Assembly: GCA_019359075.1 (NCBI GenBank)
Contig: JAHHIB010000071.1
Span: 1 to 45,076, forward strand
DNA: 45,076 nt
Direction of reading: 5' to 3'
From: Kalymmatonema hyalinum WJT4-NPBG1
Lineage (GTDB): Bacteria; Cyanobacteriota; Cyanobacteriia; Cyanobacteriales; Nostocaceae
Shown: one piece after another, positions 1-45,076 of the stretch
Position numbering within the stretch: position 1 is the first letter of the stretch
Layout: every line of letters starts with the position of its first letter
Program-made: the position numbers and the translations under genes
Notes under the pieces: generated by a model
The model's input: the letters and a program-made list of their open reading frames with translations, nothing else
What the model was told of the DNA's origin: nothing
Database searches by the model: none

Positions 1-745
1 TCTCATTTGCAAGGCTTGCTGATACAACGGTTCGGCTTGTGAGTACCTTCCTTGGGATTCGTAGAGTCCTGCCAGGTTGTTCAGGCTGGTGGCGACATCC
101 GGATGTTCCTCTCCCAGCAGCCGTCTTCTCATTTGCAAGGCTTGCTGATACAACGGTTCGGCTTGTGAGTACCTTCCTTGGGATTCGTAGAGTCCTGCCA
201 GGTTGTTCAGGCTGGTGGCGACATCCGGATGTTCCTCTCCCAGCAGCCGTCTTGTCATTTCCAAAGCTTGCTGAAACAACGGTTCCGCTTGTGAGTACCT
301 TCCTTGGGATTCGTAGAGTCCTGCCAGGTTGTTCAGGCTGGTGGCGACATCCGGATGTTCCTCTCCCAGCAGCCGTCTTGTCATTTCCAAAGCTTGCTGA
401 AACAACGGTTCCGCTTGTGAGTACCTTCCTTGGGAAGAGTAGAGTGATGCCAGGTTGTTCAGGCTGGTGGCGACATCCGGATGTTCCTCTCCCAGCAGCC
501 GTCTTGTCATTTCCAAGGCTTGCTGAAACAACGGTTCCGCTTGTGAGTACCTTCCTTGGGAATCGTAGAGTGATGCCAGGTTGTTCAGGCTGGTGGCGAC
601 ATCCGGATGTTCCTCTCCCAGCAGCCGTCTTGTCATTTCCAAGGCTTGCTGATACAACGGTTCCGCTTGTGAGTACCTTCCTTGGGAATCGTAGAGTGAT
701 GCCAGGTTGTTCAGGCTGGTGGCGACATCCGGATGTTCCTCTCCA
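1..745 (-). repeat. 126-bp tandem repeat encoding TPR units
   Basis: About six head-to-tail copies of a 126-nt (42-codon) unit. The copies differ at only a few positions, for example TACGAATCC versus TACTCTTCC, and CAAATG versus GAAATG. Such DNA-level identity points to recent expansion or homogenisation by recombination, and copy number may vary between strains or be collapsed in assemblies. The open frame on the opposite strand across this region is a by-product of the repeat. Confidence 0.9.
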
Positions 746-1338
746 AAACGCTTTTTAGCAATTAATAAACTTTGTTCGCGCCAAGGTAAAGCTTGCTCGT
801 AAAGTCCTTGTCCTTCGTAAAATCTAGCTAAACCAACAAAAACCCAGATTAAATCCTTATCGCTTAACCAATCTTGATAAACTGTAGCAGCTTCGGCAAG
901 GTGAGGAATGGCAAGGCTAGCTTTAGCTATTGCTACCTGAGTGGGTGTGTGGGGGATATCCTGCGCTACTGCTACCATTGCTTCACAAAAGCCGCGCTTG
1001 AGTTCATCTGCTTCTGCTAAATCTTCTAGTTTGACGCGCAACAATTCCCGAATTCGTTCGTGAATTTGATAAGTGTCTTCTGCTAAATGCTGCAGCAGGT
1101 ATCGTTGAATTAAGATAGTGCAGCTAGCTTTGATGTCAAAATCCAAATTGCTAGCACTCGCTGCTGATTCTACCAAAGACCAAGAAATAGGAGCCAAGGC
1201 AAACAAACTTAACAAACCAGCTAACTTTTGCTCCTGGAGTTCTAAACATTCCCAGTTGAGTTCAAAGGCTGCTGTTACACCTGACTCGCCTTCTGATGCT
1301 TGCTTTTGTTGTAACTGTGCGAGGATGTCTGCTAGCAT
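1..1338 (-). CDS. TPR half of a caspase/NB-ARC STAND protein (partial)
   Basis: This frame reads without a stop from the ATG at 1338 to the left edge, so its C-terminus is outside the window. The first ~190 residues are helical and resemble the winged-helix region that follows NB-ARC. From about residue 195 the protein is built of 42-residue tetratricopeptide repeats of the kinesin-light-chain type (core LGEEHPDVATSLNNLA, then GRYSQAEPLYQQAL). It is in the -1 frame relative to the caspase/NB-ARC frame, and its ATG overlaps that frame's TAG (ATGCTAG). Related cyanobacterial proteins carry all these domains in one chain, so this is either a frameshifted gene or a translationally coupled second subunit. 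TPR arrays in STAND proteins normally act as the ligand-sensing part. The repeats are clear; the subunit status is not. Confidence 0.85.
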   Translation of the reverse strand, partial: MLADILAQLQQKQASEGESGVTAAFELNWECLELQEQKLAGLLSLFALAPISWSLVESAASASNLDFDIKASCTILIQRYLLQHLAEDTYQIHERIRELLRVKLEDLAEADELKRGFCEAMVAVAQDIPHTPTQVAIAKASLAIPHLAEAATVYQDWLSDKDLIWVFVGLARFYEGQGLYEQALPWREQSLLIAKKRFGEEHPDVATSLNNLASLYDSQGRYSQAEPLYQQALEMTRRLLGEEHPDVATSLNNLASLYDSQGRYSQAEPLFQQALEMTRRLLGEEHPDVATSLNNLASLYSSQGRYSQAEPLFQQALEMTRRLLGEEHPDVATSLNNLAGLYESQGRYSQAEPLFQQALEMTRRLLGEEHPDVATSLNNLAGLYESQGRYSQAEPLYQQALQMRRRLLGEEHPDVATSLNNLAGLYESQGRYSQAEPLYQQALQMR

Positions 1339-2783
1339 GGCACTTTCCCTGGCTTTCGGCAGATAGCTGCAATTTGGTACAGTCCAAGGGGTATATAACC
1401 CACATGTTCACAGAGTATTTTTGCTTTATCTAACTCCCATTCAACTTGTTCTTGTCCCAATAACTTTGCTAACAACTCTAACGCTGCATCTGGTGATAAT
1501 TCACCTAGTGGAAATACGGGATATGGTGAACCTACTCGTTGGCGAGTGGTGATTAACACCTTAAACCGAGAACCTTTTGGTGGCAGATAACGCTGAACCT
1601 CCGCCCAGTCTGTGACATTATCAAAAACCAATAATACATTGCCTGATTGCCAGTTTCTCCAGCAATACTGAATTTGACCGTCAAGGCTTAATCCTGAAGG
1701 ATTGAAGTTAGGGAAATTGACTATGCCAAACTCCGTCAACTGCGTTCCTATGTCAGTTGCTTTAACGTTCAACCAACAGCACCCACCGCTGTAATTTTCC
1801 AAATTCTCCCATGAGTAATGAATTGCTAATTCTGTTTTACCCACCCCTCCCTCGCCAGTCACATCGGTAATTGCCACAATATCATTGTCCTGCAATAGCT
1901 GATGTAGCTGTTTAAGCTGTTCCTCTCTACCAACAAATTTACTGGCATTGCTTTGAGGAATATTGTGCGGTATCTCAAAAGGGTTGAGATGCTGTTCTTC
2001 TTTATCCCCATCCCAACTGCGGTAATACCAGTACGTCGGAAGTTGTCTTTTATCTAACCTTGCCAATCGCTGCTTGACTTGTTCTGCAACAACTCTCATA
2101 TTTGGCGGAAAAATCTCAGCAGGTGCTTGTTCTAACGCTTCCCGCACTGCTTGGGAAAAGTATCCCGTTTTCTCAGAACTGACTTTGGCTTTTTCTCCAT
2201 CTCTAGTCGCAAGTAAGACAAATTGTTGACTATCTTCCCTTGGCTTACCGCTATTAAATGTTTTTCCACCTAATTGAGTTGGTCTTTTTGGAATATCTAG
2301 GTAACAATTGGCACAGGCATCAATAATACAAATATGATTACGAATTTCAAAGAAATCTGAACTTAACAACTGCAGCAACGAATTTAAATCAAAATTCTGC
2401 CAATTCTGATATGTTGCATCAGCGCAAAGTAACCTGCGCTCTCGCTCTGATGTTATCAGACCATGCCCCGCCCAAAAAATATAAAGTAAATCTCCTGACT
2501 TTCGTAGAAGTAAATTATTAATGATATTATCAAGAGTTTGCAACGTAGCTTCTGCTACTGGTAATCCACATTGCTCCACCTGTTCCTGATTTTCCTCTAG
2601 TGGAGACAAACACAACCAAATATTTCCTTGAGGCACGCCCTGCTTTTGACACAGCCACTCAGCGAACTTAAGGGCATCGTTGACCGGTCCCCCGCCTTTG
2701 ACATTCCAACTTGATTCGTGGTATTTTTCAATACCTACAATTAACCCGTAAGTTTGCTTTGGTTTGGCGGTTAATTCCGTCAT
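1332..2783 (-). CDS. Caspase-like (peptidase C14) plus NB-ARC NTPase
   Basis: The N-terminal caspase/metacaspase-like domain begins YGLIVGIEKYH and keeps both catalytic residues: His in FWAGHGL (about residue 107) and Cys in IIDAC (about residue 157). A linker and FVGREEQL lead into an NB-ARC NTPase with P-loop GEGGVGKTEL (about 310-319) and Walker B VLLVFDN (about 385-391). The frame stops just after the PLGL motif. The ATG at 2783 is preferred because it lies 5 nt after the upstream TAA and directly before the conserved domain; an ATG at 2822 would overlap the hydrolase by 34 nt. This is the architecture of bacterial NLR-like STAND proteins, in which ligand sensing triggers oligomerisation and protease activation. 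A role in antiviral defence or programmed death is inferred from the family. The chain breaks at 1332-1338. Confidence 0.85.
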   Translation of the reverse strand: MTELTAKPKQTYGLIVGIEKYHESSWNVKGGGPVNDALKFAEWLCQKQGVPQGNIWLCLSPLEENQEQVEQCGLPVAEATLQTLDNIINNLLLRKSGDLLYIFWAGHGLITSERERRLLCADATYQNWQNFDLNSLLQLLSSDFFEIRNHICIIDACANCYLDIPKRPTQLGGKTFNSGKPREDSQQFVLLATRDGEKAKVSSEKTGYFSQAVREALEQAPAEIFPPNMRVVAEQVKQRLARLDKRQLPTYWYYRSWDGDKEEQHLNPFEIPHNIPQSNASKFVGREEQLKQLHQLLQDNDIVAITDVTGEGGVGKTELAIHYSWENLENYSGGCCWLNVKATDIGTQLTEFGIVNFPNFNPSGLSLDGQIQYCWRNWQSGNVLLVFDNVTDWAEVQRYLPPKGSRFKVLITTRQRVGSPYPVFPLGELSPDAALELLAKLLGQEQVEWELDKAKILCEHVGYIPLGLYQIAAICRKPGKVPC

Positions 2784-2788
2784 CGCAG

Positions 2789-3973
2789 TTATCTTGGGAT
2801 AATTTCCATAATACATTCCCAAGTTCTGTCATTTTCCCAATATGCACTGTGCGATCGCGGAAATGGTTGTTTGCTAATCACTTCCTCATCCCTTGCTTTA
2901 GGAAAGATTTTACTTCCTTTGTAGCTAAGGAAATCTCGTAAATCGTAAATATTTAACCATTTTGGAAAGTGATCCGGCAGTGGTTGCCCAAATTCTAAAC
3001 TGCAAAGGGCGTTAATCTCATACATAAATGGTGCTTGGGAGCCAACTGTTACCAAATGCACTACTTGCGGCAAAGACTGTTCTACCAATAAATCCACGCA
3101 AGCGATACCACCCAAGCTGTGAGCAAGTAATACAACTGGTGGTTCTGCTTGTTCTATTGTTTGCTTAATAAAATCGCGGATTTTCTCCCCCCGCGCTTGA
3201 TATAACAGGATATCGCAAGGCATAGGCGAAAATTTATTGGTAACAGATCCGCGTTTTCCTTCTACATAATTCGTTCCTATAGGTAGTGCTAATTCAGCAA
3301 TTTTTCCCAACACCCAGCCCCCCAATCCCAACTCGGCATCCGCCAAAGCCAGACTAAGTAATTCCACTACTTTATCTCGCAACTTTGCATTAGTAAGTAC
3401 GGGTGGATATTTTTCTTGCTGTTCGCAAATCAGCATCGCTTCAGCTACAACAGCCCTGGAGATGGCATTACTGTATTCACCTAAAGATTCTTCTGATACA
3501 TTTTGTAATGCTTCATTGTAGGCGTCAGAGCGTATCACCGCCTCTCGTGCCTCATCAAATACCTCTGCAATTCCCGCCTCTGCTAATTTGGCTTGCAGTT
3601 CATCCTTAGGAGTAAGACTGTAAACACGCTCGCGCAATTCATCTGCTGGAGTTTCTGCAAAAGGGTTATCGTTTCTCTCTTCGTCGGTTTTTAGTGACAG
3701 CAGCCGCAATTCATATAACGAGTCACGGTACAATTGCTTCCACAGAAGAATTTCTTTGTCTTCCTCTTCCTGATCTAGTGCCAGAGTTTCCTCATACCTT
3801 GGAACAGATGCGCCTTTGGCACGTAAGCTCGTTCCTAATTCGTCACCCCAAAGGCAGCGTTCTACCTTAACATTAGGACGTTGTGCGTGAATCTTTTTCT
3901 CAATTGTTTTAAAAGTTTCCTCGTATTCGCGCTTCCGTACTCCTGTACCATGTACAAATATTACGGTCGTCAT
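2789..3973 (-). CDS. Alpha/beta-hydrolase, first gene of the caspase/NB-ARC operon
   Basis: 394 aa with no signal peptide. An N-terminal beta strand ends in HGTG (residues 8-11, the usual oxyanion-loop position). The nucleophile elbow is LLAHSLGG (Ser about 286), with a likely Asp near 342-347 (IYDLRD) and a His near 374-376 (SHSAYW). Between them is a long, charged, helical insertion, so it does not look like a standard lipase; PGAP1/lipase-like or another serine esterase is possible. Its stop lies 5 nt before the caspase/NB-ARC start, which implies co-transcription. Alpha/beta-hydrolases are known partners or effectors in NTP-dependent conflict systems, so a partner-effector role is plausible. 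The substrate cannot be read from the sequence. Confidence 0.8.
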   Translation of the reverse strand: MTTVIFVHGTGVRKREYEETFKTIEKKIHAQRPNVKVERCLWGDELGTSLRAKGASVPRYEETLALDQEEEDKEILLWKQLYRDSLYELRLLSLKTDEERNDNPFAETPADELRERVYSLTPKDELQAKLAEAGIAEVFDEAREAVIRSDAYNEALQNVSEESLGEYSNAISRAVVAEAMLICEQQEKYPPVLTNAKLRDKVVELLSLALADAELGLGGWVLGKIAELALPIGTNYVEGKRGSVTNKFSPMPCDILLYQARGEKIRDFIKQTIEQAEPPVVLLAHSLGGIACVDLLVEQSLPQVVHLVTVGSQAPFMYEINALCSLEFGQPLPDHFPKWLNIYDLRDFLSYKGSKIFPKARDEEVISKQPFPRSHSAYWENDRTWECIMEIIPR

Positions 3974-4145
3974 TGCCTTTTACGGTTAAGGTAAGTGATT
4001 AAACAGCTGCGACTATTCTAGTATCTCATTGACACTCTCCTGCCTAAAGGCTTGATTTTTCGTTGCCTATAACGGTGTTAAGTACAAACAACTAGCAAAT
4101 TACCAAATCTAAGTAGGATAATAGTTTTCAGCCTTAATTTCCGAA

Positions 4146-4250
4146 TATAGCGCTTCTTAGTTGAGTGCAATACATTAAGAAATAAGAACCACAGATGGAC
4201 ACAGATGGACACAGATAAATCTGTACTGCATCCAAACGAGAAGCGCTATA
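4146..4250. mobile_element. 105-bp MITE with TATAGCGC terminal inverted repeats
   Basis: The left end begins TATAGCGCTTCT and the right end finishes with its reverse complement AGAAGCGCTATA; weaker pairing continues to about 29 bp (GTGCAATACA against TGTACTGCAT). The centre holds a direct repeat of ATGGACACAG. A second full copy in reverse orientation is at 41371-41477 and one end of a third at about 41669-41700. It has no coding capacity. The open frame starting at 4205 lies partly in it and is not a gene. Confidence 0.75.
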
Positions 4251-4295
4251 TGCAGCTATCTCGGCTCAATGCCTATGTCTTCTTCTTAAAAGTAA

Positions 4296-4457
4296 TTAGG
4301 GACTTCCAAATAAAAAAGTATCCAGCTACCTCTTGTGGAGGCAGACATCTTGCCGGCAACTGGCTTAGGGCGAGCAGTCGGGCACAACGCCCTTCTCCTG
4401 CCGGAGAAGGGCGCTGGTGCTATAAGATGGATAATTTATTTGTTGGAAATCCCTTAA
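4296..4457. mobile_element. ~160-bp MITE-like element ending in the MscS stop
   Basis: The left end reads TTAGGGACTTCCAAATAAA. The right end reads, as reverse complement, TTAAGGGATTTCC followed by AACAAATAAA, so the two are imperfect terminal inverted repeats. The interior is GC-rich with a hairpin (CCCTTCTCCTGCCGGAGAAGGG). The same left end recurs at 41252. The right end supplies the TAA stop codon of the neighbouring MscS gene, so the last residues of that protein may be recent. Confidence 0.6.
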
Positions 4458-6121
4458 TGTGTAGATGCGCGATGATCCGTCTCTTTGAGTATTGACGAAC
4501 TCCCGTTGCCATCAAGCGGAGCTTTTTGGAGTTGAAAATCGTTCACCCAAATCGATTGTTGAGGCAAAGGAATAGAAACTCCGGCCTGGTCGAAGGCGAC
4601 TTTCAGACGACGGCGAAACTCTCGTGCTACTTCCCATTGCTTAAGGGGCTGTGTCTTAATCCATACGCGAATATTCAAACCGCGATCGCCAAAATGATCC
4701 ACTCCCAAAACTTGAGGAGTTTCCACAATTTGATGCTGCCATTTTGGGTCTTGATCCATCTCTAAGGCGACAGTTTCAATCAACTTTAAAGCTTGGTCAA
4801 TATCGCTGTCATAAGCGACTGGGATAGTTAAGTCAGCGCGTGACCAGCGACTAGAAAGATTGGCAACAATTTTGATTTCGCTGTTGGGGATGGTAATCAG
4901 CCGTCCTTCCGCATCCCGCAGTTGGGTCATCCGCAGATTCAGATTTTCTACCAATCCTCCCACATCTCCCACGTTAATGACATCACCCAAGGCGTACTGG
5001 TCTTCGACGATGATCAGAAAGCCGTTGATCGCATCTTTAATTAAGTTTTGCGAGGCAAGCGATACGGCAACACCAACCAAACCGGCACCAGCTAGCAACG
5101 GACCGATATTTATACCCAGCGTCGTCAGGGATAGCAGGATGCCAACTCCCACGTAGACAAGGGTAACAATACCTTTGGAAACGCCAGAAATCGTAGAAAC
5201 TCGCAACTGTAGCCGTTCAGAAGTTTGAGGAGTCAGTAAACTACTACTGTTGATAAAAGCAGTGGTAAAGCGGTCAATCAGGGCATACGAGAGACGTACT
5301 GCTACATAAGTTCCCAGTACCACAACAGCCAAGCTCAAAGGAATTTGCGCCGCTGAGATAATGAGGATCTGAAGCGGTCGCGTGTAGGGAAACAGACCCA
5401 GTATGAAGAAAGTTCCACCGCCCCAAATCGTTGCTTGCCCTAGCTGAGAAAGTCGCCGCTTGACTTCTTTGAGATGTTGATGTTGCTGTTGACTCAGCTG
5501 TGTCGTAATAGGTTTAGCTTCTGCTGAGGTTGGAAGCGGCGGCTGTAGTGGGTACTTTCTTGAGCGGCGCTGCCAGCTATAGACTCCCCAACTCAATACA
5601 ATCATCCCCAAACCAGTTGCGCCAGCAATTGCACCCTGGCGAATTAAAAATTCGGATCGTCGCTCGTTTCTTGCCTCATTCAATTCGTCGTCCAAGGTTT
5701 GGGCTATTAAATCTGCCGCCGCCGAGGGGTTATTTACTTGTAGCTGGTTCGCGTCCTGGGAAGTGACGGTCATCAGGTAATGACCATTAATGCGAATGAC
5801 TGGTGGTGAACCAGCTGAACGCTCAACCTGCACATCAAGCTTTGAGTCAGGTTTTTTCAAGAAATCTTCGCTAATTTCATTCAATTTTCGTTGAACTTGT
5901 TGTGAACGTTCTGAAACGTTTGTCCTTGGTGCCGCTATCTGTATCACCCGACGACCATCCAAATACACCCACCGAGAAACCACTCTATTGTCTGATTCTT
6001 GAGTGCGATGGGTGGGAAGTTGCACCGTAGGCAAAAAAGGAATCTGCGCTGTTACTGCAGGCATCGCCCCTACTGTTATCACCGTCGAAGAAAGAGCTAT
6101 CGCCAAAAATTCAAAGCGCAA
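4454..6121 (-). CDS. MscS-family mechanosensitive ion channel
   Basis: 555 aa. An N-terminal signal-like segment (first ~26 residues, ending PAVTAQ) is followed by a periplasmic region, one transmembrane helix near 155-185 and several more around 230-345. The MscS core holds the pore-lining helix (GAGLVGVAVSLASQNLIKD) and the beta domain (YALGDVINVGDVGG, then LITIPNSEI). The C-terminal alpha/beta domain ends near QQSIWV. Such channels open under membrane tension and release solutes on hypo-osmotic shock; the long N-terminus suggests a YnaI/MscK-like subtype. The start codon is TTG, supported by an ideal AAGGAGG seven nt upstream (6129-6135). The stop codon lies within the MITE at 4296-4457. 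Confidence 0.9.
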   Translation of the reverse strand: MRFEFLAIALSSTVITVGAMPAVTAQIPFLPTVQLPTHRTQESDNRVVSRWVYLDGRRVIQIAAPRTNVSERSQQVQRKLNEISEDFLKKPDSKLDVQVERSAGSPPVIRINGHYLMTVTSQDANQLQVNNPSAAADLIAQTLDDELNEARNERRSEFLIRQGAIAGATGLGMIVLSWGVYSWQRRSRKYPLQPPLPTSAEAKPITTQLSQQQHQHLKEVKRRLSQLGQATIWGGGTFFILGLFPYTRPLQILIISAAQIPLSLAVVVLGTYVAVRLSYALIDRFTTAFINSSSLLTPQTSERLQLRVSTISGVSKGIVTLVYVGVGILLSLTTLGINIGPLLAGAGLVGVAVSLASQNLIKDAINGFLIIVEDQYALGDVINVGDVGGLVENLNLRMTQLRDAEGRLITIPNSEIKIVANLSSRWSRADLTIPVAYDSDIDQALKLIETVALEMDQDPKWQHQIVETPQVLGVDHFGDRGLNIRVWIKTQPLKQWEVAREFRRRLKVAFDQAGVSIPLPQQSIWVNDFQLQKAPLDGNGSSSILKETDHRASTH

Positions 6122-7715
<1,594 letters not shown>

Positions 7716-7764
7716 GCGTTACTTAAGCGCTTAAGCCAAAGCTTAATTTTCTAAATTTTTGTCG

Positions 7765-7798
7765 TGGGATAAGCAACTTGCCTATCCCATTTTTTTTG
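7765..7798 (+). terminator. Intrinsic terminator of ahcY
   Basis: The inverted repeat TGGGATA / TATCCCA (7765-7771 and 7783-7789), with inner GC/GC pairs, is followed directly by a T-tract at 7790-7798, about 50 nt after the stop codon. Confidence 0.85.
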
Positions 7799-7817
7799 TC
7801 ATTGATGAGGATGGGCG

Positions 7818-7874
7818 GCGATGGGCAAAGCCCCGCATAAAGGCGATGGGCTTTGCCCCGCCTTCGGCGATCGC
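7818..7874. repeat. Tandem pair of HIP1-anchored small dispersed repeats
   Basis: The segment reads GCGAT, hairpin GGGCAAAGCCC, CGCATAAAG, GCGAT, hairpin GGGCTTTGCCC, CGCCTTCG, then a full HIP1 GCGATCGC. It is the tandem form of the family found singly at about 16562-16593, 26203-26239, 28049-28083 and 37562-37592. Small dispersed repeats of 20-30 nt are known in cyanobacteria. Confidence 0.7.
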
Positions 7875-8539
7875 GATTTCTAATTGCCAATGCTGAATAA
7901 AATTTTACTTAATTGCCCCACCTGAATGAGCCTTGAGAGGTAAAGCCGATTCAAGTAGGGCAATCACTTTTGGTAGTATCTCTGGGTTAACCACGCTCTT
8001 GTTTACAAACTGCCTTTGGCTAACTTGTGCTTCCTCTAGCTGTTACCGTGGGTACTGTTCCAGTATTTTTGAACAAGCAGCGCATACAATACCATAAGTT
8101 TTATGGATGCGTTTGTAGCAGCTATATGCGCCTCTATACCCTGTACGTACAAGTCAAGGATTTGAGTATTCTTTGACTCTATTAAAGACTTAATTACTAC
8201 AAACAATAGTGAGGTTTTTAGATAGTACTTTAAAAATTTATTGTACTCTCTGATAAACTCACTATACTCACGAGAAACGTGAGCAATATCTTGACAGCTA
8301 CAACACATAAGCCATTTAGGGAACAAAGATAGCTATAAAGTAACTACCTTAGTTCCCTTAAAGCATCTTTCGTTGGAAATACTACAATATAATAACTTTT
8401 CTGTAAAAATAGCTACATCTGAAGTTATCAGGCATCTAGCTATAGCAAGCACCAGAAAAAAGGTATTTGATTAAAGACATTATATATAGGAAGCAACGGG
8501 CGATCGCCCTCTGTCATAGACGATCGCCCTCACCAACAT
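7875..8539. other. Intergenic region, one weak open frame
   Basis: AT-rich sequence between ahcY and the DAHP synthase gene. A 96-codon frame on the minus strand (8036-8326) has a Cys pair near its start and one hydrophobic stretch, but it resembles no family I know and shows no clear ribosome binding site; I do not call it a gene. Two HIP1-containing GGGCGATCGCCC-like motifs at about 8498-8530 lie just past the DAHP synthase stop. Confidence 0.45.
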
Positions 8540-9412
8540 TTAAGCCGCACAACAAATAGGGGCAGGTTTGAAACCCGCCCCCATGTCTTGCGATATACTC
8601 CGTCCAACAGATGCTGCTACAAGCCTTAAGCTATCAACTAAATTCACCATATCTTCCAAAGACAGCGCTTGACGTGCATCAGAAACAGATTTTTCTGGTT
8701 CTGGGTGACACTCAATAATTAACCCATCTGCGCCACAAGCAACAGCCGCCTTTGCAACAGGTGCCACGAGTTCCCGCTTGCCTACTGCATGCGAAGGGTC
8801 TACAATCACAGGCAAGTGAGTGATCAGCTTAAGAGCCGCCACTGCTCCTAAATCCAGGACATTACGGGTGTAATTATCAAAGCTGCGGATACCTCGTTCG
8901 CACAGCACCACATCAGGATTTCCGTGGCTTAAAATATATTCGGCTGCCATCACGAATTCTTCAATTGTCGCCGATAAGCCGCGTTTGAGGAGTATCGGCT
9001 TACCTGCTTGTCCTAAAGCTTTGAGCAAATCGAAGTTTTGCATATTGCGGCTACCCACTTGCAGCATATCAACATGAGCGGCGACGACTTCAATTTGCGA
9101 AATTGACATAACTTCGGTGATGACTGGGATATTATAGTGCGATCGCACCCCTGCCAAAATTTCCAGTCCTTCTTCTCCCATTCCCTGGAAGGCGTAGGGA
9201 GAGGTGCGGGGTTTGTAGACACCGCCACGCAAAGCTTGTACGGGTGCGGCGGATAAGTTTTGGGCGACTGTTTCCATTTGTTCGGCGCTTTCAACAGCGC
9301 AAGGTCCGCCAATAATCACCAGTTCTGTACCACCAAAGGCGACTTTTTCGGAGAGGTTGACGATTGTCTGATGGTGAGGATGAGATTTTGCGGCTAGTTT
9401 AGCATTATTCAT
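8540..9412 (-). CDS. aroF: 3-deoxy-7-phosphoheptulonate synthase, type I-beta
   Basis: 290 aa. It catalyses the first shikimate-pathway step, condensing phosphoenolpyruvate and erythrose 4-phosphate to DAHP. Family motifs are IGGPCAVES (about 34-42), GGVYKPRTSPYAFQG (about 63-77), QVGSRNMQNF, LLKRG, CERGIRSF, VDPSHAVGKR and DGLIIECHPEP, the last carrying metal and phosphate ligands. There is no N-terminal ACT or C-terminal chorismate mutase domain. The C-terminal tail is short and Cys-rich (ICCAA). The start at 9412 is set by AGGAGA (9421-9426), 8 nt upstream. The gene lies downstream of two aromatic leader-peptide attenuators, which implies control by charged tRNA-Phe, -Tyr and -Trp in addition to whatever feedback inhibition the enzyme has. 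Confidence 0.95.
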   Translation of the reverse strand: MNNAKLAAKSHPHHQTIVNLSEKVAFGGTELVIIGGPCAVESAEQMETVAQNLSAAPVQALRGGVYKPRTSPYAFQGMGEEGLEILAGVRSHYNIPVITEVMSISQIEVVAAHVDMLQVGSRNMQNFDLLKALGQAGKPILLKRGLSATIEEFVMAAEYILSHGNPDVVLCERGIRSFDNYTRNVLDLGAVAALKLITHLPVIVDPSHAVGKRELVAPVAKAAVACGADGLIIECHPEPEKSVSDARQALSLEDMVNLVDSLRLVAASVGRSISQDMGAGFKPAPICCAA

Positions 9413-9453
9413 GGTTCGATTCTCCTAAAAAACAAAAATGAGAGGTTGACACT

Positions 9454-9488
9454 AAAAAAGCCCAGAACCTTTGTCAGTTCCGGGCTTT
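9454..9488 (-). terminator. Attenuator terminator 2, upstream of aroF
   Basis: On the minus strand a 12-bp stem, AAAGCCCGGAAC with GTTCTGGGCTTT (one G-U pair), encloses an 8-nt loop and runs into a T-tract at 9454-9459. It lies about 25 nt after the stop of leader peptide 2 and about 40 nt before the aroF start. Its 5' arm can instead pair with AGTTCCGGG inside the end of leader 2, which would disrupt the stem. Confidence 0.85.
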
Positions 9489-9524
9489 AACGATTCATCG
9501 ACATGACGCGACTTACCCGGAACT
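9476..9524 (-). promoter_or_regulatory. Antiterminator pairing of attenuator 2
   Basis: AGTTCCGGG on the minus strand (9516-9524, the last codons of leader 2) is perfectly complementary to CCCGGAACT (9476-9484), the centre of the 5' arm of terminator 2. A ribosome stalled on the aromatic codons upstream leaves this 9-bp pairing free to form and so prevents the terminator. A ribosome reaching the stop codon at 9513 covers it. The complementarity is seen directly; the mechanism is inferred from Trp-type attenuators. Confidence 0.75.
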
Positions 9525-9575
9525 TGTTCTGGGGTAAAAGTAAAAGCCATAAAACCAGCTACTGAAATAAGTCAT
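9513..9575 (-). CDS. Aromatic leader peptide 2 (20 aa) of aroF
   Basis: Twenty codons from ATG 9575 to TAA 9513; an in-frame GTG lies immediately upstream at 9578. Nine residues are aromatic: Y3, F4, W7, F8, Y9, F11, Y12, F13, Y14. AAGGAG at 9591-9596 is a ribosome binding site about 12-15 nt upstream, slightly long. Such composition is typical of leader peptides whose translation senses charged aromatic tRNAs, as in pheA and trp attenuators. The codons for residues 18-20 form the antiterminator arm. The peptide itself probably has no function after synthesis. Confidence 0.85.
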   Translation of the reverse strand: MTYFSSWFYGFYFYPRTSSG

Positions 9576-9596
9576 CACGATGAAATTTCACTCCTT

Positions 9597-9630
9597 AAAA
9601 AACAAAAACCGCAGAGTTCACTCTGCGGTT
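9597..9630 (-). terminator. Attenuator terminator 1, upstream of leader 2
   Basis: On the minus strand a perfect 11-bp stem, AACCGCAGAGT with ACTCTGCGGTT and a 2-nt loop (9607-9630), is followed by a T-rich tract with one G (9597-9606). It lies between leader peptides 1 and 2. The first four bases of its 5' arm (AACC) also belong to the alternative 11-bp hairpin with the end of leader 1, so the two structures exclude each other in part. Confidence 0.85.
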
Positions 9631-9676
9631 CACCGGGCGGCTTCCATAAGGAAACTTGACTCACTCCCGGTGAACC
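9627..9676 (-). promoter_or_regulatory. Antiterminator pairing of attenuator 1
   Basis: GGTTCACCGGG (9666-9676, the penultimate codons of leader 1) is perfectly complementary over 11 bp to CCCGGTGAACC (9627-9637). Forming it takes up the base of terminator 1. It begins 5 nt after the last aromatic codon, the right place to be exposed by a ribosome stalled on Tyr or Phe codons and masked by one that reaches the TGA at 9661. Confidence 0.75.
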
Positions 9677-9717
9677 ACCCTAAACCAAAAATAAAAATAG
9701 GAACTGCTGCTGATCAT
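9661..9717 (-). CDS. Aromatic leader peptide 1 (18 aa) of aroF
   Basis: Eighteen codons from ATG 9717 to TGA 9661. A run of six consecutive aromatic residues occupies positions 7-12 (Y, F, Y, F, W, F). No clear Shine-Dalgarno precedes the ATG, which is not unusual in cyanobacteria. The last codons form one arm of the antiterminator of attenuator 1. Composition, position and overlap with the structures together support a leader peptide; expression is not proven. Confidence 0.75.
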   Translation of the reverse strand: MISSSSYFYFWFRVVHRE

Positions 9718-10039
9718 TTGTCAGGCGTTTTGTTGAATAATTTAATTTACACTTATGTTTTCTGACGTTAGCATAGGAAACAAGTCGCGTCAAGACCACC
9801 AGAACTAAAAAAAAAGGGTTAAACTCAGTACAATTCTGGCAATCAAAACTTATTGCTGGCTGGCTATCATCTCATTTACAGAACTTTAAAAATATTTTAT
9901 TTCACAGAGCATGGAGAAAGAATGAATGTATGAATGCTGAATGAGAAATTGGTGTGGACTGCTCATTACATAATTCATAATTCATCATTTTGACCTCACA
10001 ATTGACTGTATTAACACTTGAAGACGACCAAGTATTATT
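9718..10039. other. Probable aroF promoter region and short repeats
   Basis: The first ~60 nt (minus strand) upstream of leader 1 should hold the aroF promoter; it is AT-rich, but I cannot fix -10 and -35 boxes. The rest contains short intergenic repeats such as GAATGAATG and TCATTACATAATTCATAATTC. No gene is seen. Confidence 0.4.
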
Positions 10040-10531
10040 ATGCCCAGTACCAAAGTTTTAACCACATCTTTCAATTATCAAGGAGTTTACCCCTGCCCGG
10101 TCTGTCGTGTGGGTAAGATTAGTCATATGCCACTCATGGAGGCTATGTCTTGTGACTTCTGTCAACAAATTTTTACTGTCAACGTAGAACAACAGCTTCT
10201 TAAAATGCCATCCAGACAACCACCCCTAATTTGGCATTGGAATGGCTTTAATTGGACAGAAGCGCAAATAGAAGGTGTAGAATTTGGTTGGGGCTATGTG
10301 ATAGGAGCAGCTGCTTTTGTACTCCTGCCAACGACTTTAATTGGGATAGTGGCTTATAATTTCCCACCCCATCCAGCAACTCCCCTATCTTGGCTACCAT
10401 ATTTCTGGACGATATTAACTCTGTTGTCGCATCTCACAATTATTGTTTGGCTTTTTATTGAAATTTATCAAATTCCACTTATGGCATACTGGCGAGCTAT
10501 ACAACAGCGTTTTCTAGGTCGGGAAAATTAA
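10040..10531 (+). CDS. Zinc-ribbon protein with two membrane helices
   Basis: 163 aa. Residues 19-42 hold two CxxC pairs (CPVC and CDFC) that should form a zinc ribbon. A W-rich stretch (LIWHWNGFNW) follows, then two hydrophobic segments at about 83-107 and 119-142, likely transmembrane hairpins. It ends with a short basic tail. I do not know a function; similar conserved hypothetical proteins occur in cyanobacteria. It stands alone with no operon partner. Confidence 0.75.
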   Translation: MPSTKVLTTSFNYQGVYPCPVCRVGKISHMPLMEAMSCDFCQQIFTVNVEQQLLKMPSRQPPLIWHWNGFNWTEAQIEGVEFGWGYVIGAAAFVLLPTTLIGIVAYNFPPHPATPLSWLPYFWTILTLLSHLTIIVWLFIEIYQIPLMAYWRAIQQRFLGREN

Positions 10532-11061
10532 GAAAGACTTGCTGTTAAGCCGCAGGTCATAATCACTTCAATGACTTAAATCTTATGACTTAACAATAGA
10601 TATTGCAAAATCTCAGGCGTTGCTTAATTTTCCAAGCTGAAGCGCGGTGGTGATGTTTCTATCCTAGAAATGTTAGCAGCTATCTAAAGATTGGAGAAAC
10701 TACCGCAACTTAACAAATTTTACCAAACAAAAAAATAAATTACACAATATTAAGGAGTATGTCATTTTTAACAGTTTTAAAAAGCAATTTAAATTCAAAC
10801 TTATGTAAAGTATAGAGTATGAGACGTGGGTACAGGATGCTTGTTGTATTTTCTTGAAAAACTGCATCTGTTAGCATACTCGTATGTCGTAGTAAAACAG
10901 AAAGTTACTGTTGCTCAAGTGTAATCTCAAGCTTTGCAAATAATACTGAGAAGTCTCGGATTTTAGCTAAAATTACCCAACAGCAAAAAAGTTTGACAAA
11001 TAATTCAGCCGCTAATCGCTTGCATCACTCATAATTAAGATAATTTCCACTGAAACGTCTT
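10532..11061. other. Intergenic region without a recognised gene
   Basis: 530 nt of AT-rich sequence with stops in all frames and no strong hairpin or HIP1 site. It presumably holds the promoter of the DnaJ-pentapeptide gene. Confidence 0.5.
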
Positions 11062-11709
11062 ATGAGCGAGTTGGAGCAGTACTATAGAGTGTTGGAGTTA
11101 GAGCCTGGGGCAACATTTGACGAAGTGACCCAAGCCTATAAAGATTTGGCTTTTGTATGGCATCCCGATCGCCTTCCAAAAGACAATACCCGTTTACAAG
11201 AGAAAGCGCAAAAAAAGCTACAAGACATTAATGAGGCTCGTGAAAAATTGCGCTTATCAAAAATGAAGTATCAAAAATTACATCATGAAGCGCCACCTGC
11301 ACACAAACAGCCAACCCAAAAAACCCATCAACCACCAAAGCAAAACCCAGACTTAAGTGGAAAAGACTTTAGTCGCGCCAACTTACAAGGCAGAGATTTA
11401 TCTGGCAGAAACCTGAGTTATGCGAACTTGTGTGGTGCAAACCTCAGTGATACGTTTATGCACAAAGCAAATCTTACAGGTGCAAATTTGTCTGAAGCAA
11501 ATTTATTTAGAGCTAACCTACTTTTAGCCGACTTGAGAGAAGCCAATTTACGGTCTGCTAACTTAATTGGAGCAGATTTGAGCGGAGCAGATTTGCGGGG
11601 AGCAAATTTAACAGGAGCGCGTATTCGTTCTGGTGACAGACTTCTTGTTAAACTGATTGGAGCTAACTTGGTTGGGGCAATCATGCCCGATGGGAAAATT
11701 TACGAATAA
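11062..11709 (+). CDS. J-domain protein with pentapeptide repeats
   Basis: 215 aa. Residues 4-70 form a J domain (YYRVLELEPGATFDEVTQAY, then the HPD motif in VWHPDRL at about 34-36), which should stimulate an Hsp70 ATPase. A basic, Pro/Gln-rich linker (70-95) leads to about 22 pentapeptide units of the A(N/D)LxG type (about 96-205), which fold as a right-handed quadrilateral beta helix. The end, GAIMPDGKIYE, is the usual cap of cyanobacterial pentapeptide proteins. It probably recruits DnaK to a target bound by the beta helix; the target is unknown. The SDR gene starts 8 nt downstream, so the two may be co-transcribed. Confidence 0.88.
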   Translation: MSELEQYYRVLELEPGATFDEVTQAYKDLAFVWHPDRLPKDNTRLQEKAQKKLQDINEAREKLRLSKMKYQKLHHEAPPAHKQPTQKTHQPPKQNPDLSGKDFSRANLQGRDLSGRNLSYANLCGANLSDTFMHKANLTGANLSEANLFRANLLLADLREANLRSANLIGADLSGADLRGANLTGARIRSGDRLLVKLIGANLVGAIMPDGKIYE

Positions 11710-11717
11710 CTACGACA

Positions 11718-12542
11718 ATGAACGTTGCGATTATTGGTTGCGGATATGTCGGTTGTGCAGTTGCTCAATATTGGCAACAAAATATGAGTTTTGTCGTCAC
11801 CGCTACCACAACCACTCCTGAACGTGTCCCAGAATTACAAACAGTAGCCCAACAAGTCGTAGTAGTACAAGGAAACGACTCAGACTTGCTCAAATCAGTA
11901 TTGAGAAATCAAGATGTTGTGCTTTTGAGTGTCGGTGCAAAAAGTGCCGATGTTTACGAAGAAACTTATCTACACACTGCTCAAACTTTAGTCTCTGTCT
12001 TAAAACAGATTCCCAGCGTGCAGCAACTGATATATACAGGGAGTTACGCTGTTTATGGTGACAGAAACGGAGCGTGGGTGGATGAAGAATCACTGATTGC
12101 ACCCGCTCACCAAAATGGGCAAATTCTTAGCGATACCGAGCAAGTTTTACTCTCAGGATCAAGTGAAAACCTCCGTGTTTGTATTTTGCGATTAGGAGGA
12201 ATTTATGGTCCAGGTCGAGAACTGGTAAAAATATTTGGTCGATATGCTGGTACAACCCGACCTGGCAATGGCAAGGATACAACAAATTGGATTCACCTTG
12301 ATGACATTATTGGTGGTATTAAGTTTGTCCGCCGGAATCGACTGCAAGGCATCTATAACTTAGTTGATGATGCCCATCTCACAACTAGAGAATTACTTGA
12401 CCGTCTGTGTGAAACACACAATCTACCTAAAGTTAAATGGGATTCTTCCCAAGAGAGTAAGCGCCCATATAACGCCAAGGTGTCTAATAAAAAGATAAAA
12501 GACGCAGGATACAAATTTATTCATCCACAGATGATATTTTAA
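11718..12542 (+). CDS. Atypical SDR, NAD(P)-dependent epimerase-like
   Basis: 274 aa with an N-terminal Rossmann fold, VAIIGCGYVGCAVA (GxGxxG). The conserved GGIYGPGR and a C-terminal NLVDDAHLTTREL segment are typical of the YeeZ/epimerase branch of extended SDRs; TGSYAVYGD carries the Ser and Tyr, but the classical YxxxK is not obvious. The substrate is unknown, probably a nucleotide sugar or small metabolite. It follows the J-domain gene after 8 nt. Confidence 0.8.
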   Translation: MNVAIIGCGYVGCAVAQYWQQNMSFVVTATTTTPERVPELQTVAQQVVVVQGNDSDLLKSVLRNQDVVLLSVGAKSADVYEETYLHTAQTLVSVLKQIPSVQQLIYTGSYAVYGDRNGAWVDEESLIAPAHQNGQILSDTEQVLLSGSSENLRVCILRLGGIYGPGRELVKIFGRYAGTTRPGNGKDTTNWIHLDDIIGGIKFVRRNRLQGIYNLVDDAHLTTRELLDRLCETHNLPKVKWDSSQESKRPYNAKVSNKKIKDAGYKFIHPQMIF

Positions 12543-12596
12543 AAGAGTTCTTGCTCTGCGTCCTCAGCACCTCAGCGGTTCCTTACTCTTAAACAT

Positions 12597-13520
12597 ATGA
12601 TTACTCAAGATAAAACAACATCTCCAACCCAGTTTTACACCTGGAAAAATTATCGCTGCGCCTATGAAATTCATAACCCAACCAATTCAACCGCTGAGGG
12701 TATTCCCCTGCTTTTAATTCACCCAATTGGCGTTGGGTTGTCGCGGCAATTTTGGCAGAGGTTTTGCCAGGAATCGTATAAACAAGGTCACCGCAATCCG
12801 ATTTACAACCCCGATTTGTTGGGATGCGGTGAAAGCGATATGCCCCATGTGGCTTATACTCCCAAAGATTGGGCGCAACAGTTGCAACACTTTTTACAAA
12901 CGGTCGTCCAGAAACCTGTCATTTTGGTAGTACAAGGTGCTTTATTTCCAGTTGCAATAGAATTAGTTAAAAAGGAACCAAATTTAATCGCTGGGCTTAT
13001 ATTAGCTGGTCCTCCAGCTTGGGCAATCATTACGAAAGAAACGTCCCAATGGCAAGATAAATTCATTTGGAATCTGTTAGATTCGCCTTTGGGTAATGCT
13101 TTTTATCGCTATGCCCGAAGAGAAAAGTTTTTGCGTGATTTCTCAACACGTCAATTGTTTGACTCAGCCGAAGGTGTTGATGGTGAATGGTTAAATACCT
13201 TGGAACAAGGTGCAGAAAATCCCGAAAGTCGTCATGCAGTGTTTTCTTTCTTGGCTGGTTTTTGGCGCAAAGATTATAGTCAAGCTATTGCTTCTATCAA
13301 ACAACCTACTTTGGTAGTTGTAGGGGAAACAGCATCAAGTATTAGCCAAGAAGGTAAAAAAGAATCACCAGATGAACGCTTGGCAGATTATCTCGCTTGT
13401 TTACCTCAAGGACGTGGAATTAAAATGTCTGGTCGGAATGTTTTACCGTATGAATCAACTGCTGAGTTTGTTGAGGCGATCGCACCGTTTCTCGATGAAG
13501 TTTCATCAACTAAATTCTAA
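12597..13520 (+). CDS. Alpha/beta-hydrolase-fold protein without nucleophile Ser
   Basis: 307 aa. It has the fold's landmarks: LLLIHPIGVG (oxyanion strand, about 38-47), NPDLLGCGESD (71-81), and a strand ending LVVVGE near 240. The elbow reads VVQGALFP (111-118), so the expected GxSxG is V-Q-G-A-L and the nucleophile Ser is Gly114. No obvious general-base His lies near the C-terminus. It may be a binding protein, or use another residue. The sequence is otherwise intact, so this is not simple decay. It follows the SDR after 54 nt that include a short CTCTGCG-type intergenic repeat. Confidence 0.78.
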   Translation: MITQDKTTSPTQFYTWKNYRCAYEIHNPTNSTAEGIPLLLIHPIGVGLSRQFWQRFCQESYKQGHRNPIYNPDLLGCGESDMPHVAYTPKDWAQQLQHFLQTVVQKPVILVVQGALFPVAIELVKKEPNLIAGLILAGPPAWAIITKETSQWQDKFIWNLLDSPLGNAFYRYARREKFLRDFSTRQLFDSAEGVDGEWLNTLEQGAENPESRHAVFSFLAGFWRKDYSQAIASIKQPTLVVVGETASSISQEGKKESPDERLADYLACLPQGRGIKMSGRNVLPYESTAEFVEAIAPFLDEVSSTKF

Positions 13521-13564
13521 AATAGCTCTCAAAGTGCTATTACTGTGCTTGACCCCAATCAGTC

Positions 13565-14572
13565 TTACACCTTAAGTGACTTCTGTAAACTGAGGTTCGG
13601 TTCTACAATTTCAGACCAACTTTCAAAATTGCGCCTTACCCAATCCATACCAACTTCGTTGTTTAGCTTAATTTTTTGGGGCGTATTCGGGTAAATCTTC
13701 CGCAAGATATCACTATCTTGCTCAACTACAACTTTGGCTAAGTTGAGAGCCGTCTGCCCTAGAGCCTTAAATGCTGGATTTTTCGCTATGCCATACATCA
13801 GTATATAAGTTCGTGTCCGATTTTTCGACTCTGGTACAAACAAGTGGATTTGAGCTATTTTGCCCATTGCGATTTCTGTATGTAATATCACTACGGACGG
13901 AAAGTGATTTTCCAGATGAGCCTTAATAACTTTTGGTAGCAGCAACATACTTGGATTTGTCAGTTTTTCACCCAAGCTAGTTTGTGCTATGGGCATACTG
14001 TAAAAAGCATGCGAATGATGACCGTTATCCTGAAAAGTCTCAAAATGCACTTCCTCAATCCTAAATAAAGGTCGATGGGTGCCGTTTTGGTGATTGTAGT
14101 CGTGCATAACGAGCAACATACTCAGCAAATCAGTCTCCACGCTAGTATCAGCCGTATGACCGATAAAGTCGTATTGCGAGGCAATTTCATTCAGGATATT
14201 GGGAATCGGTATTTTGGGTTCAAAGCCGCCATAAGACCAAATAAAATCATCTTGAATAATCAGTTCTAGCGGCTCCAGTTGCGGTAGAGTTTTCTTTTTA
14301 GAACCTGGCAAAATCGTGCAGCCTTCACCATCAAACTCAAGTGCATGAAAAGGACAGACTACTACACTCGTTTTATCTTCACGTTCTTGACACCAGCCTT
14401 CAGATAACATAGCTCCCATGTGCGGACACGCGTTGGGTAGGGCATTTACCTTGCCAGTTTTATCTTGCCAAAGTACATAATCAATACCGTAAAGAGAGAC
14501 TTTTTTTGGCTTGTTGATTTCCAACATAGACTTGTGTGCTAATAGCCAAGGCGCACCAGCAAGCATAGACAT
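13565..14572 (-). CDS. Rieske non-heme iron oxygenase-like protein
   Basis: 335 aa. The Rieske 2Fe-2S motif is C49-x-H51 with C73-x2-H76 (CPHMGA and CPFHAL). The catalytic domain carries D158-x2-H161-x4-H166 (DYNHQNGTH), matching the mononuclear iron site and electron-bridging Asp of Rieske oxygenases. It should use reduced ferredoxin and O2 to oxidise an organic substrate; in cyanobacteria such enzymes act in chlorophyll breakdown and on sterols or aromatics. The substrate here is unknown. It is divergent from the TetR-InsA gene. Confidence 0.85.
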   Translation of the reverse strand: MSMLAGAPWLLAHKSMLEINKPKKVSLYGIDYVLWQDKTGKVNALPNACPHMGAMLSEGWCQEREDKTSVVVCPFHALEFDGEGCTILPGSKKKTLPQLEPLELIIQDDFIWSYGGFEPKIPIPNILNEIASQYDFIGHTADTSVETDLLSMLLVMHDYNHQNGTHRPLFRIEEVHFETFQDNGHHSHAFYSMPIAQTSLGEKLTNPSMLLLPKVIKAHLENHFPSVVILHTEIAMGKIAQIHLFVPESKNRTRTYILMYGIAKNPAFKALGQTALNLAKVVVEQDSDILRKIYPNTPQKIKLNNEVGMDWVRRNFESWSEIVEPNLSLQKSLKV

Positions 14573-14877
14573 CGGTGTTACTCTCCTGATTTACTAGTAG
14601 TCTGTCAATTTTGATTTGAGGAGTTTGTAGTTGCAAACCACGCCTTTGCCAGTCCAATTTGACGCAAACAAAATCTGCTTGCGGTGGATGTGGCATATAT
14701 CTGAGTTGTGTTGAAATGCCTGCTAGGGCAACTCAACTAGGCTCAGGTGCGATCGTAAAATAAAATGTGACTAATTATTCGCTTTTATTATAATTTACGA
14801 GTAACAATTCATGTTTGTCAAGAGGATTAGTGACTAGGGAAGGGGTGCAAGGGTCGAATTCAAACAAAAAGGCATCC
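14573..14877. other. Divergent spacer between Rieske and TetR genes
   Basis: 305 nt containing a HIP1-like GCGATCG and an AT-rich stretch (14760-14810) that should hold one or both promoters. I see no clear palindromic TetR operator. The frame upstream of 14878 has only a TTG start and a low-complexity leader, so I do not include it in the TetR gene. Confidence 0.45.
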
Positions 14878-15768
14878 ATGCGCCGTCAGCCCAAGCAAAA
14901 GCGCAGTCAAGAGCGTATCGAACGCATTCTAGATGTAGCAGCTGAGGTATTTGATGAAGTGGGTTTTGAAGCGGCGACAACTCATGCGATCGCATCTCGT
15001 GCTGACACAGCCATAGGTTCGCTTTACCAGTTTTTTCCAGATAAATTGGCAATTTTCCACGCTTTGGAATTGCGTCACGTCGAGCGAGTACACACCGTAT
15101 GGGCAAAGCTGAATCAACCAGAAATCATTCAACTGCCTTTTGAGGAATTTATCCGAACTTTGAGAGAAACATTCCAGGAACTTTTTGCACAACCCACTTC
15201 TCGGATTGTCTTTGTGCAATTCTTCACTTCCCAGGCAATATTCCAAAACATCGATGAGAGTTTTACTCAGGAAGCCATTCACTTTATGGCGCAACTGCTG
15301 CAAAAGCGCAATCCAGCATTAAGTCCCGAACAGTGTCACTTGCTTGCGGAAGTTTGCACCCATACCTGTAATACTTTGCTACTTCTGGCATTACGCAGCG
15401 ATGAAACTCACCGCCAACAGATTTTTGAGCAAATCGAGGCGCTGCTGATTGCATACCTACACCCTCATGTAGGGGATGAAGTGTTGCACAGTGAAGTAAT
15501 GATAGTAATGAAATGCCCGCACTGTGATGGAGAGCGCATTTCTAAAAATGGGCATCGTCATGGTAAGCAGCGTTATATTTGCAAAGACTGTGGTAAGCAA
15601 TTCCCTGAATCTTATTCGTTACAAGGATACGGCGATCAACTGAAGCAGCAATGCTTGGAACTGTACAGTCATGGTGTTGGTTTTCGGGAGATTGAAAGAA
15701 GAACGGGAGTTTCCCATAATACGGTGATTCACTGGGTGAAGCAGAGTGGCAAAAATAAAGAGGACTAA
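14878..15768 (+). CDS. TetR-family regulator fused in frame to an InsA fragment
   Basis: Residues 1-205 form a TetR regulator: a basic N-terminus (MRRQPKQKRSQERIERIL), helix-turn-helix (THAIASRADTAIGSLYQFF) and a helical ligand domain. After about residue 210 the frame continues directly into an IS1-type InsA protein of about 86 residues: zinc ribbon with CPHC and CKDC pairs, then a helix-turn-helix (GFREIERRTGVSHNTVIHWV). No insB follows. The ATG at 14878 is chosen because the family starts there. The simplest explanation is insertion of an IS1-family element at the regulator's 3' end with later loss of insB. Whether the chimera is stable and binds DNA with both halves is open. Confidence 0.85.
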   Translation: MRRQPKQKRSQERIERILDVAAEVFDEVGFEAATTHAIASRADTAIGSLYQFFPDKLAIFHALELRHVERVHTVWAKLNQPEIIQLPFEEFIRTLRETFQELFAQPTSRIVFVQFFTSQAIFQNIDESFTQEAIHFMAQLLQKRNPALSPEQCHLLAEVCTHTCNTLLLLALRSDETHRQQIFEQIEALLIAYLHPHVGDEVLHSEVMIVMKCPHCDGERISKNGHRHGKQRYICKDCGKQFPESYSLQGYGDQLKQQCLELYSHGVGFREIERRTGVSHNTVIHWVKQSGKNKED

Positions 15769-15807
15769 ATCCTTGTTTGAGCAACAAACGAAGGAATAAA
15801 GTCCTCA
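15480..15807 (+). mobile_element. Remnant of an IS1-family element (insA only)
   Basis: The segment runs from just before the InsA start to the point where the converging SDR gene breaks off. Beyond the InsA stop is an inverted repeat around GAGGACTAAATCC and GGAATAAAGTCCTC (15759-15808), which looks like an IS end. The left boundary is not resolved; GTTGCACAGTG near 15483 only loosely matches the right end. Confidence 0.6.
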
Positions 15808-16248
15808 CTACTTTTGCACGCAGATGTCAATAAATGACTTCACATCCTGCTCACTCCGAACATCGGCTTTCTGGTAGCTAGCGCGACCTCCTTGAGCAGT
15901 AATTTCCTGGGCAATCTTTTCTCCCAAAGCTTCTCGGCGACCGCAAAAATGAACAATTGCCCCTTCTTTAGCAAACGCCCGTGCCGTAGCTTCCCCAATT
16001 CCTGAAGTAGCTCCAGTAATCAATACTACCTTGCCAGCAAATTTGCCTTTGGGATTTACGGTTGTTTGTGGTGCAGGTGCTTTTTGGGTGTTTGCTTGAG
16101 CGCGTCCAGCAAATACCGTCGCGGTAACTCCAGCAACAGAAGCACCACCAAGAATCATCCGTCGTCTGTTAAGCCCTTTTGTTAACTTTCTACTCGCGCT
16201 GTTTGCCTCTGGGGGTGTTGTTTGTTCAAAGTTGTCTGTCATCTTCAC
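15808..16248 (-). pseudogene. Tat-exported short-chain dehydrogenase, 3'-truncated
   Basis: 146 aa are left of a normal ~250-300. A twin-arginine signal (NRRRMILGGASVAGVTATVF, about 28-47) is followed by the SDR cofactor motif TGATSGIGEATA and the NADP-specifying GRRE. The frame stops at FIDICVQK, before the NAG and YxxxK motifs, exactly at the border of the IS1 remnant. It cannot be an active SDR. It lies 18 nt after the broken hydrolase and was probably its operon partner. Confidence 0.85.
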
Positions 16249-16266
16249 TCCTGTTAATCTTGCGTT

Positions 16267-17411
16267 TTATTTCTGGGCAGATTTAACATCCAAAAGTGTG
16301 TTTTTGAAGTGAACAGCAGCAGCTTGCACCGCCTTGGTTACATATGGCTCTTGGTCGTAGAAGTCAGTGTGCTGACCTTGTGTCCAGAACAACTTCTTCT
16401 GTCCAGGCATGGTATTGTAGAATTTACGCACGCTGTTTGGTAAAGCTGAATTATCACTGTGAATAAACAGCGTCGGAACATTGACTTTGGGAGCGGCGGC
16501 AAGAGCATTAAACTGCAACCATTCTACCCACGACATCTCTGCAAACTGGTTCTTCCACTGCGCGATGGTGCGGAGCACCCGCCAAGGGCGATCGCACCGC
16601 GAGAAGAACTGCCATAATAACTCAATGGACTCGACATGGCAGCTTTTGGGTCATTTTGCTTGTAAGCTGGCACATAGTCCACCTCACCAGTTTGAGCAAA
16701 TTTCTTTTGTGCAGCTATCCCGGCTTGCATCTTGCGACGCACTCCTTCTTCACCAAAGACTGAACGCAGAGATTCAGGGTCGTGCAACCATGCAGCGACA
16801 GTCACGAATGATTTGAATCTGGTATCTTCAGCTACCGCCTCTGCCATATAACCAGCACTGGCACACACGCCCAAGCCACCGATCTGGTTAGCATCAATCA
16901 TGGGTAGCGATCGCAAGTAGCTTACTGCATTCTTAATATCCTGAATTTTCTTTTGTGGCGATTCATACTGACGTGGTTCACCGCCGCTTTCACCCCAGAA
17001 GCGAAAATCAAACGTAAATGTTGCCAACCCTTGTTCTGCAAGCTTTTTGGCATACAAATCAGGCATTTGCTCCTTCACCGTTGTGCACGCGCCAGTCACT
17101 ACAACAGCTGGAAGTTTATCGCCTGGTTTGTAATCAGCAGGCAAATGCAAGTTGCCGACCATCTTGACGCCTTCGCTTTGGAAAGTTACTCTATTTAAGC
17201 CTGGTTTGTAGTCAGCAGGCTGTTGCAAGTCGCTTGCCATTTTTACATCGTGACTAAGTGTTATTACTTGATTCCCAGCAGGCTGAATTTGCTGAGTTTT
17301 GGCGAAAGCAACGCCACCCACCAAAGCAAGGGCAAGTGCTGCTCCGATAGTTAGAAGTTTTTTAGGAGCATTGTTTGTTTTGGGAGATGGTGTATCTGCA
17401 TTACTAGCCAT
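16267..17411 (-). pseudogene. Secreted alpha/beta-hydrolase, frameshifted by insertion
   Basis: The 5' part (17411 to 16524) has a signal peptide (LLTIGAALALALVGGVAFA), the oxyanion region, FDFRFWGESGG, and the elbow GLGVCASAGYMA, with Cys and Ser close to the nucleophile position. The 3' part in another frame (from GTG 16578 to 16267) supplies the rest: QWKNQFAEMSWVEW, the Asp-bearing LFIHSDNSAL and QGQHTDF with the His. Removing 26 bp (21 nt plus a 5-bp duplication of ATCGC) at 16566-16591 restores RGAIAQWKNQF and one open frame. The lesion is therefore a small repeat inserted into a HIP1 site. The family is a DUF-type dienelactone-hydrolase-like esterase. Confidence 0.85.
16562..16593. repeat. 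HIP1-anchored small repeat inserted in the hydrolase
   Basis: On the plus strand: GCGAT, 21 nt with the hairpin GGTGC / GCACC and CGCC, then GCGATCGC. The GCGAT on the left duplicates the first five bases of the HIP1 site, as a target-site duplication would. Net insertion is 26 bp, which shifts the reading frame. Confidence 0.75.
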
Positions 17412-17500
17412 GTTTAAACCTCCTAACCGTTTGTTGATTCAGTAATCATCTTGTTATCTCTAAGGTTAGGGGAAACAAAACTGGGATTCAGCACCCGTTC

Positions 17501-17713
17501 TTGCGCGGAAATATCAAAATCTTGCTCAACTCCTCATTTGCCAGAGGAAAACATCTCAATGATATTGAACGGTTAATACTACAGGGAACATTAGCCAATC
17601 AAACGTATGAGAAAATTTCAGAATCAACAAAATACTCTGCACGTTATCTCAGGAATGTTGCTCTCAAGCTATGGGACAACAACGCAAGCGGCAAACATCT
17701 CCATGAAGCGTGA
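17501..17713 (+). pseudogene. N-terminal HTH fragment of a STAND-type protein
   Basis: 70 codons. The core, GKHLNDIERLILQGTLANQT followed by YEKISESTKYSARYLRNVA and KLWD, matches the small helix-turn-helix domain found at the N-terminus of many cyanobacterial NB-ARC, WD40 and vWA-MoxR-associated proteins. Those proteins go on for hundreds of residues; here the frame ends at once, so this is a leftover. The ~130 nt that follow hold no continuation I can recognise. Confidence 0.6.
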
Positions 17714-17838
17714 CGGCAATCTTTGGCCTCAACAATGCTAGCACTTGTTTGGGCAACGATTTGGGCAGTGAAAAAAATGCCATTTTGGTGTATTTTACTG
17801 GAAAGACTCAGTATTTTCTGTGGAAAATCAGGTGAATT

Positions 17839-18060
17839 ATGCTTCGCTCATCCACTGCTAGGCTATTCGCTTTCGCTCTCACGCTTACAGGTTTCGGGTA
17901 AAATGTACAAAGCGCAGCAGGTACTGTGAGAGTAAGCGGCACGATTCAAGTCCCCTTTACTCAAAAAGTTCCGGAACCAACCAACACGGCTGCGCTTATT
18001 GGCATGGGTATGATTGGGGTTGGATTTGGACTGCGCCGACACCGCCATAAAGCTGCTTAA
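17839..18060 (+). pseudogene. Mini PEP-CTERM protein with an in-frame stop
   Basis: ATG 17839, preceded by AGGTGA, starts a signal peptide (MLRSSTARLFAFALTLTGFG). After a TAA at 17899 the same frame continues NVQSAAGTVRVSGTIQVPF and ends with a PEP-CTERM sorting signal: VPEP, a glycine-rich membrane helix, and LRRHRHK. Reading TAA as TTA (Leu) would give a 73-residue exported protein, so a single T-to-A nonsense change would have broken it. PEP-CTERM proteins are processed by exosortase at the membrane. No exosortase gene is nearby. Confidence 0.65.
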
Positions 18061-18193
18061 CAGTAAACAGTGAACAGTAAGCAGTGAACAGTGAACAAAA
18101 AGCTGAGGACTAGTAACTGATAACTGGTAATTGATACTGCGGGTACTTGATACTGCGGGTACTTGATAACTGTTCACTGTTTGAATAATAGCT
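18061..18193. repeat. Short intergenic repeats
   Basis: Near-tandem CAGTGAACAGT units and a duplicated GATACTGCGGGTACTT (18134-18166), the kind of degenerate short repeats scattered in Nostocales genomes. No gene. Confidence 0.6.
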
Positions 18194-19120
18194 TTATTTC
18201 TGCCGTGCTGTAGTAGGCTCCTCAAGAATATCCCTTTCATTTTGGGAGAGAACTTTGGGCTTCATTTGGTGTAGGTCATTCAGCACATTTTTGGCATTTT
18301 CAGTATTGAATTTGTAGTATTCTGTCAAACTTCCAATTTTATGATTGAAATCGTGATAGCGGTACTTGAAATACAGTTCTACATTTCCTCGATGTTCCCA
18401 AGTTCCTAGCACTTTGATATCAACGCTTTGGTAATGCTCAAGTAAATCCATTTCTACTTCTGCTACTCGCTTTTCAATAGATCGCTGGGTGACTCCAATT
18501 TTGTACAAAATCCCTTTGTTTGTTTGAATCTCTAAAAAATACAGGGTGCAGGATAGGATTCGTTTGAGTTGAGCGCAATACAGTTTAAAATCTGTCAATC
18601 TGTAGTCCAAATCAGGAGCATTCTTATGTTTGGCGTGTTCTACGGCTAACTCTAACTTGAGTAATTTTTTGAGTAATAATGGTTCTTGTACTTCGTTAAA
18701 TAGCATTAACGAAAGTGCTCCAACAGGGATTTTACCCAGATTGGTGAATTCATATTGAGGTGGGAAAGTCAAAACATTTTTTTGTAATAATCCTGCTCGA
18801 ATTAAATCAGAAGGAACTAGGTCAGAACTTATAAAGTAATTTTTGGAGCCATACTCTTGCCAGAGTAGTTTCAATTGCTTTAAATCCTTCCCTGATAAAT
18901 GAATGTTGAAGTTGTCATAGAGTGGTAGAACTGGAAAATCACCAGTTGATACCGGACGGCAGGTTTCTTCAGCATGGGCAAAATGATGTTCTTTTATCTT
19001 GCCTTTTTTGGCAGTCAGCCTGCAATCGCAATAAGGACACTTAAGTGAGGTTTTTCCCTTGGTAACATCTGAGATACTTACCAGTGTCCCATCTTCATCT
19101 ACGCCAAATTTTAGCCACAT
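18194..19120 (-). CDS. CoiA-like zinc-ribbon protein with GIY-YIG/T5orf172 domain
   Basis: 308 aa. Residues 1-50 resemble the N-terminus of competence protein CoiA: a CPYC pair (28-31) and HHFAHA (45-50). The middle is helical with no recognised motif. Residues about 190-275 resemble the GIY-YIG family of the MUG113/T5orf172 type (LYFLEIQTNKGILYKIGVTQ, R, E, VLGTWEH and a late E/YFKYR). Both parts belong to nuclease-associated families, so DNA processing, competence or defence is plausible. The pairing may be a compact mobile or anti-phage nuclease. Function is inferred. Confidence 0.7.
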   Translation of the reverse strand: MWLKFGVDEDGTLVSISDVTKGKTSLKCPYCDCRLTAKKGKIKEHHFAHAEETCRPVSTGDFPVLPLYDNFNIHLSGKDLKQLKLLWQEYGSKNYFISSDLVPSDLIRAGLLQKNVLTFPPQYEFTNLGKIPVGALSLMLFNEVQEPLLLKKLLKLELAVEHAKHKNAPDLDYRLTDFKLYCAQLKRILSCTLYFLEIQTNKGILYKIGVTQRSIEKRVAEVEMDLLEHYQSVDIKVLGTWEHRGNVELYFKYRYHDFNHKIGSLTEYYKFNTENAKNVLNDLHQMKPKVLSQNERDILEEPTTARQK

Positions 19121-19279
19121 TGAAAAATCTTTGTTGGTATTGCTGTATGGTTGTATAAGTTCGTAGTAAGGAATGCGCGTCCTAAACTCCGAGAGCGCAA
19201 AGAGCGCTCACTACGAATCCCTCAAAACTAATGAGACAGACAAAGAGTGGTTCATCGCATTAATTCTAATGGGTTACAA

Positions 19280-19310
19280 GATCCCCGACTTCTTAAAGAA
19301 GTCGGGGATC
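19280..19310. repeat. 31-bp perfect palindrome
   Basis: GATCCCCGACTTCTT pairs perfectly with AAGAAGTCGGGGATC around a single base. This palindrome family is common between cyanobacterial genes. It lies between two convergently oriented repeats (TAATGAGACAGAC at about 19230 and 19334) and could act as a terminator, though no T-tract follows. Confidence 0.7.
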
Positions 19311-19348
19311 TGACTCCTACGACATATCAAAATTAATGAGACAGACCA

Positions 19349-20248
19349 CTAGTCTAAACTACAGTTATTCAAAAACTGCAAAATATATTGGGCTGTGATT
19401 TCAGGCTGTTCAACTTGGGGGGCATGACCGCAATTCTTGAGCTTTATTAGTTGAGAATTGGCAATATTTTGATGAAATTTTTCTGCATCTTCAGATGGGA
19501 GCATATCATCAGCTTCTCCCCATAAAATCAGCGTTCGTTTGTCAATTTGGGGGATTCTATTCGCCAAGTCGTTATAACCACCAGTTTTAACATAACAAAT
19601 CATGGCATCATGCCAAAGCGGCATTTCTTGGTGTAGCATCGCGCATTGAATAGCCAAAAGCATATTCGCATCTAAATTAGCTAAAATACTGCCAAAATTT
19701 AAGGCAACTCGCAGGCGTTGACGTAGGTATTCTACAGCAAAGAAGTCAAAAGGAGGAAACAAGTATTTACTAAAGGCGGGGGCGCAAGTGTAACCCAAAC
19801 TATTAATCAGTACTAGCGATTTCACAGCTAATGGATAAGTCAGAGTAAAGTCAATTGCAGTTGCGCCTCCCATGGACGCACCTACTAGTATGATCGGTTG
19901 GTTGATTAAAGTTTTCCAAAACTCGTAAAGGTGAATTTTGATTGCAGTTGGGCTGTAGTTTATTTCTTTTTGCCTTTCTGTAAAGCCAAAACCTAACAAA
20001 TCTACTGCCCATGTTTCATTTTGAGTCGCAAGTAATGGCAACAGAAGACGGAACTCTAGGATGGAACTGTCGAAGCCGTGCAGCAGCAGAATTGGTGTTC
20101 TTCCCCTACCTTTGTGGATATAGGTTGTGAGAATTGGTTGTTGACTAAGGGTGGTGGCTAGGGCAATTCTCTCAATATTTTGAACGAAAGCGCGAGCTTT
20201 AGCGTCTGTTAGTTGATTAACTTGTGTTGGGAGATAATTGGTCAACAT
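19349..20248 (-). CDS. Alpha/beta-hydrolase, esterase/BioH-like
   Basis: 299 aa with a complete catalytic set: oxyanion loop LLLHGFDSS, DLLGFGFTER, nucleophile elbow VGASMGGATA (Ser about 134), Asp in WGEADDMLP (about 250) and His in NCGHAPQVEQP (about 275). It is cytosolic, with no signal peptide. It belongs to the general abhydrolase_6 group (esterases, haloperoxidases, MhpC-like C-C hydrolases); the substrate is unknown. Confidence 0.88.
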   Translation of the reverse strand: MLTNYLPTQVNQLTDAKARAFVQNIERIALATTLSQQPILTTYIHKGRGRTPILLLHGFDSSILEFRLLLPLLATQNETWAVDLLGFGFTERQKEINYSPTAIKIHLYEFWKTLINQPIILVGASMGGATAIDFTLTYPLAVKSLVLINSLGYTCAPAFSKYLFPPFDFFAVEYLRQRLRVALNFGSILANLDANMLLAIQCAMLHQEMPLWHDAMICYVKTGGYNDLANRIPQIDKRTLILWGEADDMLPSEDAEKFHQNIANSQLIKLKNCGHAPQVEQPEITAQYILQFLNNCSLD

Positions 20249-20428
20249 TGCGCCATAATGCTTACTTCTTTACGTTCGGGTGCATAAGAATGCGTGATGC
20301 AAAAAAATCGGAATCGATATCATCTAGGCTAACATTTGCCCTGCTGTTCATACCCAGATGGACAAAAAATGCACTTCTGGAGAAAAAGGAAGGTTAAGAT
20401 GCGATTGCGCAAAGCGCACCTGGAAGAG

Positions 20429-20646
20429 GCAATCGCTGGTATTGACAAGAGATTTCTCTAGAAGCGATCGCTGGTATTGACAAGCGGTTTCTCTAGAAGC
20501 GATCGCTGGTATTGACAAGAGATTTCTCTAGAAGCGATCGCTGGTATTGACAAGAGATTTCTCTAGAAGCGATCGCTGGTATTGACAAGAGATTTCTCTA
20601 GAAGCGATCGCTGGTATTGATAAGGGGTTTCTCCGGAAGCGATCGC
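20429..20646 (+). repeat. 35-bp HIP1-containing tandem repeat
   Basis: Six copies of a 35-bp unit start at 20429, 20464, 20499, 20534, 20569 and 20604, with a final HIP1 at 20639. Each unit contains HIP1 (GCGATCGC; one base changed in the first copy), GGTATTGACAAGAG and TCTCTAGA. The period is not a multiple of three. There are no variable spacers, so it is not CRISPR. Copies 1 and 6 are the most divergent, which fits expansion from the middle. Confidence 0.9.
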
Positions 20647-20755
20647 TTGTGCAGAAAATGTTCTTGAAAATCTTACAATTGAGCAACTGCGTGAAGTGGA
20701 AGCGCTTGCAAGTCGGCGGATAGCAGAGCAATTGGCGGATAAGAAGCAAGACTGA
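20639..20755 (+). pseudogene. 3' fragment of an unknown coding sequence
   Basis: After the tandem repeat one frame reads EAIACAENVLENLTIEQLRE and continues with VEALASRRIAEQLADKKQD to a TGA. Before the array another segment reads LEEAIA in a compatible sense. The repeat may therefore have grown inside the HIP1 site of a small gene and disrupted it. The family is not recognised. Confidence 0.4.
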
Positions 20756-20756
20756 A

Positions 20757-21209
20757 CTACCCCATACATGAATGCAGGGGGTTCCAACTTACTGCGTAAG
20801 TTTCGTTTACCCTTACAGGTTCCGACTCCTTACAAGCTATTGGATTGCTGGACATCCGCTCTATCCCACTTTGAGTAGGAGACTTTGGACTAGCCGCAGT
20901 TCTCGCAGATTGATTTGACCCATTCCGCCAACCGTCCAGCAAGGATTGTTCCATCCCTAACCAACCATCTCTGGCTAGTTGGATTGACAGAGTTTCTGTT
21001 TTTGGATCGACGTAACGACTCAGATAAGCAGATAGAATATCACGTTGCATCTTTAACCCACAAATTGAGCAATGATGAACACGTTGCGACAGTGATTTTT
21101 TCTGTTTATTTCCGCACAGACAAGTTTGAGATAGTGCAGTTTTACGAGTCGAAAACATGAGAACTGTTCCACCAGCATTTTCAGCGTCTTTTTGACTGTT
21201 CCTAATCAT
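20757..21209 (-). pseudogene. tnpB: C-terminal fragment of TnpB (IS200/IS605)
   Basis: 150 codons. The segment holds the TnpB zinc finger (C30-x-C32 and C47-x2-C50) and the following RD (56-57) of the third RuvC motif, then a typical low-complexity C-terminal tail. The RuvC I/II parts and the N-terminus are absent, so it cannot be an active RNA-guided nuclease. Downstream (minus strand) a CCCC / GGGG hairpin at about 20760-20785 fits the right end of an IS605-type element. Confidence 0.8.
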
Positions 21210-21309
21210 CTGCGGTGGGACGCGTCGTGGATGTAAAATTAAATTGCCTGTTGAGATGGTCTAACGGGGATTACTAAGACAATTTAGTGCTCTAGTCAAG
21301 AATCTAAGA

Positions 21310-21401
21310 AACAGGAATAAAAGTGTAGAAGCACGGCAATAGCTAAGCTTCGTAACATCCTTTTAAGAATCACCGAGGCTTTAGCCCGGTGAGTACGTCA
21401 A
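21310..21401 (+). mobile_element. Right end of an IS200/IS605-type element
   Basis: A plus-strand right end with the subterminal hairpin CACCGAGGCTTTAGCCCGGTG (21371-21391) preceded by TTTTAAGAAT and ending TCAA at 21398-21401. No TnpB frame is attached on this strand, so it is a different element from the fragment at 20757-21209. The end overlaps the stop codon of the AraC gene. In intact elements this region is the 3' part of the guide (omega/re) RNA. Confidence 0.65.
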
Positions 21402-22255
21402 CAATAACTGTCCCGGTAAGCTTTTGGTGTTGTCCCAGTCGCTTTGCGGAACTGTGCGGTGAAGTGGCTTGTGTTGTAAAAACCTACTCGATAAGCGACT
21501 TCAGCAACAGAAAGCCGTGTCACAAACAGCAGTACCTTTGCTTGTTCCATCCGCCGTTGGGTGAGATAGCGATGGGGAGATTGACCTGTGGCAGTTTTGA
21601 AAGCACGGGCAAAGTGAAACTGACTCATATGCACAACAGCAGCCATGTCAGCAATGCTTAAATCTTCCGCCAGTCGTTCTTCAATAAAATCTTTAACTTG
21701 ATTTAGTTTGAGGGCGTCTAGTGGTGAGTCATCCAACGTAGGCTTTTCTACTGCCCCAGTGTAGTTTCGCAGCAAATGAACAGCTAACAAATTCCTGAGA
21801 GACTCGGTGTAGAGTTTCCCAGCTAAGCCACCGCTGTTGACTTCTGACTTGAACAATTGCGCTATATGCAGAATGGTAGGGTCAGGAAAAATAACGCGGT
21901 GTTCAATTTTTACGGGAGTAGACAAACCGTTTTCCGATGCTACTTGGTTGAGAACTTGGGGATCGAGCATCATGTTAATGTATTCACTCTCACGCTCTCG
22001 CTGATGCCAAACAAAATCACGGGATGAGTATATGAATACACTTCCTGCTGGCAAAGCAGTTGTTTGCGTCGTACCTCCATCAACCGACCAAGTGACGCGA
22101 TCGTGAGGTGTAAAGGCAACGCTGATGGCGTGCTTGGGCATGGCAAAATCAAATTGACCGATCGCATTTAAGCAACCATACTCAACAGTAATGCCGTCCC
22201 ATTCGGCTTTTAAGTTTAACGAAGAAGGTTGGGTGCTGACAGACTGCATAGGCAT
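21398..22255 (-). CDS. AraC-family transcriptional regulator
   Basis: 285 aa. The N-terminal ~170 residues are a cupin-like ligand domain. The C-terminal 100 residues hold two helix-turn-helices: LSIADMAAVVHMSQFHFARA and LSVAEVAYRVGFYNTSHFTA, ending GTTPKAYRDSYC. It likely senses a small molecule and activates a nearby operon; the divergent direction has no close gene. The stop codon lies in the end of an IS605 remnant, so the last few residues may have been altered. Confidence 0.88.
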   Translation of the reverse strand: MPMQSVSTQPSSLNLKAEWDGITVEYGCLNAIGQFDFAMPKHAISVAFTPHDRVTWSVDGGTTQTTALPAGSVFIYSSRDFVWHQRERESEYINMMLDPQVLNQVASENGLSTPVKIEHRVIFPDPTILHIAQLFKSEVNSGGLAGKLYTESLRNLLAVHLLRNYTGAVEKPTLDDSPLDALKLNQVKDFIEERLAEDLSIADMAAVVHMSQFHFARAFKTATGQSPHRYLTQRRMEQAKVLLFVTRLSVAEVAYRVGFYNTSHFTAQFRKATGTTPKAYRDSYC

Positions 22256-22307
22256 CGAATGATATTCCCAAGAGAAATCACCTCAAATCTATTAAACTAC
22301 ACTTTCT

Positions 22308-22958
22308 CTAAACCAAGGCTTTGTCCATGAAGATAGTACCTGTGTGTCCTTCAATAGACTTCAAAACTTGCTGCCCCTGATAGGTAAACTGCTTGTACAG
22401 CATCTCATGGCGAGCAACAAAACCTAATTTTCCAAAAATGTGTTGTGATATTGAATGAGTTGCCTCAGTCAAAGCCGTCCGATAACCTTTTTTCATTCCA
22501 TATCCTAAACAAGTCTGAATCAAGTTTTGTGCTATCTTCTCTCCTCTTCGCTGCGGTGCTACTGCAAGCATATACAGATGTAGGTATTCGCCAGTACGTA
22601 TGTTTTTATCCTGCTTGTACTGTACTTCTAATTTTTCAAGAAGCTCCATGATAGGTTTAAACTTATCGCTGATATTGTCAATTTCTAAAGGAGAAGCTGA
22701 GGCGAAATCACCAGCTATCAGCGCACCAACAAGTTCATTGGTTTGCTTATCCCTAGCGATTACAGTTAATTTTTCTTGTTCTGCCCAAGCTCCTAAAAGT
22801 CTGATATAATTGGCAAACTCATCAACAGAAAAACCTTGGTTGATTGTCATTGGTTCAGAGTGAATGAATGCCTCAGCAACTAAAAGAGCCATTTCAAGAA
22901 GCGACTTTTGATTAAAAAGTTCGTACTGCAAGGCATGAGTCTCATGTAATCTCTGCAT
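22308..22958 (-). CDS. GNAT-family acetyltransferase
   Basis: 216 aa from ATG 22958, chosen over an upstream start at 23075 because AGGAG lies at the right distance and the extra N-terminus is basic low-complexity sequence. Acetyl-CoA binding motif A is LHLYMLAVAPQRRGEKIAQN with LGYGMKKGYRTA following. The end, GFVARHEMLYKQF, is typical of N-acetyltransferases acting on small molecules or polyamines. Substrate unknown. Confidence 0.82.
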   Translation of the reverse strand: MQRLHETHALQYELFNQKSLLEMALLVAEAFIHSEPMTINQGFSVDEFANYIRLLGAWAEQEKLTVIARDKQTNELVGALIAGDFASASPLEIDNISDKFKPIMELLEKLEVQYKQDKNIRTGEYLHLYMLAVAPQRRGEKIAQNLIQTCLGYGMKKGYRTALTEATHSISQHIFGKLGFVARHEMLYKQFTYQGQQVLKSIEGHTGTIFMDKALV

Positions 22959-23338
22959 ATTTTTCCTACTCCTTCTTCTCAATTTAGTAAGTACTAGTGC
23001 GTTAGGCTTTGCTATCACGCACCACGTTATATGACAATGCGTTAGCTCAGTTCTTGCACCTCGCCTGGCCTTCAACTTCAGTTGAAAGGTGATAGCTTAA
23101 GTCCGTTCGTTTTTTTCATTTTTCTTCCAGAAGTGCATAAGTAGATTATGCTTACACCTATTAAGAATAGTAGAACTTGGGAATTTCTGGTATCGGCGAT
23201 CGCCCTTTGGGCAGTGCGCTCCGCGCAATCGCGAACGCGAGTGCGTGTTCGGAGGACTCAGCGGGCGCTCTGCGTTATCGCCTTTGCAGTGCGCTCCGTG
23301 CGCTCGCACAGTCAGGACAATGCGCGAGTTTTTCCTTT
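22959..23338. other. Intergenic with GC-rich HIP1-type repeats
   Basis: 23190-23310 is a dense mosaic of GCGATCGCC and CAGTGCGCTCCG-like modules typical of small dispersed repeats. The open frames across it (both strands) are repeat artefacts. The region ends at the left inverted repeat of the IS4-type element. Confidence 0.55.
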
Positions 23339-24701
23339 ACTTATATCTTGCACCTGTTCAGTTGAATGTCAATTCCATAACTAAGTGCAAGAGGACGCAT
23401 TCGTTCAATGTCTAGTAAAAAACAACACAGAAGCAATTCTGGAAAGAAGGTTTGAAATGCGATTTGTGCAGCTTCTCCCCAATCAGGTAGATCTGTAGTG
23501 GCAAGCGATAAATAAGCCCAATGCGCCAAAATATAAGCAATTAGCGAAAGTACTAACCAGCGATAAACGCCCAAAAGTGTTCCTTGACCAAAGCGGTGTA
23601 ACCCAAACCGATGCTTTGCAGTCTTAAACCAACCCTCAATCTGCCAACGGCGTTTACCCCACCAATTAATCGTGCTTGCTTTGAGGGGTCTAGTAGACAC
23701 AATGAAACGTTTTTCCGCCTTGCCGCAATCACGTTTGAGGTAGTACCAAGATACGGTGACAGGAAACTTTAAACCCACTAACTGTACTTGCTGTCCTGGT
23801 TTATGTAAACGTCGTAAGATACGCCCATCAACTAATTTACGGTCAAAGCGAACACCAACAATTGCGTGATATTTAAGCTTGCGTATCCCGTGAAGAAACT
23901 CAATGCTACCAAATGCAGTATCTGCCAAAATCATCATCTTGAAATGTTTGGTTAATGCTTTGGGTAAACATTTGACCAGTTTTAACCCCAACCGTGCAGG
24001 TGAGTCGGTACCTTTTCCTCGCCAGACACGGAAACTCCACGGTACACGCCACTGACCTACAACCAAGTAAAGCACCACCAGATGTAATCCTCGTTTGCCG
24101 TTGTACACACTGATTAAATGCTTGAATCCCTTAAATTTCCCAAATTTTTCCAGAGTTGTCAGCTCAATGATGACTTGTAAAAATGGTTTACGTCCCTTGG
24201 GGCACTCAGACAATATCTGTTTGAGTATCTGCTGGCGAGTTGTGCGGATTATTTTTCTGGTTGACCAATTATAAATGTTGAGAAATCGGCTCAGGGCACT
24301 GGCTGACTTACTTTTACTATGCTCAGGTAGCGGATATCCTTGCGCCTGCAAAAATAACCCCAACATCGCTTCTAGGTTTTGTTGTTGGTATGTAGAAGGC
24401 ATCAACGACAGGAGAGTGTAAACTAGCCCTTGTCCCGCGCCTAAGAATTGAAACCATTGTTCTTGCTTAATTTATATGCATTTCACGCCCTTTTCTCTCA
24501 TATTTTCGCTCATGAGTGCAAATCCAGGCACTTCTCCTATTTAACGATCGCCTGTAGTGAGGTTCATTACCGTATTCTCAACATTTTTATAGTTATACAT
24601 ATGACTTGTTATTGCGTAAGCTCATTCTTGCTTCTGGTGTTACTTTCTTACACTTTTATTCGTGTATTCAGGGTTTCTTCAGAGAGGTGCAAGATATAAG
24701 T
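23339..24701. mobile_element. Complete IS4-superfamily insertion sequence (~1.36 kb)
   Basis: Perfect 17-bp terminal inverted repeats, ACTTATATCTTGCACCT at 23339-23355 and its reverse complement at 24685-24701, bound one transposase gene. A ~280-nt non-coding stretch lies between the transposase start and the right end. No clear target duplication can be set because the flanking bases continue the palindrome (TTA / TAA). The ends look intact, so it may be mobile. Confidence 0.88.
23341..24405 (-). CDS. DDE transposase, IS4/IS701-like
   Basis: 354 aa. The catalytic signature of the IS4 superfamily is present: D in ILADTAFGS, and R-x3-E-x6-K in RRWQIEGWFKTAK, with the first D probably in the SVYNGKRG/VVGQWRVPW region. 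The C-terminal residues NRCKI and the stop codon are encoded inside the left terminal inverted repeat. Full length and undisturbed. Confidence 0.88.
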   Translation of the reverse strand: MMPSTYQQQNLEAMLGLFLQAQGYPLPEHSKSKSASALSRFLNIYNWSTRKIIRTTRQQILKQILSECPKGRKPFLQVIIELTTLEKFGKFKGFKHLISVYNGKRGLHLVVLYLVVGQWRVPWSFRVWRGKGTDSPARLGLKLVKCLPKALTKHFKMMILADTAFGSIEFLHGIRKLKYHAIVGVRFDRKLVDGRILRRLHKPGQQVQLVGLKFPVTVSWYYLKRDCGKAEKRFIVSTRPLKASTINWWGKRRWQIEGWFKTAKHRFGLHRFGQGTLLGVYRWLVLSLIAYILAHWAYLSLATTDLPDWGEAAQIAFQTFFPELLLCCFLLDIERMRPLALSYGIDIQLNRCKI

Positions 24702-24748
24702 CAATTCACATCTACTCGGTAGACTAAGCGATAGCAAAATAACTCACT

Positions 24749-24890
24749 ATGCTTTTTATATTGATTGAATCTCTTAAAAACTTTACCGATGTTCCTAGCA
24801 AGCTATCTCTGCGAACCGTTCTTATAGTCCCCTTTATTCTGCAAATCTTTGCGGCGGTGAGTTTAACGGGTTATCTCTTTTGTTTGGATT
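24749..24890 (+). pseudogene. N-terminal fragment of a membrane sensor protein
   Basis: The start codes for LSLRTVLIVPFILQIFAAVS and LTGYLF, the first transmembrane segment of cyanobacterial sensor kinases and adenylate cyclases. After this the frame becomes unrelated and ends at 24994. No downstream sensor or kinase domain remains. It lies next to the IS4-type element, which may have caused the loss. Confidence 0.5.
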
Positions 24891-25274
24891 TGTACACCTG
24901 CGAGGAGTGCGATCATACTAATCAGATGTTTTTTAATTTACTGAATATATTTTTCCGGAATAGTTATCCCTACAGTTGTATATTTCTTCTATGAAAACTT
25001 TTAAAAAAGTAAGTATGAGTAATAGTAAATAGAGCACAACGGCAATGTAGATTCACATAGAGATTCATAAACCACGGAAATTTGATTGTAAAGCGCCCGC
25101 TACGCGATCGCCGTAAGTCCTGCGGACAGGCTGCGCCAACGCGTAGCGTTCCGCAGGAAAGGCGGTCACTTTGTGCCATTGCACTCTTGGTGATAGGGTT
25201 AAAGCAGGCGATGTCTCTTAACTTGCCGCTTTGCGTTTACGCACTCTTGGCAATTGTGTCAAATGGAAAAATAT
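24891..25274. other. Intergenic, HIP1-associated inverted repeats
   Basis: 25088-25170 is a GC-rich mosaic (CGCTACGCGATCGCC, TCCTGCGGACAGG, CGCGTAGCG). A module at about 25182-25215 (GGTGATAGGGTTAAAGCAGG) recurs at 26287-26320, so it is a dispersed repeat. No gene. Confidence 0.5.
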
Positions 25275-25670
25275 TCAACTAAATGGATTCAATGTGGATA
25301 TACCACAACCCTCAAAATCCTTAATATTTCTAGTAACAAGGGTCAAGGAATGTATTTTAGCTGTTGCGGCGATAAGTATATCAGCTTGCGCTCGCGGTTT
25401 ACCTTGAGTCCTCAAAAAGCCTCTCAATTCACCCGAACACTTTGCAATTTCTGAAGTGATAGGGAAAATTTGACAGTGAGTTGTCAGAAAGTTTTCAAAC
25501 CAGTTTTGAATTCTCGCATTAGGCTTCGCTGTTAAACCATAATAAATTTCCTCAATTGTAATAACACTTAAGTTAATAGATGTTACAGTACCGCTCCATG
25601 CTATCACCCCTGGATTTGGAATCGGTCGAGTTAACTCACTGATAATATTAGTATCACAAAGATTATTCAT
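25275..25670 (-). CDS. vapC: VapC-like PIN-domain ribonuclease toxin
   Basis: 131 aa with the PIN acidic set: D6 in LCDTNIISEL, E in ITIEEIYYGL (about 40-41), D in QADILIAATA (about 96), and a late D in RNIKDF. Full length for the family. Such toxins cleave tRNA or rRNA. Its start overlaps the antitoxin end by 8 nt, the usual translational coupling in these pairs. Confidence 0.9.
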   Translation of the reverse strand: MNNLCDTNIISELTRPIPNPGVIAWSGTVTSINLSVITIEEIYYGLTAKPNARIQNWFENFLTTHCQIFPITSEIAKCSGELRGFLRTQGKPRAQADILIAATAKIHSLTLVTRNIKDFEGCGISTLNPFS

Positions 25671-25944
25671 CCTCGTCTTCAGTAAAAGGATTGTCGCGAT
25701 CGCTTCGTAGTGGTATCTCTAAGCTATAATTTTCTTCGGTACATAACTGCTGAAGTTCTTTAAAGACTTGAGCTAGAGATGTTTTCGCAGCTTTTTGTCG
25801 CCAGTTTAAAAATTCACTGAAAAGTTCAGGGTCTACAATTGCAGCTACTAATTCCTCTTCGGTATAGATTAGCTGAGGTTCAAGACTAGTCGCATTAATT
25901 ACTGTGAGTAGCTGTTTTTGGGCTTCTTCAAGTGTCCATTTCAT
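25663..25944 (-). CDS. Phd/YefM-like antitoxin of the VapC pair
   Basis: 93 aa from ATG 25944, chosen for GGAGA about 9 nt upstream. The N-terminus MKWTLEEAQKQL is the Phd-like DNA-binding start; the acidic C-terminus (NPFTEDEDE) should wrap the toxin. It is upstream of vapC, in the normal antitoxin-toxin order, and probably autorepresses the operon. Confidence 0.85.
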   Translation of the reverse strand: MKWTLEEAQKQLLTVINATSLEPQLIYTEEELVAAIVDPELFSEFLNWRQKAAKTSLAQVFKELQQLCTEENYSLEIPLRSDRDNPFTEDEDE

Positions 25945-25977
25945 TCTAAAAATCTCCAAGCTTTGGAAGCATTTCAT

Positions 25978-26452
25978 ATACAGACTTTTCTCAAGTTAGC
26001 TTATTTTCCCAAATACAAAAACTGTCTGCCCAACTTATTTAAGCCGATATTCCTCAACAATGCTTTGCTCCCGTCAGTTTCCCAGTTGGTGCTAACGACT
26101 TCCACCACCAGTTTAAGCGAGGGTTAAGGCAAGTGATGCCTCTTGACTCGCCGATGCAGCGTCTACGCGCCCCAAATAATCATACTCTTGTAAAGGCGAT
26201 GCTCCTCTGGAGCCGCCCTGCATGGCGATCGCGTACCCGAAGGGGGTGCTTTGCACGAGTGCGCTGCTGCTTTGGTGCAGATCGCACTTCTGGTGATAGG
26301 GTTAAAGCAGGCGATGTCTACGACGGGCTACGCCTACGCACCCCGAATATTCATACCCTCGCTTCATGCGATTGCCCAAAAGGCAGTGCGCAAGAGCGCA
26401 ATCGCTTCTCAATTTTCTTCTGCACTTGCCTACCATCTCAAGAAAGCAACAC
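25978..26452. other. Repeat-rich spacer with a Uma2 gene fragment
   Basis: 26065-26125 (minus strand) is a ~55-bp near-copy of part of the Uma2 gene at 26690-26735 (encoding LKLVVEVVSTNWET), so a Uma2 remnant. 26203-26239 is a HIP1-anchored hairpin repeat (GCGAT, GCTCC / GGAGC hairpin, CGCC, GCGATCGC). 26287-26320 repeats the module at 25182. The open frames across the region are not genes. Confidence 0.6.
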
Positions 26453-27058
26453 TTAACGAGGAAGGATATCATTTAGGTGAAGATGGAGACCAGGCAAAAG
26501 CGGCGAATTAATTGATTGGTTTAGTCGGTATTGTTGTTGAGTATAGGTGTCTTCAACCAGTTGACAAACAGTGAAAGTAGGTTGTTTGGGTTTACCAATA
26601 AATGCCACACCACCCAATCCTCGATAATCTACAATCCAATATTCAGGGATGCCTAAGAGCGCGTATTCTTCAACCTTGCGAGCATAGTCAGTTTCCCAGT
26701 TAGTGCTAACGACTTCAACCACCAGTTTAATCGATCGCCCCAACGTAATTACGGGTTCTCGCTCCCAAAGGGGTTCACGGTCGAGAACGGTTTCATCGAG
26801 AACTACGATATCCGGACGACGAACTGTAGCAGCATCTGCGAAGGGGTAAATTAAACAAGTGCGAGGAATAAACCACGGGAGTTGTTCTGTAACAAGGTAG
26901 ATACCAATTTGGGTTGCAAGTTTTCCACTCACCGTTTCGTGCCGGCCAGTGGGTTCCATATCAATTAGTTCTCCGTCTGCCAGCTCATAGCGGGGATTAT
27001 CTCGGTATTGGGAGAGAAAATCTTCAACGGTGAGGGTTTTTGGGGAGATATATGTCAT
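26453..27058 (-). CDS. Uma2-family (DUF820) putative endonuclease
   Basis: 201 aa with a PD-(D/E)xK-type core: RYELADGELIDMEPTG, RRPDIVVLDE, IKLVVEVVS, and YWIVDYRG. These proteins are very numerous in filamentous cyanobacteria and are thought to derive from mobile restriction-type nucleases; a cellular role is not established. Complete and undisturbed. Confidence 0.88.
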   Translation of the reverse strand: MTYISPKTLTVEDFLSQYRDNPRYELADGELIDMEPTGRHETVSGKLATQIGIYLVTEQLPWFIPRTCLIYPFADAATVRRPDIVVLDETVLDREPLWEREPVITLGRSIKLVVEVVSTNWETDYARKVEEYALLGIPEYWIVDYRGLGGVAFIGKPKQPTFTVCQLVEDTYTQQQYRLNQSINSPLLPGLHLHLNDILPR

Positions 27059-27346
27059 TGAGCCAATCTCCTGAAGGCATTGTTTTGATTATAAATTAGA
27101 AGCAAATCCCTGATTACTCATCTATTAAGATAGTTGTGCGATCAACTTCCAACTCTCGAAGCGTCGAGTTCAATCAGCAAAATGGCAGATTGCTTTCTCG
27201 GTTTGCCTAAATGCTTTCTCATTTCAGTCGTTCACGCATTCATTTTAGTGTTTTCCGTAAGCAAACAGGCAGATTGCTTTCTCATTTCAGTAGTTCACCC
27301 ATTGATTTTGGTGTTTAAGGTATTTAGCTTAGTGGGGGTGAGGATG
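27059..27346. repeat. Imperfect direct repeats between Uma2 and HTH genes
   Basis: GGCAGATTGCTTTCTC and ATTTCAGT(C/A)GTTCAC with TTTTAGTGTTT-like tails occur twice (about 27183-27254 and 27270-27317). No supported gene. Confidence 0.5.
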
Positions 27347-27616
27347 TCAATCAAACTGAGAAATTACAACCTCTTGATCAGGAAAACGAGCAATGATTGT
27401 CAGACTTCCCCCAAGAGATTTAATGTATCGCGAGAGTGTGGATATCTGAACATCTTCCTGATGCTCAATTTTTGAAAGTGCTGATTGTACCACTCCCATA
27501 TTCTTCGCAACATCGCTTTGAGTATGTCCAAGGGATTCTCTAAGCTCAGAAAGTGTCAATTTGAGCAATGCAAGGTTTGCTTGCATCTCACTTTCTGCCT
27601 GTTGTTCAAGAGTCAT
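27347..27616 (-). CDS. XRE-family antitoxin (HigA-like)
   Basis: 89 aa with one helix-turn-helix (LRESLGHTQSDVAKNMGVVQ) and a C-terminus GGSLTIIARFPD typical of HigA antitoxins paired with a HigB/Gp49-like toxin. The toxin that should precede it survives only as a C-terminal piece (27650-27745), so this is an orphan antitoxin. Confidence 0.82.
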   Translation of the reverse strand: MTLEQQAESEMQANLALLKLTLSELRESLGHTQSDVAKNMGVVQSALSKIEHQEDVQISTLSRYIKSLGGSLTIIARFPDQEVVISQFD

Positions 27617-27649
27617 TATGAATGCGAAGTTCTTTAAATGGCTTCGTCT

Positions 27650-27745
27650 TCATCGGAATCCTTCTGTTTTTAATTCCTCTAAGTGTTCGTCATACAACGT
27701 ATCTGCTTTTGGCACATTATCCTCATACCAGCGATTATTATTTCA
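27650..27745 (-). pseudogene. C-terminal remnant of a HigB/RelE-like toxin
   Basis: The frame reads NRWYEDNVPKADTLYDEHLE and ends ELKTEGFR, matching the last ~28 residues of HigB-type toxins. The catalytic N-terminal part is absent; an unrelated fragment begins about 20 nt further upstream. The stop is 33 nt before the antitoxin start, the original operon spacing. Confidence 0.65.
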
Positions 27746-27763
27746 TAGTGTAAATAGTTTGAG

Positions 27764-27988
27764 TTACTGCTGGTTTTGCAACCAAACTGCCAAGTCGGAT
27801 ATTTCCGAAAAGTCAAACAGTGCATCGCTTAAATCATCTAGCTGGTTAATCGACAGTGCTTGAAGCTGTTGCTGTAATTCAGAAGAAATTGTGCCAAATC
27901 GCCGTGAAAGTTGGCGGGTTAAGGTTTGTAGCTTTCCTTGCTTCGCACCTTTTTCTAGTATTTCTTGATAAATTGGTGACTCTTGCAT
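27764..27988 (-). pseudogene. C-terminal fragment of an Rpn-type (DUF4351) protein
   Basis: 74 residues: MQESPIYQEILEKGAKQGKL, then a helical segment ending LFDFSEISDLAVWLQNQQ. This is the DUF4351 tail of cyanobacterial recombination-promoting-nuclease-like proteins. The nuclease part is missing. It abuts the HigB remnant, so its insertion or a deletion probably removed both N-termini. Confidence 0.65.
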
Positions 27989-28188
27989 TAGTTCCTCCCT
28001 GAAATACTGGCGAATGAGGCGATCGCTGACTTGTCAGTTGTAAAGGCGATTGCATGCGTAGCGCACGCTAAGGGCGATCGCAAGTCGCGTAAGGAATGGA
28101 TGCACAAGCATTGCGATAGATTGGGGAGCCAGTCTTGGTGAGACTGTTGCCCTTTGTCGAGTATTATGGGCAAGGTTATAAAACTAAT
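27989..28188. repeat. HIP1-anchored repeat region
   Basis: 28049-28083 holds GCGAT, 22 nt with TGCGTAGCGCACGC, and GCGATCGC, the same layout as the insertions at 16562 and 37562. No gene. Confidence 0.55.
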
Positions 28189-28998
28189 TTACTGATAAAC
28201 ATTAAATTTGCAGTGTTGCCTAAAACCCAAACGCGAATAAATATTTTTTCCAGCTTCTGATGCTTGCAAAGTTGCAGTCTGATAACCCACTCTGTAGGCA
28301 TCCTGAAGAGCAGCTAATGTGATAGCAGTTCCAATTCCACATTTTCTAAATTTTTCCAGCGTTGCTACATTGTAGATGCCAGCAACACCAGCAGCCAAAA
28401 ACAGTTCACTTGTGGCTACTGGTTCACCATTGAAATAGCCAATATAAAAGCGAATGGGACTTTCAGGACGGAATGCGATTTCTGCTGCTTGTCGATAGAA
28501 CTTAACCACAGAAGTATCTGGTGGACTCCAATTTGCAGCAATCACAGCAGCATAATCGTCAAGTTCATCAGCATTCGTGACTCGGCGAATCATTAAGCCT
28601 GTGGATAGTGACTCATTTTGCCGCAGTTTGTTTAAGTCTAATGCCATGCCAAGCTCTTCTTCAGTATGTTTTAACCCATGTGCTGCTAAACGTTCAGCCA
28701 GGTTATCGGGTTGCGAACTGGGACTTATCCACCATGCCATAGGCAGTTGTCGCGATTGGAAATAGGCGATCGCACTCTTGATGCGAGAATCAACGTCTGA
28801 TTCCTTAAATTTTGCGCGGCACACAAAGTTGAAGGTATCAGATGGTAACTCTGAGTTAATCAGTAGCAAATCAGGTGCGTCAATCACTTTCATTGTTGAT
28901 AGACGCAGTGGGAAGTAAGACATATGCTCAAACATATTCGACTCAATGGCATACACGACTTCCTCCTCTGTATTTTCTCCAAGTTTAACGAAACGCAT
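28189..28998 (-). CDS. GNAT-family acetyltransferase (two-domain)
   Basis: 269 aa. The C-terminal half carries the acetyl-CoA site (IYNVATLEKFRKCGIGTAIT, then ALQDAYRVGYQTATLQAS and YSRLGF). The N-terminal half resembles a degenerate GNAT repeat. It is third in a minus-strand operon with a GNAT protein and an N-demethylase-like enzyme; the gap to the latter is 11 nt. Substrate unknown. Confidence 0.85.
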   Translation of the reverse strand: MRFVKLGENTEEEVVYAIESNMFEHMSYFPLRLSTMKVIDAPDLLLINSELPSDTFNFVCRAKFKESDVDSRIKSAIAYFQSRQLPMAWWISPSSQPDNLAERLAAHGLKHTEEELGMALDLNKLRQNESLSTGLMIRRVTNADELDDYAAVIAANWSPPDTSVVKFYRQAAEIAFRPESPIRFYIGYFNGEPVATSELFLAAGVAGIYNVATLEKFRKCGIGTAITLAALQDAYRVGYQTATLQASEAGKNIYSRLGFRQHCKFNVYQ

Positions 28999-29009
28999 CT
29001 TTTAATACC

Positions 29010-30077
29010 TCAAACTTCCTCTAGCCATGCAAGGATGCTGTCTTTACTTTCCGTCAACCCCTTATAAACTAGTGAGTCCTGCGTCATAGACTGAATAGCA
29101 GCAGATAGTTTAGACCGCAATACTGCGTCTTTTTTTATCTCTGCACAATCCCTAAAATAGGTGCGGATAGTGAATAGCGCTGCATCGTATTCTGGCAATC
29201 CCCAAATGACCTGGCGTTCAATTCTAAGAAACAGCCGGGGGTTCTGCTGGTCAAACTGTCTACCATGCCACTCCTTGATTGGTACATTTGCAGGTGCTTC
29301 GGGGTGATGGTTTAGGCGAGTATCGGTACTCAAACCCCAGGCAAAGCGCACCATTGGTTCCCGCACAATCATCGTGTTGACAATTGCACTCGCCCGTCGA
29401 TTAATTTTATCTATACCTGCCACAGGTGCATGGATTGTGGTAAAATCTTTGCCAACTTTCTCCTCGGCTGACCAATGGTTGGGGTAGCACAGATGAACAG
29501 CACTCAGCCAGTTGCTACCATCAGCACAACGACAGATAACTGTTATGTCTTCCTGTAACTGGGCAGCTATTGCATCGAGGGTGGACGCGTAAGGTGGAAA
29601 GACTTGGTTACCCTGAGTCTCGACTTGCCGTAACTCGTAGTTTGCATCTAAGTAGAGGATTTCTCCGGTAAGCTGACAGTGAAATGCTAAGTCGCCACTG
29701 GCTAGCCGTTCGATGTGAAAGTAGTGGGGGTGTTCTTGGGTGAGGCGATCAATAATTAGGCGGGCGATGCCTGACGGCAAGCCGCTCCGCGTCAACGCAC
29801 TTGCTACACCATCAGAATAATTGCAGGTTTGGTAGTACTTGCTCAACCGTTCAGCACGATTTATGAGCTTAACTTGACGATAGTGAGCAAAGTTACCATC
29901 AATTTGAAATACCTGCTTGTCCGCCTTACCATTACCCAAGCATGAGCCGAAAGGAATAAAACCAGGCTTAACCTCGTAGCGTCCGTTATCAAGGGGGAAG
30001 TAGCAAGCCGAACCGTTCAATGCTTCAACTGTCTTTGCTTCGTGCAACCAACTTTCTGCAAGCGTATGCATAACCAT
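29010..30077 (-). CDS. Heme-dependent oxidative N-demethylase-like (DUF3445)
   Basis: 355 aa. Overall features match the DUF3445/HDOD family: LDNGRYEVKPGFIPFG near the N-terminus, a DITVIC segment, VHLCYPNHWSAEEKVGKDFT and IHAPVAGID in the core, then RLFLRIERQVIWGLPEYDAA with IRTYF. Family members oxidatively remove methyl groups from amines such as dimethylamine, using heme. The start overlaps the preceding gene's stop by one base (TAATG), so translation is coupled. Substrate here is unknown; the two acetyltransferases in the operon suggest an amine. Confidence 0.78.
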   Translation of the reverse strand: MVMHTLAESWLHEAKTVEALNGSACYFPLDNGRYEVKPGFIPFGSCLGNGKADKQVFQIDGNFAHYRQVKLINRAERLSKYYQTCNYSDGVASALTRSGLPSGIARLIIDRLTQEHPHYFHIERLASGDLAFHCQLTGEILYLDANYELRQVETQGNQVFPPYASTLDAIAAQLQEDITVICRCADGSNWLSAVHLCYPNHWSAEEKVGKDFTTIHAPVAGIDKINRRASAIVNTMIVREPMVRFAWGLSTDTRLNHHPEAPANVPIKEWHGRQFDQQNPRLFLRIERQVIWGLPEYDAALFTIRTYFRDCAEIKKDAVLRSKLSAAIQSMTQDSLVYKGLTESKDSILAWLEEV

Positions 30078-30664
30078 TACAGTTGAAACTCGTGTTTACT
30101 CACACCATATTTTACTGCTTTTCGCTCTAACGGTTGCAAATTAGGCAGTTGGCTTTCTGTGAAGGCAAACTCTTTTTCAAACTTCAAACCAGCTTTTTCC
30201 ATCACCCGGATGGATCCTTTGTTTGCTGTTAATGCCCAAGCGACAACTCGTTGAACGTTTAAATCAGCAAAACCCTTAGATACTAATGCTTGTGAGGCTT
30301 CAGTTGCATAGCCTTTGCCCCAACTAGATTTACGCAACCGATAACCAAGGGCTATTTCATGATTATTTACCAGTTGTAATTCAACCGCAAATTTATTTTC
30401 AATTGCTGGATAGAAATGAAACCAACCGATAAACTCATTGCTTGATTTTTCAATAGTCGCCCAAAAACCGAAGTTTTTATACTTCTGGTAGTATTCTAAA
30501 AGTCTCGGCAAACCTTGTTTTTTGATGACTTCGGATTCTGTTGGCTTTCCCCCATTCATAAAGCGCATAACCTCGGGGTCACTATCTAATAGAAATAGGT
30601 TGTCAGCGTCTTGTTCGGTAAACTGACGTAGAATCAACTCTTGTGTTTCTAAGAAAACTTTCAT
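30077..30664 (-). CDS. RimJ/RimL-like GNAT acetyltransferase
   Basis: 195 aa with the RimJ-type start (ETQELILRQFTEQDADNLFL), LGYRLRKSSWGKGYATEASQ as acetyl-CoA motif A, and NKGSIRVMEKAGLKFEKE near the end. First gene of the three-gene minus-strand operon. Members acetylate ribosomal protein N-termini or small molecules. Confidence 0.88.
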   Translation of the reverse strand: MKVFLETQELILRQFTEQDADNLFLLDSDPEVMRFMNGGKPTESEVIKKQGLPRLLEYYQKYKNFGFWATIEKSSNEFIGWFHFYPAIENKFAVELQLVNNHEIALGYRLRKSSWGKGYATEASQALVSKGFADLNVQRVVAWALTANKGSIRVMEKAGLKFEKEFAFTESQLPNLQPLERKAVKYGVSKHEFQL

Positions 30665-30667
30665 CGA

Positions 30668-31103
30668 AAACTCCTGGGTTTGAAACCCCGTCCTAGAAGG
30701 ACGGCTTTGCTTTTTGTGTTACAATAGTGACAGCTAACTTAAGACACATTGACCTAGTTTGCCGTGGGTTGAAACCCCCTAACACCGGATTCGTAAACAC
30801 TTCTTTACTTCTGGAGGTAGAAAATGGGGCGATTATTGAGTGAATCAAAGCATACACAAAGTTAGCGACATTACCTAGAGAACGACATAGAAGTAGGGGG
30901 TTCCAGTATGATCGCCTAAACTGGGTAAAACTTCTAGGGTGTAAAGTGCAGGTATGCCCAATGTCAGAAATGACGGAGGGAGTAGACGCAATTGGCACCG
31001 CGCTGTATGCAGAAAGCCGTAAGGTGAATATGGTTCAAAACTAGACTAGGTCGTTTAGTTTTCTTCTAAAGAATCTTCGTGGCTTTAGCCCGAAGAGTGT
31101 CAA
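30668..31103 (+). mobile_element. Degenerate IS200/IS605-type element with both ends
   Basis: The left side has the hairpin CCGTCCT / AGGACGG (30688-30704) and a promoter-like TACAAT. The right side has CTTCGTGGCTTTAGCCCGAAG (31075-31095) ending TCAA at 31100-31103, the same type of right end as at 21371. The ~370 nt between them have no intact transposase or TnpB frame. It is a decayed or internally deleted copy. The frame on the opposite strand is not a gene. Confidence 0.6.
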
Positions 31104-31327
31104 AAACATCCCCAGCACAATCAACAACATAGCCGGAAAGAAAATTTTACCGTGTCTTACGAAGTTGGATGGGATGGCGAACGCCTGCGGCACGCTACGC
31201 GATCGCCTGCACCAATGGATTTATTGCTCCGGAACAAACAATATCTGGTCACGAAGGTCGGGCGTAGGGTAATAATTTCCCCACACCCGAACACAACCGA
31301 AAATATGCAATCTAAATGTGTTTTAGT
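31104..31327. other. Spacer downstream of the IS605 remnant
   Basis: Contains one GC-rich HIP1 module (GCCTGCGGCACGCTACGCGA, about 31180-31206) and no supported gene. Confidence 0.45.
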
Positions 31328-31753
31328 TTACTGCTTCAGGACTTCTTCCTGTGTCGGTAATGCATTGAGGTTATCAACCACGAATGAATTTCTGGTATTT
31401 TCAGCACGTGAAGGCAATTGATATCCTGAGTCGTGCAAAGTCATGCCAGCTGTTGAAAACAGAAGTTTTTTGCCAGCATGTTCTTCAAAAAAGCGCGGAT
31501 TGTAGACCTTAAAATAGATACCTCCTGGAAATTCTGAATACTTGCTGATGCGGTAGTCATCTAGGTAGATGCTAAATCCTCGTGATGTGATTGGCGGTTT
31601 ATTGCTCAGGTTAATTTTGACAATGTATGTCACTCTGTCTAATGTGGTGTTTTCCGCCGCTTCCATAAACTCAATGTTTCTCAAGTCTGCTGGTTTTGGC
31701 GCAGTAGCAATGACTTGGAGATTTGCCACTTCCGGATATGTAATGTTGACCAT
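31328..31753 (-). CDS. Hypothetical protein co-transcribed with the hydrolase
   Basis: 141 aa, rich in beta-strand-forming residues (VTYIVKINLS, FSIYLDDYRI, GIYFKVYNP), no signal peptide or membrane helix. I do not recognise a family. It follows the 563-aa hydrolase after 15 nt, so it probably serves the same function. Confidence 0.65.
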   Translation of the reverse strand: MVNITYPEVANLQVIATAPKPADLRNIEFMEAAENTTLDRVTYIVKINLSNKPPITSRGFSIYLDDYRISKYSEFPGGIYFKVYNPRFFEEHAGKKLLFSTAGMTLHDSGYQLPSRAENTRNSFVVDNLNALPTQEEVLKQ

Positions 31754-31768
31754 ATATTGCTCCTTTTG

Positions 31769-33460
31769 TCAATTAGTGAGATGTAACTCATCGACGTAAA
31801 GAGTTCCAGATGGAACAATGTTGAATGACACCTTAATTTCCGTCAGATTGTTAATGTCAATACCATCGTCTTGAAGACGCTCTAAGGGAATGCGGAGGGT
31901 TTGCATGACGGTACGAGAGAATGTGCTTTCTTCCTCTCCTTCATTTGGAAAGCCCAACGCAACTTTATCTGGATAGATGAGCCTGTTTATGGAACTAGCA
32001 GGAAAACAGCTTCCCTTGACTTTGTCGTGTACCTCGATGGTAAAGTCCTGATCCTCTCCTATTTGATTATTGGGTTCCGTTGACTGCCCAACTCGCAATG
32101 CCAGGAATTTAAACGCTTTAGTATCTAGCGTTTGGGGATCTAATTTGATGCGATAGCTACCGCCACCACCAGTCCATCTTAACCGTAGACCTTGAGTCTC
32201 CTGGTAGAGATGATCTGTCGGTTGCTGTCCTTCAAACGATAACTTCTTCGCGTTGATTTCTGAAGTTTCGACTGTACCTACAACTGGCTTTGAGACTACG
32301 AGACTGGTTTGAGATTCCTCAAAATGTTGCACAAACAAACGATGAGAATCTTGAAATTGTGAAACCAGATTGACATTGTTTGGAAGCCAACTAGCCTCAA
32401 TGCCAAGCGCATGGTTTCTTAACAATTCCAAAAACTCTTGTTCGCCTTGGAGTACAGACATCGCCAAGGCTGAAATGTAAACTTTAGCAATCTGTTCCTG
32501 GTCTTCACGCTCAATTGTTTTGGCAGATTCTTGCTGCCAAATACTGTTAAAGTGATTATGATTTGCACCATGAATCCACAACAGCGATTTGAATCCTCGT
32601 GCTGGTTGTGTAGGGTTAGCGAGGTCAACTGTATGTGACCTGTCATACGTCTTATAGCCTTCAAACGTGAAGACATCACCATCGCGGCTACCATGAATGA
32701 TGAGGTAGTTGTCCCGCACTTTGGTCGGTCCGGTTACAGGCACATACTGACCGTCGGTAGGGGCGATCGCAACGGCTGCACGAATGTCAAAACCATAGGG
32801 TCCCAAACCAAGAGAACCATCAAGTGGAACAGGTGCTAATTCGGGGTCAAATTGCACACTTTGCATCGGGTTAAAAAGACTGGCGTGTCCTACTGCTTCT
32901 CCCCCACGGGAATGACCGACAATCATCACCCGCGACATATCGACTTTGCCTTCTAAGGGATGTCCAGCCTGTGCATTCCATAGCCGGAATTGCTTAAGGT
33001 GTTCTAGATGGACAATCGCTCGTGCATCGTTTTCGCCGAAATTACCGCCGTTAAGAAAGTTAACATCTATCGTTGCGGCAATCATTCCATGAGATGCCAG
33101 CAGTTCGCACAAATAAATATATCCTGGTGTTGAGTTTTCTAGGGGGTCGTGGTTACCGTGGGCAAAAACTACCAATGGGAAAGGTCCATCTCCCACAGGT
33201 ATTCTGATGTGTCCGTTAATGGGAACCTGAGTACTATCAAAAGACCAATCGACACCAAAGCCCAATTCAGCAATGTTCGATATATCAATCCGTCGCGTAG
33301 CAAATCCCTCAGTTGGGTTGTGGTACACATAATATTGATTCAAATCCGGATTTGAGCTGTAATCCAAGTTTGGTGCGGCATAGACCACTTTACTGAAAGT
33401 ATAAGCACCTGGTTTTCCTGGATTGCTGAGATTAGTACATAAATCAGTTATTTTCTGCAT
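31769..33460 (-). CDS. Large alpha/beta-hydrolase with C-terminal beta domain
   Basis: 563 aa. The hydrolase core has VVFAHGNHD (97-105), the elbow IVGHSRGGEAV (Ser184), Asp in IHGSRDGDVF (about 263) and His in GANHNHFNS (about 302). It resembles the dienelactone/PET-hydrolase-like class by its elbow. The last ~180 residues form a beta-rich domain (SYRIKLDPQT, FTIEVHDKV, TLYVDELHLT), possibly carbohydrate-binding or jelly-roll. No signal peptide. Operon with the 141-aa protein; substrate unknown. Confidence 0.8.
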   Translation of the reverse strand: MQKITDLCTNLSNPGKPGAYTFSKVVYAAPNLDYSSNPDLNQYYVYHNPTEGFATRRIDISNIAELGFGVDWSFDSTQVPINGHIRIPVGDGPFPLVVFAHGNHDPLENSTPGYIYLCELLASHGMIAATIDVNFLNGGNFGENDARAIVHLEHLKQFRLWNAQAGHPLEGKVDMSRVMIVGHSRGGEAVGHASLFNPMQSVQFDPELAPVPLDGSLGLGPYGFDIRAAVAIAPTDGQYVPVTGPTKVRDNYLIIHGSRDGDVFTFEGYKTYDRSHTVDLANPTQPARGFKSLLWIHGANHNHFNSIWQQESAKTIEREDQEQIAKVYISALAMSVLQGEQEFLELLRNHALGIEASWLPNNVNLVSQFQDSHRLFVQHFEESQTSLVVSKPVVGTVETSEINAKKLSFEGQQPTDHLYQETQGLRLRWTGGGGSYRIKLDPQTLDTKAFKFLALRVGQSTEPNNQIGEDQDFTIEVHDKVKGSCFPASSINRLIYPDKVALGFPNEGEEESTFSRTVMQTLRIPLERLQDDGIDINNLTEIKVSFNIVPSGTLYVDELHLTN

Positions 33461-33732
33461 AGAAGTCTCACCTAGGGGTGCAGCGTTACAATACTGCCCC
33501 AGTATTGGCTTCGGTTGTTTACAAACTTATCTACAAGTTGTTAACTTGAGTTTCCACAATCTAGGCACCGCCTGCTGTGAAAATAAGAAGGACGCGCGAA
33601 GAGGTGAGGACACCCGCCCCCACATCCTACAAAACCTCTTATTTCACTCCCGCCTATGTGCAACGCGACAGCTTGACTAAAAACCACACATCCAGTTAAG
33701 CTTAATCAGACCAATTGGTCGGAAAAGCGCAG
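33461..33732. other. Divergent spacer with TetR operator
   Basis: Between the large hydrolase and the TetR gene. TTGACT at 33673-33678 is a possible -35 box for the TetR gene, and an operator lies at 33709-33720. The rest shows no gene. Confidence 0.5.
33709..33720. promoter_or_regulatory. Operator 1 of the TetR regulon
   Basis: The perfect palindrome GACCAATTGGTC, 12 nt before the TetR start codon, shares AGACC-N4-GGTC with two other sites in this cluster. It probably mediates autorepression. Confidence 0.8.
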
Positions 33733-34326
33733 ATGTCAAAAGGCGAAGAAACAAAAGAAAAAATTCTCCAACAAGCAGCCGAACTGTTTAATCAACAGGG
33801 GTATGCTGGCTCGTCTATTTCAGACATCATGCGTGTTACAGGATTGCAGAAAGGAGGAATCTACAATCACTTCAAAAGTAAAGATGATTTGGCGTTACAG
33901 GCTTTCGACTTTGCGATCGCCCAACTTAGACAACATTATTTAGCAGCAATCCGAAGCAAGCATCATGCAGTTGATCGCCTGCAAGCAATCATGGGTGTAT
34001 TTCGTAGCTACGTTGATAATCCACCTATTAAGGGGGGGTGTCCACTGCTGAATACTGCGATTGAGAGTGATGATGCTCATCCTGCTTTGCGGGAACGCGC
34101 TCAACAGGCGATGAACTCTTGGCGCAAGCTGTTTTATCGAATTATCCAAAAAGGAATCGAAAAGGGTGAAATTCGGTCAACAGTTGATGCTGATGAAGTT
34201 ACAACTATCCTGATTGCAACACTGGAAGGGGCAATGATGATGAGCAAGCTTTATGGAAACTCAATTCATATTGAACGAGCAATCAATCATTTGGCTCATT
34301 ACATTGAAAGCCAATTACGCATTTAA
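33733..34326 (+). CDS. TetR-family repressor (AcrR/LmrA-like)
   Basis: 197 aa from ATG 33733; the frame upstream has only a TTG inside the operator. The helix-turn-helix is ISDIMRVTGLQKGGIYNHFK and the C-terminal ligand domain has GGCPLLNTAIESDD, a Cys-containing segment found in regulators that sense electrophiles or quinones. Its own operator, and identical sites before the SDR and second GST genes, suggest it represses the cluster. Confidence 0.88.
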   Translation: MSKGEETKEKILQQAAELFNQQGYAGSSISDIMRVTGLQKGGIYNHFKSKDDLALQAFDFAIAQLRQHYLAAIRSKHHAVDRLQAIMGVFRSYVDNPPIKGGCPLLNTAIESDDAHPALRERAQQAMNSWRKLFYRIIQKGIEKGEIRSTVDADEVTTILIATLEGAMMMSKLYGNSIHIERAINHLAHYIESQLRI

Positions 34327-34364
34327 ACCAAGTAAACTTTCTTGAGTTTCGTTTAACCAAAAAA

Positions 34365-34378
34365 AGACCGTTTGGTCT
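34365..34378. promoter_or_regulatory. Operator 2, upstream of the SDR gene
   Basis: AGACCGTTTGGTCT, an imperfect 14-bp palindrome, 45 nt before the SDR start. It matches operators 1 and 3 in both half sites. Confidence 0.82.
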
Positions 34379-34423
34379 GAAAAAAGAAATATTGAGAAAT
34401 CATAGTTCAACAAGAGGAAAGCG

Positions 34424-35170
34424 ATGAGTGATTTTTGTGGTCAGGTAGCGCTGGTGACGGGAGCATCACGAGGTATTGGCGCAAGCGTCGCCCGTATCTT
34501 AGCCGAACGTGGTGCTGACATAGTGATTAACTACCGCAGTAAGGGTTCACGTGCTCTTGAAGTCGCCGATGCAGTACGTGTCACTGGTCGTCAAGCCCTC
34601 CTTGCTCAAGCTGACATCACGAGTGAGAGCGAAATGAGAGAGATGATGAAGCTGGTAGAGGAGCAGTTTGCACGCCTTGACCTCCTCATCCTCAATGCGA
34701 GTGGTGGATTGGAAAAAGATAAGGCTTTGGACTATGCTATGCAACTCAACCTTACCGCCCAGGTACGTGCCGTTGACCTATCCTTACCACTGATGCCACC
34801 TGGTGGACGCATCATTTTCATCACCAGCCATCTGGCTCACTTCTATGGACACAAGCCAGTTGCTCCCATTTACGAGCCAGTGGCACAGAGCAAAAAAGCT
34901 GGCGAAGAGGCTCTGCGATCTCGTATACCTGAACTGACGAATAGAGGCATTAAACTGCTGATAGTCAGTGGTGACTTGATTGAGGGTACTATTACCCCTA
35001 AACTCATGCAGCGCCAGAACCCGGGTTTCATTGAATCCCGCCGCAAACAAGCAGGTGTTCTGCCTAGCGTTGAAGACTTCGCCTGCGCCATTGTCGATGC
35101 TGCAGCAAACACTCAATTAGAAAGTGGAGCAACTATTTTCGTGGGAAGTACTGAATGGGAGATTGCCTAG
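34424..35170 (+). CDS. Short-chain dehydrogenase/reductase
   Basis: 248 aa with VTGASRGIGASVARIL (cofactor loop), a basic residue in NYRSKGSR favouring NADPH, LILNASGG in place of the usual NNAG, and a Ser-Tyr-Lys set in FITSHLAHFYG with the following YEPVAQSKKA. The catalytic Tyr position is less regular than usual. SD GAGGAA precedes the ATG. It follows an operator of the adjacent TetR, so it is probably derepressed by the same inducer as the GSTs. Confidence 0.88.
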   Translation: MSDFCGQVALVTGASRGIGASVARILAERGADIVINYRSKGSRALEVADAVRVTGRQALLAQADITSESEMREMMKLVEEQFARLDLLILNASGGLEKDKALDYAMQLNLTAQVRAVDLSLPLMPPGGRIIFITSHLAHFYGHKPVAPIYEPVAQSKKAGEEALRSRIPELTNRGIKLLIVSGDLIEGTITPKLMQRQNPGFIESRRKQAGVLPSVEDFACAIVDAAANTQLESGATIFVGSTEWEIA

Positions 35171-35272
35171 GCACTCTGGAAACTCCTAAGCAGCCGTTAG
35201 CGAAAAGCTGACGATTGTACACTGTTGACCAATATCTAATCCAAAATCCAAAATCTAAAATCCAAAATTGAT

Positions 35273-36046
35273 ATGACTCATTCTTTCAGTAGTCAGGAAA
35301 AACCCTTGCGTCTGATTACAATTCCTATCAGTCATTACTGCGAAAAAGCACGATGGGCGCTGACAAAGCTGAAACTTCCTTACATTGAAGAACCTCATAT
35401 GCCACCGTTTCATCGATTTGCAACTGGTCAAGTTGGTGGAAAATCAGCTCCTGTTCTGATAACTGAAGTAAGTGCTTTCACTGATTCAAGTGATATCTTA
35501 CGATACCTAGACGAAATAGCTCCTGATAACGCCAAGTTATACCCCACTAACCCTGAGTTACGCCAACAAGTAGAAGAACTAGAAGATTTATTTGACAAGC
35601 AGCTTGGACCTGCGTCACGCCGTTGGGGTTACTTTTATGTGATCGATGACTACAAGTTTATCCAACGTAGCTGGTGTCAGGGCGTTCCTTTTATTGAGGG
35701 GGCATTATTTCCAGTAGTTTTTCCCTGGATGCGCTCAGTGGTTCGGCGAGGCTTCAACATAACCCCAGAGTCTGCTGCACAAGCATATGAACAAATCAAG
35801 AGCATTTTTGAGCAAGTGAGTAAATTATTATCTGATGGACGCACCCACCTGATTGGAGATAGCTGTTCTGCTGCTGACATTACTTTTGCAGCACTTGCTG
35901 CTCCTGCTGTGTTACCGTCAGAACACCCCATGAGCGGTGGTAACTTGCAGGAGTTGCCATCCAAAATGGCATCTGAGATTAATGAATTCCGTGAAACCCC
36001 TGCTGGAGCTTATGTGCTGCGTTTGTATGGCGATAGAAACAATTGA
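35273..36046 (+). CDS. Glutathione S-transferase family protein (1)
   Basis: 257 aa. The thioredoxin-like N-terminal domain reads LITIPISHYCEKARWALTKL with SAPVLITE and DSSDILRYLDE (glutathione site with cis-Pro). The C-terminal helical domain has LIGDSCSAADITFAALAAP. The CxxxR (CEKAR) start suggests a Cys-type or omega-like GST. The next gene starts 17 nt downstream. Confidence 0.88.
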   Translation: MTHSFSSQEKPLRLITIPISHYCEKARWALTKLKLPYIEEPHMPPFHRFATGQVGGKSAPVLITEVSAFTDSSDILRYLDEIAPDNAKLYPTNPELRQQVEELEDLFDKQLGPASRRWGYFYVIDDYKFIQRSWCQGVPFIEGALFPVVFPWMRSVVRRGFNITPESAAQAYEQIKSIFEQVSKLLSDGRTHLIGDSCSAADITFAALAAPAVLPSEHPMSGGNLQELPSKMASEINEFRETPAGAYVLRLYGDRNN

Positions 36047-36063
36047 AGAAAGAGAATTAAAAA

Positions 36064-36486
36064 ATGAATCCATTAGCTATTCAATTAACTCTTCATGGAG
36101 CCATAGTTGTGCTTGTCGGGTTATTAACAGGAATACCTTATGGCGTAGCCATCAATAGAAAAGAGGATGAAAATACCGTTCGTGCATGGCGTGTGGCGCA
36201 TTCTGGTTTGGCAATGGGTGGAACCACAATGATTGCAATCTCTGCTGTTCTATCTAATTTGAAATTAGACCCTATATTTGGCTTAACTTTGGTCTGGTCA
36301 TTTGTGGTTTCGGGATATGGATTTTGTATCGCTTTGCCTTATGGTGCTTGGGTAGGTCATCGTGGTCTTTCTATTGAGGGACCAAGCCAAAATAAGGTTG
36401 TCTATGCAGGCAATATGGTAGGTGCAATTGGCTCATTAATTGGAACCTTGGTACTCATCTTTGGCTGTTTCAAAACTCTTGTATAG
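36064..36486 (+). CDS. Four-helix membrane protein, styrene-oxide-isomerase-like
   Basis: 140 aa with four hydrophobic segments (about 6-28, 48-66, 75-98, 113-136). The segment RAWRVAHSGLAMGG (40-53, His46) closely resembles the WARAHSG motif of styrene oxide isomerase, whose His binds heme b. The family isomerises epoxides to aldehydes. Its place between two glutathione transferases fits epoxide handling. The assignment rests on one motif, size and topology; another small membrane protein is possible. Confidence 0.6.
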   Translation: MNPLAIQLTLHGAIVVLVGLLTGIPYGVAINRKEDENTVRAWRVAHSGLAMGGTTMIAISAVLSNLKLDPIFGLTLVWSFVVSGYGFCIALPYGAWVGHRGLSIEGPSQNKVVYAGNMVGAIGSLIGTLVLIFGCFKTLV

Positions 36487-36511
36487 GAAGAAACAGGAAT
36501 TTTTTTGTTTA

Positions 36512-36530
36512 TTGACAGACCATTCGGTCT
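36512..36530 (+). promoter_or_regulatory. Promoter and operator 3, before the second GST
   Basis: TTGACA (36512-36517), a good -35 box, overlaps the operator AGACCATTCGGTCT (36517-36530). Repressor binding would block this promoter. The site lies just after the stop of the membrane-protein gene, so the second GST has its own controlled promoter. Confidence 0.8.
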
Positions 36531-36558
36531 TTTTTCTCAACGACAAGGAGGACTCTTA

Positions 36559-37203
36559 ATGCTCAAGTTTTACTACGCACCTCTGTTGCCCGTTGCTCGT
36601 CGTGTGCGGCTCGCCTTGCTAGAAAAGGGCATTGCATTTGAACCAGTCTTACTCAGCTTGGATGGTGACCAATTGCAGCCAGAGTTTTTGGAAATCAATC
36701 CCTTTCATCACGTTCCAGTTGTGGTAGATGACGGTTTTCGGATAGTAGAGTCCCTGGCAATTCTAGACTATTTAGAAGCAAAGTACCCCACACCTACGCT
36801 CCTTCCAACTCAACCTGAAGCTTTAGCAACAGTGCGAATGGTGGAAATGGTGACGGCTAATGAACTATTTCCTCAAACTATCCCACTTATTTATGAAAAC
36901 GAAGAATCTCCAACATTTGCTCAGGCAAAGCAACATATTGATAAAGTACTAGAGTTTTTTACACAAGTATTAGGAGACAGTCCTTACTTTGGTAGCGAAC
37001 AGCTAACTCTAGCAGATATTGTTGCGGGAACAGTTGTGCCTTCATTACCTAGGTTGGGTATAAATCTCAATGATTATCCCAAGCTACATGATTGGTGTGG
37101 ACGCTTGATGCAACGGGAAGCATGGCAGAAGACGGATGTAAGCGCAGAAGATTTTGAACAATTCAAGAGGAAGGTACGCGCTTTCTTTAGTGAACCTACG
37201 TAA
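36559..37203 (+). CDS. Glutathione S-transferase family protein (2)
   Basis: 214 aa from ATG 36559, chosen for AGGAGG 10 nt upstream; an upstream start at 36505 would include the operator. The N-terminus is MLKFYYAPLLPVARRVRLAL, with VPVVVDDG (cis-Pro) and ESLAILDYLEAKYP (glutathione gamma-Glu site). The C-terminal helix domain has LTLADIVAGTVVPSL. Likely conjugates or reduces electrophiles together with GST 1. Confidence 0.9.
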   Translation: MLKFYYAPLLPVARRVRLALLEKGIAFEPVLLSLDGDQLQPEFLEINPFHHVPVVVDDGFRIVESLAILDYLEAKYPTPTLLPTQPEALATVRMVEMVTANELFPQTIPLIYENEESPTFAQAKQHIDKVLEFFTQVLGDSPYFGSEQLTLADIVAGTVVPSLPRLGINLNDYPKLHDWCGRLMQREAWQKTDVSAEDFEQFKRKVRAFFSEPT

Positions 37204-37522
37204 GCGCGAGATGAGTCGGGGTAACGCAAACAGCTTACAGGCAATCAACCAATAAGCATGAATGGCACGCTTGTTAAGGTCGAACCTGCCATCAGCAAAA
37301 CCTACCAGAACTTTAGCTGTATCGACCATAAGCAGATGATGGTAGAAACTGAGATCAGAACGAATGGAGTGAGGTTTAACAAGCGTGCCATTCGTTTATA
37401 AGCATTGTGAGCGCTTGCTCAACAAAATTCCTGCTGCTAACTCTGGTAGTTACTCACAGCCAGAGCAAAACGGGACAGACATAACACTCCTCCCTTTAAA
37501 TTTGTAATGTCTAGAAAAAGCT
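37204..37522. repeat. Spacer with a 17-bp inverted repeat pair
   Basis: AATGGCACGCTTGTTAA (37261-37277) and its reverse complement (37377-37393) enclose about 100 nt with no gene. The layout fits a MITE of about 133 bp. The minus-strand frame inside is not a supported gene. Confidence 0.6.
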
Positions 37523-38419
37523 ATGTTGAAAAGAAATGGTAAGTCATTAGCGCTCCAGAGCGCGATGGGCGTAGCCCCGCCTCCGGCGATCGCCTGTGCG
37601 TCAGGGAGTTTCAAAGGTGCTTTTGCTCATGGCGTGTTAAGTGCTTTGGAAGCTGCTGGAGTTCGCGCTGATGCTTATGCTGCTGCGTCTTCCTCAGTTA
37701 TTCCCACAGCTTGGGCTGCCATTGGCAAAGCAACAGAATTGGGTGTGGATTACTGGTTAGCAGGCTTACAAGTCCTCAAACAACCAAATGTGGGAATGAG
37801 TCAAATAGTACTTGGGGGAATTGCACATTTCAGTCCAAATAAACAACTGTTTGAACCAGAAACACCAGAATATTTCGTTGCTACCAGTGCGGTGATCACT
37901 CCAGAAGCTGCTGGCGAAACTCAAGGAGAAAAAGCAAGACGCTTAGGGCGACGCTTGTTGGTATCAGCAGGGAAAAAAGACCGCAGTTGGGCGGATGAAC
38001 ACTTGCAATTAGCTGTATTTGGCACAAAACTAGGAGGTGAACTGCATCTTGATGCCAGTAACTTTGATGAAGTGGCGTACGCATCTTCTCGGATGCTTCA
38101 CGGTTGGGATATTCCTGCTTGGATAGGCACAAAGCCTTACATTGATGCTTCCTACACTTGTTTGTGTCCGGCGATGAAGATGATTGAGCAAGGATATCAG
38201 GAAGTAGTGGCGATCGCCAACGAACCAGGCACACTCTATCACGATATGTTCCAGTTAAAGGCAATTCCTGAGAGCTACAAAGGAGTTTCCATTCACATCA
38301 TTCAACCAGATGTAGACCCTAAAGAATTTGGAGTCAATTTTACAGATGCGACTGAAGAAGGGTTATTGGCACTGTATCGCCACGGAGAGGAAAAGGGCAG
38401 AGAATTTATCAATCGCTGA
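37523..38419 (+). CDS. Patatin-like phospholipase-fold protein
   Basis: 298 aa. The patatin oxyanion region is GSFKGAFAHGVLSALEAAGV (28-47). The expected G-x-S-x-G reads A55-S-S57-S-V, keeping a central Ser but losing both Gly. The Asp of the dyad may be in YIDASY (about 209-214). Loss of the elbow glycines makes activity uncertain. Residues 14-22 (AMGVAPPPA) are encoded by a small HIP1-type repeat inserted in frame; without it the start reads LQSAIACASG. The protein is otherwise intact. Confidence 0.78.
   Translation: MLKRNGKSLALQSAMGVAPPPAIACASGSFKGAFAHGVLSALEAAGVRADAYAAASSSVIPTAWAAIGKATELGVDYWLAGLQVLKQPNVGMSQIVLGGIAHFSPNKQLFEPETPEYFVATSAVITPEAAGETQGEKARRLGRRLLVSAGKKDRSWADEHLQLAVFGTKLGGELHLDASNFDEVAYASSRMLHGWDIPAWIGTKPYIDASYTCLCPAMKMIEQGYQEVVAIANEPGTLYHDMFQLKAIPESYKGVSIHIIQPDVDPKEFGVNFTDATEEGLLALYRHGEEKGREFINR
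37562..37592. repeat. HIP1-anchored small repeat inserted in frame
   Basis: GCGAT, 19 nt with hairpin GGGC / GCCC and CGCC, then GCGATCGC. Net insertion is 24 bp, including a 5-bp duplication, so the reading frame of the patatin-like gene is kept. Same orientation and layout as the copy at 16562-16593. Confidence 0.75.
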
Positions 38420-38780
38420 GGAAAGGATTTAGTGCCTTCTCAATACATTAACATTGCGACTTTTCAAAATAAAAAATCAGTCCATTGTCAGGCTGGACTG
38501 TAAAAGATATCGACAAACCACTTACCCATATTGGATAAACGTTAGCCAGGGAGCCGCCCGCCTGACTTAGGTTAACCATCTAGTCTTAGTGAAGTACCCA
38601 CCACCAAATCGGAATACCTCTAACTGGTGGGGGCTTCGAGTTTCATCCATCGATGCCACGGCGCGGAATCTCCCAAGAGATCGCCAACCAAATCCCGTGA
38701 TGGTCTTACGGGCGCGTCCGGAGGTTTGGGACTCGCCCCAGAAATTAGATTTCACAGCCAACGGCATAAGGGTTTCAGAC
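38420..38780. other. Spacer with possible mobile-element remnant
   Basis: 361 nt. On the minus strand 38567-38860 reads with few stops and includes VKSNFWGESQTSG; it may be the tail of a transposon protein, but I cannot assign it. It fuses into the last codons of the pentapeptide gene. Confidence 0.35.
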
Positions 38781-39152
38781 TCATTTTCGGACAGGTCTAA
38801 AGGCTTCGAGGTGATTAGATACAGAACTGGGGTTCTTTCCATCAGGCATGATTGCCCCATGCAGGTAAGCCTGATTTAGATTCACATCACTTAGATCGAC
38901 TTCAGTCAAATTTGCCTCAGTGAGGTTGGCTTGAGCCAAGTTTATTTTAGTTAATTTTGCCCCTTTCAAAATGGCACCAGTGAGATTTGCCCGACTCAAA
39001 TTTGCCTGAGTCAGGTTTGCACCACTCAAGTCGGCACCACTAAAGTCGGCACCACTCAAATTGGCACTCTTGAGATTAAACGCAATCAACTTCAGGTTCC
39101 TAAAGTCTCTTTGCCCAGCTGCATATCGGCTTAAAAGTTCATTGGCATCCAT
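38781..39152 (-). CDS. Pentapeptide-repeat protein with altered C-terminus
   Basis: 123 aa. A short N-terminal helix (MDANELLSRYAAGQRDFRNL) typical of the family precedes about 14 A(N/D)LxG units (about 27-99), capped by GAIMPDG. After that the usual 3-5 residues are replaced by NPSSVSNHLEAFRPVRK, encoded by the adjacent foreign-looking segment. The repeat domain itself is complete. No function is known for this subgroup. Confidence 0.85.
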   Translation of the reverse strand: MDANELLSRYAAGQRDFRNLKLIAFNLKSANLSGADFSGADLSGANLTQANLSRANLTGAILKGAKLTKINLAQANLTEANLTEVDLSDVNLNQAYLHGAIMPDGKNPSSVSNHLEAFRPVRK

Positions 39153-39353
39153 ATTGGCTGCCTCGCAACGAGTAGCGTTGTCGCTGTTTACCGATCTTAA
39201 TCATAATTCACAATCAACAGTTTTTACCAAATTACCCATAAGTATAAGCTGACTGCCCTAATATGCGCCTTTCTGCGTTCTCTGTGCCTGGAGCGGTTCG
39301 TTAGTATTATATAGATATGCACTCCCAGCCAATTGTCTAAGTTTGAGTAAAGT

Positions 39354-40670
39354 ATGGAAAAACAAACGATTCATGTTATCGGAGGTGGACTCGCTGGGAC
39401 AGAAGCAGCGTGGCAAATTGCTTCTGCTGGAGTGCCGGTTATTCTTTGGGAAATGCGCCCAAATCGCTACAGTGGTGCGCATCATACGGAAGATTTGGCG
39501 GAATTGGTGTGTAGTAATTCTTTTGGCGCAATGGCAAGCGATCGCGCTGCCGGTCTATTGCATGAAGAATTGCGTCAACTCGGTTCTGTTGTGATCTCAA
39601 AAGCTGATGAACACGCAGTTCCTGCTGGCGGGGCGCTAGCAGTAGATAGAGGACGATTTAGCCAGGACTTGACGGAAACTCTCTCTCGCCATCCCCTTAT
39701 TGAACTGCGGCGGGAAGAACTGCGTGTTATTCCGGAGGGAATTGTCGTTTTGGCAACTGGACCATTAACTAGTCCGGAATTGGCAGAAGATTTACGCCGC
39801 TTTACTGGGATGGAATACCTCAGCTTTTTCGATGCCGCAAGCCCTATTATCGTGGGAGAATCGATTAACCGCGACATCGCTTTCATGGCATCGCGCTACG
39901 ACAAAGGTGAAGCTGCTTATCTCAACTGCCCGATGAATAAAGAGCAGTACTTGCAGTTTTGGCAAGAACTACGTACAGCCGAACAGGTGGAATTGAAAGA
40001 TTTTGAACGGGAAACGGCGAAATTTTTTGAAGCCTGTTTGCCAATTGAAGAACAAGCACAGCGAGGGGAAGACACCATGCGCTACGGTCCCCTTAAGCCA
40101 GTGGGTTTATCGGATAGTCGGACTGGGGAACGTCCCTACGCCGTGATACAGTTGCGGCAAGAAGACAAAGCAGGTCAACTTTGGAATATGGTAGGATTCC
40201 AAACAAATCTGCGCTGGGGTGAGCAAAAGCGAGTCTTCCAGATGATTCCTGGTTTGGAAAATGCGGAATTTGTGCGGCTGGGGGTGATGCACCGCAACAC
40301 CTTCATCAACGCGCCTCAGCTTATGCTGCCTAGTTTGCAATTTAAGGAGCGTCCAACGCTGTTAGCTGCTGGACAGTTAATTGGGACTGAAGGCTATACC
40401 GCAGCCGCCGCAGGTGGTTGGTTGGCGGGAACGAATGCAGCAAGGCTAGCTTTGGGGAAAGAACCGTTGACGATTTCAAATACAACGATGATGGGGGCGC
40501 TGTTTGAGTTTATCAGTTCGGCTTCGCCCAAGCATTTCCAGCCAATGCCTCCTAACTTTGGGATTTTCCCAGAACTGGGTGAGAAAATCAAAAACAAACA
40601 GGAACGTTACGGACGTTATCGCGATCGCGCTTTAGCTGAGGTAAGGGAATTCGTAACTCGTAATTTCTAA
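39354..40670 (+). CDS. trmFO: FADH2-oxidising folate-dependent tRNA(U54) methyltransferase
   Basis: 438 aa. It makes ribothymidine at position 54 of tRNA using methylenetetrahydrofolate and FAD. FAD-binding [14 protein letters not shown] (8-21) is followed by the family signature [12 protein letters not shown] with its Cys, [28 protein letters not shown] and a C-terminal [20 protein letters not shown]. Full length with no disruptions. It has no operon partner. Confidence 0.96.
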
Positions 40671-40784
40671 CTCGTAATAGAGGGGGAATAATTACGAATT
40701 ACGTATGCGCAAGCGTGCCGCTAGGCATACGCGTAGCGTGTCCGTTAGCCCTTGGCGTGCCGCAGGCATAGGACATATTACGAA
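40671..40784. repeat. Palindromic repeats after trmFO
   Basis: Several AATTACGAATTACG units and a GC-rich module (GCGCAAGCGTGCCG, ACGCGTAGCGTG, GGCGTGCCGCAGGC) of the small dispersed repeat type. No gene. Confidence 0.55.
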
Positions 40785-41105
40785 TTATTTTGATGGCTTG
40801 CGTTGGTCTTGAATTGTCTCCTCTTTAGTCGTTGCGATTCCATGTACGCCGATCGCGGCGATCGTTGCACCTATGAAGCCCCAAGTCCCGTTAGCAAATG
40901 CATTCATGCGATGACTGAGACTACGATGATAGGCAAGATCCAGTTGTCTATTATTAACTCTTCCATTCCTGGTTAACTTGTCCACATACCTTTCGGTTCT
41001 TCCTAGCGCTTCGTAGTCAGTGTTGAACGAGTAAAGTGATGACCCCGCCACCAACAAACCAGGAATAACCAAGGCAATAAAGAGAATCACTCTGCCTATG
41101 CTCAT
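40785..41105 (-). CDS. Small membrane protein, function unknown
   Basis: 106 aa with an N-terminal hydrophobic helix (about 4-26), a charged central loop (YEALGRTERYVDKLTRNGR) and a second hydrophobic segment (about 73-90). Not recognised; similar small proteins occur in cyanobacteria. Convergent with trmFO. Confidence 0.6.
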   Translation of the reverse strand: MSIGRVILFIALVIPGLLVAGSSLYSFNTDYEALGRTERYVDKLTRNGRVNNRQLDLAYHRSLSHRMNAFANGTWGFIGATIAAIGVHGIATTKEETIQDQRKPSK

Positions 41106-41251
41106 ACAACCTCGTTAGGCAACATATTTGAGTTAATGCTGACATAGCGGGAATTTGCTGAGAGTATCTGGCGAACAAATTAGAAAAATCGTGCCTATGA
41201 GAGGTTCAGACATATTTTGGGAATAATACTCATGATGTTTGGAGCTATACC

Positions 41252-41717
41252 TTAGGGACTTCCAAATAAAAAAGTATCCAAAAATCTCTTGTGGAACGGG
41301 CGAGACGCCCGTTCAGATCGAGGGCGGGCAGGAGGGATGCCATTGGTGTCAACTTAAGCTAAAACCCTTTTATAGCGCAACTCAATTGAATGAAGTACAG
41401 ATTTATCTGTGTCCATCTGTGTCCATCTGTGGTTCATTATTTCTTTGTGTACCTTACAAGGGTTGCAAAGCGCTATAAAATCTCGTTTCCAGGTTCCACC
41501 TGGAAATGCCCTTGAAGCGGCTAGTAACGCTCTTAAGCAAGGCAGAGCCTGCCAAGGCTGCATTCCCAGCCTCAGGCTGGGAACGAGGCAATCTCTTAAA
41601 GCTTGTTCTATACTGCTTTTCACCTTAAGTTGACACCAATGGCTAGAAGCCCATCCCACAATCCAAGGTTGTATTGCACTCAATTAAGAACCGTTATATA
41701 AGCATCGCAAGCGAAGC
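41252..41717. mobile_element. Nested cluster of MITE-like elements
   Basis: 41252 begins the TTAGGGACTTCC end seen at 4296; its right end is not found. Inside or next to it an element with perfect 19-bp inverted repeats (CCATTGGTGTCAACTTAAG at 41340-41358, complement at 41624-41642) spans 303 bp. That element contains a full copy of the TATAGCGC MITE (41371-41477) and a third palindromic element with CTCGTTTCCAG / CTGGGAACGAG ends (41482-41587). One end of a further TATAGCGC-type copy is at 41669-41700. No gene is present. Confidence 0.75.
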
Positions 41718-42401
41718 CTACGGTCCTTGAACAGGAATATCAGCAACCCTAATCTTGGGCAAAGTGCTGTAACTTTGGTCGCTACCAGACATATTATTCG
41801 TCGCTAAAGAAAATGAGGTGGCTGATGGAGACATTCTTCCCAAAAAAACAAATTCCCCCTTGAGAGTCGTTCCAGGTTGAATTTCAATTTGAGAGTTGTC
41901 TGGTGGTGCTACCAAGTTGTACTGATTACCCAGGTTATCTATCAGTACCATGTCCTTACTATTGTTCAACTTAATCGGGTCTTTATGACCATTGGTCACC
42001 GCAAGGTTGATCTTAGTAGTATCCTCAGCAAAGGATATACCAGTTAAACGTGCCACAGTGCCATTGGCGTGATTAACTTGGAGGTTGAGAGTTTGAGGTG
42101 GTGGTAGTAATGGTGAGGTATCTGTAGAGGTCGTTTGGGTATCGGTCGTTTGGGTATCGATAGTTTCGAGTGGTGATGCAGTAGGTGTCGCTGCTGTGTT
42201 AGCTGGAGGTGAATTTGTGGCAGCATTAGGATTGATTTGTCGCAATAGAAGCTGTTGCAATCGTGGGGTTTTGATCAATAGCCAAATACCAGCACCCAGT
42301 ACTAGTAGTAAAGTAAACAGAATTCCTAGCAGAAAGCCACGAAAGCCATTATTGCCACGACGGTTGGTTTTAGGTTCTTGTTGAAAGCGGTTTTCCGTCA
42401 T
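41718..42401 (-). CDS. Membrane-anchored cyanobacterial protein, function unknown
   Basis: 227 aa from ATG 42401; an upstream start at 42449 would add a segment unlike an N-terminus. A basic N-terminus is followed by one transmembrane helix (GFLLGILFTLLLVLGAGIWL), a Thr/Pro-rich linker with tandem TDTQTT, and a C-terminal beta-rich domain (about 110-227, with NLQVNHANGTVARLTGIS and FVFLGRM). Topology should be type II, with the beta domain outside the cytoplasm. Not recognised beyond this. Confidence 0.75.
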   Translation of the reverse strand: MTENRFQQEPKTNRRGNNGFRGFLLGILFTLLLVLGAGIWLLIKTPRLQQLLLRQINPNAATNSPPANTAATPTASPLETIDTQTTDTQTTSTDTSPLLPPPQTLNLQVNHANGTVARLTGISFAEDTTKINLAVTNGHKDPIKLNNSKDMVLIDNLGNQYNLVAPPDNSQIEIQPGTTLKGEFVFLGRMSPSATSFSLATNNMSGSDQSYSTLPKIRVADIPVQGP

Positions 42402-42554
42402 TTGAATTAAAATTGCTACTTTACACAACAAAGAATATCTGTTTTGCACCCACCTTTGGATCTATCTTATTAATGATTAGAAAATTTTATGCATAAATAA
42501 TTCTATCAAATATCTATTTATCTATAAGATCTGTAACAGTACAAGATAGCCAGT

Positions 42555-42690
42555 TGCGCCCAAGCACCAAATTAACTAGATTTGGGATGAGGTTTCTGTT
42601 TATCCTCAAGCTGAAGCAGTTAGCAATTTTACGGTTTTCAATATTAAGGGCAATAAATATCGCTTAATCGTTAGTATCAATTTTATCTAA
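42555..42690 (+). pseudogene. Fragment of a HigB-type toxin
   Basis: After an in-frame TAG the frame reads WDEVSVYPQAEAVSNFTVFN and IKGNKYRLIVSINF, matching the core of RelE/HigB-type toxins (VFNIKGNKYRL is conserved). N-terminal and C-terminal parts are absent, and there is no antitoxin next to it. Confidence 0.65.
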
Positions 42691-42731
42691 CCAACCGCAA
42701 ATGGTAGTCACTCAGGCAAATCAAAGCTATG

Positions 42732-42737
42732 CTATAA
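42732..42737 (+). promoter_or_regulatory. Possible -10 box of tRNA-Arg
   Basis: TATAAT, 38 nt before the tRNA 5' end. No convincing -35 box is seen. Confidence 0.4.
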
Positions 42738-42775
42738 TGGATCAAGATAGCGGACTTAGATGTTTGCTTTTTTAA

Positions 42776-42848
42776 GGGCGCGTGGCTCAGTGGATAGAGC
42801 AACAGGTTCCGGTCCTGTGGGTCGGGGGTTCAAATCCCTCCGCGCTCG
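42776..42848 (+). tRNA. tRNA-Arg (anticodon CCG)
   Basis: 73 nt without CCA. Acceptor GGGCGCG pairs with CGCGCTC (one G-U), D arm GCTC / GAGC, anticodon stem ACAGG / CCTGT with loop TTCCGGT giving anticodon CCG (reads CGG), and T arm around GGTTCAAAT. Discriminator G. All arms are well formed. Confidence 0.93.
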
Positions 42849-43882
42849 TTTTGTGTCGATTGCCAAATTATTTGACCGCCTTGACACATTGATGTAAATG
42901 TAATTGACTGTCGCGATCGCCTGAAGGGTACTGCGCTGAGTCCTGTTCGCGTAGCGTGCCCGCAGGGCATACGGACACGCTACGCGTTGGTGGAGCCTGT
43001 ACTCGTATAGAACCGCCGTGGTTGACCAATAAAACGTGGGTCATTTTTGAGCGCTTCACACATTTGTTTAATTTGAAAAATCGGTACAAGCAACTCAAGG
43101 ACAATAGTCTGCAATTCCTGTAAAGTTGACACCAAAAACATATGTATGAAGGCTTTCAGAATTTTCCAGAGAAGCTAAAGCTTCTTTTTCTCTAGTCTCC
43201 GTGTAATTTCTGAGGTCTATATTACATTTATGAATTAAATCTGATATGGATTTTAGTAATTAAATATACTACTGATTCGCTAAAACTTCAGATTAATTCA
43301 GTTAATAGTAGGATTTTGCTTATGTATAGCAGTTTAAAATAAATAACCATTGTTTAAAATTTACTTTTACTCCTCTGTACAAACCAGCACAATTTACGTA
43401 AATATATTATACTGAGGAAAAATGGACAAGGTCGCATCTCAGTTCATAGGCAACGCTTATTTACTTATCAACGCTCAAGACGACATCTACCGTGCAGATG
43501 CTTGGTTAATCCTATAGGAACCACGAGACTGCTTTATTTCATCTCTAATATTTTTAAATGCATTTCTCTACAACGACGAATATGCATTGTTTTGTAGTGA
43601 AAAATTCCCTATTAACAAGTTAAGAATTACTGCTTTTCTGTACAAAATCAGGCTAGAGATTGACGGTTCATCAGCGATTTATTATTGCCCCGTTAACTGA
43701 TGGCATCGTAACTGTTTAGCAGACTTTTTGATTCCTCTAAGCGCAGCAGATTTATATCTGGCTAGTGCCAAGTTGTCATGCTTTCAATTTTTGAGAACTG
43801 CTACGAGGTTTAAGCTTCGGGGTCAAACTTATGCTGCGCGGTTGTTAAGAAAAACACACTTCTGGAATAGCATCTGTAATAT
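42849..43882. other. Long spacer with repeats and a coding fragment
   Basis: 42911-42990 is a GC-rich repeat with HIP1 and a perfect 11-bp inverted repeat (CGCGTAGCGTG at 42948-42958, complement at 42976-42986). On the minus strand about 42995-43125 reads LELLVPIFQIKQMCEALKND and PRFIGQPRRFY, which looks like a piece of a real protein I cannot identify. AAGTTGACACCAA at about 43124 resembles the end of the 303-bp element at 41340. The remaining ~750 nt is AT-rich with no gene I can support. Confidence 0.5.
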
Positions 43883-44980
43883 ATGCTCGCATTAGAACTA
43901 CAACAGTCAATCTTAAATTCACTCCAAAATTTGAAAAGTCTTGATGTACTTAAAAGATTATTTTGGAGGCAATTGAATTACGAACGAGTAAATCAAGAAC
44001 TTTCTCATCGGAAATTGACTGATGCAGTTGCTTATGAAGTTAAAGGCTCCCCCTTGTTATTAGCTTCAGGGGGAGCTAACAATGCTTTCCATGTTATTTA
44101 TACTCGTTTGAAATCAGAAGAATTATCAAGGCAAGGGGAAAGAAATATTGTTAATCATCTTCTAAAAGACCACCCGTATGCTTTATTCGTCTTTTCCAAT
44201 AAATCACAATCGCGGTGGCACTTCCTTAATGTTAAGTATGATAATTCGCCCCAAAAAAGAAAGTTATTTCGCCGTATTACCGTTGGAGAAGGCGAACAAT
44301 TACGCACAGCGACAGAAAGGATAAGTCTGTTGGATTTGGAGCAAATAAGCTCAAATGCATCTCCCTTAGATATTCAAACACGCCACGACGAAGCATTTGA
44401 TGTTGAAGCTGTCACTCAAGAATTTTTCAGAGAGTATCGTAAAACTTTTGAAAAAGTTGAAGGACTCATTCAAGGGATTGAAGGTGATGAAAGTAAGCGG
44501 TTATTTACTCAAAAGCTGTTTAACCGTTTGATGTTCGTCACTTTTATCCAGAAAAAAGGATGGCTGAAGTTTCAACAAAGAACTGATTATCTATCAGCTT
44601 TGTGGGAAGCTTACCAGGATGACGATGCCATATCCAACAAAAACTTTTATAGAGATAGGCTTTCTCATCTATTCTTTGCAGGGCTAAATAATCCTCAAGA
44701 ACCGGACATTGTAGGAATTAATAATGGTGGTTTTTTCAAAGAATTAATTGGTACTGTTCCTTACCTAAATGGCGGTCTTTTTGAACAGGGTGAAGATGAT
44801 CAAAATCCTAAAATTATTATTCCAGATGATTGTATAGATAGTATTCTTCATGACCTATTTCAACGCTTCGCTTTCACGGTTACAGAAAGCACACCCTTAG
44901 ATGTAGAGGTAGCAGTAGATCCAGAAATGCTAGGAAAGGTGTTCGAGGAACTAGGGCGTCGGTCAAGTAATCGTGATTGA
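43883..44980 (+). pseudogene. 5' part of a type IIG/Eco57I-like restriction-modification gene
   Basis: 365 codons. The N-terminal part (AYEVKGSPLLLASGGANNAF, then LFVFSNKSQSRWHFLNVKYD) and the helical middle match the region before the methylase domain of large Eco57I-type restriction-methylation proteins. The frame ends VDPEMLGKVFEEL followed by GRRSSNRD and a stop; relatives continue with the GSYYTP segment and the NPPY methylase motif. The break is exactly at that boundary, so an insertion or deletion beginning near 44955 probably removed the rest. Neither cleavage nor methylation is expected. Confidence 0.75.
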
Positions 44981-45076
44981 CAAAAAAGAGATAATGTGAA
45001 GTTGGAAAAACCAGGAAGAAAAGGATGCGATGGCACGAAGTGCCCGCCGGGGTGCGATCGTTAACTAGGGAGTTTA
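44981..45076. other. Sequence after the restriction gene break
   Basis: Does not continue the restriction-methylase protein in any frame I checked. It contains a GC-rich HIP1-like segment (GCCCGCCGGGGTGCGATCG) and runs off the window. Confidence 0.4.

Follow-up and report, generated by a model that had tools for sequence, protein, structure and literature searches.

Organization of the aroF leader region

The region studied here lies on the minus strand of the window, as we call the whole analysed stretch of 45,076 nt, and leads into aroF, a gene for DAHP synthase. Between a conserved promoter and aroF, this strand holds two short ORFs, two intrinsic terminators and two antiterminator helices (Table 1). 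Each ORF with its terminator and antiterminator is referred to as a gate, and both gates together as the cassette.

Table 1. Features of the aroF leader region in the order of reading on the minus strand (positions in the window)
Feature	Position	Strand	Description
Promoter	9765..9793	-	TTGACG-N17-TAACGT, extended -10 (TGC before TAACGT)
Leader ORF 1	9661..9717	-	MISSSSYFYFWFRVVHRE and stop codon; six consecutive aromatic codons (YFYFWF)
Antiterminator 1, 5' arm	9666..9676	-	GGTTCACCGGG, within the last codons of leader 1
Antiterminator 1, 3' arm	9627..9637	-	CCCGGTGAACC; terminator 1 begins with its final 5 bases
Terminator 1	9606..9631	-	GAACCGCAGAG-TGAA-CTCTGCGGTTT, 11 bp, then TTGTTTTTT; T-tract to ~9597
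Leader ORF 2	9513..9575	-	MTYFSSWFYGFYFYPRTSSG and stop codon; nine aromatic codons in 20 aa
Antiterminator 2, 5' arm	9516..9524	-	AGTTCCGGG, last codons of leader 2
Antiterminator 2, 3' arm	9476..9484	-	CCCGGAACT; 8 of 9 bases inside the 5' arm of terminator 2
Terminator 2	9457..9488	-	AAAGCCCGGAAC-TGACAAAG-GTTCTGGGCTTT, 12 bp; 3' arm ends TTT, then three more T
aroF	8540..9412	-	catalytic core of a type I-beta DAHP synthase (290 aa); lacks the N-terminal stretch seen in the paralogues

An earlier note on this DNA had described two tandem short ORFs, one with six consecutive and the other with nine aromatic residues, each followed by an intrinsic terminator with a stem of 11 or 12 bp and a T-tract. 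Their coordinates agree with ours on rechecking, and the terminators are recognizable in the sequence. The ends of the leaders had further been proposed to be complementary, over 11 and 9 bp, to a segment overlapping the 5' arm of the respective terminator, and all pairs of both helices proved to be perfect. Terminator 1 shares 5 bases at its foot with antiterminator 1, and 8 bases are common to terminator 2 and antiterminator 2. When the leaders were subjected to dinucleotide shuffling, a perfect helix of at least 11 bp with the region of the terminator 5' arm was obtained for leader 1 in 1 of 3000 shuffles, and one of at least 9 bp for leader 2 in 5 of 3000.

No Shine-Dalgarno-like sequence was found before leader 1. 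Leader 2 is preceded by an AAGGAG motif whose end lies 15 nt from the ATG. Small hairpins are present in conserved stretches of both antiterminator loops, TTTCC with GGAAG in the first (window 9654-9641, minus strand) and TCAT with ATGA in the second (window 9506-9495, minus strand). They may represent pause or nucleation hairpins.

AroF and its paralogues

AroF matches the family model TIGR01361 with 363.7 bits, over the cut-off, and is comprised of the catalytic core. The match to NF006421 starts only at position 68 of the 338 in the profile, and the alignment with the structure PDB 1rzm (338 aa) starts only at residue 75, while the short enzymes 1vs1 and 1zco are aligned over almost their entire length. 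We take 1rzm to be the Thermotoga enzyme, in which the N-terminal domain is presumably the allosteric one. Five DAHP synthase genes are present in the genome of the window, and the other four encode about 70 additional N-terminal residues compared to AroF. At these four paralogous loci, neither of the covariance models built for the gates (R1 for gate 1 and R2 for gate 2) gave a match at E values up to 1. In AroF, control at the RNA level may replace allostery.

Two of the N-terminally extended genes (L002 and L003, on contig G000:C136) adjoin one another, with their matched parts about 1.1 kb apart. Within aroF, at its 3' end and coincident with the codons for the C-terminal residues GAGFKPAP, a near-perfect REP-like palindrome (GGGGCAGGTTTGAAACCCGCCCC) occupies window positions 8559-8581; it is the only one in the window at up to 3 mismatches.

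Conservation of the cassette upstream of aroF

To compare the region among related genes, upstream sequences were collected from genomes near the window, from the best 80 named loci and from stretches of more distant genomes. Removal of 7 exact duplicates from 127 sequences gave 120 distinct upstream regions, with one relic (L210, see below) left out. Of the named relatives among the matches listed, Scytonema sp. NIES-4073 is nearest at 99% protein identity, followed by Tolypothrix campylonemoides at 98%. Of the 120 regions, the script used for detection listed 112 as having leader 1 and 114 as having leader 2; many of the 112 are close relatives, and the counts do not represent independent events. 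Four regions ending with their contigs (L015, L051, L066, and L078) account for half of the eight regions lacking leader 1 and for four of the six lacking leader 2. The remaining leader 1 cases are two true absences (L034 and L204) and two script misses (L007 and L022), both of them recovered by the covariance model. For leader 2, they are one true absence (L203) and one script miss (L206), also found by the model. Among the strains with both gates are Nostoc punctiforme NIES-2108 (L090) and Fischerella sp. PCC 9431 (L113).

Two regions were set aside for gate 2 in folding and codon counts. The leader 2 reported for L031 was read in a wrong frame; the model gives gate 2 of this region 67 bits, yet a clean ORF is missing. 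In L007, the report was truncated by the 700-nt limit. In L007 and L036 (Tolypothrix campylonemoides), both close relatives of the window, gate 2 is about 600 bases away from aroF, a distance that in L036 includes a run of N.

The promoter is conserved together with the leaders. TTGAC was observed at most 170 nt upstream of leader 1 in all 109 regions with enough sequence, and the complete consensus (TTGACN, a spacer of 17 or 18 nt, and TGNTANNNT) in 107 out of 108. The site at 9793-9765 was missing from the output of a generic promoter scan, because its -10 hexamer is a poor match to TATAAT, and the scan listed no other on the minus strand between this site and aroF. Transcription is predicted to start near 9758. 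The earlier note had regarded a start downstream of 9597 as evidence against the attenuators, and the promoter consensus sits upstream of leader 1.

Distribution among cyanobacteria

We have also addressed the question of how the gates are distributed in the phylum. For this, models R1 and R2 and the AroF protein were searched against 386 sampled cyanobacterial genomes, with cut-offs of E up to 1e-105 for aroF, E < 1e-9 for R1, and E up to 1.5e-5 for R2; the search filters lose some weak matches on samples of this size. An aroF of the type in the window was detected in 38 of the 386 genomes, spanning ten families of the sample (f1, f2, f5, f8, f15, f28, f29, f30, f33, and f37). Both gates accompany it in 36 of the 38, gate 1 being present in 37 (all except G185) and gate 2 also in 37 (all except G159). 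Conversely, R1 matches at E < 1e-9 were obtained in 38 genomes, 37 of them within the aroF set, and all 37 genomes with strong R2 matches belong to this set. Because the gates track aroF through 38 genomes and ten families, the cassette can be regarded as going with the gene.

The only sampled genome outside the 38 with a strong match to a gate is G029, where the match precedes an aroF relic. In this relic (L210, G029:C48:72300-74500), gate 1 and the promoter run straight into a truncated aroF fragment, so that a decayed copy keeps the RNA element. A single gate was found in three genomes, gate 1 in G159 (L203) and gate 2 in G185 (L204) and G057 (L034), indicating that two gates are not indispensable. 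In the genome of the window, the locus described here is the sole strong one for both models. The next best matches have E values of 0.12 for R1 and 2.35 for R2, the latter corresponding to the other strand of the same locus.

Weak matches were treated separately. R2 matched 54 genomes at E up to 0.01, and the 17 of these with E > 0.001 were not counted, as they are likely due to chance; 13 of the 17 belong to a single family, f42. A weak R1 match in G104 (E 0.003) was set aside for the same reason. Around one of these weak matches, in G271 (L219), no piece of aroF was found in 3 kb.

Two further loci have rearranged or decayed genes. In L218 (G034:C1:3950300-3957800), aroF is split into fragments at 27-680 and 6502-6732 on the minus strand, separated by an insert of about 5.8 kb. 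A gene of the phage integrase family (PF00589) adjoins the 5' fragment within the insert, the residues YAFQG are encoded at both edges of the break, and both gates upstream of the split gene have strong scores. The insert resembles the excision elements of heterocystous cyanobacteria. An aroF relative at G094:C1:3292649-3293467 contains one in-frame TGA, and represents either a decayed gene or a sequencing error.

The two gates recognize each other weakly, with best E values of 0.0013 for R1 on gate 2 and 0.0005 for R2 on gate 1. These similarities hint that the gates may be ancient duplicates of each other, and can alternatively be explained by aromatic codons common to both.

Codon conservation in the leader ORFs

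Codons for all three aromatic amino acids are present in 111 of the 112 leaders 1 and in all 111 leaders 2 with a start codon (100 ATG, 8 TTG, and 3 GTG). Leader 2 is the richer in aromatic residues, 947 out of 2329 compared to 735 out of 2016 in leader 1. Compared with the window, the five core codons of leader 1 (525 codons) differ mostly at position 3 (95 differences) and less often at position 2 (43), with only one difference at position 1. The six core codons of leader 2 (624 codons, drawn from 105 of the 111 ORFs) have 83, 44, and 10 differences at positions 3, 2, and 1, respectively, in a tally that excludes a Gly codon and a codon specifying Tyr in the window and Trp in 102 of 104 others. 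If these are included, the values become 201, 154, and 40 in 832 codons and are dominated by Tyr/Trp and Gly/Ser codons. Changes in the aromatic codons are therefore mainly silent or exchange F and Y, which are distinguished by position 2.

Gaps follow the same regularity. In the aromatic coding stretch, they are 3 nt long in 22 of 22 cells (A3) and in 37 of 38 (A4), cells that do not count as independent events since a single insertion in one sequence gives cells in many, while in the loops gap lengths are mixed. Together, these patterns would fit translation of the leader ORFs.

Peptide sequences of the leaders look conserved, which would fit functional small proteins or arrest peptides to which the RNA structures are secondary. 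The conserved C-termini, VVHRE and SSG, are nevertheless encoded where the antiterminator arms lie. In L214 and L216, ORF 1 stops at the edge of the arm and the RNA arm is retained, and the order of F, Y, and W differs among distant species (YFYFYFFW, YYFWFYFW, FFFGFYFW, and YWLFSFFF). Because the order varies, and because the arm outlasts the ORF in these two loci, sensing of codons is favoured, and a function of the peptide itself is considered very improbable.

Codon-like change in conserved codons also argues against a T-box or another riboswitch binding tRNA or a metabolite. Such an element could be thought of wherever a gene of amino acid metabolism is preceded by a terminator and an antiterminator. 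A search of window positions 8400-10100 against Rfam gave five matches at E values up to 5, all of them far below the gathering scores (best E 0.46), and neither a T-box nor an amino acid leader (Trp, Phe, His, Leu, and others) was among them. This explanation is given practically no weight.

Covariation in the stems

Alignments were constructed of the 24 gate 1 and 38 gate 2 sequences that were left once similar ones (ratio of at least 0.88) had been removed, and cells with changes on both sides of a pair were compared with shuffles, which ignore relatedness, and with slid columns, which retain it. In antiterminator 1, 95.5% of cells are paired, and 21 have a two-sided change, compared to 6.7 in shuffles, with none of the 500 as high. 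Sliding by 1-3 columns leaves at most six such cells. One pair occurs in six standard pair types. Counted by pairs, 4 of 11 have a two-sided change, a number which does not exceed shuffles (88 of 500 as high). Little variation is seen at the base of the helix, where GGTTC pairs with GAACC, and GAACC has to answer to two partners since it also forms the foot of terminator 1. The latter is almost invariant, with 7 of its 10 pairs never varying.

In gate 2, the terminator has 23 cells with two-sided change in comparison to 5.9 in shuffles (0 of 500 as high). Antiterminator 2 is paired in 90.9% of cells and has 11 such cells in comparison to 3.2 in shuffles (0 of 500 as high), while neither pairs with two-sided change nor pair types exceed shuffles, of which 198 and 240, respectively, out of 500 were as high. 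In the first, smaller sets, antiterminator 1 covaried, and no covariation of antiterminator 2 above shuffles was detected in set A2. In general, the comparison of aroF relatives suggested in the earlier note disclosed conserved aromatic codons and stems with compensatory changes.

Predicted folding of the gates with a stalled ribosome

Equilibrium folding was calculated with a ribosome covering 12 nt downstream of the codon in the A site, a value close to the ~12 nt downstream of the translated codon quoted in PMC4833913. In gate 1, the median probability of the terminator is 0.94 with the ribosome at the stop codon and 0.14-0.44 with the ribosome stalled 9 to 12 codons before it. It rises to 0.70 at 8 codons, usually the position of Trp, and to 0.95 at 7 codons. 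The window behaves in the same manner, with 0.16-0.49 at the upstream Tyr and Phe codons, 0.70 at the Trp codon and 0.95 at the last Phe. When positions 9678-9606 are folded, the antiterminator leaves terminator 1 only six upper pairs, detached from the T-tract.

Gate 2 responds differently. Its median probability of the terminator is 1.00 at the stop codon and still 0.67-0.97 for ribosomes stalled at codons 7 to 14 before it. In the window, only stalls at codons 7-10 lower it to 0.00-0.28, whereas codons 11 to 14, the four aromatic ones closest to the arm, leave it at 0.76-0.89. The isolated fold of positions 9526-9455 retains terminator 2. A terminator probability more than 0.5 higher at the stop codon than at a stall on the first aromatic codon was obtained for 59 of 112 sequences in gate 1 and 44 of 112 in gate 2. 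The equilibrium model shows no clear switching at gate 2. Since equilibrium favours terminator 2, this gate would need kinetic capture of the antiterminator, and we accepted equilibrium folding as an indication of switching for gate 1 only. The proposal that antiterminator and terminator exclude each other, made for both leaders in the earlier note, agrees clearly with the predicted fold of gate 1 and weakly, at equilibrium, with that of gate 2. Sensing of all three aromatic amino acids, also proposed there, agrees with the F, Y, and W codon content, with the reservation that at gate 1 of the window a stall at Trp relieves termination only in part (0.70 compared to 0.94-0.95).

These results raise the question of whether only gate 1 works as an attenuator, gate 2 being mainly a constitutive or weakly regulated terminator that acts as a brake or ends a short RNA. 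Folding of the median homologue, in which terminator 2 prevails even with the arm free, and the weaker covariation of antiterminator 2 are in accordance with such a role. Leader 2, however, has more aromatic codons than leader 1 and keeps them, its antiterminator is paired in nine tenths of the cells with two-sided changes above shuffles when counted by cells, and genomes G185 and G057 retain gate 2 without gate 1. Taken together, we consider it improbable that gate 2 is a mere terminator.

Proposed mechanism

Based on sequence features, aroF is very probably controlled by two ribosome-mediated transcription attenuators in series, sensing the charging of tRNA-Phe, tRNA-Tyr, and tRNA-Trp. The case for attenuators is built on anatomy and its conservation, on covariation of stems, codon-like change, promoter consensus and co-inheritance with aroF, and the Trp/Phe attenuation layout proposed earlier is supported by the codons, the stems, the promoter and the tracking of aroF by the cassette. 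From these features, we infer translation of the leaders, termination at both sites, the amino acid response and the logic of two gates in series.

RNA polymerase would start near 9758 and transcribe leader 1. If charged aromatic tRNAs are plentiful, the ribosome would reach the stop codon and cover the end of the leader; as this end is the 5' arm of the antiterminator, the terminator would fold and transcription would stop near 9597. If Phe, Tyr, or Trp is short, the ribosome would stall in the aromatic run, and the freed arm would pair with the 5' side of the terminator, allowing the polymerase to continue. Leader 2 would repeat the same decision before aroF, with antiterminator 2 captured during transcription, before the 3' arm of the terminator is made. 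The gene would thus probably be read only when phenylalanine, tyrosine, or tryptophan is short, and two gates in series would be expected to give a steeper response.

A more elaborate form of this mechanism, in which each gate has its own task and the pair takes the place of allostery, is regarded as possible, though rather doubtful. Gate 1 would read mainly Tyr and Phe and gate 2 all three amino acids, AroF would be placed under an AND of two read-throughs, and promoter, gates and enzyme would form one inherited unit across ten families of the sample. In 111 of 112 sequences, leader 1 has its Trp codon among the final nine codons, and 97 of 111 leaders 2 have a Trp codon 12 or more codons ahead of the stop. 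Gate 1 is suggested to read mainly Tyr and Phe because a ribosome stalled at a Trp codon near the arm still covers the part competing with the terminator. Against such a division of work is the weak response of gate 2 at equilibrium in the median homologue.

Besides attenuation, the terminated leader RNAs or their peptides could influence other genes in trans, an activity reported for peTrpL of Sinorhizobium (PMC7298713). Transcripts of about 160 and 300 nt would be expected under aromatic sufficiency, and the leader sequences are conserved; conservation is, however, explained by the cis mechanism, and an additional action in trans is considered quite unlikely.

If attenuation operates as proposed, the cassette represents a conserved and easily tested case in cyanobacteria, placed at the entry of the shikimate pathway. 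It points to a coupling of transcription and translation in cyanobacteria that may be tight enough for attenuation, offers a natural two-gate circuit for one signal class, and is a target for work on shikimate-derived products.

Comparison with known attenuators

In E. coli, trpL and pheL combine a codon run, an alternative antiterminator and an intrinsic terminator before genes making the sensed amino acid (summarized in PMC11802643). The same elements, the codon run, the antiterminator and terminator as alternatives, and a gene making what is sensed, are common to the window, while trpL and pheL are single and specific for one amino acid each. The attenuator on aroF of Corynebacterium glutamicum was reportedly described by Neshat et al. 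2014.

The aroR-aroF region of C. glutamicum has a single attenuator on a DAHP synthase gene (PMC11802643; predicted in PMC4046766). It shares with the cassette ribosome-mediated attenuation before this gene and a leader with aromatic codons, differing in its host, a member of Actinobacteria, in having one attenuator, and in its Phe-Tyr-Phe leader. It is stated to respond to limitation of Phe and not of Tyr, and the enzyme is called inhibited by Tyr and Phe (PMC11802643). A predicted RNA motif before aroF of Shewanella is noted as “Attenuator sensing tyr-tRNA” (PMC2659441), an entry based on an older E. coli study cited there. It likewise connects a DAHP synthase gene with a proposed attenuator for an aromatic tRNA, in this case in Gammaproteobacteria and for a Tyr-sensitive enzyme.

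A tandem arrangement has been described for mgtCBR of Salmonella, where attenuators respond to ATP and proline (PMC3641672). As is proposed for the leaders of the cassette, two translated short ORFs in one leader each control transcription into the coding region. The Salmonella ORFs sense different signals and act additively on a gene outside amino acid biosynthesis, and their stem-loops, unlike those of the aroF gates, do not resemble intrinsic terminators (PMC3641672).

For cyanobacteria, the Discussion of a 2016 paper (PMC4833913) speaks of no reliable data on attenuation. The parts available of PMC8632094 and PMC8079986 contain nothing on cyanobacterial attenuators, and that of a survey of attenuation in Actinobacteria (PMC1262725) no case of DAHP synthase. 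In the open-access literature, covered mainly as titles and beginnings of abstracts and with most subscription journals outside, no cyanobacterial report of the cassette was found. The earlier note had considered the arrangement undescribed both in cyanobacteria and as a tandem. The former agrees with this search, while the latter has to be narrowed in view of the tandem precedent in Salmonella mgtCBR and of the attenuators on DAHP synthase genes, a single one reported in Corynebacterium and one listed for Shewanella. The class of attenuator is a known one, and, as far as the literature searched shows, two gates in series for one signal class, in this phylum and at this step, are new.
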